Source of the DNA: Carettochelys insculpta
Lineage: Eukaryota > Chordata > Testudines > Carettochelyidae
Assembly: GCF_033958435.1 (NCBI RefSeq)
Contig: NC_134139.1
Span: 201,607,501 to 201,671,500, forward strand
Direction of reading: 5' to 3'
Length of the DNA: 64,000 nt
Of this stretch, positions 1 through 64,000 are shown piece after piece (within the stretch, counting starts at the first letter, position 1; each line of letters begins with the position of its first letter). The notes beneath the pieces are model-generated. The model was not told the origin of the DNA and did no database searches. It worked only from the letters and a program-made list of their open reading frames with translations. Made by a program: the position numbers and the translations under genes.

Positions 1-403
1 CGGGACCCTCCTCCCCACCTTTCGTCCCGCCCCCAGCTACCATCACCATAGGACCCTCCCTAACCCACTACCCCCATCTACTCCCATGTCCGCCCTCCTC
101 ACTGCACTGGCCCCTCTCCCCCCAGCTGCTCTCAGTGCCCCCAGGTCCACCTTTCCCCATCACTCCTCACGCTCTTCTCTTCAGAGACTCCTTTTCCTGA
201 CAGTGCTGCCTTGCAGGGCACAGGTGGAACACCATACCTGAAAAGGACAACAAACACTGGGCTCCTCCCTCGGCAAACTCCCAGAGGCAAACTCCCTTCC
301 CTGTTAGCTGCTGCTCCCTGTTCGCTGCTCACATTGTTTGCTGAGAGCTCCCTTCTTATAGAGAGAGCTGCTAGCTGGTCAGGCCTGGCTCAAAGCCTTG
401 CCG
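1..403. repeat. CT-rich stretch and Harbinger-like fragment
   Basis: The first ~190 bases are pyrimidine-rich without a convincing gene. From ~200 to 400 the sequence (GCAAACTCCC, CTGTTAGCTGCTG, GTTCGCTGCTCAC) resembles the interior of the Harbinger-type transposon at 51.4-51.5 kb in this window, so it is probably a truncated relative. Short open frames here are not credible genes. Confidence 0.4.
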
Positions 404-440
404 CCAGTCTAATCAGCCCTTCAAGGGCTGATTAGACTGG
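404..440. repeat. perfect 18-bp inverted repeat with 1-nt loop
   Basis: Arms 404-421 and 423-440 are exact reverse complements around a single C at 422; the core is AGTCTAATCAGCCCTT. It may be the centre of a small fold-back element. No gene or terminator role is implied. Nothing else recognisable lies in 441-645. Confidence 0.7.
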
Positions 441-645
441 AGGCAATGGGCACAAAGCAGACATCAAAACACTCCATATCCACAAACCAGTTAGTCAACA
501 TTTTAATGGAAGGGGGCATTCTGTCAATGACCTAAAGGTATGTGTGTTACTGAAGACGAATTATCGCACTGTTCTGGAAAGGGAAACAGCCGAGGTGGCT
601 TTTAGATTCAAATTCGGCACATTAACACATGGTTTAAATCATGAT

Positions 646-957
646 GGGAACTTTCTGAGTCACTATAGGGGCTCGTCTGCATACTTGGCTCAATCTAATT
701 CTTGACCTTCCCCCCAACCCCTCCACTCTCTGATTTGCTCACCTTGATTATCTTTTTCTGATTTGTCCTCCTTGCTTACTGTTTTTGGTTCTCTGTGTCT
801 TAAATATTGAGTCTATTCTGGTCTGGCTACGATCTGAAGAAGTGGGTCTGTCCCACGAAAGCTCACCTAATAAACTATTTTGCTAGTCTTTAAAGCGCTA
901 CTTGACTGCTTTTTGTTTTGATAGCGTATAGACTAGCACGGCTTCCTCTCTGTTACC
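646..957 (+). repeat. truncated copy of fold-back retroposon
   Basis: Matches the right half of the element at 44046-44473, including the block from GGCTCAATCTAATTCTTG through the GAAGAAGTGGGTCTGTCCCA motif and the 3' end GACTAGCACGGCTTCC. The long left arm of the 44-kb copy is missing. It lies just upstream of the D1 promoter. Confidence 0.7.
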
Positions 958-1051
958 CCACATTATTAAGATATTGCAGCACAAACTTAAAAATGCATAA
1001 AGTTTCAAAACAAATTTTCAACAGCTCCACATTTCACAATCCCCAGAAGCC

Positions 1052-1059
1052 CATAAATA
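1052..1059 (+). promoter_or_regulatory. TATA-like box of defensin D1
   Basis: CATAAATA sits 75 bases before the D1 start codon within a block (CACATTTCACAAT..CCAGAAGCCCATAAATAGAGAC) conserved at D5 (45118-45125) and, as CATAAAGA, at D2. Transcription would start near 1083-1090. The role is inferred from conservation and spacing. Confidence 0.6.
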
Positions 1060-1133
1060 GAGACTCTCCATCTCCTCTCTATCTTGGAGACTTTTCTTTC
1101 CAGCGACGCTCAGTTTCCAGCCAAGCTTGAGCT

Positions 1134-3915
1134 ATGAAGATTTTTTACCTTCTCTTTGCTGTCTTCTTCCTGGTGCTGCAAAGCACTCCAGGTAAGATCC
1201 TAAGGAAATGAAGGGAAAAGATACAGGGATGTTTGTGAACTAGAACTTTGTATCATATTTTCCAATATTTTTCTCAACGTTAGTATGGTTTTCAGTGGGG
1301 ACATAATATATGACTGGAGAATAGCCCATGGGTCACAAAGGTGGCATTAATGTGCCAGTTAGGATTCTATTTAGATTACGCCCAACTATGACTTTCAATA
1401 ATATTTCTAATGTTTTGCCTGTTGTAGTCAGAAACGGACTGGTTCTTGGGTCTATGATAGTCATTTATTTTTCTCAAGGACCTGGGAGAAAACATGACAT
1501 CATCAACTTTAAAGTTTGCAGGTGATAAAAATTATGGGAAAATTCACAGTTACAAAAGGTATTTAGATCCCTGGAGCTGCGTCTACACGTGCACGCTACT
1601 TCGAAGTAGCGGCAGTAACTTCGAAATAGCGCCCGTCACGTCTACACGTGTTGGGCGCTATTTCGAAGTTGAAATCGACGTTAGGCGGCGAGACGTCGAA
1701 GTCGCTAACCCCATGAGGGGATGGGAATAGCGCCCTACTTCGACGTTCAACATCGAAGTAGGGACGTGTAGACGATCCGCGTCCCGCAACATCGAAATAG
1801 CGGGGTCCTCCATGGCGGCCATCAGCTGGGAGGTTGAGAGATACTCTCTCTCCAGCCCTTGCGGGGCTCTGTGGTCACCGTGGGCAGCAGCCCTTAGCCC
1901 AGGGCTTCTGGCTGCTGCTGCTGCAGCTGGGGGTCCGTGCTGCATATACAGGGTCTGCAACTAGTTGTTGGCTCTGTGTATCTTGCACTGTTTAATGAAA
2001 GTGTGTCTGGGAGGGGCCCTTTAAGGGAGCGACTTGCTGTTGAGTCCGCCCCGTGACCCTGTCTGCAGCTGTGCCTGGCTCCCTTATTTCGATGTGTGCT
2101 ACTTTGGCGTGTAGACGTTCCCTCGCTGTGCCTATTTCGATGTTGGGCTGAGCAACGTCGAAGTTGAACATCGACGTTGCCAGCCCTGGAGGACGTGATG
2201 TTATTCATCGAAATAGGCTATTTCGATGAATAACGTCTACACGTCCTCCAGGGCTGGCAACGTCGATGTTCAACTTCGACGTTGCGTGGCACCACATCGA
2301 AATAGGTGCTGCGAGGGTACGTCTACACGCCAAAGTAGCACACATCGAAATAAGGGTGCCAGGCACAGCTGCAGACAGGGTCACAGGGAGGACTCAACAG
2401 CAAGCCGCTCCCTTAAAGGGCCCCTCCCAGACACAGTTGCACTAAACGACACAATATACACAGAGCTGACAACTGGTTGCAGACCCTGTGCCTGCAGCAT
2501 GGATCCCCAGCTGCCGCAGAAGCAGCCAGAAGCCCTGGGCTAAGGGCTGCTGCCCACGGTGACCATAGAGCCCCACAGGGGCTGGAGAGAGAGCATCTCT
2601 CAACCCCCCAGCTGATGGCTGCCATGGAGGACCCAGCAATTTCAATGTTGCAGGACGCGGATCGTCTACACGGTCCCTACTTCGACGTTGAACGTCAAAG
2701 TAGGGCACTATTCCCATCCCCTCATGAGGTTAGCAACTTCGACATCTCGCTGCCTAACGACGAAGTTAACTTCGAAATAGCGCCCGACGCGTGTAGCCGC
2801 GACGGGCGCTATTTCGAAGTTAGTGCCGCTACTTCGAAGTAGCGTGCACGTGTAGACACAGCTTCAGTGTGTTGATTCAGGAGGCTGTCAGTGACCTGGA
2901 GATTCAGTTAATGATAAACACCCCCCTGTTGCCATCACAGATTTTGTATATCCTGCTGTGTGAAGGAAAATCAAGACTCTTTTCTCTGTGTGCAGGATTC
3001 TCCGACCATATCAATAACTCATTCGCATGTTACCGGGCCAAAGGCAGATGCCTCCGTTACTGTCCCTTCGGTTTTTCAGCTATCGGATCTTGCAGTTTTA
3101 TGCAGCGCTGCTGTAGGGGGTGGAGACGGGTAAGTTCAGGATTTCACGCACAAGACATCCCCACATAAGCAGAATATGCGTGTTTGTCCTTCCTGGAGCT
3201 GCTCTTCAAGGCCCTGGGAAGCTCTGAACACATGGCACTTGGGACACTGGAAAAAAGTAATGTTTGTGCTCCTCTGGTTGTGGTCTATGTGTAGTTAATG
3301 GGTTAGAGGAACTTTACAGCTGCTTTACCCAGGACATTGATGGCCTGCCCACAGACTGCAGCTGCACCAAGTCTGCAGAGTGCATAGTGCTAGAGAGAGT
3401 GCCTGCCTGAAATTCCAGTGATGTGCTATGGGGCAAAGGGAGCACTGTCCCAAGGGCTTGCAGTTTCAAAAGCATCCAGGGCTCCTGAGCACAGCCATCT
3501 CTACTTCACAAGCAGCAGCAGCCAGAGGCCCAGGTCCTTTAAATTCCCACCACAGCTCTGTGCTGCATATTCCAGGCAGCTAGATGGGCTGCTGGGGCAA
3601 GGACCGGAGTGGAGTGCTCTGGGCGGCACTGAGAGCTGGCTGCTGTAGCCCCACCCCTTCTACCAGAGGCCCCACCCCTTATGAGTGCAGAGCCACGCCC
3701 CCTTGACTCCCCTGTACCTGTGATCACTTGCACCACGCAAGGATGGGGATTACACAGAGGGTAGCATTGGGTCAATTATGTGTCTGCATTCACCATTCAG
3801 TAATAGGGAAATTCCTGCTGTGCCCTCCATTTGAAAAGTAATGTTTTTCCTGTTCTCATTTAATGGCTATGAATGGAGTGTGACAGTGTATTCCTCTTTT
3901 TAGTTCACAGAGTGA
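1134..3915 (+). CDS. beta-defensin D1 (three coding exons)
   Basis: Predicted secreted antimicrobial beta-defensin of 67 residues. Exon 1 is 1134-1191 and ends in a GTAAG donor. Exon 2 is 2996-3129, entered at TGTGTGCAG and left at CGG|GTAAGT. Exon 3 coding is 3904-3915 after TTTTTAG and adds Phe-Thr-Glu-stop. Residues 1-19 form a hydrophobic signal peptide (LLFAVFFLVLQS core); the mature part begins near Gly20-Phe21 with no acidic propiece. Cysteines are at 31, 38, 42, 52, 58 and 59, giving C-x6-C-x3-C-x9-C-x5-CC, the classic beta-defensin framework, with Ile-Gly-Ser before Cys4. The peptide is cationic (Arg/Lys-rich, tail RGWRR). ATG follows the conserved leader directly. Intron 1 (~1.8 kb) holds a palindromic transposon. 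It appears functional; the exact orthologue is not recognisable by eye. Confidence 0.9.
1575..2863. mobile_element. head-to-head inverted dimer of a Harbinger-like element
   Basis: About 640 bases (1575-2216) are repeated in reverse complement at 2218-2863 around a near-perfect centre (GTTATTCATCGAAATAG, base G2217, then its complement). Outer ends read AGCTGCGTCTACACG and its complement GTGTAGACACAGCT. Each arm matches the monomer at 28795-29484, including the GGGGCCCTTTAAGGG-type block and the CTACTTCGAAGTAGC block. It lies in D1 intron 1. Open frames inside it are shadows. Non-autonomous; no transposase seen. Confidence 0.8.
3130..3903 (+). other. D1 intron 2
   Basis: Intron between D1 exons 2 and 3, GT..AG. 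Reading straight through the donor gives a short open tail of 12 codons before a stop, which is also present in D2 and D5. The rest (3230-3770) is unremarkable single-copy-like DNA, similar in part to D2 intron 2 around 14.3-14.8 kb. Confidence 0.7.
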
Positions 3916-4072
3916 GAGATGGCAGCAGAGACTCTCTGTGAATCTGGCAGATGACGCTTTGCTTTTAAAATCATAGGATTGGTCTTTTCTGGGCTGAAAA
4001 GAATCTCGCAAATCATAAAAAATGAAGAAATGAGCCCTTCTGTCACCCCCGATTGATTGTTCTGCTGCTTTT

Positions 4073-4078
4073 AATAAA
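4073..4078 (+). terminator. polyadenylation signal of D1
   Basis: AATAAA inside CTGCTTTTAATAAAAGTAACTGCTTGC, conserved at D2, D3 and (diverged) D5. It lies about 160 bases after the D1 stop codon; cleavage is expected at ~4090-4100. Confidence 0.8.
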
Positions 4079-4099
4079 AGTAACTGCTTGCGCTTCTGT

Positions 4100-5210
4100 A
4101 TCACATATGTGTGTGTATTTTGATTGACATGCAGGGGTTGTAAAGCTATTTCTTTCCCATAAAACCCCTTATTTTTAAACATTACCTGTAAATAAACTAA
4201 AATATTACTGCCATTGGTTCAATCCACCTGGAGAAGTTCCTAGACCAAACATATTTATGTTTTTTCCTAGGATCATGCAAGTAAATCTTTACCTGTCCCT
4301 TCATCCTTTTACAAAACCATTTAATTTGTGTTATAAGCAGAGGAGTTGAGTTTTGTCCCAACTTGGCTGCAAAGCATGGAAAGCCCGTGTTAGTGCTCCA
4401 TGACACGCTTTCCATCTCTCTTGATTCTATTTCCCCCTACTACCACCTCCTACCCACCAAGAGGGCCCCTTTATTGTACCTCCTCTTCCAGACATTCCTG
4501 TGTGCTGCAGGCTCCACTGCAGAAACCAGAGCGGTAACACCAATACTCCAGGTTTCTAGCAACCTGACAACATTTCCCAGTGTGGGTTGACCTGAGGCAG
4601 TCACATGGGGACATCCTACCAAGGGGAAAAACAACAGAACTCACAGCCACTTTTCTCTTCTGCGTAGCAGTAAAATATTGTTACACAGGGGACCATTTAC
4701 CCGTCTACCTTAGCACCAGATTTGGTTGAAGTTCACTGCAGTAGGGACCACCCCCACCCCTGCTCCTCTGGCATTGGCAGTCCTGTGCCCCACTTGACTG
4801 ACATAGGGCCACCACAGGCCTTGCTCCTCACAAACAGGGGTCTGCCTGATGATATACTAAGCAGATTGGAGTGAGGGCTCAATGTGGGTGTTTCCGTCCC
4901 CCACCCATTGTGTAACCAGGTGGGGAGATCATTTTCCTTGCCCCTGCACTGCACCTACTGAGCTGGCCCCACTCTATCCCCCTGCAGATAGATCATATGG
5001 CTGTCTCCAAAGTGGCAATTTACTGATGGGATCTAGGTGCTCAGAATACAGGGTTCTTTGTAAGGTGAGCACTTGGGCAAGTGCTCATCAGAGATTCATT
5101 TGACACCCAGCTGATTACCAGAGTGTTGAACAGCATCTCTTTATATTTGTTCTGCAGGGCTACACCTGTCCCAGTGCACATAACAAAATTTATTACACAC
5201 AAGGCTGCAG
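4100..5210 (+). repeat. duplicated 3' flank, copy 1
   Basis: Downstream flank of D1, recognisably homologous to 16336-17500 after D2 and 26420-27840 after D3 (for example the GGAGTTGAGTTTTGTCCCAAC block, the block near GACAACATTTCC and the CCAGGTGGGGAGATCAT block). It is non-coding here. It supports segmental duplication of whole gene units rather than exon retroposition. Confidence 0.75.
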
Positions 5211-5214
5211 GGTC

Positions 5215-5400
5215 CATTTGTTCTAGAACTCCTCCTGAAACAAAGAGCTAGGGCATCCAAATTTGCTATAGCACTTTCTCTTACCCCAACTTACAGCAAG
5301 GCCAGGGTTTGTCTGTGGTAGGAAAACAGGAAGTGCCTGGAATGAAAATATTTTCCAGAAGGTGGAATGAGAAGTTGCACAGATAGGAGAGATGCTGTCT
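5215..5400 (+). repeat. interspersed repeat, Helitron-like family fragment
   Basis: Same family as 18482-18790 and 33600-33870 (shared ATTTGTTCTAGAACTCCTCC-like block, CACCAAATTTGGTAT-like block, GGAAGTGCCTGGAATG). This copy lacks the 5' end. Confidence 0.6.
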
Positions 5401-5409
5401 CTGGGTTAG

Positions 5410-5700
5410 GTTAAAAGGGGTAAAAAACAAGGGTGATGTCCTGCTAGGAGTCTACTACAGGCCGCCTACCTAGGTGGAGGAGGTGGATGAGGCTTTTTTA
5501 AAACTACTAAAAAAATCAACCAGGGCCCAGGATTTGATGGTGATGGGGAACTTCAACTATCCAGATATATGTTGGGAAGCTAACACAGCGGGGCACAGAC
5601 TATCCAATAAGTTCCTGGACTGCATCGGAGACAACTTTTTATTTCAAAAGTTTGAAAATGCAACTGGGGGGAAGCTGCTCTAGATTTGATTTTAATGTAA
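5410..5700 (+). mobile_element. CR1 LINE endonuclease-domain fragment
   Basis: The + frame reads ..[18 protein letters not shown].. followed by ..[13 protein letters not shown].., matching the conserved apurinic-endonuclease region of CR1 ORF2 (usual form [10 protein letters not shown]). The catalytic Asp of GDFN is Asn here and the frame is short, so it is a dead fragment. Confidence 0.8.
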
Positions 5701-5814
5701 ACTCCCATCGTTAGCCAATTCCTAGTGCTCAGGATGTAATTCCCTGCCGGTCTGCAGGATCTATGCCACTGAAAAAGCCTTACACAGTAATATTCCAATT
5801 CTCTATTTATTTAC

Positions 5815-6240
5815 AATTTTGTCCAGTCTAGACCTTTTCCACTGCAACTTAAGACCTTCGCTCATCATTCTGTCATCTGTCACCATTGACAACACCCTCT
5901 CACCATTCTCTTGTAGTCCCCCTTCAGGTAGTTGAAGGCTGCTATCAAATTCCTCTTCATTCTTCTCTTCTGTCAACTAAATAAGACTAAAACCCTCAGC
6001 CTCTCTTTTTATGTCATGTGTTCCAGCCCCTTCATCGTTTTTGTTGCCCTCCAGTGGACTCTCCTAAGCTTCCATATCCTTTTTGCCATGGGCGTCCCAG
6101 AATTGTACATAGTAGTTCAGATGTGCCCTCACCAGTGCCAAATCAGGAGGAATAGTCACTTCCCTGGATCTGCTGGCAATGCTCCTACTAATGCAGCCCA
6201 ATATGAGGTTAGCTTTCTTGGCTAAAAGGGCACATTGTCA
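5815..6240 (-). mobile_element. CR1 LINE 3' fragment (minus strand)
   Basis: The minus strand carries the CR1 ORF2 C-terminal and 3' region (plus-strand hallmark CCCCCTTCAGGTAGTTGAAGG). A paralogous copy lies at 19119-19612 plus 20329-20420, so this insertion predates at least one duplication of the array. Confidence 0.75.
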
Positions 6241-6960
6241 AATGGAAGAGTATTTGCAGTGCAAACAGAATAATGCCCGGATTGAGGAGTAGACCTCCAC
6301 AACACTGAGGAAAATACTAGGAGTAGGGGTGGTTGTCTCTTTTTCCTGGTCATCCTTAAGTCAAATCTGAAAGAATGTTGTTGGTAGCAGCAGAGGCAGC
6401 AGTCTGACTTCAGGAGTCTCTTTTGACAAAATATCATGGGTCAGATGCAAAACACAGTGGTTCTAGAGATCAAAAAGAATCAATAGAAAATACCTTGGTA
6501 ATAGAAAATGTGGTTCAGCATTAACAGCTAAAGACGACAGGGGCCTCCTTGGTGCTGCTTGAGCTTTTCCGAGAAACTGAATGCCCCAAGAGACGGAACC
6601 AGCCCTTCCCCTCCCTCCTGCCTGCTGTCCTGTCTTCCCATGTCCTTGATCTACCTTGATGCTTTTAATTTCAGTCTTCATCTTCAGCCCTTCTTTTTGT
6701 TCTTTCTTCTCTGTTGGTGACCCCATGTTGTGCAAACCACATTGGGCCACCCTGGTTTGTGCAAATATATTTGGACACATAACGAAGATTCAGTGGTTAA
6801 ATTCTGGTCAGACACATACTCCTGAAAGCCACTCCGCCTTCCTCTTTCTTTATTGCATTCCTTGTCCAGCTTGATGTGTATCCGTATCCTGCCCCACCTG
6901 GCTATCTCTGTCATACAGGCTACAGCTACAGTTGCAAGTTGTTTCAAAAGGTGATCTTCT
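6241..6960 (+). repeat. duplicated upstream block, copy 1
   Basis: Homologous to 20421-20825, with more diverged relatives at 40800-41105 and 53750-54175 (markers: AAACCACATTGGGNCACC, ATNTTTGGACACATAA, TTCTGGTCAGNCACATACT). These blocks lie 4-9 kb upstream of D2, D3, D5 and D6. No gene is seen. Confidence 0.7.
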
Positions 6961-7129
6961 GGATGTTATTTTCTGGAAGATCGGCTTTGGAAAGAGCATG
7001 GTCACTGCTCCAGCCAGCCCAAGGGAGACAGCAGGTGGGCAGCATGGTCCCCCTCGCTCTGGCCAGCTGCAGAGACCTGGTGACTGGGCACTGTGGTGGG
7101 TGCACTCCCAGAACTGAGTTTTCCACATC

Positions 7130-7520
7130 CCCTTCCCTGTGCCTCCCTCCCTCAATCAGTAGCCCTCATCCCCCTCACACACCCTCCAATTTCCTGCCCT
7201 GACCTCTGCACCCCCACAGCTCCTTGTCCTCTACCCTGAGCTCTCCTCCACCGGCACCCTGACTCCTGCAATCCACCTCCTGTTCTGAGCCCTCTGCACC
7301 TACCAAATCCCTGCCCTGACTCCTGCAACCCTCACATTAGCATCCTCTGCCCTGAGCCCCCCCACCTCACCCCAACCGTGTCCTGTGCTCCCCCACAGCC
7401 ACACACACACCAACCCAATACCCTGACACTCCCACACTCAAACTTAAATCAGTTACATAGAATGTCACATTGCAACCCACCCCCCCACAGCCTCCTGACC
7501 TGTGGCCTTCCCCCAGGTGG
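7130..7520. repeat. CT-rich degenerate minisatellite
   Basis: Loose repetition of CCCTGANYCCTGCANCCC-like units, similar to 34380-34800 and 49640-49930. Non-coding. 7520-7819 shows nothing recognisable. Confidence 0.5.
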
Positions 7521-7819
7521 GCTTATAATAGGACAGTATCTGTATGCAAGTTATTTCACCACCATTTCTCCTGTCATTTCCATTCCTGCAAGTTTCAGAG
7601 CAGTGCGGAATGAAAGGAGTATCAGAAGTGTAGAATCAGTGTGGATGGGGAGCTCTGACCAGACCCAGCTCCTCTGATAATAATATAAGACAAGCAGATT
7701 TGTATACGATGGAAGGAACAGAAAATAACTTATTCACAGGCATTCATTACAATATAGAAATATGTTCCCTCATCCAGGAACACTACACTGTGTATTTTAT
7801 ACAGGAAAATGGCTTTGTT

Positions 7820-8282
7820 GAGATATATAAGTTTTAAAAGGAAAAAGGAAAGGGTTTTTTTATGGGCAAGAAAGAGCAAAACAGTGCTGTGCATCAATCA
7901 AAACGCACTCATACATGTTTGCAATGCAGCACCAGAACAGTTACTTGTATTAAAAGAAGAAAAAGCTATTATGGATGGTACACGGGCTCCCCAGTGGATA
8001 TTTTCCACACCAGAAAATTGTTTATGGCCAAGACAAAGATCCATTGATTTTAGAAGCAAGGTTTCATCTGCCATTTTCCCAGAGTTCCTGAACTGACAAT
8101 TGCTGATGCCATCTCTCAGTATTAATAAAGCAAAAAGAAAAGAAACACTCAGATTTGGTGGATCTCCATGAGAAGAAGGGTGTTGTTATATTTACTTTCA
8201 AACTAAAGGCAGAGTGGGACTTTCCCCATCACTGAATGGTGAGGGCAGAGCAATGACTCCAGAGCAGGGGAATGAACTGTTC
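7820..8282 (-). pseudogene. inverted defensin exon-3/3'UTR relic
   Basis: Read on the minus strand, this region aligns with the D1/D2 segment that ends intron 2 and holds exon 3 and the 3'UTR. It has the block around CATCACTGAATGGTGA, then TGAGAGATGGCATCAGC (exon 3 start in D1: TGAGAGATGGCAGCAGA), the TCTAAAATCAATGGAT block, and CTTTTAATACAAGTAACTG where the others have CTTTTAATAAAAGTAACTG. The acceptor AG and the coding codons before the stop are not preserved and the poly(A) hexamer is AATACA. No minus-strand exon 2 or exon 1 was found at higher coordinates, so it is a partial inverted duplicate. Confidence 0.65.
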
Positions 8283-10621
8283 AGTGGCAGAGGGGAGGCC
8301 CTGGGGAGTAAAGGGGGAAGGGCAGGTGCAGAGTGAGGGTGGGGTGGTCAGGGAGGAGTTGGAATAGGCAGAAAGAGGCTGGGCAGGGGTTGAGAGAGGA
8401 TTGAACACCCTCAGTGGCATCAGAAAGCGGGTGTGTCTTGGCCCAGTGCTGGTCTTGTGAACCTCCAGGCTTGTGTTCTTAGTGACAAACAGGAAAACAG
8501 AATGCTTGAAGTAAAATCTTTTTACAGATGTTAGAATGCAAAGGGGGATAAATTGTGCATGCAAATCTTGAATCAAAGATTTACATGGGTTAAAAATGCA
8601 ATCAAAAATAGGTATTCAAAGTTTAGCCATAGTAGGAGGGGCATCAAAGACGCTCCTTGCCCAGGCACCATTTGGTCCAGAGTGTGCCCTGAACCCCAGT
8701 TCACTTTATTATAATATCCTTTGTGTTAAACTGCAGAGGGATAGCCAGGAGAGTGTTTTTCAGGAAAAAATAACAAGGAGGCACATGACATTAAAGAATG
8801 CTCTTTTCACATAGTACCGTGGTATGCTTTAGTTTTCCATAACCGATATATTCCAAGGTGAGAATGGGACTGCTATAATTACTCTGACACCTGTGAAAGG
8901 CAGGTGCTAGAGCTTGCACAAAATAATTTCTAGAGGTTGACTTTTTTTTGGGGGGGGGGCGTAAAATCATCCAGTGTTGATTTAAAAATTGTCAGTGACA
9001 GAGAATGCAGCCGAATTCTTGAGTAAATTATCATCACTGTTAATGATTTTAGTCCTGTTGACAGTCTGAATTTTCTAGCTTCACAAAGTATAAGCGTCAG
9101 TAAGAAGCCAAAATATCACTAGTTATATTATTTGGTGGTTGACCGGTCCTGATGTTTTCTAGTGAAATATGCAGAATCCTTTCTGCAGAACACAGGCCTG
9201 GGAACTAGGATGCTGCAATAGCCTTATTTTTTGTGCAGCATCCAAGCTGCCAGCTCATGTCTGAGGCTCTGGTTCCTTCCCACAGATGGTGCCCTAACTG
9301 TAGGACTTGAGCCTGGAGCTCAGCATCCTGGTAACCCCAAAGGGACTGAGACCACATCTGGGGAGAGTGAAGTCTCTGCTCTTTAGCCTGGTTTCAAAGA
9401 CATCTGGCTTTTAGCTCATGTGGTAGAGCCCAGGGCTTGAATCCCTACTACTGACAACCCGGGTCTGTTGGCCTTACAGTGAGATTCTGCCAGCCCTACC
9501 CCTAGGATTATGCATCCAGGGGCTCAACTCAAAACTTTAACCAGCTTTGAATGCAGGGCTCAGTTCGAAGCTCCACATACAGGGGCCTAGCCCTGACTGC
9601 CTTCCTGTATTGATGGCTGTGCTCTGTCCCCAGCTCTAGTGGGTCGTGTGTGGGGGAGACACAGGGGAGTAAATGGACATGGTGGATTGAAAAGTTGTGC
9701 TTGTGAACCACTGGTTTTTAGCACCCCTACTGTAAAAATGTATCCCAGGACCCTTGTTGCAGAATGAGGCAGGCTCTTTCCTGGTAGCTTCACTTTTATT
9801 CTTCCTGTTGTTTTCTGTCTTCTACAATGAAAGTATCATGTAACCAGGGGTGAGGGGCCAGGGGGAGGGTATGTCTGGCTGCAGCCCCTGCCTGGATTAG
9901 GGTGCACTGGTGACATATAGGGGCCTTAACTCTCTTAGAGGAGAGTTATGCCTAAGTTTGTGCAGCACATGGCTGGCACAACTGGCCCTAGTCTGCCCTC
10001 CTTGCAACCACTGTCTTAGTGGTGATGGGGGGGGGGGCATGGTGCTGGACATGGTGCTGTGGATTACCAGGTCTCAGAAGGGTGATCTCTGTGGCACCCA
10101 ACCTTATGAGGCTACTACCGGCTGTGGAATAGGCACAAAAAGCAGGCAAAGCTCCTGTAAATAAGAGAACTTGATAAGGGTCACTTCAGTCTCCAGACAG
10201 TTCAGAATCAGGTCAGCCACAGGAGCTTTTGTCTCCTGCCTTTGGGCTGTGTCTTGCATGCAAAGCCTTCAGCGGCATTAAACAGCTCATGTCCATAAAG
10301 GACAGAAACAAACAGTTGTGTTCACACAGTCATGTCCCCCAAATGGAAATTGACACTGACTTACTTCTCTTGCTAACTGCTCTTGTTAGTATCTGGTCTC
10401 CCAATTCTGACACTTAGCTCCTATTCCCCTGTACAGAAAAATTCCCCCAGCAACAGCCACGTGAAGAGTTAAATGCACCCTCTCACTGCGTTGTGAAGTA
10501 ACTTCTTCTTTCATCACTTTCTTCTTTTAAGACTTGCTTTTTACCTAGACCTCCATAACAGTGATACAAGTTCAAGGTGGTGTTTGATGTGACAGCATAA
10601 TTTAAAATAGTTAAAACTATA
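8283..10621. other. non-coding interval
   Basis: No gene recognised. 9280-9480 contains a SINE-like tRNA-derived region; 10020-10040 is a G-rich run. 10436-10600 is homologous to 42290-42480 (CAACAGCCAC.., TATGAAGTAACTT) and marks another shared upstream block. Confidence 0.5.
9290..9485 (+). repeat. tRNA-derived SINE-like copy
   Basis: Contains TTTTAGCTCATGTGGTAGAG and a CTTGAATCCCTACTACTGA B-box-like stretch, preceded by GTAACCCCAAAGGGACTGAGACCAC. Related copies are at 25270-25430, 42960-43135, 62100-62190 and 62250-62405. It resembles tRNA-head SINEs of turtles; the family name is uncertain. Confidence 0.55.
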
Positions 10622-10866
10622 GGGTTCGTCTACACTTGCATTCCTCTTTCGAAAAAGGTATGCAAAGGAGGTAAATTGAAAATGCAAATGTGGCACAAAT
10701 TTGCATATTTCAAATGGTATTTGCATATTCAATTTCAAAAAACATATTTCAAAATCAGAATATGCAAATGAGGTGCCAATTATGCAAATTTACACCTAAT
10801 TTGCATTTTAATGTTCCTCATTTGCGCACCTCTTTCGAAAGAGGAATGCAAGTGTGGACGCACCCA
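10622..10866. mobile_element. MITE with CGTCTACACTTGCATTCCTC ends
   Basis: Inverted termini GGTTCGTCTACACTTGCATT and AATGCAAGTGTGGACGCACC bound an AT-rich interior with many ATGCAAAT motifs and CTCTTTCGAAA / TTTCGAAAGAG near the ends. No coding capacity. Confidence 0.75.
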
Positions 10867-11115
10867 TACAGATAATTAAGATCTGGCTTCAGAGGAGTTC
10901 TAATCATGCAGTAGGGGTTTGCTAAGTGTACGTATACATATTGCAGCTATTTAAAGGATTTATTCATAGTAGGTTCCTGGAATTCTCAAGAAATATTTAT
11001 GTGACTATACAAATAATTATCCTCATTATTAACCTATTGCAGCACAAACCTAATAAATTTGCAATGCTTCAAAACAGAATTTCAACAGCTCCACATTTCA
11101 CAATTCTCAGTGGCT

Positions 11116-11123
11116 CATAAAGA
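11116..11123 (+). promoter_or_regulatory. TATA-like box of D2
   Basis: CATAAAGA, 82 bases upstream of the D2 ATG, in the block conserved with D1 and D5. The promoter of D2 looks intact although the gene is broken at splice sites. Confidence 0.55.
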
Positions 11124-11409
11124 GACACTCTCTGTCTCCACTCTATCTTTTAGTCTTTTCCTTTCAGTGAACTTGAGTTCCCAGCCAAACTTCAGCCATG
11201 AGGTTTCTTTACCTTCTCTTTGCTGTCTTTTTGCTGGTGCTGCAAAGCTCTCCAGATAAGATCATGATGAAATGAAGGGACAATATACAGGGATGTTTTG
11301 TGAATCTGTTCTTGGATTTCCTCGAACTCTGTATCATATTTTGTACTTTTTTTTCTCTAAACCATAGTATGGTTTTTTGCAGGGACTTGGTATTTGACTG
11401 GGTAAATCA

Positions 11410-12440
11410 TGAGATGGAAAAATTTGCAGATGATATAAAATGACTCAAGATAGTTAAATCCCAGCTAGACAGCAAAGAATTAGAAATGGATTGCACAAAA
11501 CTGTTACTGGGCAACCGGATGGCACTTGAAATTCATTGCTGACCAATGAAAAGAAATGAACATTAGAACACATAATACCAGCTCAACATACAAAATGCTG
11601 AGGTCTAAAAAAACACTGAGGTCTAAATAGTTATTACTATTCAAGAAACAGGTGGTGGAATCATTGTTAGTTCTCTGAACACATCTACTCAATGTGCTAT
11701 GGCAGTCGTAAAACTGAAGAGAATGATTGGAATCATTAAAAGGGCGTCGAGAATAAGACAAAAATACCATATTGCCTCTATATAACTATATGTACCTCTA
11801 CATCTTGAATACTGCCTGAAGACATGGTCACCCCATAAGATATATGAGAATTGGGAAAGGCTCAGAAAAGGGCACCAAAGGTTATTTGGGGTAAGGAAGG
11901 GTGTCTGTATGAGTAGAGATCAAAAGCACTTGGTCTTTTCAACTTGGAAAAGAGAAGACTAAGGGAAATATGATATGTGTCTATAGGTGGAGAAAGCAAA
12001 TAAGGAACTCTTATGTACTCCTTCTGATAAAACAAAAAACAGGAGTTACCAAATGAAAGTAGTAGGCAGTAGGCTTCAAACAAACAAAAGGAAGGATTTT
12101 CACACAATTTACAATCAAACTGTGGAATTCGTTTCCAGAGGATGCTATGAAGGCCAAAAGGATTCAGACAAACCAGATAAGTTGAGGAAGGACGGGCCCA
12201 TCCGTGAGTCTTAGCCAGGCTGGTCAGGGATTCAGCTCTGTGCATGTGTGTGTGTGTGTGTGCTTTGTTATCCCTGAGATGGGAATGGATGTTAAGGGAG
12301 GAACCATTTGTTGACTGCTTGTTCTGTTCATTCTCCCTGGAACACCTGGAAGTGGATGAGGTTGGAGGACAGGATGGGCTCATAGGTCTGACTCAGTGTG
12401 ACCATGTTCTTCTGGGCCTGCAATCTATGCATCTATGTTT
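11410..12440 (+). mobile_element. CR1-type LINE fragments in D2 intron 1
   Basis: Decayed ORF2 C-terminal region (block around 11700-11960 with AAGATATATGAGAATTGGGAAAGG) followed by a 3' end with AAAGTAGTAGGCAGTAGGC and GGATGCTATGAAGGCC. The same arrangement occurs in D3 intron 1 at 22560-22632 and 23031-23945, so the insertion preceded the D2/D3 duplication. Confidence 0.7.
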
Positions 12441-13773
12441 CAACATGCCAAACGGAGCTGAACATCTGTGGAGGACATACAAGCTATGTTCTTTTACTTT
12501 GGCCTAACAGTGAAAATACTGTTTGGTTGAGGGGACTGAAGTATTGAGAACCTTCACTTGAGCTCATTGGCTCTGTGCATTGTCATATAATTAATGAAAT
12601 AAAAGGTAAGGTGTGAGCTTGTACTGTCCAGGTATACACTGAACAACAGAAGATGCACATTTCTGTGAATATGGCTAGGACTGTGAGCCAGCTGGTGTCG
12701 GTCCACAAGGAAATTCAGGAGTGAGTTGCTGGATACATTCCTACATTTCAGCTTGCGGGGCACTTTACAAGCTGTGCATGAACAGGATGAAAAGGAGTTG
12801 CTGTCATAATAAAGCAGGTGGGGGACAACCTACACTGAAGAGCAGAGAGGACATGGCTGTTTATCTGTCCAGACTGCACCCTACAGAATATCACAGTGGA
12901 TAATTTAAGGAAGGTACCATCTATTTTAAAACAGTCTAATATTAATCTCCTAAAGGGCCATATTATAGCGAGGACCAGTATGCCTGGAATTTCTAAGTCT
13001 GGCATTTGGTCCCTGAGGAAGTATTCCCAAGTGCTTATGTAAGCCACATACCATCCAATTGTGGTGTACTTTCCCATCCAGTGGCACTGAGATCATGCAG
13101 TGAGAGAATAGTGTGTCTGATCTATAGCCACTGCAAATTGGATACCAGCTGTTAGCTCATGCAGCAGAGGCTCCTGCATTAAGAGCCAGGGGTCTCAGAT
13201 TTCCTTCTGCCTGCCGGAATTAAATGGAATCTTCATCAGTATGTCTGTGGAGTCACACAGATGTTTCAGCTTTCCTCACTTGAATGGGCTTGTTCAAACC
13301 CTTCTCCCAGCCACACAACCAGTGCTGAGCCAGTTCACCTCAGCTCAGCCAAACAATGTTTAGATACTGCCCGGTACATCCGTGTTAGGAATCAGAAGGA
13401 GTCACTGCCACTGCAGCAGACACTGTGAGAAGCCGGCAGTGCAGGCAGCTGCCTTGTTTCCATCCTTGTTTCCATGGGGAGCAGGAGGATGGATGAAGGA
13501 CCCCCTTACCCAGTGCCAAGGTAAGGATCCAACCCATGTGATGAATTAACTGCCTCTGTGCAGTTCTCAGGGGCAGCTGCTGAATGGGCTCAGAACTACA
13601 GACATGTAGAGTACCAAGTGAAAGGGGGCACAAGACAATCAGTGGGCTGACTTGGGGGTCTGTCAATGACCTGGAGATTCAGTTAATGAGAAACACATCT
13701 CGTGTTGCAGTCACAGCTTTTGTGCATCCTGCTGTGTGGATGAAAATCCTGAGTCTTCTCTATCTGTGTACAG
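12440..13773. other. D2 intron 1, 3' part
   Basis: Non-coding. 12890-13060 matches 24470-24620 (D3 intron 1) and, more weakly, 61020-61130 (upstream of D6 exon 2). 13140-13215 has a weak tRNA-like GTTAGCTCATGCAGCAGAGG stretch. 13550-13700 matches the approach to exon 2 in the other genes. Confidence 0.6.
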
Positions 13774-13948
13774 GATTCTCCTGGCATATGAATAACCACT
13801 TGGAATGTTATCGTGGTGGAGGCTCCTGCCAACTTCTTTGTTTCTTCCCTTTTATAACTATTGGAACGTGCAGTTCTACACACATCTGCTGTGGCAGGAG
13901 GAGGGTAAGTTTAGGGTTCCAAACGCAAGACATCCCTGTGTAAGCAGA

Positions 13949-14240
13949 ACAGAGAATAATAGAATCATAGAACACCAGAACTGGAAGGGACCTCGAGTGG
14001 TCATCAAGTCCAGTTGCTTGCCCTCATGGCAGGACCTAGTACCATCTCAGCCATCCCTGAGAGGTATCTATTTAATCTGCTCTTAAATATCTCCAGAGCT
14101 GGAGATGCCACAACCTCCTTAGGCAATTTATTCCAGAGTTTAACCACCCTGGTAGTTAGGAAGTTAGGAACCTCCTTTGCTGGAGTTGAAGCCCATATAT
14201 GTGTTTGTTCAATCATGGGAAGAAAGAAATTTTTGGCTGC
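13949..14240 (-). mobile_element. CR1 LINE 3' end (minus strand)
   Basis: Begins with AATAGAATCATAGAACACC, the reverse complement of the CR1 ATTCTATG tail, and continues with GGAAGGGACCTCGAGTGGTCA. The minus frame ..NLTTRVVKLWNKLPKEVV.. is CR1 ORF2 C-terminus. It sits just after D2 exon 2, in intron 2. Confidence 0.85.
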
Positions 14241-15164
14241 ATGGTTCTGATCTATGTGGACTTTATGGGTTAAAGTAACTTTACAGCTGCTTTACCCAGG
14301 CCACCTATGGCCTGCCCACAGATTGGAGCAACATGGAGTCTGGCCAGTGCTCAGTGGTACAGAGGTTGCACCTCTGCAGGCTCAGGGATGGGGTGCGGGC
14401 AAAGGGAGCACTGTCCCGAGGACTGGGTGATTCAGAAGTGTCCAGGGCTCACAGATGCTGCCATTACCACTGAACAAGCAGCAGCAGTGCAAGCCCCAGA
14501 CCCTTTAAATTCCCACCAGAGCCCTGTGCTATACATTCCAGGCAGCTAGATGGGCTGCAGTGGCAAGGGCCGGAGTGGTGTGCCCCCGCCTCCCTGCCAG
14601 AGCCCAAGTACACCATCCTGCCCCCCAGCAGCGAAGCTATGCATAGGGTTTGCCTCCCGGCCCCGCAGGTATGGTAGCCCCTCCCCTTCTGCCGCAGGCC
14701 CCAACCCATAGAGGAGTGTAGAGCCACTCCCTCCTTGCCCAGGGACCCTGGACAGCCTGTGGGCTCCCCTGTCTTTGTGACCCCCGCACCACCTGAGGAC
14801 AGGGCTTACAAGGAATGCAACATAGGAGGTGAGCGAAGTGTTGCTCAGGTATTGCAGTTTCAGAACATATGTGTCCAGATAACTGCCGACATCAGGATCT
14901 GTGTTATATATAACATTGCTCCTGTGTGCTTGTGCAACAAAGGTTCTTCTGAGCAAACAGGTGATGGTTACCAGGCCGTCATGGCCAGTGTTTTAGGTTT
15001 GAACCAGAGACCTCCAAAGATAAATGGTCAAGTGTCTACATCTTAAAGTAAAGAGCCAGCCTGTAGATTGAGCGTACAAGAGAGATACAGCCTCCATGGT
15101 GCGGAATGTGAAACTGACACTGAAAAGTACAGCCACGGGGTAAGGGAGTCACGTTGTTGTACAT

Positions 15165-15564
15165 TGTAGGGTGCAAGAAGATTTTTGTAACGGTCTCATG
15201 AGAGCAGTCCGACCCCTCTGTGAACCCTCAGAGGAATCCTATGACAACACCTGCAAAACAAAGCACGCTTGCCAACACTTCAAGGCTACACTGGCAGTAG
15301 GCCACAAGAGATAGTGGTAAGGAATGCATAGGCAATTTTGGCAATCTTATGTTAATGAGTTAAGCTTTATCAGCTAGTGTTAGGAGGCCTGTTACAGAGC
15401 CTCTCCCCAAGTGAAGCTCCAACGCGTCGGGTTCTCCCCCACTGGTGACTGCGGCATCTCCGGGGCTCCCATCGCAGGTGTCACGCGCTTTCAATAAACC
15501 AAATGTAGCACTCGCTTTCTGGGTGCAGCCTCGTTTGTGGGGAACCCAAGCCTGGTTGGCTACA
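15165..15564 (+). mobile_element. solo LTR, copy 1
   Basis: A 400-bp element starting TGTAGGGTGCAAGAAG and ending GGTTGGCTACA, flanked on both sides by the 5-bp target duplication TACAT (15160-15164 and 15565-15569). It contains AATAAA in TTTCAATAAACC on the + strand. It shares its whole length with 63012-63455. No internal retroviral region adjoins, so it is a solo LTR. It lies in D2 intron 2. Confidence 0.85.
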
Positions 15565-15569
15565 TACAT

Positions 15570-16147
15570 CTTACCTATAGTTTAGCTTTATTTTCCTACC
15601 CTCCCGCCCAGAGAGATAGTCAACATTTAAAGTTCACAATTTTGATTAATTTTCATTAATTTCCACTGATTCACAAAATGGTATTTCAAATTCAAATTTT
15701 TGTAAAAGTTTGATGAATAGTTCAGTGATATTGTATATCATATATTTCCAAAAGCTTAAATATTTTTAGTTTGGTAGGTTTTCTTATTAATCACCCACGT
15801 ACTTTGTTGTGGTTGTCACTTTAACTGCGTAGAATGGTGCAGGAAGGACATGAGATCCTGCCTCCTTTACTAGAAGTTAGGATTAAGGAAGCGGAGGTCC
15901 ATGATCAGATGTCAGGCACATTTACTTCACAAGCCAGTTCATGTGTTTTGATATAACTATATTCATTAAAACTCTGAAGCAGCATGTTGAAAATGGGAAA
16001 ATGAATCCCCTGCTCTGGAGATAGCCATGGGTATCTGCATTCACCCTTCAGTGATGGGAAAATTCCTGCTCTCCCCTCCATTTGAAAAGCACTGTTTTAT
16101 TGTTCTGATTTTAAGGCTATGGGCGCAAAGTTTCTTCCTGGTTTTAA
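15570..16147 (+). other. D2 intron 2, 3' part
   Basis: AT-rich non-coding DNA homologous to D1 (3770-3900) and D5 (47700-49160) intron 2; CTTTGTTGTGGTTGTCACTTTAACTGC recurs near 48040. Nothing else recognised. Confidence 0.6.
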
Positions 16148-16328
16148 TTCACAAAGTGAGAGATGGCAGAAGAGATTGTTAACAGAAGAGCTCTGGGAAT
16201 CCAGCCGAGGATGCCTTTCTTCTAAAATCATTGGATGCTTCTCTTCTGGGCTGCAAAGAATCTCTCAAATAATAAAAAATGCACAAGGGAGCCCTTGTGT
16301 CACCCCAATAACATGTTCTTCTCCTTTT

Positions 16329-16334
16329 AATAAA
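16329..16334 (+). terminator. polyadenylation signal of D2
   Basis: AATAAA in CTCCTTTTAATAAAAGCAACTGC, in the same position as in D1 and D3. Confidence 0.7.
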
Positions 16335-16335
16335 A

Positions 16336-17500
16336 GCAACTGCTTGTGGTTGTACATCACAAATGCGTGTGTACTTTGGTGGACATTCAGGGGTAGTATA
16401 GCCATTTCCTTCCCCTTATTTTGAAAAATTACCTATAAATAAAATGAAAGATCACTGCCATATGTTAAATCCACCTGGAAGTGTTCCTAGACCTATTGAA
16501 AACATATTTATGTTTTTCCTAAAGTCATGTGTATAAATCTTTACCTGTCCCTTCATCTTTTCGCAAAGCCGTTTAGTCTGTGCTGAAGTCAGAGGAGTTG
16601 GGTTTTGTCCCAGCTTGGCTGCCCAGCATGGAAAGCCCATCTCAGTGGTCTGCGGCATGCTTTTCCTGTCTTCCATTGCCCCCCTCTCCGCTCACCTACC
16701 AAACCTCCCCACCATGAGGACCCATTTCTTCTACTTGCTCTTCCAGATATGGGCTGTGTGCTGCAGGCTCCAGTGCAGGAACCAGAACAGTAACACAAAG
16801 GCCCCAGGCTTCCAGAAACCTGCCAACGTTTCCAAGTGTGGGTTGAACTGAGGCAGGCACATGGGGACCTCCTACTGAGAGAGAAAACGACAGATCTCTA
16901 CAACCACTTTGCTCTTTCTGCATAGCAGCAAAATATTGTTACCCAGGGGCTCCACTTCGTCCTCATACTTTGGCACCAGATTTGGGTGAGGGTTGTCACA
17001 GAAGGGAACATGCTGACATTCCTTCACAATCCCACTGCCCTGCTCCTCTGGCATTTACAGCCATGCCTCTACTGTCCCACCCAACTGCCAGGGGGCAACC
17101 ACTGGCCTCGCTCCTCAGGGGCAGGACTCGGCCTGCTCAAATGCTATGAAGAATAGAATGGGGCTTCTGTTGGGGTATTCCCCTCCCACACCCATTATGT
17201 GACCAGATGGGCAAATCATGTCCTTGACCCCGCCCCTGACCTATTGAGCTGCCCCCATTATTCCCCCTAGGGATGGGGCATATGGCTGCCTCTAACGCAG
17301 CATTTTACAGATGGGGCCCAGGTACCCGCAAAAAAGTGTTCCCTGAAAGGTGAGCACATGGGTGGCAGCCCATGAGAGACTCATTGCCAACCAGCTGATT
17401 AACACAGTGCACAGCAACATCTGTTTTTATTTGCGGTGCACAGGTACACATTCCCCAGTGGCACACAACAAAACTTCTTCTACACACAGATGAAAAATGC
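16336..17500 (+). repeat. duplicated 3' flank, copy 2
   Basis: Parallel to 4100-5210 and 26420-27840. 17330-17500 contains a separate interspersed repeat (TGAGCACATGGGTGGCAGCC.., GGTGCACAGGTACACAT), also at 5050-5200, 27650-27830 and alone at 41520-41690. 17620-18100 continues the homology with 27930-28370. No gene. Confidence 0.75.
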
Positions 17501-18481
17501 TAGAGGGAACATTGCTGGAGAGATAAAGTGACTTGCCCAAGGTCTCACAAAGAGCAGATGGCAGAACTTGGACCTTAGCCCTCACTTTATCAGTTGCAAT
17601 TCAGTCAGTGAATCATAAGATCATTCCTCCTGACTAGCATACAAGAACAGTCGCTCACTTCAGGCTAATGTAGCCACGAGCAGTAGGAGGAGGTAGATGT
17701 GCAAAAAGAAGCCTTGTCAGACCCACCTAACTATCTTTTATGACAAAAACATATACTTTTGGCAGAGCAGCACGTGATCAGTATAATAGGTTTGAAATTC
17801 TGAAGAGAACTTACTCCAGCCCAATGTCCACTGTCCATTGACTCCAGTGGGCTTTGATCCAGGCTGTAGGTATTGTCGAGGTGTATTCAGAGTGTAACTT
17901 TTGTAAGGTGGAGACTTGGGAGATGTTTATTTTAAAAATATGAAATTTACTGTTAACAGTTGTAACATATGACTCTGTGAATAGGCCAGAGTTGTTGGAA
18001 TGATTTAGGCCTAGATCTTCAGAATACGTCCAATTACAGACACTGCATCTGATTTTCACAGAGGAGTTAGATTAAGGAACAGGAACAGTTGCTAGATAAT
18101 CTGTTCCCACACTCCTATTAAAATGCAAAATAATTCTTTATCTTTCTTTTCCTGTATTGTACCTCTCATGCCAAGAAGTTTAGAATAGGGATAAAGTAAA
18201 TAAAAGTATCGAGTAAATAAGATATTGAGATGGCAATAGATTGCATGTATATTTTAAAGAGAAATGAGAAGTACAATTTATAGTAATCAATACACCTATA
18301 AGAAACGATATAATATTTTGAAAACTCCAATGAAGATAGTGGCATAAGGGTGTGCAGTCTGAGGAAGTTTTATTACAGCGGAGATAGGAACTCAAGGAGT
18401 GTTGCAAACACCCCCTAAAATGCTATTTAAAATATAATTGGGATAATTTAACATGTACCTTGTTTAAATAATCTCTCTACA

Positions 18482-18790
18482 TCTGTTAGAGTTTGTGCAT
18501 CTGTCTGTATGTGATTCTGTTGGTCTGCAGAGTCCATTTGTTTTCAAACTCCCCCTGACGGTAAGAGCTAGGGGCACCAAATTTGGTATACAACTTCCTC
18601 TTACCCTTATTTAAAGCAAAGCGAGTTTTTGGCTGTGGTAGGAAAATGAGAAGTGCCTGGAATGGGAACATTTTCCAGGAGGTGGAAAGGGAGGGTAAAT
18701 GGTTAGGAGGGATGCTATCCTAGAGAGTGGCCACTGGGGGAAACCACACCACTAGGAGTGTGGCCAACTGAGGCCAGTGCTCTATGTGAT
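18482..18790 (+). repeat. Helitron-like family, 5' part
   Basis: Starts A|TCTGTTAGAGTTTGTG and runs through CACCAAATTTGGTATAC and GAAGTGCCTGGAATGGG to GAGAGTGGCCACTGGGGG, parallel to the 5' part of the 33600-34886 element. The 3' end is not present. Classification is tentative. Confidence 0.5.
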
Positions 18791-19118
18791 CAGCCACCAG
18801 ACTTGTAATGACTCAGCTGCCTAAAACAGTGCCAGAAGGAGGAGGAGGAGCTCTGCCAATCTGCTGCAGCTTCCTGGGCCATTCCCAGGGCCAGGCAGCA
18901 CAGCCCTTCCCCCACACAGTACACACCCACCAGCAGTCAGCTGCAGGCCAAGCAGGAGCAGATGGAAGCAAAGCCCAGCTCCCAAAGCCTGGCCCCTCTC
19001 CTGCCAAACAGGCTTCACACTGGGGTGAGGCATCTAGAGGGCAAGGCCAGTGCTCAGACCCTTGCACACCCCGCCCAAGGGACAAGGACCCGTATGAGTG
19101 TTCTATTCCCTGTCAATC

Positions 19119-19612
19119 ACAGAAACAGAGGGTTGGAAGAGACCTGAAGAGGTCATCTAGGCCAACCCACCGCTCAAAGCAGGACCAATCCCAACTAAAT
19201 CAGCCCTGTCAGAGCTTAGTCATGTTGGGATTTAAACACCGCCTGGGATGGAGATTACCTAACCTCCATAGGTAACGCATTCCAATCCTTCAACACCCAC
19301 ATGGTGAAATAGGGTTTCCTAATGCTGAATCTAGACCTTCTCCACTGCAACATCATTCTGTCACCTGTCACAACTGAAAACAGCCTTTCTCCTTCTTCTT
19401 TGTAATCCCCCTTCAGGTAGTTGAAGGCTGCTATGAAATCCCCTCTCACTCTTCCCTTCTGTAGACTAAATACTCCTAAATCCCTCAGCCTCTCCTCGTA
19501 AGTCATGCTCCAGCCCCCTAGTCATTTTAGATGCCCGCCCGTGCTCTCTTTCCAAGGTATCCATATTCTTTTTGCAATGGGGGTCCCTATCCATTTCTAG
19601 TCCATTAGCATT
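19119..19612 (-). mobile_element. CR1 LINE 3' end (minus strand), interrupted
   Basis: Minus frame ..MTYEERLRDLGVFSLQKGR.. and ..DWNALPMEVR is the CR1 ORF2 C-terminus. The element is cut by the + strand CR1 that follows and resumes at 20329-20420, where it matches the continuous copy at 5815-6240. Confidence 0.8.
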
Positions 19613-20328
19613 GTTACAGGCTGGAGACTGACTGGCTCAGCAGCAGTAAGACAGAAAGGGGCCAAGTGTGGACGAAAGGCTGGGTGTGAGTAAACAGTGT
19701 GCCCTTCTAGCCAATAAGCCTAACGGCATATTAGGGTGCATTAGGAGGAGCATTTCGAGCAGATCTAGAGAAGTGGTTGTTCCCCTCCATTTGGCACTGG
19801 TGAGGCCACATGTGTCCAATTGTGGGCCCCCCAGTACAAAAAAGGATGTGCATGTGCTGGAGCAGGTTCAGCGGAGGGCAACAAAAATGATAAGGTGCTG
19901 AAGCACATGACCTATGAGGAGAGGCTGAGGGATTTGGGCTTGTTTAGTTTACAGAAGAGAAGATTTCGGGGTGATTTAATAGCAGCCTTCAACTTCCCGA
20001 AGGGGAGCTCGAAAAAGGAGGGTGAGAAACTGTTCTCAGTGGTGTCAGATGGCAGAACAAGAAGTAATGGCCTGAAGTTAAAAAGGGAGAGGTGTAGGTT
20101 AGCTATTAGGAAAAACTACTTCACCAAGCGGGTGGTGAAGCATTGGAATACGTTGCCTAGAGAGGTGGTGGATTCTCCCTCCCTCAAGGTTTTTAAGTCC
20201 CAGCTTAACAAGGTCCTGGCTGGGATGACTTAGTGGGAGTTGATCCTGCTTGAAGCAGGGAGCTGGACTCGATGACCTCCTGAGGTCCCTTCCAGCCCTC
20301 AGATTCTATGATTCTATTATTCAAATAA
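19613..20328 (+). mobile_element. CR1 LINE 3' end (plus strand), nested
   Basis: Plus-strand frames read ..RATKMIRC.., then ..MTYEERLRDLGLFSLQKRRF.. and ..KHWNTLPREVVDSP.., with small frameshifts, ending in the CR1 tail CAGATTCTATGATTCTATTA. It is inserted into the older minus-strand CR1. Confidence 0.85.
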
Positions 20329-20420
20329 AGGAGACTATGCACTTCCATAGATCTGCTGGTGATGCTCATTCTAATGCGGCTCAATACACTATTAGCCTTT
20401 TTTGGCCATAAGGGCACACT

Positions 20421-20825
20421 GTCAAAGAAAGAGGATTTGCAGTGCAGACGGAAGGATAACTGAATTAAGGAGTAAACTTCTCATTCCAGTCTTCATCTTC
20501 ATCTTCTTTTTCCTTTCTTTCTTCCCTAGTGGCCATCCCAGAATGCGTAAACCACATTGGGTCACCATAGTTTGTGCAAAATATCTTTGGACACATAAGG
20601 AAAATTTACTGGTTTAATTCTGGTCAGCCACATACTTCTCAAAGCCACTTCCCCTTCCTATCTCTTTATTGCATCTCTTGGCCAACATGATGTGACCCTG
20701 TACTATGTCCCATGTGGTTCTCTCTGTCATAAAGAGATTGGTTTCTTTGTGAGCACTTTGATCGGCTACATAAAGGTCAGTTTTCCAGTCAGGAGAGATT
20801 CTTTGTATAAAGTCTTTCAGAAACA
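20421..20825 (+). repeat. duplicated upstream block, copy 2
   Basis: Counterpart of 6241-6960, with the same AAACCACATTGGGTCACC and ATCTTTGGACACATAAGG markers; lies 0.4-0.8 kb before D3. Followed at 20826-20990 by a decayed minus-strand CR1 end that recurs beside the related blocks at 41105 and 54175. Confidence 0.7.
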
Positions 20826-20995
20826 AAGACATATAAGGACAAAAGGGACTTCAATAAGTGACCAAGTCCAGCCTCCTGCACTGAGGCAGGACCAAGTAAA
20901 CCTGAAACATACTAAGCAGGGGTTTAACAAATGCTGTTCTTAAAAACCTCCATTGACAGAGACTCCACCACCTCCCTTGGGAGCCTCATCAAGAG

Positions 20996-21163
20996 CAGGA
21001 CCCACATGTCGGTGCCCCCTCCCACCCACAGGTGGTCCGGGCCATCAATCGCATCATCCTGCGGAGGGCCATCCGCCTCAGCAACTTGGACGACACCGCA
21101 GCCTCTTTCAAAATTGGGTCCCCTTTCTAAATTAATTTAGAAACAAGGGGCTAGTGTAGATGC
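20996..21163 (-). mobile_element. Harbinger-type fragment abutting D3 promoter
   Basis: Reads VVRAINRIILRRAIRLSN on the + strand, resembling the VVQTINRMILWRAICLGH stretch decoded from the transposase of the 51-53 kb element. It ends GGGGCTAGTGTAGATGCACCC, like MITE termini in this window. It includes a perfect 20-bp palindrome TTTCTAAATTAATTTAGAAA (21124-21143). It stops immediately before the D3 5'UTR homology (TCGTCTCCTCTCAGTCTTGG), replacing the TATA block of other copies. The element's own strand is uncertain. Confidence 0.6.
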
Positions 21164-21232
21164 ACCCTTCGTCTCCTCTCAGTCTTGGTGTCTTTTCTCC
21201 CAGCACATTGAGTTGCCAGCCTAACTTCAGCC

Positions 21233-24200
21233 ATGAAGATTCTGTACTTTCTCTTTGCTGTCTTCTTCCTGGTGCTGCAGAGCTCTGCAGGTAAGATCAT
21301 AATGAAATGGAAGGACAATATGCAGGGATGTTTGTGAGTCTGCTCTAAGATTTCCTAGAAGTTTGTATCACATTTGTCCAATTTTTTTTTCTAAACAGTA
21401 GAATGCTTTTCATCAGGGACACGATATTTGACTGGAGAATAGTCCAGAAGTCAGAAAGGTGGCATTAATGTGCCTATTAACATCTCTTCATATTTGTCTC
21501 ATCTGTGACTTTCAATAATATCGCTAGCCTTGTACCTAGCAGTCGCATAGGGACTGGTTCTTGGAGCTATGTTAGCCACTTTTTTCCTAAGGACCTGAAG
21601 GGAAACATGAGATGATCACCCATAAAATTTGCAGGTGACAAAAATTACAGGAGAGAGCGCTGATACGAAGGGATTTGGATCCCTGCGTGAGCTGAGCACA
21701 AGCAAACAATAAAAGTGAATTCTGCATATATGGATCTAGGAACAGGAAAGTTTGAGACATTTATGGGCTGAGGAACTCAATCCTGGGAAGCAGTGACTAT
21801 AGAAAAAAAGTATTTGGAGTCTAAAAATGGTTAAAAGCATCAATAGATATTTTGGATGCATAAAAATGGAAACCTAAAATAGAACAAGAGAAACTATTTT
21901 ACCTCTCCATTTCACGCTTCTATATTAATGTAGTCCGAGCCAGTGTCCTCATATCAGGAGTAGATCAGTTGGAGACGATTTAGATAAAAGTCACAGGAAT
22001 GATTATAAAACATGGCTGATAGTGATAGCCTCAGGAGTTTAATCTGTTTTTCTTAACCAAGTGGTTATTGCAATTGATGATTGCAAAAGTTTACCAAGGT
22101 CTGGACAATTCTCCATTTCTTTTCTTAAAGGACCATCTAAGTGCTCTGTCCTCTTATATAAGAGGTCAGATTAAATAATCACAGAGGTCCCTGCACACTA
22201 GATGGTTCCAGAGTTATTTCCTTTCCAAGCAAATTGGTTGAAACGATAGTAAAAAAGAGGATTATAAGCTATATAGATGAACATAATTTGTTGGAGAAAA
22301 GTTCACATTGTTTCACATGGAAATTATGCCTCCACAATCCATTTGAATTGTTTGGGTGGGTCAACAAATAAATGTGTATGGTTAATCCAATGGATATAGT
22401 GTATTTACACTTTCAGAAAGCCTTTGGCAATATCCCTCACAAAAGTCTCTACAGCACAGCAAGCAGCAATGGGACAACAGGCAAGGTCCTCACTTGGATC
22501 AGTAACTGGTTAAGTGATATAAAATAAAGGGTAGTAATAAATGGTTAATTTCAGAATGGAGATGTGGATAAATAGTAAGATGGCAAAAGCTGGAGATGAT
22601 ATAAAACTAATCAAGGTAGTTAAGTCCCAACCAGATAGCAAAGAGCTTGAAAAGAATTGGGTCAGACCAAAGGTCCATCTAGCCCAGTATCCAGTCTTCT
22701 GACAGAGGCCAATGCCTAACGCCCCAGAGGGAGTGAACAGAACAAGTAATCACAAAAGTGATCCCTCTCCTGAGATACATTTCCAATCTCTGGCAAGCAG
22801 AGGCTAGGGACACCATTCCTACACATCCTGGCTAATATCCATTGATGAAACTGACCTCCATGATTTTATCAAGTTCCTTTTGAACCCTCTTAAAGCCCTG
22901 GTCTTCACAACGTCCTCCAGCAAGGAGTTCCACAGGCTTACCATGTGCAGTGTGAAGAAAAACTTCCTTTTGTTAGTTTTAAACCTGCTACCCATTGCTT
23001 TCATTTGGTGTCCCCTAGTTCTTTTAATATGTGAACTTCAATGTTGATCAGTGCAAAGTAATGCACATTAGAAAACAGAATCCCAATTCTTCATATAAAA
23101 TGATGGGATCTAATATAGATGCTAGCACAGAAGAATTAGATCTTAGAATCATTGATAGTTTTCTGAAAACATCCACACAATCTGCAATGTCAGTCAAAAC
23201 AGTGCAGAGAATGTTTGGAATCATTAAAAAAGACGTGATCATAAGGCAAAAATGTCATATTGCCTCTATATAAAATTATGTTACGCCTACATCTTCAATA
23301 CTGCATGTAGGGGTGGTCAGCCTAGATATATTGGAATTGGGAAAGGATCAGAAAAGGGCACCAATGATGTTAAGGGGTATGGAAGGGTGTCCATATGAGG
23401 AGACATCAATAAGATGAGGACTTTTCAGTTTGGAAAACAGATTACTGAGGGAGGGAGACAAGTATTTATAAAATTGCAACTGGTGTGGAAAAAGTAAGCA
23501 AGCGTTATTTACTCCTTCTCATAATATGAGAACTAGGGGTCACCCAATGAAAATAATAGGCAGTAGACTTAACCAAAACGAAGGACTTTCGGACAATGCA
23601 CAGACAAACCATGGAACACCCACAGGATGTAGTGAATATCAATACAGGGTTCAAAAATGGACTACATACATTTTTGGAGGACAAGTCTGTCAGCGGCAGT
23701 TAGCCAGGATGGGCAGGAAAGCAACAACATGCTCTGAGTGTCCCCAGGCTCTGTTAGCCAGAAGATGGGCGTGGACATCAGTGGATGATTCACTTGATGA
23801 TTGCCAGTACTCTTCGTTCTCTCTGGAGCCCCTGTCATTCACTGATGTTGAGGGATAGGGTGACCGGGCTGGAGGGTCCTGTGGTCTGACTCAGGTTGGA
23901 CATTTTTACGTTCTTCTGTTATGTTCTCCTGGCCCTGAAATCTGAATCTATCAGCACTGACTATGCTGTGAATCTATGGAGCTGCGCGCGCATTGCTGTG
24001 TATGCTTCAGAGAGCCTAATAGAAGTGAACACCTGTGTGGGACACTGACAAGATATATCCTTTTGCTCTAGCTCAGTCCAATGAAAATACCCTTTAGCCA
24101 ACCCCTCTGGGGACTGAAGTGCTTGGAAGCTTCACTCAAGCTACCTGGCTCTGTGCATATCATTTTAGTTAATGAAATGGCAGGCATACTGGGGGCTTGG

Positions 24201-25235
24201 ACCGTCTGGACATACACTGAAGAATACAAGGTGCACATTTCTGTGGACTAAGTCTGGGACTGGGAGTTGGCTGGTGTCACTCTGCAGGATAATTAAGGAA
24301 TGAGTTGTTGGAAGTATCCCTACAACTTCTCTGGGAGTGACTTTACAGGCTAGGGGCTACGCATGAGCAGGGCAAAAGTGGTTGCTTGCACAACAGAGTA
24401 GTGTAGAAGGCATCCCCCATTTGAGAGCTGAGGGGACACAGCTGTTTAGCAAGCCAGACTGTACCCCTGGGAATGACAGAGTGGATATTTTAAGAAAGGT
24501 ACAAGCCATTTTAAAACAGGCTAATATTAATCTCCTAAAGGGCCACATTCTCATACGGACCAGCCAGCCTGGAATTTCTAAGCCTGGCAACCTGTCCCTG
24601 AGGGCATCTTCCCAAGTGCTTTTGTAAGACACACACTGTCTGGTTGTGGTGTACTGTGCTGAGGCCACTTACAGAGAGAATAGTGTGTCTGCTCTATAGC
24701 CATTGCTACTACCCAGCTGCCTGTTAGCTTAGGTGGTAGAGGCTCCTGAACTAAGCTCCAGAGGCTCCAGAAATGGTTCTACCTCTCAGCATTTGACCAC
24801 ATCTCCACAAGTGTGTCCATGCAGAGTCTCACAATCAGATGCGCTCACAGGGTGTGGCTTGTCCAAACCTTTCTTTTCATAGAAGTTCCAGCCAACCAAC
24901 CCAGAGCTCAGCCAGTTCACCCTTACTCAGGCACATAACTACAGCCATTTGAATATTGCTAAAGATCTAGAGAGAGTGGGCACAGGACAGTAAGTGGACT
25001 GACTTGGCCAACTTTCAGTCAGCTGGAGATCCAATTAATGAGAGATGCACCGTGTGAGGCAATCCCAGCTTTTGTTTACCTTGCTGGGTGAATGAAAATC
25101 AAGGCTCTTTTCTTCCGTGGAGGACTCTCCGACTTTTACTGTACATGTAGACGCGCTGGGGGTTACTGCAGCTTTAAAGGCAAACATTCTTCAAGGACTG
25201 GAACTTGCGGTTATGCAGTGAACTGCTGCAGATAG
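21233..25235 (+). CDS. defensin D3 with alpha-defensin-like cysteine start
   Basis: Predicted secreted defensin of 56 residues. Exon 1 21233-21290 (donor G|GTAAG) encodes the usual signal peptide. Exon 2 starts at 25123 after CCGTGGAG and its frame ends at TAG 25233-25235; the exon itself ends at a GTGAGT donor (25241). Cysteines are at residues 26, 28, 35, 48, 54 and 55: C-x1-C-x6-C-x12-C-x5-CC. Compared with D1/D2/D5, canonical Cys3 is Gly (GGC), a new Cys lies two residues before canonical Cys1 (FYCTCRRAGGYC), and about three N-terminal residues are missing. The C-x-C-R-R-A start resembles mammalian alpha-defensins, but downstream spacing is beta-like. Six cysteines are retained, so folding is plausible. 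Exon 3 is non-coding and has lost the family's TGA. The acceptor has G at -3, a weak context. Confidence 0.85.
21291..22632 (+). other. D3 intron 1, 5' part
   Basis: Start of intron homologous to D1, D2, D4 and D5 (AAAGGTGGCATTAATGTGCC, also near 1340 and 35965). From ~21950 it holds decayed LINE-like sequence with no usable frame. Confidence 0.6.
22633..23030 (-). mobile_element. LINE 3' end inserted in D3 intron 1 (minus strand)
   Basis: Reverse orientation of a common reptile CR1-type 3' end (plus-strand hallmark GTCAGACCAAAGGTCCATCT and CACAACGTCCTCCAGCAAGG). A plus-oriented relative is at 58116-58440. It splits the older intronic LINE that is continuous in D2, so it inserted after the D2/D3 duplication. 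Confidence 0.75.
23031..23945 (+). mobile_element. CR1-type LINE fragment in D3 intron 1
   Basis: ORF2 C-terminal remnant: NVDQCKVMHIRKQNPNSSYK, then a frame through ..TVQRMFGIIKKDV.., then a 3' end paralogous to 11990-12430. Full of frameshifts; not expressed protein. Confidence 0.75.
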
Positions 25236-25269
25236 TGGAGGGTGAGTACAGAGTTCCATGTGTCAGCTC

Positions 25270-25430
25270 AGAGGCACCGATACCACTGACTGGAGAGAGT
25301 GAAGGCTCTGCTCTAAAGCCTTAGCTGAGAGCCAGCTTGTCTTTAGCTCATGTGGTGGAACACAGGGCTCCAGCCTTTAAGGTCAGAGGTTCATTCCCTC
25401 CTGCTGATGACCTGGGTCCGTGGGCCTTAC
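25270..25430 (+). repeat. tRNA-derived SINE-like copy
   Basis: TCTTTAGCTCATGTGGTGGA (A-box-like) and AGAGGTTCATTCCCTCC (B-box-like), then CTGATGACCTGGGTCC. It lies in D3 intron 2 just after exon 2. Confidence 0.6.
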
Positions 25431-26231
25431 ACACTTGTGAGACATCATTGTTTGAATGGAGTATTTGAGTCTGTCACTGCTGTATAAGGACCTTGGAGGT
25501 TCCAAATAGGCAACACAACCCTGGGACATGGCGCAAAGGTAACTTTCATTCTGCCCTAATTCTGGAGTTTATGGGTTAGAATAACCTTCCAGATGCTTTA
25601 CTTGCGCTGCCTGTAACGGGCCCACAGCCTGCAGCAGCGTCAAATCTGCCCAGTGCTACAGAGATTGCCCCTCTGCAGGCTCAGCAATGTGGGGGCAAAA
25701 AGGGCAACAGCTCCAAGACCCAGATGGTCTGGGGCTCCTGGTCATTGCCATCCCTCTTGCATGAGTGGTGGTCAGGGACCCAGTGCCTTTTATCTGCAAC
25801 CAAAGCTTCCTGCTGCATGCTCCAGGCGGTGCTGAGGGCTGGCTACCACTGTCCCCATCACTTCCACGCAAGGCCGCACCCCTGACAGGAGCATGGAGTC
25901 ACCCATTCCCCCCTGGAGAGAGACAATGGCAAGTGTGTTGGCTCCCCTGTCTTTCTGAGACCCTGCACCACGAGAGGACAGGGCTTACAAGGAGGGCAGC
26001 ACAGGGGCAATTATGTGAGCCATGTGTTGCTCAGGTATGGTAATTACAGAACATATGGATCCAGATAACTGCGGACCTCAGGAGCTGCACTGTGTATAAC
26101 ATTGGTCCTATTGTAACCCACGCACCTAGGTGTGGCTCACTCTCCCATGTGATGGCACCTAGATAACTTACACTACAGCACCTAGAGCATGAAAGTTTCT
26201 TCCTTTCTTCCTGTTTCTTCCTTTTTTGTAG

Positions 26232-26418
26232 TCCCCACAGGGAGAGACGGCAGCAGAGACTGATAATGCAGATCTCTGGGAAGCCGGCAGATCACTCCTT
26301 GCTTCTAAAACCATGGGATGCTTTTCTTCTGGTCTGCAAAGAATCTCATAAACCATAAAAAATCCACAAGGGAGCCCTTGTGTCACTCCAAACAGCTTGC
26401 TCTTCTGCTTTTAATAAA
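26232..26418 (+). other. D3 non-coding exon 3 and poly(A) signal
   Basis: Acceptor TTTTTTGTAG at 26231, then TCCCCACAGGGAGAGACGG, homologous to D1 exon 3 where the TGA stop is replaced by GGA. AATAAA at 26413-26418 within CTGCTTTTAATAAAAGTCACTGC. The D3 stop lies in exon 2, so this exon would be 3'UTR only. Confidence 0.7.
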
Positions 26419-26419
26419 A

Positions 26420-27840
26420 GTCACTGCTTGCAGCGCTGCAGCACAGATGTGTGCGTTTGTGTATGTGTGTGTGTGTGTGTGTGTGTGTTTTGATTGAACT
26501 GCAGGGATTGTTTAGCTGTTTGTTTTCCGTAAAAATACTTTGTTTTAAACAATTAAATGTAAATAAAAGGTTGCTATCATATGTTAAATCCACCTGGGGT
26601 TTTCTTACAGCAGGGAATATGCACGTTTATGTTTTTTTTTTCCTTGCCCTTAATGTATGGAGGTACATAGCTCATGGAGGTGGAAGGGACCTTGGGAGGT
26701 CGTTGGGTCCAGTCCCCTGCCCTCTTAGGGGTACCAAGCACCCTCCTTTTTAGTTTTCGTAATCCATTTGTCCCAGATCCCTAAATGGCCTGCTCCAGGA
26801 CTGAGCTCACAACCGAGGGTTTAGTAGGCCAGTGCTCAAGCTATCCAACCCCCTCGAGAGCTTAGCTTAGTTTAGCCTAGCCTAGCCCTAAGATTACAAG
26901 GATAAATGTTTACATCTTCCTTCACCCTTTTACAAAGTCATTTAATTAGTGCTGTAGTTAGAAGAGTTGGGTTTTGTCCCAACTTTCCTGCACAGATCCA
27001 TGTGGTCCATAACATGTTTTTCCTCTCTGTACCCCACTCACCTCCCAACCCCCACACCATGAGGGTCCCTTCCTTCTACCTCCTCTTCCAGACCTGGTCA
27101 TGTGCAGCAGAAACCAGAATAGCCACACAAATCCCAAAGGCCCCAGGCCTCTAGAAACCTGACAACATTTCCAAGTGTGAGTTGAACTGAAGCAGTCACA
27201 TGGGGACCTCCTACCAAGGGGGAAAACAACGGAACTCACAGCCACTTTCTGGGGAGCAGCAAAATAATGTTACCCAGAGGCACCATTTAGCCCCCTACTT
27301 TTACACGAGATGGGGGAGAAGTTTGACACAGAAGGGAAGGAGCGGACATTCCTTCCCACCCCCATTCTCCTGCTCCACTTGAATCTGCAGCCATGCTTCT
27401 GCTGCCCGACCCGAGTACAATGGGGCCACCACAGGCCTTGCTCCTCAGGAGCAGGAGTCTGCCTGCTGATATGCTGCACAGATTGGAGTGGGGGGCTGAT
27501 GTGGGGGTGTTCACCTCCCTCACCTGTTGTGTGACCAGGTGGGCAGATCACATCCCTCACCCCAGCATCTCTTCTACAGAGCTGCTCCCTCTCTGCTCCC
27601 TAGGGATAGAGAGTATTTCTGGCTCTGCAGTGGCATTTGACCAACAGGCCCTAGGTGTTCAGAGAGCCACGTCCACAGTAAGCTGAGAGCTTTTGTGGCC
27701 ACGTCAGAGAGATTCAGGTGCTGCCCAAATGATTCACAGAGTCCAGCAGCATGTGTTTCTATTGGTGGTGCACGGCTGCACATGCCTCGGTGCACAGAAA
27801 CTTTATTCTGCACATGGATGGAAAAAAATAGAGGGAATGT
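26420..27840 (+). repeat. duplicated 3' flank, copy 3
   Basis: Parallel to 4100-5210 and 16336-17500, interrupted at 26653-26870 by a CR1-type 3' end (CATGGAGGTGGAAGGGACC, CAGATCCCTAAATGGCC). Open frames here are shadows. Homology with 17620-18100 continues at 27930-28370. Confidence 0.75.
26465..26488. repeat. (GT)n microsatellite
   Basis: Uninterrupted GT dinucleotides just downstream of the D3 poly(A) site, expanded from a GTGTGTGTATTTTGATTGA-like stretch that is short after D1. Confidence 0.9.
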
Positions 27841-28374
27841 TGCCTGAGAGATGATGTGGCTTGACCAAGGTCAGACACAAAATAGGTGGCAGAGCTGGGA
27901 ACTTAACCCTGATATTATCAGTTCCAGTTTAGTCAATGGACCATAAGACCATCCTTTCTGGCTGGGCTTTACTTCCTAGCATTCACAGGCAATAAAATCT
28001 AACTGCTATCTTAATAAACCAAAGGGTATAAGAAGAGTCTGTGTGGAGAGGTTAATGCAGCCACAGGCAGAAGGAGGATGTGGGTCTGCAGGGAACAAGC
28101 CTTGTCAGGCCCCCCATGACTAAATTTTAGTAATATATATATTTGTGCCTCAGCAGCTCACTTCTGTGTAAGGCACCTGAAACTCTCCAGAGAATTTAGT
28201 CTATCCAAATGCCCATTGTCCTTTGGCTTCAGTGGGTTTTGGACCAGGTTGTAATTGTTGACCAGATGTATTCAGACTGGAACTTGTGCAAGGCAGGAAC
28301 TATTAGGAATAGTATCATATGAATCCCTGAACAGGCCAGAATCCTTGGGATGATTTAAGCCTAGGGCCGTGTCT

Positions 28375-28791
28375 ACATGAGCCCCAAACTTCGAAATGGC
28401 CACGCAAATGGCCATTTCGAAGTTTACTAATGAAGCGCTGAAATGCATATTCAGAGCTTCATTAGCATGCGGGCGGCCGCGGCACTTCGAAATTGACACG
28501 GCTTGCCGCAGCGCGTCTCATTCCCACGGGGCTCCTTTTCGAAAGGACCCCGCCTACTTCAAAGTCCCCTTATTCCCATCAGCTCATGGGAAGTACTTCG
28601 AAGTAGACGGGGTCCTAAAAGGAGCCCCATCGGGATGAGCCGTGCAGCAGCAAGGCATGTCAATTTCGAAGTGCTGCGGCCACCCGTATGCTAATGAAGC
28701 GCTGAATATGAATTTCAGCGCTTCATTAGTAAACTTCGAAATGGCCATTTGCGTGGCCATTTCGAAGTTTGGGGCTCGTGTAGACGTAGCC
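28375..28791. mobile_element. palindromic MITE, family A
   Basis: 417-bp fold-back element. Ends GGCCGTGTCTACATGAGCCC and GGGGCTCGTGTAGACGTAGCC; interior pairs CCATTTCGAAGTTTACTAAT with its complement and TTCATTAGCATGCGGGC with a diverged complement. Relatives: 32648-32948 and 54785-55220. No coding capacity. Confidence 0.85.
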
Positions 28792-28794
28792 TAT

Positions 28795-29484
28795 GGCTGT
28801 GTCTACACGTGCACGCTACTTCGAAGTAGCGGCACTAACTTCGAAATAGCACCCGTCGCGGCTACACGCGTCGGGCGCTATTTCGAAGTTAACTTCGATG
28901 TTAGGCGGCGAGACGTCGAAGTCGCTAACCTCATGAGGGGATCGGAATAGCGCCCTGCTTCGACGTTCAACGTCGAAGTAGGGACCATGTAGACGATCCG
29001 CGTCCCGCAACGTCGAAATTGTGGGGTCCTCCATGGCAGCCATCAGCTGGGGGGTTGAGAGACGCTGTCTCTCCAGCCCGTGCGGGGCTCTATGGTCACC
29101 GTGTGCAGCAGCCTTTAGCCCAGGGCTTCTGGCTGCTGCTGCTGCAGCGGGGGATTCATGCTGCATGCACAGGGTCTGCAACTCGTTGTCGGCTCTGTGG
29201 ATCTTGTGCTGTTTAGTGCAAGTGTGTCTGGGAGGGGCCCTTTAAGGGAGCAGCTGGCTGTTGAGTCCACCCTGTGACCCTGTCTGCAGCTGTGCCTGGC
29301 ACCCTTATTTCGATGTGTGCTACTGTGGCGTGTAGACGTTCCCTCGCAGCGCCTATTTCGATGTGGTGCTGCGCAACGTCGATGTTGAACATTGACGTTG
29401 CCAGCCCTGGAGGACGTGTAGAGGCTAGATGTCGCCACATCGAAATAGGCTACTTCGATGTAGGCTTCACGTGTAGACGTAGCC
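28795..29484. mobile_element. Harbinger-like non-autonomous element, family B monomer
   Basis: 690 bp, ends GGCTGTGTCTACACGTG and CACGTGTAGACGTAGCC. It supplies the monomer of which 1575-2863 is a head-to-head dimer. It directly abuts the family A MITE, separated by TAT. Interior open frames are not conserved genes. Confidence 0.8.
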
Positions 29485-29759
29485 AATATCTGTTATACTT
29501 TGAAGTTTATGATAGGGATAAAGAAAATAAAGGTCTTTCTTAAGATGGTAGCATAACCCATTTTCTTTTCTTCCCTGGATTACTTGGGAACAGGCAACAC
29601 TTACTTGTGTGTCCATGTGCGTGATGGGTTTAATATTAAAGGAGATCTTGCATGTCCCAGTAGTGATGTTGGAGATTTGGGAATCCCCTTTCTATCCCTG
29701 ATTTTTAAAAGTGTGTAAAATGGTGGTGCCTCCACCTGACTGGCCCCTATGCACACTTA

Positions 29760-31104
29760 GGCCGCGTCTACACGTGCCGGCTACTTCGAAGTTGACATCG
29801 ACGTAAGGCGGCGAGACGTCAAAGTTGCTACCCCCATCAGGAGATGGGAATAGCGCCCTACTTCAACGTTCAACGTCGAAGTAGGGAACGTGTAGTCGTT
29901 GCGCGTCCCGCAACATCGAAATAGCGGGGTCCTCCATGGTGGCCATCAGCTGAGGGGTTGAGAGACGCTGTCTCCAGCCACTGAGCTCGATGGTCACTGC
30001 GTGCAGCGGCCCCTTAAAGCTCCCCGCCCCCTGCCTTCCTGTGCAGGAAGCTGAGAGAGCGTGCAGGCGGCAGCCCAGCCACGCCGCCAGCCTGCACGCA
30101 CTTCTGCAGCCAGAAAAAACCCCCAGCGCTGCGAAGGCCGCCCCCTAGCCCCCAGAGTGCCCACAGGCACCCTCCCCCAAAGGGGAGCCAGGGCTACCAG
30201 ACCAGCAGCCAGTCTGGGAAGTGGCAGCGGAGTCCCTCCTGGATGGAGGCCGAGCTTCGGGACCTGCTGGGGCTCTGGAGTGAGGAGGAGGTGCTCCAGG
30301 TAATGGGGAGCGAGAGGCGGAACGTGGATGCGTTCGCTTGGCTGGTCAAGGGCCTGGCCGCCCGGGGTCACCCTGCCTGCACTCCTGACCACGTCAGGAG
30401 TAAGGTGAAGGAGCTGCGGCAGGGTTACTCCTGGGCCCGGGATGCGGCTGGCCAATCTGGGGCCGCCTCTGTCACTTGCCCCTTTTACAGGGAGCTCAGG
30501 GACATCCTGGGCCCCCGGCACACCTCCTCCCCTCTGGCCACACTTGATACATAGGCCGACGAGCCCCAGCAGGCCCCGGAGGCGGAGTCCGCCCTGGAGG
30601 TAAGCCCTGCACCCCGGGGGCCCCCCCAGGAGCCCACCCCTGGGGCACCGGAGGAGGAGGAGGGGGAGTCCTCCTCCAGTGACGGGGGGCTGCAGATTAT
30701 CTTGCCCTCGGGAGCTCCAGCAGGGCGTCTGCCCACCGGGTGTCCCCCGACCGTGGGAGTGGACCATCAGGTATGTACCCCCCCCCCCGGTGCACACCCC
30801 CCGGGGTTGAGGGGCAGGGGTAACAGATTTGACCAGGGCCCTCCACATGCCCAGATGACCATGGCCCCAAGGACAGCAGTGGCATGTCCCTCAGAAGAGT
30901 GCATCAGCCCCTGCCCTCCAGCAGGACAGTGCCATGTCCCATCCCCGGGGTTGGGGGGAGCAGAACCTAGGGTCCCCCGGGGGGAGGGGGTGGGACACCC
31001 ATCAGCAGCAGCAGCATCTCCCGGGGACGGGGATGGGGAACCTGCAGCAGATGGGTGGGGGGACAAGGGCTACTTCGATGTAGCGTTCACGTGTAGACGT
31101 AGCC
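29760..31104 (+). mobile_element. PIF/Harbinger-type element carrying a Myb-like ORF
   Basis: 1345 bp, start GGCCGCGTCTACACGTG, end CACGTGTAGACGTAGCC, flanked by the 3-bp duplication TTA (29757-29759, 31105-31107), the hallmark target of PIF/Harbinger transposons. The first ~240 bp and the last ~40 bp match family B; the GC-rich middle is unique and encodes the Myb/SANT-like protein. No DDE transposase is present. Confidence 0.8.
30243..30554 (+). pseudogene. Myb/SANT-like DNA-binding protein of the Harbinger element
   Basis: 103 codons from ATG 30243 to TAG 30552. The trihelix/Myb-like pattern is visible: WSEEEVLQVMGSERRNVDAF at about residues 13-32, then KGLAARGHP and a VRSKVKELRQGY helix, then FYRELRDILG. 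PIF/Harbinger elements typically carry such a Myb-like protein that helps bring the DDE nuclease to its sites. After the TAG the same frame stays open through a Pro/Glu/Ser-rich region (to ~30771) and ends at CAG|GTATGT, so the TAG looks like a premature stop or this is only one exon. Very GC-rich compared with the surroundings. Confidence 0.6.
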
Positions 31105-31107
31105 TTA

Positions 31108-32647
31108 ATGGTGTGCCCTGGGAACCTGCAGGAATACTTATTCCAGTTATAGTCTGAGTTTACTCCCAAACAGCAATTATAAATTGTGTATGTCTAAAGA
31201 GATCAAATTAGAAGTAACACACATCTTTACTTTACAACTTAAGGAAACGGGTACAGACTAAACTTGAATAATAAATAATCAATTCATATACACAGAAATA
31301 AATGAACTTTATATAAATAGCATGTGCACAGTTATCCCACACCAGAGTGTGCACTCTCCAGTCATCAGACTTGCAGATACCTGCTTGCTTTGGTGCGCAG
31401 CTGGTGTTCCACTAGATCACAGCCAGCTTTGTGAGGGTTCTGTGTGTCACACCAGGCAAGGCAACAAGCTGACCAGCTCCTCTGACCCTGGCGCTTGCCC
31501 CTGCAGCACTTTAATAGGCACAAATAATTACAGCTCCTTCTCTGCAGGGCCTCTCATCAGCAGGCTCACCACAAAGCAGTTCCTGGTGGGGAGAAAACTC
31601 CACACCTGGCCTGAAGTAGTATCTTCTGTCATGGGCCACAGCCTACCCACCACAGCAGTCTTAACTCTCCAAAAACAGGGAGATAACTATCTTCTTCCCC
31701 CAGCCTGGCCAAAAAAACACACTTCCCAAAGCATCATGGGAGTTGTCGTCTCTACAGCCAGATTGCAGCACAAAGGATGGTCCCAGTAACAGTCAGAGGC
31801 TCCTACAGACAGAGGAGCCTACATTATTATAAGGTATTGTAATCCTCCTGCCGGAAGGAGTCGGCAGCAACCAGGGCCGGGTTCAACATCTAGGGGTTCC
31901 TTTTCATCCATCTTACGCAGAACCGGCTCAAGCCCCCACCCAGTAGCCTGGGAAATTCACACACCCTGAGCGCCTCAGAGAGGCAATCCTTCCCCACTCG
32001 CAAGCACAGAGTCTGAGTGTAGAAAAGAACTTTTAATGAAAAAGACAGAAAGATCAGTTAGCATAAGCTTGGAAAATACCACACCCAGAGTTCATAACCA
32101 ATCCTCAAGTAACTGTCTAAGCTCAAATGCATTGAGCAATATCCTTGGCCTCTCAGGCTCCCCAGTCCAATACTGTAAACAGCCAATCCACACACCCAAC
32201 TTTCTTCGTACCCCCACTTCAAATGCCCCACTTACAACTCGGTCCAGTCCGTGCATGCCCTGACACCTCATGCTGATGCATTCCTTCATGGAACCTGAGG
32301 CAATGCCACCTTTGCTTTGGTCTGGCATTCTGCTTGCTCCTTGCCAGCTGCCACACTGGCCATCTGCCAGTTGCACCATCCTCCTGGTACTCCTCCTACA
32401 GACCATCCGCTGGTCACACAGTCCATCCACTGCTGCTGCTTCTACCAGCTGGCCACTGGTCTCAACATCCACCCACCAGTCATGCCATCATCTACTGCAC
32501 CTCCTACTAGTCAGCCACCAGTTGCACCATCTACTTTGGGCTTGGCATAAGGTAAAACCCCACAGCTTCAACTCACAGCATCTACCAAAGTAGAGCCTCA
32601 TGCAAGACACAAACAGTAGTATCCAGCTCTATCTTTTAAGAGGTGGG
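31108..32647. other. unclassified repeat-like interval
   Basis: No gene supported. Two stretches look like degraded LTR material: 31200-31810 and 31840-32600. The latter has CACC/CATC-rich imperfect repetition (CCACCAGTCATGCC, CCACCAGTTGCACC). Open frames are not family-like. Confidence 0.35.
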
Positions 32648-32948
32648 GGCTACGTCTACACATGCCCCAAACTTAGAAATGGCCACGTAAATGGCCATTT
32701 TGAAGTTTACTAATGAAGCGCTGAAATGCATATTCAGCACTTCATTCGCATGCAGGCGGCCGCGGCACTTCAAAATTGACACAGCTCACTGCCGCACATC
32801 TTGTCCAGACGGGGTTCCTTTTCGAAAGGACCCTGCCTATTCGAAGTCCCCTTATTCCCATCAGCTCATTCCAGCACTTCATTAGTAAACTTCAAAATGG
32901 CCATTTGCACGGCCATTTCAAAGTTTGGGGGCTCATGTAGACACGGCC
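32648..32948. mobile_element. MITE family A, internally deleted copy
   Basis: Ends GGCTACGTCTACACATGCCC and GCTCATGTAGACACGGCC; the right half is shortened relative to 28375-28791. Confidence 0.8.
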
Positions 32949-33599
32949 CGGGAGAGCTAATCAAACCAGGCAGATAGCTATATAGCTAACACTTACACAA
33001 GGCCAAAGCACTCACCTATCTAGTTCAATCTATATACCTTACCTTTTGCTTTCCCATGGTTTAAACCAGGGGAGCCCTGTGTAATCCATGTCTTATGCAG
33101 TTATGATGACTAGACTGTCCCCCACAATGACTTGGAGCATTGGTGAGATTTCACAATTCTGATACCAAGTGATGGCATAAATTGTGATTTTACAAAAATG
33201 TGTTTACAACAGACAAAATCTCATGCTTCCTCACTACTTAGGCTTTGTTTGAAAGGTATCATATATGCAAACCTTTGCATTCTCATGCAAATGATCTTTG
33301 GGATACAATCCCTCCCAGCCTTCAGCAGCATTGAGTTCCTGCTGGCACATTCCTTACAGTATGTATATTTTAATAGGAAAAGGGAGGTATAATTAAGGCA
33401 GTCAGAAAAAGCTTAAGAAACTTTTTAAAGGAGTAAAAGCTTGAATATAGATTCTGTAACAAGAGTGTTGTCTTTGAGGAAATTTTACTAACAAAAAGAG
33501 ATGAACTTAAAGAGTGTTGCAAACACTTCCTAAGAAGCTATCTATTTAAAACAGAATAGCGGTAATGTAATACATATTTGCAGTTAACTAGACAATCCA

Positions 33600-34886
33600 T
33601 CTGTTAGAACATTTGTGTATCTGTCTTCTGTGAATCCACCTATCTGTCTGTAGAGCCCATTTGTTCAAGAATTCCTCCAAAAAGTAAGAATTAGGGTCAC
33701 CACATTTGGTATGCAGCTTTATCTTGCCCTCATTTAAAGCAAGGTCACAGTTTGCTTGTGCCAGAAATATGGGAAGTGCCTGGAATGGGAATATTTTCCA
33801 GAGCATAGAAAGGGAAGGGGCACAGACAGGAGGGATGCTAATTCTGCAGAGTGGCCACTGGGGGCATCAGGCAACAGACAGCTCCACATGCCCACCAGAC
33901 ACCAGACCTGGTAAGTAGCCCCAAAGCTCCACGCAGTCTTAGAAGAGGGGAGCCCCCTTCCATCAGCTCCCACCCCACACTCCCAGAACCCAGCTTCAGT
34001 CTGAGGGGCAGCTGGGGGTTGGGGATGGCTCCTAGAGACTCACCACTCCCCCCGACAGGCTGCAGGCTGGGATAGCGGAAATGGACCCCCACAAACAGGC
34101 TGCAGGTCCTCAGAGCTCCCCAGACAAGCTGCACAGCAAAGGGTTGACCACTGGAGGTTGGAGTTAGCCTGCAGACCTCCTCTCCACACCCTGGACAAAT
34201 TGAAGGGTGGACCCAGCCCCCTAAGCACCAGAACCTCCCAACAAGAAGTAGGCGCAATCCAGTGACTGAAGCCCTGGACCCCTAGGGGCAGCTGCGAGCT
34301 GGGGAGTGTGGCCACAGCCTCCCAAGAGGAGCTGCCACTAAAGAACTCCACCCTCACTGCAACAGAAGGTCCTGGTAATCTCCCTTCACCCTGGGCTACA
34401 AGCCATCAATCCTAACCCCCTGCCCCAACTCTTCCAACCCCACCTCCTCCTCTTAGTCCTCCACTCCCTTCCATGATCCTCCCAACCCCCACACCTCTGC
34501 TCTCACTACTGACTCCTGCACCTCCACCCCCTCCCTCAGATTCCACCTTCTTCCCTGAGTCAAGTCCTCCAACACCCAAACCCCTGCCCCAAGTCCTACT
34601 CCTCATCCCCTGCCATGAGTGCCCCAACCCTTTCACTGACACCTGCACATCATCCCCTGTCCTGACCCCCATACCCGCCTCACCTGAGCTCTCTAGTCCC
34701 TGCCCTGAATCAATGCACACTACAGTCCTTTCTCTGAGCCCCACACACCTCTAACATGAAGCCCTGCCTCCCTCACCTCCAACCCCCTGCCCTGAGCCCC
34801 ATCATTGCAATAAAGCATGTACAAATTCCATTTAATTAAAAAATTACCACAGCTAAAGACCTGAGCAATCTGGGCACATCTGCTAG
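33600..34886 (+). mobile_element. Helitron-like element (tentative)
   Basis: 1.29 kb from A|TCTGTTAGAAC to GCACATCTGCTAG|T, i.e. 5' TC, 3' CTAG and an A/T target, as in Helitrons. The 5' part matches 18482-18790 and 5215-5400. The interior is C-rich (34380-34800 CT-rich minisatellite). No Rep/helicase ORF is seen. Confidence 0.4.
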
Positions 34887-35040
34887 TATAATTATGAAAA
34901 TACCTGGGGGGATGCTAGTTCCAGCTCACTGCCCCATCACAGCTTCTCATGGCGCTGTTGGTGTCCTTTGCCCAGTGGATTCTCATTTATTGTCCACTTC
35001 CAATGACACATTGCATTTGGTGCTGCCAAATGAGCAGAAG

Positions 35041-35738
35041 CGGGAAGAAAGAGGAAGAAGATTATGAGGAGAGATGTTACCAAGGGCTCTGGAAAGCTTG
35101 ACAAGGGTTTGAATGAATATGACCCAGAAAGGTCAGGTGTCCAAAGCCTCTATGCCACCCTTAGAAATGCTCGCATATTTACCTGGCTGCAATTTAAGTC
35201 CAATCACTTCTTGTTATTTGTTTTATATCACATTTTTTTAAAAAATAATCTCTTCTTATAGGTTTGGTTGCGTTAAATTTAAAATTTCCATAAACACATG
35301 TAAAATGCTAATTAAATATGGCACAAAATTAATCCACAGATGCACACAGCTATAGCCAGTGCTTCCTAGGAACTGCTGTGTTCCGAAATTCCTCTCTGCA
35401 CTTGCACCCTGGTTTAAATGTTATGGGAGGCATTTCTTTGTCTTCAAAGGACTTTTAATCACACAATAGATGTTTGCTAGGTGTAAATTTGCATATTACA
35501 ACTAGTAAAAGAATTGTTAAATGTATTTTCCCGAAATTCTCCAGGAACATTTATGGTGCTGCACAAGTAATAATCAAGATTACTAACTGTTGGAGCACAA
35601 ACTTAATAAACGTGCCATGTCTGAAAACAGAATTTCAACAGATCCACATTTCACAATTCCCAGCAGCCCACACACACTCTCTGTCTCCTCTTGGAGTCTT
35701 TTCCCCCAGCAACACTGAGTTCCAGACAAACTTCCGCC
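35041..35738 (+). repeat. defensin-unit upstream region of D4
   Basis: Homologous to the upstream DNA of D5 (44520-45199) and D6 (59900-60640), and to D2 (10920-11197). Near the expected TATA the sequence reads CCCACACACACTCTCTG instead of CCCATAAATAGAGAC, so the core promoter element is lost. Confidence 0.65.
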
Positions 35739-35796
35739 ATTAAGATTTTCCACCTTCTCTTTCATGTCTTTTTCCTGGCACTGCAAAGCCATCCAG
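35739..35796 (+). pseudogene. beta-defensin D4, exon-1 relic
   Basis: 58 bases align base-for-base with the other exon 1 copies and keep a good donor (CCAG|GTAAGATC), but the start codon is ATT instead of ATG and the signal core has a charged-type change (LLFHVFFLALQSHP). The TATA block is also lost. Intron-1-like sequence continues to ~36230, where a minus-strand LINE begins. No exon 2 with the six-cysteine pattern was found before the next unit at 45.1 kb. A dead remnant. Confidence 0.85.
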
Positions 35797-36237
35797 GTAA
35801 GATCAAAATGAACTGAAAGGGCAATATAGAGAGACATTTGTGAGTCTATTTTAAGGTTTCCTAGAACTTTATATCATGTGTCCAATATACTTTTTTCTGA
35901 ACAGTAGTATGGTTCTCAACAGGAACTTGACATGTGAAAGAAGAATAGTTCAGAAATCAGAAAGGCGGCACTAATGTGCCTATTAAGATCTATTCAGATT
36001 TGGCTGTTTAAATATCGCTAACATTGCACCTTCTGAAGTCCCAAGACACTGGTTGTTGCTGTTATGCTACTCGCTTATCTTCTCAAACACCTGGAAGAAA
36101 ACATAAAATCGTTCCCTGTAAAGTTTGCAGGTGACAAAAATTGAGACAGGTCAATGATGCAGAGGGATTTGAATCCCTGGTTAAGCTGGACACAAGCAAA
36201 CAATCACAGAGCTAAATCCACATATATATGGCCCCTT

Positions 36238-38900
36238 TTTGTCTCAAGAAAGGGTGGTTAGCAGTGGAGGTGAGGCTCTATGGGCAGTGTTTTAATCTGC
36301 AGCTTCTCTCGTGGCTTATCTGCCCAATATTGGATTTGCACGGTCGACTGCAATAACCGCATGTCAGTCTATTTCTGAATTCTTGAGTCTGAGAGAGGAT
36401 GATGTGCCCTGTGACAGCAATCATCGCTAGGTATTTCCATCTGATGATGTAGAGTCCCAGGAGTTTCGATAAATGTTGAACTTTTTCATGGTGTTTTTGC
36501 ATGTACCCTTGAATCTTAGCTTTAGTCTTCCTCTTGTTCTTAACCCACATGACTGTTTCCCTCAGAGGATTTCTTTGGGAAGACATTCATAACCCATTCT
36601 TCTCACATGACTAAAACAACCTAGTCTTCTGCTGTTGAGGATTGCTATGAGGCTGGATATACCAGATCTTGACAGTGCATCTGCATTTGAAACTTTATCT
36701 TGCCAGTTGATGTTCATAATTCTGTGGAGGCAGTGAAAATGGAAGCTGTTCAATTTTTAATCCTGGTTTGAGTAGGTGGTCCATCCCGCAGAACCATATA
36801 GCAGTATAGTCACTACACATGCCTGGTAGATTAGTATCTTTGTTTTTACTGTCAGTTTAGGATTGTTCCATTCACATGTCATAAATCCACCAAAAATAGT
36901 AACTGCCTTCCCAGTTCTGATGTTCAGTTCTTCGTCCATGGATAGGTTTGTGGTGACAGTAGATCCAAGGTAACAGAATTGTTGAACCACATCTAATGGG
37001 CTGTTACCCAGAATGACATTGGGTCACTGGCATATACCTTGAGTGCATACAACAGTTTTCTTCATGCTTATGTCAAGGAAACACAACTTGCAGGCTGTGG
37101 GTAGAGAATTCATCAGTGACTATAGAGTGTCTTCATTATGAGCGATAAGAGCTGCATCATCTGTGAAGAGGAGTTCCCTAATGTGGACTTTCTTGACCTT
37201 AGTTTTGGCCTTGAGTCTTGCCAGGTTGTAGAGACATCCATCTAATCTTATGTGGAGAAATACATCGCTGTGTGAGTTTTGAAATGCGCAATTTAGTAGA
37301 ACTGAAAAGAATATGCTGAAGAGGGTAGGGGCAAGAACACACCCTTGTTTGACTCTGCTGTTCATTGCAAATGGTTTTAATGTAAATCCATCATATTTCT
37401 CTGTTGCTTTCATGTTTTCGTGAAAGGCTATTATGAGCTTGAGTAGGGTTGGTGGACAGCCCATCTTGGTTAATACTCTGTACAATCCCGATCTACTAAC
37501 ATTTGTCATAATTTTCATCAATATAGTCTTTGTTAGAGAATTTACTTGTTTCAAAGGCAGATTTGGCAAATTCGTATACTGCATCTCTGAGCATGGACAA
37601 TGTTTCATCAATGGTTTGTTCATCAGGTTTGTGGTCCATTTTGCGAGTAATGTGTTCCATATTGTGAAGACACGGCATTTCAGTGCATCTCTGGTATTGA
37701 GGGTATTGATTTTTGGCTTATTGCATTCCTTTGTCATATAGAGTTTCTTTGGGACAATTTTCACTCTGCTGATGATCAAGGAGTGATCAGTGTCATAATC
37801 TGGGGTGTGATGTGTGTGTGTAATTATGACAGCATTGTGATGTTTCCTGCGTACCAATACAAGGTCAAGTTGATGCTGGTGACCAGATCTGGAGTGGCAC
37901 CATTAAACTTTGTGACACTCTTTCAAGTTAAAGAAAGTATTAGTGATGCAGAGCTGTTTCTGAGAGCTGAATTACAGAAGTCTTTGACCACTTTCATTCA
38001 TTTTCTCGATACTGTGATGACTGAGGCAGATGGGCCAGGACTGATGGTTGCATCCAACTCTTGTATTGAAGTCACCAAGAATGTACAGTTGTTTGCCATT
38101 TGGAAAGGAGTTGATAACTTTCCGAAGATTATAATGAAGGCAGTCCTTGTCTTCAGCAAACGATGCCAACGTGGGTGGATAAGTACTGATGATGTTGACT
38201 TCTGAGATGTTGCAGATCTTCAGGGTTGTAATACATTCCAATTCAGCTGTGGGCATATTGATAGATGTCAGCAGATTGCTCTGACCAGCAAATCCAGCTC
38301 CACAGAGGTGGTGTTCCTCTGAACTCGAGCCTTTCCAGGAGAAAGTGCAGTTGGTTTCTTTCACTGACCCATCATCTGCCAACCTGGTTTCCTGGAGAGC
38401 AGTGATGTTGACATTCCACTTGTGTAGCTGTTGATCTGTGACTGCTGTTTTGCATATTGAGTCAGTGTTCGTAAGGTCATGGGCAGAGTCAAGTCCTGGA
38501 CACATTGTCTGCACGTTCCAGCTACCGAGCCAGAGGCAAGTTGATTTGTTATTTTGTTTTATGGGTGGGTATGTCATTTACATCTACTTTTTGATTTCTG
38601 GTCTATTACCATGCACCCCATGAGGCAGGCAGATGTGGTGGGTCAGGACCTTATTGACCGGTGGCTGCCTGGCTTGAGGCGGGTGGTAGCTGACCAGTGA
38701 AGCATGATGACTCCTCCCACCAATGAAAGTGACCCGTGGCGTCCTCTTCTTTGCCAGTTGAGGAGGGCTTATAACCCATAACTGCCACTTCCCATGTTGT
38801 TTCCATTGTATCAGCCAGGATGGAGTGTCCTCTCCACTTGGCACCCTCTCACATGCTGCATTGCCTGGGTTAGTGTTCGGAGCAAGTGCGTTGCCCGTGC
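36238..38900 (-). mobile_element. non-LTR retrotransposon, minus strand
   Basis: 5'-region at ~38.9 kb, 3' end at ~36.24 kb. Minus frames give, in order, an AP-endonuclease (GSWNVQTM, ALQETRLAD, LGDFNTRVG; 38577-37972), a reverse transcriptase (LYRVLTKMGCPPTLLKLI, RVKQGCVLAPTLFSIFFS, LLFTDDAALIAHNEDTL; 37857-37120) and a C-terminal part (MVQQFCYLGSTVTTN, IYQACVVTILLYGSAGWTT; 36990-36562). Frames are broken. The layout resembles RTE/Jockey-like APE LINEs; the clade is not certain. It occupies the place of D4 intron 1/exon 2. Confidence 0.85.
36562..38577 (-). pseudogene. endonuclease/reverse transcriptase ORF, disrupted
   Basis: The single ORF2-type protein of the retrotransposon at 36238-38900, in at least four pieces (38577-37972, 37857-37120, 36990-36757, 36753-36562) separated by stops or frameshifts. 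The endonuclease Glu (QETRL) and Asp/Asn (GDFN) motifs are present. The RT catalytic box reads FTDD where F/YADD is usual, an Ala-to-Thr change. Incapable of making a full protein. Confidence 0.8.
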
Positions 38901-40799
38901 GGCACTGTCCCCCTCTCAGTTGCCCCAGTTGACTCCAAAGGAAAGACAGAAGTCAGTACATCTGGAACTGAGGTGACTGCAAGGAGATGCCACAAAGCAG
39001 GTTTGATGAATCCTCTCTGCTAACCGGTCATGGGATGTGGTGGGGATTGCGGGCAGGGGGGTGTTGGGAGAGAGCCAGACAGGAGGGTGCGGAGGGTGAG
39101 GGCTGTTATATGAGGGGTGTTGGGAGCAAGCTGGGCCGCAGGGTGTGGGGGGGAGGCTGTGGGTAGGGGGGAGCTCAGCGACAGGGGAGTGAGCAGTGGC
39201 GGGGAGGATCAAGCCAGCCCGATCCTCTCTATCATTTGCCATGTGTTATTGCTTCTTGATCACATGGTCCTCCGTGAGCCCTAAGCAGGGGCAGCAGCAA
39301 CAGTGCCAGCAGCCATGGGCACCGGCTGGGCAGTGTGGACCCCCAAGTGTGATGGCAGGTGGGCGGACTAAGTGACTTCTGCCCCCTCATTCTGCATGAG
39401 ATGAGGGCCTGGGATAGTTGGGTCCCTGGATTATTTTGGTTAATTCAAACGGCATGTGTACTATGATGTGGTCACCGGAATTCAAGGGAGTGTGACTCCT
39501 TATGTCACCTCAGGGAAGTCAACCCTGTCTGAAAATTCCCCACTGCCTTGTGGGTGGGTTCAGGAGGGCCAAAGGCTACGGGAGTAAATCCAGACAGAAA
39601 GTCCAGAGTGGAGTAAACATCTATCACATTACAAATATGTAATGGGGTCATGAAAAGTATGGTTTGATGTTATTTAAGGACTGTCTTGTACTCACATGCA
39701 TTGTGGCTCTTGAATTATTGAGTTAAGGAACACACTGTGTCAATCCTTTAGAATCTAAAAATCCAGTGATTTATTAAAAGTAGAAAAAAGAAGAGGCTGA
39801 GAATAAAACTGTTAAAGCAATCAAATTCCATACAATTATGCTTCAGGCTTGCAGCAAAGGTGGAACAGACTGCTACGTTTTAGTAGCTGGACTACAGCCT
39901 TTGCTAGAATGGGTCATCAGTCCTTCTGGGTTTAAGTTCATAGCAAAGGTGCACCTGAAGTGATGGTCTGGAGTGAAGACAACAATGGAGGAACCCCTGG
40001 GCCCTCATTATACTCTCATCCATGAGAAGGGAATTCTGTTGTTCTCCTGTGCCAAAGCATGCCCAAGATAGAGCATGTCATATGAGCAAGTTGTCAGTCT
40101 GTCCTTCTTAGGAAATTAGCCATTGCCTATCTGTTGGCCTGCATTTCTCAGCAAAGGTCCTTGGATGTGTATTAGAACCTAGTAAGTCCTTTTGTTAGTC
40201 AACTGCTTGACCAGTAATTCTTTCACAATAGATTGCTAAGTCTCCTCTTGAGGTTTCCCAGAAGCAAACATTTCAAATACAAGTCCATAACCAATACTTA
40301 TAAAGTCAAATTTAAAAATTTTACGTGCATATGAACAGTACAAAGAGAATCAGCGAATCATAAGCTTTCAGTAGACAATACACATGCCCTACTTTCTACA
40401 AGATTTGATGCAAACATAGAATATTGGTTGCGAAAATGCTTCATACACTTCAGAATTTAGTAACTTCAGAATTCTGTACCCAGCTCAGAAGCTTCAGTAT
40501 TTTTCCTGTATTCCCATTCTCCATTCCCATCACCTCTTTCTAAGCAGGCCAAAATATACCTGCAATGTCCTACCCCAATCACAAACCTTACAACTTATGT
40601 TCATGTTCTCTTTTGGAGGACAGTGAGTCTGGAGTCTTTTTTCACACCTCTTTTGCATCTCATAGAGGGGTGAGGAGTGGAGTAGTGCTCAGGCCAAGGC
40701 CAGGCTTTACTTTGGTGTTTAGTGTTTCTTGTACCTGTCCTATCATATTTGAAATGGTCAACCTAACTTTGAATTTTGCTATTCTTACAACTTTGTCTC
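38900..40799. other. non-coding interval
   Basis: No gene recognised. 39720-40560 is AT-rich and may be old LTR material on the minus strand (rev. complement of TTTATTAAAAG gives a poly(A)-like signal), but this is weak. Confidence 0.35.
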
Positions 40800-41104
40800 A
40801 GGGAAATTCCGTTGTCTTTGTGTAGAATATCTTGTGCCATCCTAGTTTACATAAGACACGTTTGACCGCAGTGGTTTGTGGAAAATGTCTTGGGACATAT
40901 TACGAACATTTGTTGGTTTAGCCATAGTCACTAACTTCCTTCTGCAGGCCACTTCTCGTTGTCCTTTCCCAGTTTTGTTCCTTGGCCAACTTGATGTGAC
41001 TTTTCCCATGTGGTAATTTCTTTGTCAGCACCTTGATCTGCTGCATAAAAGTCAATTTTGAAGGTAGGAGACATTGTTTATGTTAGGTCTTTAGAATAAA
41101 AAAA
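40800..41104 (+). repeat. duplicated upstream block, copy 3
   Basis: Similar to 53750-54175 (ATCTTGTGCCATCC, GGNCACAGTGGTT, GAACATTTGTTGGTTTAG) and more distantly to 20421-20825. Followed directly by a decayed CR1, as in those blocks. Confidence 0.65.
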
Positions 41105-41900
41105 ATAGAGAACTGACAGGACCTTGAAGTGTGATCAAGTCCATCCTCGTCTTCTGAGGCACAGCAAAGTCAGCCTGAACCATATCTGACAGGTTTTCAC
41201 CCAGCCTGTTCTTAATAACTTCTGATCATGGAGATTCCACTGCTTCCATATGAAGCTCATTCCAGAGTTTAATTACCCTTTCAGTCTAAAAGTTTTCCAA
41301 ATGTCTAACCTAAAACCCCCTTGCTGAAAATTAAGTCCATTTCTTCTTCTCCCAGGAGTGAACTTCTTCTTTTCCTTCTTCAGCAAATCTGGAAAACAAT
41401 TGATCCCCATCCTATTCATATATCTCTTTATATATTGGAAGGCTCTTTTTGATCATCCATTCCATCTTCTTTCCAGAAGAATAAACATTCCAAGTTATCT
41501 TTGCCTTTCCCTGTAGACAGTGCTTCCTGTAAGCTGAGAAGTTGGGCAGTTGCCCATGAGATATTCAGGTTCTGCCCAGCCAATTAGCAGAGCGCCCACA
41601 ACCACCCATGGCTGGCAGCATATATATCTGTTGGTGGCGCACATCCACACGTGCCTAGCTGCACATAAAAAAATTTAGTCCTTCCATGGATGGAAAAAAT
41701 AGAGGGCACCCTGATCATAGGTCAGTTTTTCTAAACCTTTGGTCATTTTTCTTGCTGTCCTCTGGACTCTCTCCCATCTGTCCACATCTTTCCTTAAGTT
41801 TGGCACCAACAACCAGATACAGTCCTCCAGCTGGGGCTTTACTAGTACTGACCAGAACAGGACAATTACCAACAGGCTCTTATGTATAATACCTGTTTTA
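41105..41900 (-). mobile_element. CR1 LINE 3' part with internal repeat insertion
   Basis: Minus-strand CR1 (plus-strand marker GAGATTCCACTGCTTCC; minus frame ..RWERVQRTARKMTKGLEKL..), interrupted at ~41520-41690 by the repeat also seen at 5050-5200, 17330-17500 and 27650-27830. Confidence 0.7.
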
Positions 41901-42927
41901 ATACACTACAGAATTATACTAGTCTGCTGTAAAACAGAACCACATTGTCGACTCATCAGACTTTTCCAAAGCTCGTTGCAGCCTGGGAGCTGCTTTACAT
42001 TCATTTCTGTCAGTTTTGTACCACAGTGAGGCTATTTAGTTGGTATAGATGTTCAGGCTACAATTTTGCCCCCACAAAAGTCTATGACAAACCTACCATT
42101 TACTTCCATGCAGCCAGGATTTCAACCAAGATTGTAATTTCCTCCAGACAGCAACTCGTCAACAGTAACAGTGACACAGAAAACATGGAATATATTTTAA
42201 TAATGTTTTATAGCAAGAATTCTTCACAGAAATTAGGTCTAGGCTCTTAAAACAGCCCAAAGAGCAGGTGCTGCTTTTCTGGCTCCATGAGGAGTTAGAT
42301 TGAGTAACAGCAACAGCCACTAGCAGAGCTAACCACAAACTCTCACTCAGTTATGAAGTAACTTTGTCTGGTACTGGTTTCTTCTGTTTTATTTGCTTTA
42401 TACCTAGAAGTTAATATCTGAGCTGCAAGGTCTACTTGGCAGCATAATGCACATTTTAGAAGCTATACAGCAAATTAAAATCCATCTGGAGTTTTCTCAA
42501 CAGAGCCTTGTAGTCAGAGGAAGTTTCAGTGTCAAGGTGATCTCACGAGAAAGGTACTGAAAATATTTTGGAGAAAGGTGTGTTTTTAAAAATCTGGCTG
42601 AAAAGCAGCTGGACTATTCATGTTTGTTTTCAATAAGTCTAGCTCAAATTAGCATGAAGTCCATTAAACGGATTAAAAGCTGTCTAAGTGATACAAAGCA
42701 TCATTACTAGAGTATATTTCTAGTGAAGATGTAACTTCCCATAGACAGACTGGTAGCTGAAATCTCTTGAGGTTAGTTCATGAGTCTCTGTAGTTTTAGC
42801 TAAAAGCCAGCTGTCTTGCAGCTAAACCTGTAGGGAAGACTCAGTCATCCTTTCCGTTGGTGGTCTAGGTGCCACTACATGGGACAGTAAACCACATGCC
42901 TATCTGTGAGGTTACCAAGGCTTGTAG

Positions 42928-42963
42928 GGATAGATAGGTAGATCGATAGATAGATAGATAGAT
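42928..42963. repeat. (GATA)n microsatellite
   Basis: TAGATAGGTAGATCGATAGA followed by further GATA units, at the head of a SINE-like copy (42964-43135). Confidence 0.85.
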
Positions 42964-43135
42964 GTGTAACCCCAGAGGGTCTGAGACCACTGACAAGGAA
43001 GAGTGAAGTATCTCCTGTACAGCCTTAGCTGAGAGTTGGTTATTCTCTAGCTCATGCAGGAGAGAACATGGCTTTAGCCTTTGCAGTTGAAAATTCATAC
43101 CCTCCAGCTGACAGCCTAGCTGTGTTGCTCTTACA
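42964..43135 (+). repeat. tRNA-derived SINE-like copy
   Basis: GTAACCCCAGAGGGTCTGAG, CAGCCTTAGCTGAGAG, then CTCTAGCTCATGCAGGAGA: the same order as at 9290 and 25270. 43140-44035 holds nothing else recognised. Confidence 0.5.
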
Positions 43136-44045
43136 GATAGACAGAGAGAGATCCTTTTATATGTCAAAGTAATCCTCAATAAAGTACAGTACAAAGGCAT
43201 TTGCTTTTAATAAAGAACCTAATATACTCAGCAGGTATACAATGAAACAAAAGAAAAGTGAAAATCTGTGCAGTGAAGCTTGGTGAAGTCTCCGAAGTCC
43301 TGCCTGGCCATTTCACTTGATGATCCATTGGACTGACATTGCTCAAGAGACCTCATAACGTAAGTAGCTACCCTGCCAACTCTCAGTGAAGTGTAGAGGA
43401 TAACCTGCTATGAGTACAAAGAGGACACCTGTTCTGTTCTGTTCTATAGGTCCAAAGTTTCTTATTAGTATGATGAGTGCTACACCAAGCAACCTGAGTT
43501 CAATGACTTTATAACACAGCAAGACTTATCATAAATGATCTGTCCTGGACAATGGTTAGTTTGTTACCCACTGAAAGAGATCTGTGAGGTATGGTATGTC
43601 CACACTACAATTGCTACAGAGGCATATCTGAGCTCTAAGGCTTAAATATGTCCCTTATCCAAATCTGACTCCACAGGCTCCATCCATGCAACAGTCAGAC
43701 AAGTCAGACATCCATGGCTGCCCTCAGGCTGTAAGGCTGTTTCACTACTGTCTAGATATCTGGGCTCGGGCTGCATTTTGGTTTCTAGGACTCTGTGAAA
43801 TAGGATGATCCCAAAGCCTGGGGTGTAGTCTGAGCCCAGAAATCTACAGAGCAAGGAAACCTCAAGAGCTGGAAACCTGTGATACAGAATCAACAGGAAC
43901 AGGGCTTGTGTTTTGTTTTTTACGGTGCAGACTTATCCATGGTGCATCTTCAAACAACAGAGACAGGGTTGACATGGAGGACACTGACTCAGAGATAAGA
44001 GGGATTGCTCACTGCCATCTCACAGGTCCTCATTGCTCTATTGAT

Positions 44046-44473
44046 ACAAAAAGCAGTCAAGTAGCACTTTAAAGACTAGCAAAATGGTTTATTAGGTGAG
44101 CTTTCATGGGACAGACCCAGTTCTTCAGACCATAGCCAGACCAGAATTAGATTGAACCAAGTATGCAGACAAGCCCCTATAGTGACTCAGAAAGTTCCCT
44201 TGGCTCAATCTAATTCTTGACCTTCCCCCCCACCCCTCCACTCTCTGATTTGCTCACCTTGATTATCTTTTTCTGATTTGTCCTCCTTGCTTACTGTTTT
44301 TGGTTCTCTGTGTCTTAAATATTGAGTCTGTTCTGGTCTGGCTATGGTCTGAAGAAGTGGGTCTGTCCCACGAAAGCTCACCTAATAAACCATTTTGCTA
44401 GTCTTTAAAGTGCTACTTGACTGCTTTTTGTTTTGATAGTGTATAGACTAGCACAGCTTCCTCTTTGTTACCA
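44046..44473 (+). mobile_element. fold-back retroposon with 10-bp target duplication
   Basis: Left arm 44047-44145 is the complement of 44332-44429 (AAAAAGCAGTCAAGTAGCAC / GTGCTACTTGACTGCTTTTT). It is flanked by CTCTATTGAT at 44036-44045 and 44474-44483. The long direct duplication and 3' end GACTAGCACAGCTTCC match the family of 61856-62081 and 646-957. No ORF. Confidence 0.75.
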
Positions 44474-45117
44474 CTCTATTGATGTCTTCCTTGTCAGGAA
44501 TTCTCATTCTTTATCCACTCCCCTCAACTTTTTTATCTGGTGCTTCCAAATGGAAGGCCATAAGGCAAAGAGGAAGGAAGTAAGCAGGAGGCATCTGTGA
44601 AAGGGCCTGTAAAGATTTATAGGGCTTAGTATTTTGTTGGCTCTGCGCCCTGCTGAGCATGAGTCCTCCAGGAAACTGAGGTAGTCGACACCTCCATCAA
44701 ACTGTTAGACCTTCTCTCACATTTTCTGGTCTGTGTGTTAAGCCCAATCACTTCTTGTTCTCTCATAAATGGAAGACTGAGACAAGGCCCAAGAGGTGCA
44801 TAGCATCTGCAAATGACACTGACTTCCCCATGTTTGAGGCATCAGTATTTTATGTCTCTACTTTAGAGCATTATCATTAATGCAGAAGCTTGTTCTATGA
44901 AAAAACCAAGGGAAACTGCATGGTTTTCTCCAGTCACTAATGGTAAAAGTCATCATCTTAGACATAGAGAAAAAATATACATTCCTGCCACACAGCATTT
45001 ATAATTTAATCCACTTCATTTCCTATTTAAACAAAAGACTTCTCATCTCTTTTGTATAGATTGTGACATTTCAAAATAAGATTTCAACAGTTCAACGTGT
45101 CATAACCCCCAGCAGTC

Positions 45118-45125
45118 CATAAATA
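45118..45125 (+). promoter_or_regulatory. TATA-like box of D5
   Basis: CATAAATA, 82 bases before the D5 start, in the block AGCAGTCCATAAATAGAGAC shared with D1. Confidence 0.6.
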
Positions 45126-45199
45126 GAGACATTCCATCTGCTGTCTATGTTGGAAGCTTCTCTTTTTGGCAACATTGAGTTCCCAGTCAAACTTCAGCC

Positions 45200-48100
45200 A
45201 TGAAGATTCTCTACCTTCTCTTCGCTGTCTTTTTCCTAGTGCTGCAAAGCTCCCCAGGTAAGATTTTAATTCAAATGAAGGGGCAATATACAAGAACATT
45301 TGTAATCTGTACTAAGGTTTTCTAAAGAATAATATACTTTACATCTGTGTGGAGAACAGTTCTGGGGTGAGAAAAATGACTGTAATGCACCTATTAAGAT
45401 CCACCCAGATTGGACTGTAATAATAACACTAGCATTCTACTTGCTGGAATCCTATAGGGATTGTTTTTTGTCACTACGCTAATGAACTTCTTAATAAAAG
45501 ATCTGGAAAATGCATAAAATTGTCCTGGGGGGGAGGTAGATATGCTGTGCAGTAGGGACAGGGTCCAGAGTGACCTAGGCAAATTGGAGGACTGAGTCAA
45601 AAGAAATCTGATGAGTTTCAACCAAAACAAATGCAGAGTCCTGCACTTAAGACAGAGAAATCCAAAGCACTGCTATGGGCTGGGAAACAAAGGGCTAAGT
45701 AGCAGTGCAGCAGAAAAGGACTCAGGGATTACAATGGATGGGAAGCTGGATCTGAGTCGACATGTGCCTTTATAGCCCAGGAGGCTGACAATACATTGGA
45801 ATGCATTAGTAGGAACATTGCCAGTAGAGCTAGGGGACATCCTGCATAGGTGTGGGGCTGTGAAAGGCACCTGTGTTCAGCACGACAATTCTGAAATGTG
45901 CAGCCCGGCGCCCAGCACATTTGCTGAGTTAATTTCCTCTGGTCAGTTCTCAGGGGCAGTTGCTGAACGGGCTCACAACTACACCTATGTATACGTTATC
46001 ATGGTGAAAGAGGCCTAGGAAGATTATTGGGTTGACTTGCTCTTGTCTCTGTGAACTGGCAGTTCAGCAAATGGGAAATGCCCCTCCTTCTACAATCACA
46101 GCTCTTGTGTGTGAATGAAAATCAACATTATTTTTCTGTGCGCAGGATTCACCCAGTGGATCAATAACCCCAGCGCATGTGCAAGGGCTCGGGGCTTCTG
46201 CCGCCGTCTATGTATTGGCCAAGTAATAACAATTGGAACCTGCGGTCAGGGGCAGAATTGCTGTAAAAGGAGGAGGGTAAGTTCAGGGTTCTATAAACCA
46301 GACATTAGAGTGTAAACAGACCATTGGTGTCTCTCCTTTCTGTAGCTGCTGTTTAATGACCCTGCAGGCTCAGAACACACAGTGCCCCCCTGGGGTAAAG
46401 GAAACTTTTCTCATGTCCTGATTCCAGATTATCCCCAGTTTATATGTCTGCACTTACCAGGAAATCAACCTGGTCAGGGTCAATCTTCCAAGTTCAGTTT
46501 CACACATCTGGTAAAGACACATGAAGGTGATCTCTCTGGGGTCCATGGTTGACCCCCTGTGTTCCTCCTTTCACGAGGAGTAAGGGGGGTTGACAAGAGA
46601 AATGCTCCTGTTGATGTCCCTCAGTGAAGACAGACTATACAGTAAACTGTCTTGATTCTAGCTATGCAATTGCCATAGCTAGAATTGCATATCTGCAGTT
46701 GACTATAAGATGAAGAACAGGCCAAGCCTTAGGGTAACCTGATTGCTATTTTACTAAGGCTGACTGCGGCCTGTCCTTAACTCAGAGCAGCCCAGACCCT
46801 CCACAGTGCTCAGTGCTGCAGACCTTGCTCCTCTGAGATGCAGCAACACTCAGCACCATCCCAGGATAGTGGTCGCATAGGGAAGTTACAAAAGATATTT
46901 ATAGAATCTTAGACTCATAGACTCAAAGAACAGTAGAATTAGAAGGTACCTCGAGAGGTCAGCAAATCCAGTCTCCTGTCCCCATGGCAGTACCAAACAC
47001 CATCTACACCATTCCCAATAGGTGTCTATCTAACCTGCTCTTAAATATCTCTGGTGATGGAAATTCCACAACTTCCCTAGGCAATTTATTCCAATGTTTA
47101 TCCACCCTGAGAGTTGGGAAGTTTTTCCTAATGTCCAACCTAAATCCCCCTTGCTACACTTTAAGCCCATTGCTCCTTGTCCCAGCCTCAGAGGCCAAGG
47201 AGAATGATTTTTCTTCCTCCTCCTTGTAACCCTCTTTTAGATATTTGAAAACCGCTATCATGTCCCTTCTAAGTCTTCTCTTTTCTAACCTAAACAAGCC
47301 CAGTTCTTTCAGTCTTTCTTCATAGCTCATGCTCTGTAGACCTTTAATCATTCTTGTTGTTCTTCTCTGGACCTTCTCCAATTTCCCCACATCATTCTTG
47401 AAATGCAGTGCCCCGTGCTGGACACAATACTCTGCTTGAGATCTAATGAGTGCTGAGTAGAGCAGAAGAATGACTTCTTATGTTTTGCTCAACACTCCTG
47501 TTAATGCATCCCAGAATCATGTTTGTTTTTATCATTCATCATTCATCATTCATGGATTGCAGTTACTCTAAAAAAGCCTTTTCAAAGCCCCTCTAGATTG
47601 ACAACAGGGACTCATACAGAGCTTCTGGAACCAGGCCACAGCATACATCTACACTGTTGTTTCATTTAAGCATATGGAGAACAACAGGAAAGAACAACAG
47701 TAAATTTCCCAGGAGAGAGCCGGGGGCGAGCAGCACCTTTCAAAACAAAACAGTTTTTTAAACCGTATTTATCCCATAATTAAATATTTATGGTTTTAGT
47801 TTCAGCTATGGATTAAAGTGGATTTCAAGGTACATTGTACATCGGTGTGAATCCTGTTTTAAATATTTTTGGATTTGTATTTATATTCCTTACAGAGATA
47901 ATCAACATTTTATACTTCCCCTTTTTATATAAAACCCATCAAGAGAATGTCAAATTTCAAACTTTTTTTTTAAATTGATGAATATTTCAATGATATTGCC
48001 AATAGCTTTCATTTTTTAATTGTCTGTGATTATTTTTATTTTTTGTGGTTGTCACTTTAACTGCATAAAAATGTTCACAGGAAGGATTTTTTAAAGAAAA

Positions 48101-49178
48101 TAAGCATCTGACTCCCTTACTGGAGACTTAGGGGTAAAGAGATGGTAGATCCATGTCCCAAAGTTATTCCCATTCACTGTAGAAGCCAGGTGGGCAGCCA
48201 GTTTGCATGTTTAGACATAGCCACAAGAACTATGGGTACTAGGGGATGCTGCAACACCCCAGTATTTTATGTGGGGGTCAACTGCCAGCCCTGTGCATGG
48301 AGACTGAGCAGACAGACCCACACCCACCCACCTCTTGGCCCCATCTTCAGCCCTCTTACACCTGTTTATGTCTCCCTCTCCCAGAGCCGTGGCCCTGCTC
48401 TCAGCCCATCTCAGTGGGGATGAACAGACAGAGAAAAGGGGGCTGGCTTGCAGTAACCTGAGAAGGGTGGAGTAAGCTCTCATGCCCCCTGCGGGAGGCC
48501 AGAGGCCTTGACACACCCCATCCCAGTGAGAGGAGCAGAAGAGAGGTCCTCCCAGCAGGACAGAGTGACTGTCTCAATGACAGACAATCAGGACCCAGCA
48601 AGTCCATATAAAAGAAGCTCCTGGGCTAGGGCCACTCAGTCCCTCACAGGAGCTCAGCACAGGCAGGTCTATATACTGACTGGGAGACTTGCGCTTTAGA
48701 CAGCTCTGAGTGTGAGCTGAACTTAGACCTGCGTAAGACCCAGGCCCAGTGGCCAGAGACTGGCCACAATATTATAGGAATCGACAGCACGCTGGACAAG
48801 GGATGTGAGATCCCATCCTCAGAAACCTGCGGACAACCAAAAAGGACCTTTTGTGATACCCTTGGCCGCAGAGGGGCGCTCACTAGCAGGTGGATTCTGC
48901 AGCAGACCCCTACCATAAAAAACATTCCACCACCACAATTTTTAGATATAACTGATTATCTTCATGAAATTCTGTAGCAGCATGTGGCAGCAGGGAAAAT
49001 GAATCCCCTTCTATGAAGTTAGCAAGGAATACCTGCACTCCCCTTTCAGTGAGGGAAAATTGTTGCTCAGCTTTTAAATTTTAAATGCAGCACGGCAGGG
49101 GTGTTTTTGTTTGTTTGTTTCAATGGATATAAGTATAGAATATGAGACTTTATTCCCCTTTTTCAGTTCATCCAGTGA
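45200..49178 (+). CDS. beta-defensin D5 (three coding exons)
   Basis: Predicted secreted beta-defensin of 66 residues. Exon 1 45200-45257 (donor CCAG|GTAAGA), exon 2 46146-46276 (acceptor GTGCGCAG, donor AGG|GTAAGT), exon 3 coding 49167-49178 (acceptor CCTTTTTCAG, Phe-Ile-Gln-stop). The signal peptide (residues 1-19) differs from that of D1 at only two positions. Cysteines 31, 38, 42, 52, 58 and 59 give C-x6-C-x3-C-x9-C-x5-CC; Thr-Ile-Gly-Thr precedes Cys4. The mature part has about eight Arg/Lys and no acidic residue (RARGFC, KRRR), so it is strongly cationic. Exon 2 differs from D1 at most non-cysteine positions. All splice sites and the AATAAA at 49348 look sound. Intron 1 contains a + strand CR1 piece; intron 2 a reversed CR1 and LTR-like DNA. 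Confidence 0.92.
45530..45860 (+). mobile_element. CR1 ORF2 fragment in D5 intron 1
   Basis: Plus-strand remnant (CAGAGTGACCTAGGCAAATT, CAGAGTCCTGCACTTAAGA) of the CR1 RT C-terminal region, truncated at both ends. Confidence 0.65.
46906..47555 (-). mobile_element. CR1 LINE 3' end (minus strand) in D5 intron 2
   Basis: Minus frame MGKLEKVQRRTTRMIKGLQS, then MSYEERLKELGLFRLEKRRL: CR1 ORF2 C-terminus. Comparatively well preserved, so relatively young. A short TCATTCA tandem lies at the inner end (~47540). Confidence 0.85.
48245..48925 (+). mobile_element. possible solo LTR in D5 intron 2
   Basis: TGCTGCAACACCCCAGTATT.. start, promoter-like CCATATAAAAGAAGCTCC (TATAAAA 48607-48613) and a structured downstream part (CTCACAGGAGCTCAGCACAG) suggest a retroviral-type LTR. 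Ends and target duplications were not identified. Confidence 0.4.
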
Positions 49179-49347
49179 GTGACGGTAGCAGAGACGGTCA
49201 GTGCAGGACCTTCAGGAATCTCACAGATGATGCTGGCTTCCAAAATTATTGACTGCTTTTCATCTGAGCTGCGAAAAATTTCACAAGCTGGAAAAAATCC
49301 ACAAGGGAGCTCTTGTGTTACTGCTTATACCTTGTTCCTCTGCTTTT

Positions 49348-49353
49348 AATAAA
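49348..49353 (+). terminator. polyadenylation signal of D5
   Basis: AATAAA in CTGCTTTTAATAAAACTAACTGG, about 170 bases after the stop codon. The conserved 3' flank of D1-D3 breaks off at ~49420, where C-rich repeat DNA begins. Confidence 0.75.
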
Positions 49354-49419
49354 ACTAACTGGCTATGGTGGCATATCACTGTCGTGTTTGTGAGTGTTTT
49401 CATTGTAATGCAGGTCTGG

Positions 49420-49930
49420 CGTCCAGAGCTAGCTCCCAGAGCCCCTCCTCCCAGGCCATGCTGCAGGGCTGGGTGGTCAGCTGGAGATCAGGGCCAGGCT
49501 GTGCAGCCTCAGCCTCCAGGAAGAGACACCATTCGCGGAGCACAGTCCTGTCTCCCCCAGGAGGAGCCACAACCTGCAACCTCAGGCCCAGCAGCTCCAG
49601 CCTTGCCACTCCAGTGATCTCTCTCCCCAGCCTCCCAGCCCCCGCCACAGGTCCCCTGCCCTGAGTCCTGCTCCCCCACTCCCTTCCCCAATCCCTCCAC
49701 TGCCCTACCTCTTCCCCAAAACACATGAGCCTGTCCCCTGAACGACCCACCTCCTGCCCTTACTTCCCGCTCCTGAACCCGAACCCTCCCAGTCCCCTGC
49801 CTTCACTCCTGCACCCCAATCCTACCCTGAGCCCCATTCCCTGAGCCCCCAACTCCTCCAACTCTTACCCTGTTCCACCTGACTTCGCACACCCAAAACC
49901 CTAAGTCCTATACCCCCCCATCCACTGCCT
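49420..49930. repeat. C-rich degenerate minisatellite
   Basis: Imperfect CCCTGAGTCCTGCTCCCCC-like units, as at 7130-7520 and 34380-34800. Long open frames on both strands are composition artefacts. Confidence 0.55.
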
Positions 49931-50450
49931 TGAACCCCCACAAGGACCCAAGCAATGTCAGTTACTTCTGCGAGCTGACACATTTAGCTTGTTCTCCACT
50001 CTGCACCCCAGATTACTTTCTACAGCTCTCACTCCTTGGCAGGTATTTCCTATTCTGCATGTGTTCAACTCATTGTTCCTTCCTAAGCAGAGTAATTGGC
50101 ATTTGTCCTTATTAGATTTCATGCTGTTTACTTCAAACCATTTCTCCAGTTGGTCCAGATCTTTCAGTCCTCTCCCTCAATGCTCCTGCAGTCCCTCTCA
50201 GCTTGTATCAGCCGCTGACTTTGTGAGTGCAACCTCTGTGCTTTTAGCCAAACCACTGATGAGAGACATTGAACCAAACCACACCCAGAACTCATCACTA
50301 TGTGGCCTCACTCGATAGGTCCTTGCAGCTTAACTGAACCACTGATAACTTCCCTATGGGATTGGATTTGCAGCCACCTATGCGTTTACTTTATAGGAGC
50401 TGATAGGAGGCTTTCCCTTTATCCCCTCTCCTGTTTCTTGTTATGCAGAT
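49930..50450 (-). mobile_element. CR1 LINE internal fragment (minus strand)
   Basis: Plus strand shows CTTATTAGATTTCATGCTGT, ACCATTTCTCCAGTTGGTCC and ACTGAACCACTGATAACT, typical of the reverse strand of the CR1 3' region. 50450-51215 has only a weak hAT-like stretch (GGGGTCTGCAACCTGCAGC at 50820). Confidence 0.65.
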
Positions 50451-51216
50451 GGAAAGCAAAAGACCAGAACTCCATAGTGCAGGAGATGAAGAGTTCATTG
50501 GAGTTAATTCGAAGGAAGCATGTTGTGGTCAAAATCACTGGTGTGGTGTCCTCTTGGATGTAGATAACCGTTTGGCTGCATGCATGTGCTCCTTCTTGAA
50601 GCTACCCCTCCTCTGAACAAATAGCACAGCGAACCCTCAGGAAAGCCTCAAGAACCATATAATCCAATAAAGAATGAAGGCATAAGGGCAGGATTATTGA
50701 CAAACAAAGCACGGTCTCTAACTCCCTTCATATAGGTCATAAGTGCCCCTAACAGTAGACTATCTCACTCAGTGTCAGGACCTTCACTGTCCCTTAGATC
50801 TGGTAAAACTTTTGGGTCAGGGGTCTGCAACCTGCAGCTCTGGAGCTGCAGGTGACTTTTAATGAACTTTTTTTGGCTTCTGACATGATAATTGCAAAGT
50901 AAACAAAAATAAATAACCCTCCTGATTATGATCAATAAATACCGAATGCCTAAAAGCCCAACACTGCACAACCCCTGTCTAAATAGCAAATGATACGTGA
51001 CCTTTAGATGTAGGATAGCTCCCCCAAGCATCCTCCAGAGAGACAGAAGGTTCAGCAGTGAAAGTCAAGAGGACAGTGGTACAAACACACATGTAAAGCG
51101 GTGTCAGGATGGTGAAGTATCTATCCTTTTAGATTTCTCTTTTTATAAAATAAGCAACTTCAAGTGCACTAAGCTATGCAGTCAGGGTGACTTAAAATGA
51201 CCATTTCTGGCAGATC

Positions 51217-53345
51217 TAGTTGAAAAGACACCCCCCACCCCACCCTCTGTCTTTTGAAAGGGAGCATCCACACAGCAACGTGATCCCTTTCGAATTAACA
51301 AGCCAGGAGGAAACACCACGCATGGGGTCACATGGCTGACAAGCCCTTCCAGGTCCCACAACCAGCATCTCCCTTAAGGGCCTCCTCCCAAATACACCCC
51401 CCTAAGGCGAACTCCTAGCCAAACTCCCTGTTAGCTGCACCTGTTTGCTGCTCACAGTATTCGCTGTGGCTGCCTTCTGATAAAGCTTCTTGTTAGCTGT
51501 GTTGGCTAAGTTATGTTCAGTAAACCATTGTGTTGTGCACCCTGGTGTCCCCTGAGCATGCATGCGCTGTGATGCAGGGTGGGTGCATGGGGGGCTGTGA
51601 TGTGGGGTGGGTGTGGGCCGGTGGGTGCCAGGGGCAGGGTCAGTGAGGCTCCTGGTCAAAGGCCTCCTGGACCCTAACCCTTTCCCTGTCTGCCTGGCGG
51701 CATGGAGCCATGAGCGGCTGCTCGTACACAGGGCAGCCTTCTGCAGCCCACCCCTGCATGAAACGCTCATGCTTGCCCTCCGCTATGTTGTGCAAAACAC
51801 AACAAGCTGCGACCACCCTGGGGCCATTGGGCAGGCTGATGTCCAGCCGTGCACTGAGGCATTGGAAGCACCCCTTTAGGAGTCCAAAGGCCCGCTCCAT
51901 GGTATTATGGGCGTGGTTCAGTCAGAGATTAAAAGCATCCTGGCTGACACTGGTGTGCCCTGTGTAGGGGAGCATCAGCCATGGATGCAATGGGTACCCC
52001 ACAATCGGCCACTATGCATGGTGGCATTGTGATGTCCCCCACAGGGAGTTCCCAGGCAGGGACCTATGTGCCCTCCTCCATGCAGTGCCCCAGCCAGGAG
52101 TTCCAGAATACCTGGGCTTCATGGGTTCGCCCAAAGCAGCCCAGGCAGATGTCGCTGAACCGGCTCCAGGTATCAACGAGGGTTTGCAGCACCACCGAGT
52201 GGTACACCTTGTGGTTTATGTAGTGGCCCGCGCGGTGGGCTCGGGTGCGGACTGCTATGCGGCTGCCGTCGAGGGTGCCAAAGTAGTTGAGGATCGTGAA
52301 TCCTGCCAAAGCACCATCTGGGTGCCCGAGGCAGATGGCCCTCCACAGGATCATGCGGTTGATCGTCTGGACCACTTGTGTTGTGGGGGGGGGCCCCAAC
52401 ATGCGGGCCTGCACGTCGGGGAGCCCTGGGGCACTCCATGCCCCTCCCCTGCAAGCCCCCCTGCCCTCTCCCCAGAAAGGCCCCCCTCCCTCTTCCCCTG
52501 CAGGGCTCCCCTGCACAGGGGCCCACTCCCCTCTTCCTGGAGTGGGTGTGGGGCCCTGGCCTGGCTTACCTCCAGGAGGGCGGCTGCGAGCCCCACGTGT
52601 TTCTCGACCAGGATTGCAGGCTGCATGCAGGTGTCCACGTGCTGCAGGGTGGGTGTGAGCCATTGGCACAGCTCCATGAATGTCTGTCTCAAAATTAAGG
52701 AGTTCTGCAGCCACCTTTTGTCATCCCACTGGCCCAGTACCAGCCCCTCCCACCAGTCTCTGCTGCTGGGGTGACTCCAGAGGTGCCATAGAGGATGGGG
52801 AACGGGGTGTGGTGATTGCCCTGTGGCCAAGGCCTGCAGAACCCCAGTGTCGGGTTCGTGGGCCGCAGGGCTTCCACCATGGCCAGGATAACCACGGCCA
52901 TCTGAGCCCCAGTGTCGGTGGAGGCATCAGCCTCAGGCAGCGGCAGGTGCTCCATGCGCAGCGACTTTCGCAGCACATGGTACCCGCAGCGCTGTCTGCT
53001 GCCCTGCTCTACTCTGCCGTGCGTGCGCAGGGTGGGTGTATTTGGGAGGGGCCCTTTAAAGGATATGCTGGTTGTGGGACCCAGAAGGGCTTATCAGCCC
53101 TGTGACCCCATGTGTGGTGTTTCCTTCTGGCTTGCTCTTTCGAAAGGGCTCGCATTGCTGTGTGGACGCTCCCTTTCAAAAGACAGAGGGTTGTCGGGGC
53201 TGGGGGGGCATGTCTTTCAAAACAGCTTACCGGTATGGCAGTCGACTTTGCGCGTGTGGCCACGTTATCTCAACATCCCTTGTTTCAATGTAGATTTTTG
53301 ACATTCCCCCTTTCGAGATTTGTGTGTGGTGCGGACACAGCCCGA
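51217..53345 (-). mobile_element. HARBI1-type PIF/Harbinger transposon, decayed
   Basis: Contains a minus-strand DDE transposase remnant. Subterminal inverted repeats of ~160 bp: 51237-51400 is the complement of ~53020-53195 (CCCTCTGTCTTTTGAAAGGG, GGAAACACCACRCATGGGGT). The right end extends further to GTGCGGACACAGCCC at 53345; the left end seems truncated. Plus-strand frames are shadows. Confidence 0.75.
51640..52714 (-). pseudogene. HARBI1-like DDE transposase, frameshifted
   Basis: Two minus-frame segments. 52714-52064 contains VVQTINRMILWRAICLGHPD, NYFGTLDGSRIAVRTRAHRA, YINHKVYHSVVLQTLVDTWS and DICLGCFGRTHEAQVFWNSW, the first half of a DDE_Tnp_4 domain (LDG and HEAQVF carry the catalytic-Asp region, though the usual HDA is HEA here). 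51900-51640 contains MERAFGLLKGCFQCLSARLD and VVAACCVLHNIAE, the third part with the catalytic Glu in ERAFG. They lie in different frames, with stops between. Dead copy. The gene would act in cut-and-paste transposition together with a Myb-like partner such as that encoded at 30243. Confidence 0.8.
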
Positions 53346-54174
53346 ATGTTGTGACTTAGATACAGCACCACCAGGAGGTTCAGATCCTCCAATTAAATTT
53401 ATGCAAGTGAACTCAGTAGTTGCCCAGAACCGCAAGCTCCACAGCAGGACTCTTCTGTGTGGTTTAGCAGTTCGAGGTGAGGCATCAAGGGGCAGGGACT
53501 CGGGTTCTGCCACTACCTGTGTGGTTTAGGCACTGGGAATTTGCATCTAAGGACCAGGACTCCTTCTTTCTACCACTGGTTATGGGGACTAGGGAGGTAG
53601 AGCATCTGGGGGCCAGGACTCTGGGGGTCTACCTCTGGGTGGACCTTTCCACCACAGACATCAATTTCAAGTCAGGAGAGATTCTTTCTGTAGGGTCATT
53701 TAGAATCATAGACATGTAGGGGCTGGAAGGAGCCTCATTCAGAAAATGGTCCACGGTTCTAGTGAGGATGTGAAATGCCCAACCTCACTCTGAACTCTGG
53801 AATTCTTAAAAGTTTGTCTGTGGAAAATGCCATGGTCTTTGAGCAAAACATCCTGTGCCATCCCAGTTTGTAAGGACACATTAGGCCACAGTGGTTACTG
53901 AAAAATGTCTTAGGACATCTAACAAACATTTTTTGGCTAAATTTAGTGCCTTGCATGGCTACCTTTCTGTGACTGAACATTTATTGGTTTTCCTCAGGTC
54001 AACAGCTTACCTCTGTGGGCCACTTCTCAAGGGCAACTCTGGACTTTGCTCCTTGGCCAACAGGATGTGACTCTGTGACCCTCCCCTTGTGTCAGTTTCT
54101 TTGTCAGTATTTTGATCTTCTTCATAAAGGTCAATTTTGAAGTCAGGCAAGACTGTTAAAACGTCTTTTAGAAT
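53346..54174 (+). repeat. unassigned DNA then duplicated upstream block, copy 4
   Basis: 53346-53690 shows nothing recognisable. 53700-53755 has a CR1 tail (TAGAATCATAGACATGTAGG). 53755-54174 is homologous to 40800-41104, followed at 54175-54345 by a decayed minus-strand CR1 end in the same relative position. Confidence 0.6.
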
Positions 54175-54784
54175 CCTAGAACCATAGAAATGCAGAGTTC
54201 ACAGGGACCAGGTCTGACCCTTGCCGGGAGGCTGGATTGAAAAAAACATGGATGATATCTGACAGGTGTTTACCTAGCCTGTTTTCTAAATCCACTAATG
54301 ATGGGGATTGTACAACCCACCCATTGGAAACTCCCCGCACCCCCCATTTGCTCTATGATAGGGTTCTGCAACCAAAATTTGACAGGAGACTTTTTTTTCC
54401 AAACTCAGTTACAAACTCAATACTTCAAGAGCCACAATGCAGTGAATATGAGACTGTCCTTAATAAATAATGTCAAACCACACTCTTTTTAACCGCTATT
54501 TTAATAACAGTGCACACACTATGCTCTGTACCAGTTAGAAAGTTTAAGTTACTTTCCCCCCTGGATTGGAGAGCAAGTGAGGATGAGGAGAATACTGCAC
54601 CTGGGATTAGGCTCTTAAGCACGCAGAAGCAATGTTTGCATCAACCCTCAACCCCACCTCCCACCATTCCGAGGCACTGGCCCCTCAGCCCCCAAACCCA
54701 CCTCCAGCTCCAAGTTTTACCCACCTCAGCCCTCAAATCCACCTCCAGCCACAAGCTCTTCCCCCTCATTCCACAAACCCACTC

Positions 54785-55220
54785 TGCTACGTCTACACGT
54801 GCCCCAAACTTCGAAATGGCCATGCAAATGGCCATTTCGAAGTTTACTAATGAAGCGCTGAAATGCATATTCAGCGCTTCATTAGCATGCGGGTGGCAGC
54901 GGCGCTTCGAAATTGACGAGCGTTGCCGCCGCGCGGCACGTCCAGACGGGGCTCCTTTTCGAAAGGGCCCCGCCTACTTCGAAGTCCCCTTATTCCCATG
55001 AGCTAATGGGAATAAGGGGACTTCGAAGAAGGTGGCGTCCTTTCGAAAAGGAGCCCCATCTGGACGCGCCGCGCGGCGGCAACGCTCGTCAATTTCGAAG
55101 TGCCGCTGCCACCCGCATGCTAATGAAGCGCTGAATATGCATTTCAGCGCTTCATTAGTAAACTTCGAAATGGCCATTTGCATGGCCATTTCGAAGTTTG
55201 GGGCACGTGTAGACACAGCC
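54785..55220. mobile_element. MITE family A, full-length palindrome
   Basis: ~436 bp nearly perfect fold-back: TGCTACGTCTACACGTGCCC at the left pairs with GGGCACGTGTAGACACAGCC at the right, and CTTATTCCCATGAGC/TAATGGGAATAAG forms the centre. The least decayed copy in the window, hence probably the youngest. Confidence 0.9.
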
Positions 55221-56989
55221 TCTGTGTCCTCAAGCTTTACCCTTCATCACACACACCTTCCCCCTCCATCCCCAGGCTTAAACCCTTTCAGCCCCAAACC
55301 CACTCCCCCATCCCCAGGATTAACCCACCTCAGCTGATGAGCTCCTCTAGCCGCACGCAGGGCAGCTCCTTGTCCTGCTTGTGGAAGCTCTCATACAGTT
55401 TGAACTGCAGGTGCCATTGTAGTGGCACCTGCAGTTACACTCAGCCAGCAGGAGGTGGTACCACTTGGTTTGGTCTCTGTGCTGCTGCTGCTCATCTGTA
55501 GCCACTGCCTCCTTCCCGCCACCTCCTCCTCCTTCCCAGCAGGGCTGCCTGGCTCCAGCAGGGGTAGCCTCAGATGGCCCCATCTCCATATCTCCTGTGG
55601 GCTTAGCACTTCCCCATCTGCAGCACAGGTGGCTCCTCAGCTTCACTTTCTATGAAGCTGGTGCTGGTGGGTGCCTCTTGGGATGCTTCCACCTCTGCCT
55701 TGAGGCTTGTTCTCTCAGTGGGAGGGGAAGGAGGCCCCACCTCTGCTGCCACGACCTCCTCCGCTGCCATCTTTTCGCAGGCACTGCCACCCCGGCCTCC
55801 TCCGGCTTCTCGTCTCCAGCCACCTGCTCCTCCGTGACAGGCCCCAGGCTCTCTGCCTCTACAGGGGACTTCCAGGGGTGCACAGGGGCCTTGACCCCTT
55901 CCCTCTCCTCCTCTAGCCCCTATCTGCAGCAACAAGGAAGACAGGCAAACAACAAAGCGAGTGTGTGGGACTGGGAGTGAGGCGAGTGAGGGGCTCTCTG
56001 AGGCACCCTGCCCTGCCACCACTGAAATTATGGAATTATATTTAATTGGTTTAATGGCCAGATCCCTCCCAGTGCCCTGCTGGCTGTTAAACCGATGAAA
56101 CTGAGTTCTACTATTTCAGTGGCAGCAGGGCAGGGAGCCTCAGAGCAGTCAGCGGTGGCCATGTCTGGAGCTGCAGGTTTCCGACCCCTGCTCTGTGCCA
56201 CTCAGAGTGGAGTTCAAGCACAAAGTATCATCACTACATCCTTGGAGGACAGTTTTAAAATCTGGTCAGAAGGTAAACCAGTGTCACGGTGATGTAAGAA
56301 AAGCACACTGTGATACTGGTATGTAAGAGCAAGGGGATTTTTTAGTTATCAAGTGAGGAACATCATGTCAGTAACACTTTTATTCGAAAATTTCATGCTG
56401 CTTCCAGGAAATCTGAGATCTAAACCCGAGATCTAAAACTGGATTGCAAGCTGTTTGGGAGATGTCTGAATGTGACAAAAACCTCTCTGTGGTAACTCTT
56501 ATTCAGGTACAAAGTGAACCAATGTAGATAGTGTGGTTGTGTTTTCACCACTAAAACTAGAGGTGTCTAAGATAATCTGCCACCTGGGACCCTGTAGCAA
56601 AGGAAGACATCTAAGAAATTCTCTTTTGTGCCAGGGTTCACTGATTAAATGTGTGGCAGGTGCACAGAGACTATTGATGGGCACATTCCTGGTGTAACCC
56701 TGTGCAATCTCCTCACATATTGAAAAACTGAGGACCATCTTTCATGTGTTTACCAGCTGTTTGTTAGTACCTGATCTGTGTCCTTTCTCAGCAGTTTCCA
56801 CCACCAATGTGTGGTCACAGAAGCTTAGCTATTCTCTCTTTACCATCTACATATAAGCCATAGAATTAAAATAATGCAAGGTTAAAAGTGAAATTGGTGT
56901 TGGTGTAGTTTCCACAAAAGGTATCATTAACCACAAAGCCAAGCATGAGCAATTTGGTTAACTTTCAGAAGAACAGGTTGTTAGCCGGT
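55221..56989. other. unresolved repeat-like region
   Basis: On the minus strand 55320-55400 reads KLYESFHKQDKELPCVRLEE, clearly protein-like but unidentified; it does not connect to a long frame. 55403-55436 is a 14-bp perfect hairpin (AACTGCAGGTGCCA, loop TTGTAG). 55996-56027 and 56113-56145 are inverted ~33-bp arms (CTCTGAGGCACCCTGCCCTG). 56150-56989 shows nothing recognised. Confidence 0.4.
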
Positions 56990-57850
56990 GGTCGGGTAAT
57001 GTGCGGTGAGGTACTCCCCTGGGTCCTAAACAACTCAGTTTTTTACTATTAGATCAGGGACCTGCTAGCACTCCTACGGCCAGGCTGTAGTAACCAAACG
57101 GTTAAAGTTTTTTTTGTTGTGCTGGCTGTGTTGCAGTGACAAAAGGATAACCGGGTCAGGCTCAGAGCTTAACTAGTTACAAGTTTATTAAGCTACAGTT
57201 ATAAGTGTGCAGTTACAAAAGGCTATTGTTTACTTCTTATATGCTAGCAAAGTACAGGTGTTAACAAGTTACGTTACAATCCAATACAAAGATATCTGTT
57301 ACCATCTAACACAATGATATCTTGATACAATGACATCTAGTTACAGAGCTCTAATTCTTTAGCTGTGCACAAAAAAGTCGGAGACCTAGCATGGGTGTAT
57401 CTTACCCACTCTGCGTCTCTCGATACCAGCGTAGCCAAGCCGGATCGGTCACTCAATTCCGCGGAAAGACAAATACGAGGTTGGGCGTCCCCAGTTGCGG
57501 ACCTCGGGAGGCAATCACCTGACCCGACCAGCAGGTAGTTGGTGGAATGCACTCAGAGTTAGAGTTCTGCTGGACCCATCTTTTATACCCCTCTGGGTTA
57601 TGTATTCTCTTTCTTATCTATGGCGCCAGATCGTACTGGTCTGTCTTTTGTGACGCCAGTTTGTTACAAGGGCAATTCTTACTTAATTTGCACTTGTAAG
57701 ACAGGAGATAAGCAATTTGAGAGTACAGGACATTCTTTTGTGTGGGGCGGGGGACTTCCCCTTCTGGGATGGTTGTGTGTGTGCATCATATCGATCAATG
57801 CCAGCTGGGGTGATTTCTTGAGGGTCCCCCCCCCCCTCATGTTGACAGTT
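56990..57850 (-). mobile_element. retroviral-type LTR, minus strand
   Basis: On the minus strand there is GGGTATAAAAGATGGGTCC (TATA, complement of 57578-57596), then ~400 bases later TTAATAAACTTGTAAC (poly(A) signal, complement of ~57180) and GGTTACTACA or CCAGCACAACA as candidate 3' ends. This order TATA-then-AATAAA is that of an LTR. Outer limits and target duplications are uncertain. No gag/pol/env was seen nearby. Confidence 0.6.
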
Positions 57851-58115
57851 TGGCCTGTTAGCCTTTTAGCTGTACTTTCTGCTTCTCAGGGTCACGATAA
57901 GCTAGCACATCTGGGCCTCAATGAGGGCATCAAAGACTGTGCTGTCAGCAGCCATTTCCATGCCCTGTGTGCTCCTCAGTGTGGGGGGGCAGCGAGCAAG
58001 CTGGCTTGTAAGGGGGAGACTTTGTCTGGCTACACAGGTTCTTTTCATTACAGACCCTGCTGCCTGTTGGAATTGACTTCCAGGAATTCTAAACACTTTC
58101 AACATCTTAGAAACT

Positions 58116-58440
58116 AATAAAAAGAAATGTTTTTCTTCATGCAGTGCATGGTAGGCTTGTGGAACTCTTTGCCAGAGGAGGTTGTGAAGATCAGGACTCT
58201 AACAGGGTTCAAAAAAGAACTAGATAAATTCATGGAGGTTAGGTCAATCAGTTGCCCTTAGCCAAGATAGGTAGGAACGGTGTCCCTAACCTCTGTTTGT
58301 CAGAGTTTGGAAATGGATGTCAGGAGAGGGATTACTTTGATGATTTCCTGTTCTGCTCACTACTTCTGTGGCATCTGGCATTGGCCCGTGTTGGCTAGAT
58401 GGACCTTTGGTCTGATCCGGTATGGCTAGAGAACAGAGAG
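58116..58440 (+). mobile_element. CR1-type LINE 3' end (plus strand)
   Basis: GGAACTCTTTGCCAGAGGAG, CTAGATGGACCTTTGGTCTG: the same family as 22633-23030 in the opposite orientation. 58440-59319 contains no recognised gene. Confidence 0.75.
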
Positions 58441-59319
58441 GGAGAAAGTTCTTATGTTCTTATCTGTCAGCACTGATTGCATCCTCTAGAGGGCAGAATA
58501 ACACAGCCATTGTCTCATTGCTGGGCCAAGGATCCTGCGTATAGCTACATGGCTATGGAAGGACCCTGGAGTTAGCAGTGGAGTAAGGGAAGAAGAGGGA
58601 ATGCAGGGTCTGTGTGTTTCATGGTGGGAACCTGGCTGCAGACTAGCTGTGTCTTTGCTGTTCTCTGGTTATGCCTGTTACCTCTCATCATAGTCCCTGA
58701 GCCAGCTTGCTCCCCAGCTGTCTTTTGCTATGCATTTGCCCAGCATGATGAGGCCTGATCTCAGATGGGGCTTTGGCTGTCCCTGGCCTACATCCAGCAC
58801 CTCTGGATGTGGAGGGTTTCCTTTGGCTGAACAGGGCCTGTCAGCATTTCAGCTGCCTGGCCCAGACTCCTCCATGTTCCAGGTGGTGAGGTCTCACTGG
58901 CCATGAACCAGGCCCATTGTCTTAGCTTCCTGAGGGCTTTCTGGTGAGAATATCTGCTGCCCCCACAGGTCCAGACTGATAGATGTGTGAGGCCACAGGG
59001 AAGCAGTGAGCTGGTCATTCTGACTTCCTTAGAGAACAGGCCTCTCATCCTGCGATTCCTGCAGCAGGCCCTGAGTGTCTGGCTGAGCTGGTGCAGAGAT
59101 GTTAGAAAGAGACGCCTTGTCCTGCTTTAACCACTCTGTGTGATGGAGACTTCACCATGTCCCTACATGAGCGCCCCCAAAGGATAATTCCCCTCGGTTA
59201 AACTTGACCATCCTGTTTCTAGCCTGGCTTTTATCTAGCTTGAGCTCCCAGCCCCTCTGCCTTGGTCTACCTTTGGGTACATTACAGAGGAATATCCCTG
59301 GAATCTCCTGCCCTGTATC

Positions 59320-59480
59320 AGAGAATCATAGAAGACTAGGAGTGGAAGAGATCTCAGGAGGTCATCTAGTCCAACCTCCTGCTCAAAGCAGGACCAACTC
59401 TAACTAATTCACCTCAGCCAGGGCTTTGTTAAGGCTGGCATTAAAAATCTCTAATGACAATTGTCCTGGCTCCTTCCCCA
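59320..59480 (-). mobile_element. CR1 LINE 3' end (minus strand)
   Basis: AGAATCATAGAAGACTAGGA and GTCATCTAGTCCAACCTCCT: reverse-strand CR1 tail. Confidence 0.8.
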
Positions 59481-59899
59481 CTCTAGCAAGATAAATGAAG
59501 AAGTGTGGGGGCAGCAAAAGTACCTCCAAAACCTTATCTACCAGGTTTAAGCTGGCATGAAAAATCTCTAAGGAAAATATTAAATTTTAAATGGGAATTC
59601 CATCAAGTGTATTTTTTAACCCTATAAACTCCTATCATCGGCTATATTTTAAGGTAAATGGTCTATAGTCAATTTAGTTTCAAATAACATTTTGTTCTAG
59701 GTTCAAACCTTAAGCATTGATTTAGCTGCACCAAAACAGCACTGCTCCACATTTCTCAGTTTCATCCCTTTTCTATACGGAGAGACAATCCTATTCCGTG
59801 TTCATCTATTTTTCTGGCTTGACTCGGTTCAGTCTCTTTCAACATGTGGCTCAGTTATGTCTGTTTTGAGGACTGTATTTGCTCATTCCTGGGACGCTT

Positions 59900-60640
59900 C
59901 CTTCAACTTTTCTTATTTGATGCCTCCAAACTGATAGAAATGTAGGGGAAGAAGAAGCTGATGACTCAGCGGGAGAGTCCCAAAGCAGTTGTGAAACTTT
60001 GTCAGGGTTTGTATTTTATAAGGCTGTGCCCTAGTGGAAGTGAATCTCTCAGGGAGCACTGAGGTGTCAAATGCCTCTGGAGAACCCTTAGAAGCTTTCT
60101 GCAATGTGTTGAGAGAAACCAAATCTGTGCATTCCTTGCAGATGGCATTTGCAATGTTATTCACTGTATTTTTCATATGAAAAAGGACATTACTCTCTTT
60201 GTAATGATTTGTGATGCATGAAATTAACAAAATTCTCTAAATACATCTAAAATATTTATAAATATTATGCAAAATAAATCCATGAACACTTACTCCCAGC
60301 TACCAATCGCTTCCCCGGTAGAGCTGTATTCTGGAATTCCTCTCTGCCCCAGGGCTTCATTTAAGTTCAAGGAGACACTTTGCATTGCTTCAAAGAGTTT
60401 TCAACCGTACATTTAAGCTGAGTAGATTTAACTTGTTTGTTGTATCTTGCTGAAGCAGGGACTTACCTTTTGTATTTCTCTGGAACTATAATGGTGTTGT
60501 ACATCTAATAACCATTATAATTAGGAGATTGCAACAGGCATATTTTAATGTGATTGATTTGAATAGATCAGTGAATCACAGTTCTTATCACCCTATAAAG
60601 AGAGAAGCTATCTGTGTCCGGTGCATCTCTATATCAAAGA
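59900..60640 (+). repeat. upstream region of the D6 unit, TATA retained, exon 1 lost
   Basis: Homologous to the DNA before D4 and D5. CCCTATAAAGAGAGAAGC (TATAAA 60594-60599) matches the family promoter and CATCTCTATA the expected start region, but homology stops at ~60640 in an A-rich stretch. No signal-peptide exon follows before the MITEs at 60743. Confidence 0.6.
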
Positions 60641-60742
60641 ATTTACAATTCAAAAAAAAAGACTAAATACAAAGACTAAAGACAAAAATAAAGAGAAAAC
60701 ACAGCTGGGGGAGCACCAGAAAGCAACGGGACGATGCTGTTT

Positions 60743-60968
60743 GGCTACATCTACACTAGAGAGTTTTGTAGACAAAACTGAGGTTTTGTAGACAAAACTC
60801 ACGGACCGTCTACACACAAAATGCATTTTATCAACAGAAACTGTGCAGACAATCAGGGGGTGCTTTTATCAACAGAGCAGATCAAAAGATTAAGCTGCTG
60901 TTATATGTAGATGCGATCTGTTGACAGAAGTTTTCTCAGAACATCTCTTCCAACAGTAACTTCTCTAG
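60743..60968. mobile_element. MITE fragment
   Basis: GGCTACATCTACACTAGAGA end with internal TTTTGTAGACAAAACT repeats and ATCTGTTGACAGAAG; the right end is degraded. Confidence 0.5.
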
Positions 60969-61262
60969 ATGGATGCTTATAGTGTAGGTGTTGCCTTTAG
61001 GTCTTTGGCTGATAACGGTGCAGAGTGGATCAAATCAGAAGTAAAATCTATTTTAAAATATTCTAATCTGAATATTCCAAATGGCAGGGGATGCATATCT
61101 GGGCTAAATTCTCAATTGGATTTGGATGTTTTCCATCCCTTAAAGATGTTGGGCTGTGAAGGACACACATGCTCCCTGCTACATTTCTGAAGTATGCAGC
61201 CAGGAAGCCAGATCACCTTCTTAATTAACTCACTCTCTTCTCTTCCTCAGGGCAGTCACTTA

Positions 61263-61832
61263 GGGAGTGTCTACATAGCAAAGCTATTTCAGAACAATGG
61301 CCACTATTCTGAAATAACTTTGCAAGTATCTACACAGCACGACTGAGGCCACACTAGCCCCTCCTTTTGGAGGGGCTATGGTAATGTGACACTTTGGAAT
61401 ATGCTAATGAGCCACTCTCATGAATATGCAGTGCCTCATTAGCATAATGGCAGCCACACGCTTTAAAACTCCTGGTTTTGAAACACACACTGCTCTTGAA
61501 GCCTGGGGTCTTTCGAAACAACCCCCCTGTTTTTGAAAGTCCCTTTTTCCAAAAAACAGGTGGGAAGATGGGGCTTTCAAAATCAGGAGGACATATAGAA
61601 AGCCCCCTGGCTACATGGCAGCATGCTTTTCAAAACTGGCAGTTTCGAAGCATGCACAACTGCCATTATGCTAATGAGATGCTGCATATTCAGGGAAGTG
61701 CCTCATTAGCATAGGGGGTGCTAGTGTAGCCATAGCCTTTGTGTGTAGACGTGCTATTTTGAAATAAGCAGTTCTGGAAAATCTCTTCCAGAATAGCTTA
61801 TTCTGAAATAATGCTGCTATGGAAACATAGCC
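61263..61832. mobile_element. nested MITEs
   Basis: Outer MITE ends AGTGTCTACATAGCAAAGCT and the related TGCTATGGAAACATAGCCT. It is split by an inner MITE (~61344-61737) with ends TGAGGCCACACTAGCCCC and GGTGCTAGTGTAGCCATAGCC and a palindromic interior containing ATTAGCATAATGGCAG and its diverged complement. Confidence 0.75.
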
Positions 61833-61855
61833 TTAATGTGCACATGTAACGCAGA

Positions 61856-62081
61856 GCAACGAAGGGTCCTGTGGCACCTTATACACTAACAGAAAAGTTT
61901 AGAGCATGAGCTTTCGTGAGTTAACTGAAGTAAACTGCAAAGTAAACTGATGCATCTGAAGAAGTGAGTTAACTCACGAAAGCTCATGCTCTAAACTTTT
62001 CTGTTAGTCTATAAGGTGCCACAGGACCCTTCGTTGCTCTACAGATCCAGACTAACACGGCTACCCCTCTGATACTTGACA
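61856..62081 (+). mobile_element. fold-back retroposon with 14-bp target duplication
   Basis: Arms 61853-61926 and 61967-62040 are complementary over ~74 bp with one mismatch. The tail is CAGACTAACACGGCTACCCC. Flanked by ACATGTAACGCAGA (61842-61855) and ACATGTAATGCAGA (62082-62095). Same family as 44046-44473. Confidence 0.8.
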
Positions 62082-62095
62082 ACATGTAATGCAGA

Positions 62096-62405
62096 AGCAC
62101 CTGGCTTTTAGCTCACATGATAGTGACTCATGGCTTTTGCTCCTGAAGCCCCAGCTTCAGTCCCTGCTGCTGATGACCTGGGTCCATTATCTTTACCAGT
62201 TGGAGCTCTTCCAGGATGAACTGCTGGGAGGTCTCTGATGCTTGGGATGTGTTGCCTCCACTGAGGGACTTATGTAACCCAAAGGCACAGGAAACAAACA
62301 GCATGGTTTGCTCTACAGCCACAGCTATGAGAAAGCAGACTTTTAGCTCATGTGGCAGAGCACATGGTTTCAGTCCTTGGGTCACTGGTTCAATCCCTTG
62401 TACTC
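62096..62405 (+). repeat. two tRNA-derived SINE-like copies
   Basis: TTTTAGCTCACATGATAGTG with TTCAGTCCCTGCTGCTGATG (62104-62190), and TTTTAGCTCATGTGGCAGAG with CTGGTTCAATCCCTTGT (62340-62402). The second has the better A and B boxes. 62405-62883 is otherwise the approach to D6 exon 2. Confidence 0.6.
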
Positions 62406-62883
62406 AGGGCTTTTTTCTGGCAGAATGCACCAGAACAGCATTCCAGCATCTTTTTTCCATTATAACACTTGAAAAATTTTCACTGCTGGTTCTGCAGCAG
62501 CATGGGGACCAGGGCAGAAGTCCCCACTGCCCCCTCAGCACCACAGGAACTGGGGCAGGAGACCCCACCACCTCACAGCAGTGTGGGACCAGAGCATTAA
62601 AACTGAACATCCTAACTCCCGAGGAATTACCAGACTTGAGTTCCAGCACCTATTTTTCCTAGGAAAACAGCATTGCATGTACTGCCTGCCAGTGTCTGCT
62701 GGCTTTGCAGGCAGAATTACATGCTTTTGTTGTTATTAAAGTTGGAGTAAAATAGTACACAGAGTGGTAACTGGGCTGAGTTGGTTGGGTCTCAATGAAT
62801 GGGAAATTCCCATCATGCAGCACTAGTAGCTCTTGTTTATCCTGACGTGTGAATGCAAATCAACACTCTTTGTCTTTGTGAAG

Positions 62884-63460
62884 GATTCACCCAGAACTAC
62901 AGATGCATCATGGAATGCAAGCAAAAGGGTGGTCGTTGCTACTTTCCACAATGCCCCATAGGGACTTATGACCGTAGGTGCCGTTGTGATGGGTGCCATG
63001 CTGTAGGACGGTGTAGGGTGTGAGAAGAGTTTGTAACGGTCTCATGAGAGCAGATCGACCCCTCTGTGAATCCTCAGGAGAATCTAAAGAGACCAGTCTG
63101 TGCTAGGTAAAAAGCTGCAAACTAACTGCCATGGGAACAGCTGCAGAACAAGCCACGCTTGCCAAGATTTCAAGGCTACGCTGGCAGTAGGCCACAAGAG
63201 ATAGTGATAAGAAATGCATAGGCAATTTTAGGGAATCCTATGTTAATGAGCTCAGATTTATCAGCTAGTGTTAGGAGGCCTGTTACTGAGCCTCTCCCCG
63301 AGTGAAGCTCTGGCGCTTCGGGTCTTCTCCCACAGGTGACTGCGGCATTTCCGGGGCTCCTGCCGCGGGTGTCACGCGCTTTCAATAAACCAAATATAGC
63401 ACTCGCCTTCTGGGTGCAGCCTCACCTCTGGGGAACCCGAGCCTGGCTGGCTACAGACGG
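62884..63460 (+). pseudogene. beta-defensin D6, exon 2 disrupted by solo LTR
   Basis: Exon 2 begins at 62884 after TTTGTGAAG and reads Gly-Phe-Thr-Gln-Asn, an extra Cys (RCIMEC), then C-x6-C-x4-C-x8-C (KQKGGR between Cys1 and Cys2, PIGTYDRR before Cys4). Beyond Cys4 the expected Cys-Cys codons TGCTGT (63000-63005) are in another frame, so an indel is likely; the first frame instead runs to TGA inside the LTR. A solo LTR (63012-63455) is inserted after AGGACGG, duplicating GACGG so that an intact donor ACG|GTAAGT survives on its far side. The signal-peptide exon is missing upstream. Exon 3 would lie outside the window. A pseudogene in this haplotype. Confidence 0.8.
63012..63455 (+). mobile_element. 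solo LTR, copy 2
   Basis: 444 bp, TGTAGGGTGTGAGAAG to GGCTGGCTACA, target duplication GACGG at 63007-63011 and 63456-63460. It has ~45 bp more than copy 1 (15165-15564) around 63095-63145. AATAAA in TTTCAATAAACC on the + strand, same direction as the defensin exon it interrupts. Confidence 0.88.
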
Positions 63461-63654
63461 TAAGTGCAGGATTCCACAGGGATTTTCCCGTGAACACAAA
63501 TATTCCTTTGTTTTCTTTATATCTCCAAACTATTACTTAATCCAGTTGAAGGCTTTTGTATATAGAGCACAACCCAATGGCAAAGGGCAAAGGCAGCTGC
63601 GGGGCTGCCCTGATTCTGAACTGGCCCTAACGTACATTAGAACAATTGAATTGC

Positions 63655-64000
63655 ACTGTACTTACAGCAGCATTACCAGGCTGGGGACCAACTAGCTAAG
63701 CAGCAGTTCTGCAGTAAAGGCCTTGGGGAGTACAGTGGATGAGAAGCTAGATGTAAACCAGCAATGTGCTCCAAGAAGGCTAATGGCATATTGGGGTGCA
63801 TTAGTAGGTGCATTGCCACTGGAGAGGCCACATCTGGAGTATTGCATCCAATGCTGGTTCCCCCATTACAGAAAGGATGTGGATGCACTGGAGAGAGTCC
63901 AGCAGAGAGCAACAAAACTGTTTAGGGGCTAGAGCACGTGATTAATGAAAAGAGGCAGAGAAATTTGGGCTTATTTAGTCAATAGAAGAGCAGAGTGAAT
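63655..64000 (+). mobile_element. CR1 LINE ORF2 fragment, running off the window
   Basis: Plus frame ..MGSTVDEKLDVNQQCAPRRL.., HLEYCIQCWFPHYRKDVDAL and ERVQQRATKLFRG, the CR1 RT C-terminal region; continues past 64000. It follows D6 exon 2 within its intron 2. Confidence 0.8.

Follow-up and report, generated by a model that had tools for sequence, protein, structure and literature searches.

A beta-defensin copy with a relocated cysteine in the defensin cluster of Carettochelys insculpta: rewired framework or recently silenced gene?

Most defensins hold six cysteines while the rest of the molecule changes. In a beta-defensin array of Carettochelys insculpta, one gene (D3) also encodes six cysteines, with one of them in a new place, and this raises the question of whether D3 specifies a different disulfide framework or one that is coming apart. 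The gene lies in the window, by which we mean the whole stretch of 64,000 nucleotides that was analyzed (contig NC_134139.1, positions 201,607,501 to 201,671,500); coordinates below count from its first base. The array surveys covered 264 kb, that is the window plus 100 kb on either side.

D3 is encoded on the plus strand. Exon 1 (21233-21290) contains the signal peptide MKILYFLFAVFFLVLQSSA and the first base of a glycine codon, and ends at an intact donor, GTAAGA. Intron 1 (21291-25122) ends in GAG. Exon 2 (25123-25241) encodes the mature domain, with the product LSDFYCTCRRAGGYCSFKGKHSSRTGTCGYAVNCCR followed by a TAG stop at 25233-25235 and a second donor, GTGAGT, at 25242. Splicing of the two exons yields the frame MKILYFLFAVFFLVLQSSAG-LSDFYCTCRRAGGYCSFKGKHSSRTGTCGYAVNCCR, which is open and in which no disabling lesion was found. 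An exon 3/3' UTR homologue, similar to exon 3 of array units U1, U2 and U5, spans 26232-26418 (its start being read off the sequence), with AATAAA at 26413. No damage is seen in the frame, the signal peptide, either donor or the polyadenylation signal, in agreement with what the first-pass annotation had said of the signal peptide, frame and donor. The predicted peptide has a charge of +5.

The cysteine spacing C-x1-C-x6-C-x12-C-x5-CC (1-6-12-5-0), also reported earlier, was confirmed in exon 2, with 25123 as its first base. The new cysteine codon (TGT, 25140-25142) is followed by C1 (TGT, 25146), C2 (TGC, 25167), C4 (TGC, 25206) and C5/C6 (TGC TGC, 25224-25229). The new cysteine is two residues N-terminal to canonical Cys1, and the position of canonical Cys3 is occupied by glycine (GGC, 25179-25181), so that five of the six canonical cysteines are kept, one is gained, and the total remains six. 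The stop comes after CCR, resembling the CCK end of the turtle protein P0012.

The closest comparator of D3 is the paralogue U-2, which lies outside the window and has its exon 2 at window coordinate -26812; its CRRAGGFCHFRC corresponds to CRRAGGYCSFKG in D3. Single-base differences separate Trp TGG of U-2 from the new Cys TGT, and TGC of U-2 from Gly GGC at Cys3. The earlier statement that one base turned Cys3 into glycine thus holds for U-2, but not for D1, D2 and D5 in the window, which have TGT (as does U-1) and are two changes away from GGC. Exon 2 of D3 also has two deletions, one of 9 nt just ahead of the new cysteine and one of a single codon between C3 and C4. On this alignment, the relocation of a cysteine within a beta-defensin array at a constant total of six, as originally described, can be accounted for by two single-base substitutions together with one deletion that preserves the frame. 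A 30-protein tree, built from six Carettochelys paralogues and all retrieved turtle proteins but P0014 (24 of 25), gave no firm placement of D3. An assembly or base-calling error as the source of the Gly and Cys changes is very improbable, as the many further D3-specific differences and the two in-frame deletions are what a long-diverged copy would show, and as a 301-base query around exon 2 had a single match in the whole 2.18 Gb assembly, namely itself.

The domain had been called alpha-defensin-like. Alpha-defensins have the spacing C-x1-C-x4-C-x9-C-x9-CC (1-4-9-9) and the disulfides 1-6, 2-4 and 3-5. D3 shares with the mammalian proteins the C-x1-C near the N-terminus of the domain and the six cysteines, as would be expected of an independent alpha-like form, convergent or intermediate. 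However, all other spacings differ (1-6-12-5), and the gene sits in a beta-defensin array. Alpha-defensins keep Cys3 and have Cys1 beside Cys2, whereas D3 has lost Cys3 and added a cysteine ahead of Cys1. The alpha-defensin Pfam domain was not matched at E<=1 by the 47-aa frame or at E<=10 by the exon 2 peptide, in a search in which the HMMER filters discard most weak matches. Defensin_propep (PF00879) matched three of 25 alignment members (best E 0.016) and not the D3 peptide; NCBIfam searches with D3, D5 and three turtle proteins gave no match.

The beta-defensin consensus is x2-10 C x5-7 (G/A) x C x3-4 C x9-13 C x4-7 CC (PMC2883079). With glycine at Cys3, D3 lacks one of its six canonical cysteines, and because the beta pattern is 1-5, 2-4, 3-6, the 3-6 disulfide is impossible. 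Against Defensin_beta (PF00711), D3 scored 11.7-12.9 bits, under the cut-off of 21, compared with 29.3-30.9 bits for its sisters D1, D2 and D5. Descent from beta-defensins is evident from the signal exon, 5' UTR, intron stretches, exon 2 and exon 3, which align to the sisters, and the layout, a signal-peptide exon and a defensin exon within a beta array, is that of a beta-defensin gene.

Structure prediction pointed in the same direction. AlphaFold2, run on alignments of D3, D5 and 23 turtle proteins (all of the 25 but P0018 and P0021), predicted a beta-defensin-like fold of a helix and three strands for D3 (mean pLDDT 77.7, five models 56-78); the control D5 reached 83.5 (models 78-83.5). In a Foldseek comparison, which is weak evidence since no match of D3 beats E 0.001 and the model depends on aligned canonical defensins, ranks 1-19 were all beta-defensins (TM 0.58-0.74; human 1, 2, 3 and 6, avian, mouse and crocodile), while the alpha-defensins ranked lower at 0.40-0.50. 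Platypus Int-DLP scored 0.56, and two beta-defensins ranked under 19 scored 0.65 and 0.43. The top four matches of D5 were beta-defensins (TM 0.73-0.80). On spacing, Pfam and fold comparison, alpha-defensin membership of D3 was rejected. The likeness comes down to the C-x-C, and the convergent or intermediate form appears extremely unlikely.

Alpha-defensins are described as known in mammals only (PMC6716921; PMC9138766). A C-x1-C start in a reptile beta-defensin is already published, in Komodo VkBD20 with the spacing 1-3-9-7 (PMC6716921). Like D3, VkBD20 is a gene of a reptile beta-defensin cluster with a C-x1-C start and six cysteines. It keeps C-x3-C-x9-C and is therefore closer to the alpha pattern than D3, which is without Cys3 and has an extra upstream cysteine (1-6-12-5). 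According to the same source, which cites its authors' unpublished data, all surveyed reptiles vary in domains, exons, cysteine spacing and/or cysteine number (PMC6716921).

The loss of Cys3 sets D3 apart among the turtle defensins compared. The searches retrieved 25 other turtle proteins, including P0019 from Carettochelys; every one keeps Cys3, and a cysteine two residues ahead of Cys1 was found in none. The 264 kb were also scanned with no requirement for Cys3, and low-complexity and unrelated, non-defensin matches were removed by eye. Cys3 was present in 11 of 11 other defensin-like exons (one belongs to the broken gene D2); only D3 lacked it, and only D3 had a C-x-C start. One further apparent C-x-C, in a fragment at 50056, is interrupted by a stop and was judged by eye to be fortuitous. 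The matches of the protein database searches included no protein with the D3 framework. Cysteine gain as such is not rare among these defensins, since the turtle proteins P0017, P0018 and P0019 have an extra cysteine in the pro-region and the Carettochelys exons at window coordinates -37400 and 119912 also carry extra cysteines. The former of these exons, CRFAGGFCCCRCVPCYISIESCGFAQSCC, has nine cysteines, Cys3 among them. D3 resembles turtle beta-defensins (PF00711; Chelydra G0U57_017740, Gopherus, Pelodiscus) in its signal peptide, RAGGYC-type core, G-x-C ahead of C4 and CC end, and within the Carettochelys genome it also agrees with its sisters in gene structure and array. It differs from them in the missing Cys3, the cysteine two ahead of C1, the score below the Pfam cut-off and the lack of the common promoter block.

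The family promoter block is present at 10 of the 13 signal-exon loci in the 264 kb (counted after removal of two non-Met signal-scan matches). It is absent at D3 and at two divergent loci, which carry TATA motifs of their own, leaving D3 as the only one of the 13 loci without both block and TATA motif. Of the seven plus-strand array units, U-2, U1, U2, U5 and U7 carry a TATA motif exactly at -81 relative to the ATG, whereas U3 (D3) and U4 do not. Nine of the 13 loci have the motif; those without are D3, U4 and two minus-strand loci. The 130 bases ahead of the D3 ATG contain none. The 5' UTR stretch at 21164-21232 (plus strand) is retained, with blastn matches to U1, U2, U4, U5 and U7. Homology to the sister promoters starts at 21163/21164, just 3' of the expected TATA site, placing the breakpoint in the interval 21128-21163.

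Directly upstream of D3, at the site of the promoter block in most sisters, is transposon-derived, PIF/Harbinger-like sequence (20957-21127, plus strand). Part of it, 20995-21079, is 82.6% identical to 52412-52328. The latter belongs to a region with DDE transposase fragments (PF13359) on the minus strand (51643-52720), where the frame at 51643-51921 matches DDE_Tnp_4 with 40.7 bits (cut-off 24.8) and the frame at 52067-52720 stays under the cut-off with 19.1 bits. The fragment upstream of D3 itself had no match in Pfam. We take both the element at 51643-52720 and the piece ahead of D3 to be PIF/Harbinger-like.

The GAG acceptor of exon 2 is a further peculiarity. GAG splice acceptors are rarely used in vertebrates, and among six sister exon 2 acceptors four were CAG (D1, D2, D5 and U-2), one was AAG (D6) and one, in U-1, was unclear. 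Judged from the sequence, D3 shows the loss of regulatory and splice signals that is characteristic of pseudogenes (no block, no TATA motif, GAG acceptor), which may affect its expression. The first-pass annotation contained neither these losses nor the 9-nt and one-codon deletions. Its argument against simple decay stands as far as the frame, signal peptide and donors are concerned, but the missing promoter and the GAG acceptor take away some of its force. TATA loss by itself is not diagnostic of a dead gene, because the two minus-strand TATA-less loci, with intact ATG, have just a degenerate CTACAARTAG at the TATA site. D3 could also have acquired a new promoter. The survey of the 13 loci provides evidence both ways and left the odds of the readings unchanged.

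We consider it probable, at about 60%, that D3 is a recently silenced, lineage-specific beta-defensin copy in the Carettochelys chromosomal cluster. Its reading frame would have been under constraint through most of its history, and its transcription would now be weak or nil, placing D3 at an early stage of pseudogenization within a birth-and-death array. The swapped cysteines may then be an early result of relaxed constraint and not an adaptive alpha-like framework. Silencing is suggested by the unique lack of both block and TATA motif together with the GAG acceptor, and by the constancy of Cys3 in turtle proteins and array exons combined with the absence of the D3 framework from the database matches. 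The intact frame, signal peptide, donors and polyadenylation signal and the charge of +5 argue against it, as do the limited diagnostic value of TATA loss and the chance of a new promoter.

The state of other array units, all on the plus strand, also favors a silenced copy. D1 (1134-3129; exon 1 1134-1191, exon 2 2996-3129) and D5 (45200-46276; exon 1 45200-45257, exon 2 46146-46276) are canonical, with the spacing 6-3-9-5-0 in D1. By comparison, D2 has lost a donor, D4 its start codon, and D6 its frame and exon 1. D2 (11198-13904) has a canonical exon 2, but the donor of its exon 1 (11198-11260) has changed from GT to AT (CCAG/ATAAGA), and normal splicing may fail. D4 (U4) consists of an exon 1 relic (35739-35795) without TATA motif, with ATT in place of ATG, and exon 2 was not found across the next 9 kb; from these two defects the unit is, on its sequence, dead. 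The D4 region (35590-36227) retains the promoter block. D6 is represented by exon 2 (62884-63023), which is apparently frameshifted; exon 1 was looked for and not found. Its interpretation as an eight-cysteine defensin was rejected, as a frameshift is probable and the canonical CCR end is in a different frame. Eight more defensin-like exons, four of them on the minus strand, were found in the 100 kb on either side, so the cluster runs well beyond both ends of the window. In the array units between 1134 and 49361 conservation is highest in the signal exon, and exon 2 diverges between sisters more than the adjacent intron, synonymous sites included, which suggests diversifying selection and/or homogenized introns.

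The history of the D3 frame speaks against long decay. Both deletions in exon 2 are multiples of three, compared with 13 among the 101 gaps seen in alignments of the flanking non-coding sequence, and the signal exon diverges from D1/D2/D5 by 0.10-0.14, as against 0.18-0.23 for D4. In neutral simulations at 0.14 substitutions/site, a three-point estimate of the D3 branch length, an open frame with exactly five canonical cysteines and at least one new cysteine was obtained in 1.9-7.0% of runs, and the share of runs whose frame stayed open and kept five or more canonical cysteines was 7-28%; at 0.30 substitutions/site the D3-like outcome fell to 0.2-2.1%. Neutral decay over the whole branch is therefore unlikely by simulation, and the present state is not expected after long neutral drift, although recent death is compatible with it. 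From the deletions in threes and the simulation, D3 probably functioned through much of its past, which is not proof that it does so today. Ratios of dN/dS, based on about 26 synonymous sites and an exon 2 dS exceeding intron divergence, were 0.77-1.40 for D3 pairs, tending higher but overlapping the 0.47-1.34 of other pairs, and this overlap gives no clear case for positive selection on D3 and is in line with silencing. Non-Cys dN was 1.00-1.25 for D3 pairs vs 0.57-0.76 among D1, D2 and D5; it could reflect selection for change, and non-synonymous divergence is high across the whole array. Together with the in-frame deletions, the low signal-exon divergence relative to D4 and the improbability of whole-branch neutral decay, the raised dN counts against a silenced copy.

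In a less probable alternative, D3 is expressed and functional with rewired disulfides, possibly driven by transposon-derived regulatory sequence. Were C1-C5 and C2-C4 to be retained, the new cysteine would be left to pair with C6, and the resulting nested 1-6/2-5/3-4 pattern would match neither the alpha nor the beta arrangement. The intact frame, signal peptide and donors, the charge, the in-frame indels, the even number of cysteines, the raised non-Cys dN and the predicted beta-defensin-like fold would all suit such a peptide. The nested pattern is known from the six-cysteine ascidian peptides turgencin A and B (PMC7024374), which are presumably unrelated to D3. The lost block and TATA motif and the GAG acceptor argue against rewiring, as does the lower and less consistent model confidence (77.7 vs 83.5 for D5). 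In the D3 model both C-x-C cysteines are placed within one helix and should thus face different sides. A more specific version, in which the transposon swapped the promoter and brought D3 under new control, and in which the loss of Cys3 was compensated by the upstream cysteine in a secreted cationic peptide with the nested 1-6/2-5/3-4 pairing, we regard as rather unlikely. Its nested pairing would differ from both alpha and beta, and the table of Komodo defensins in PMC6716921 lists no 1-6-12-5 spacing.

D3 might also be expressed without three intramolecular bonds, its unpaired cysteines forming covalent dimers as in mouse Defr1. In Defr1 it is reportedly Cys1 that is missing. Like D3, Defr1 is a beta-defensin without one canonical cysteine, and with five of the six it forms a covalent dimer of potent antimicrobial activity (PMC2883079). 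D3 also retains five canonical cysteines, but it has six in total, not five, as the lost Cys3 is offset by a replacement. Given this and the promoter and acceptor lesions, a dimer seems quite improbable.

The cysteine swap in D3 shows either the rewiring of a disulfide framework or its collapse once a gene falls quiet, and the promoter evidence points to collapse. D3 also cautions against calling "convergent alpha-defensins" from cysteine patterns alone. If D3 transcripts exist, the gene would offer a straightforward natural experiment on whether the fold survives the relocation of a cysteine pair.
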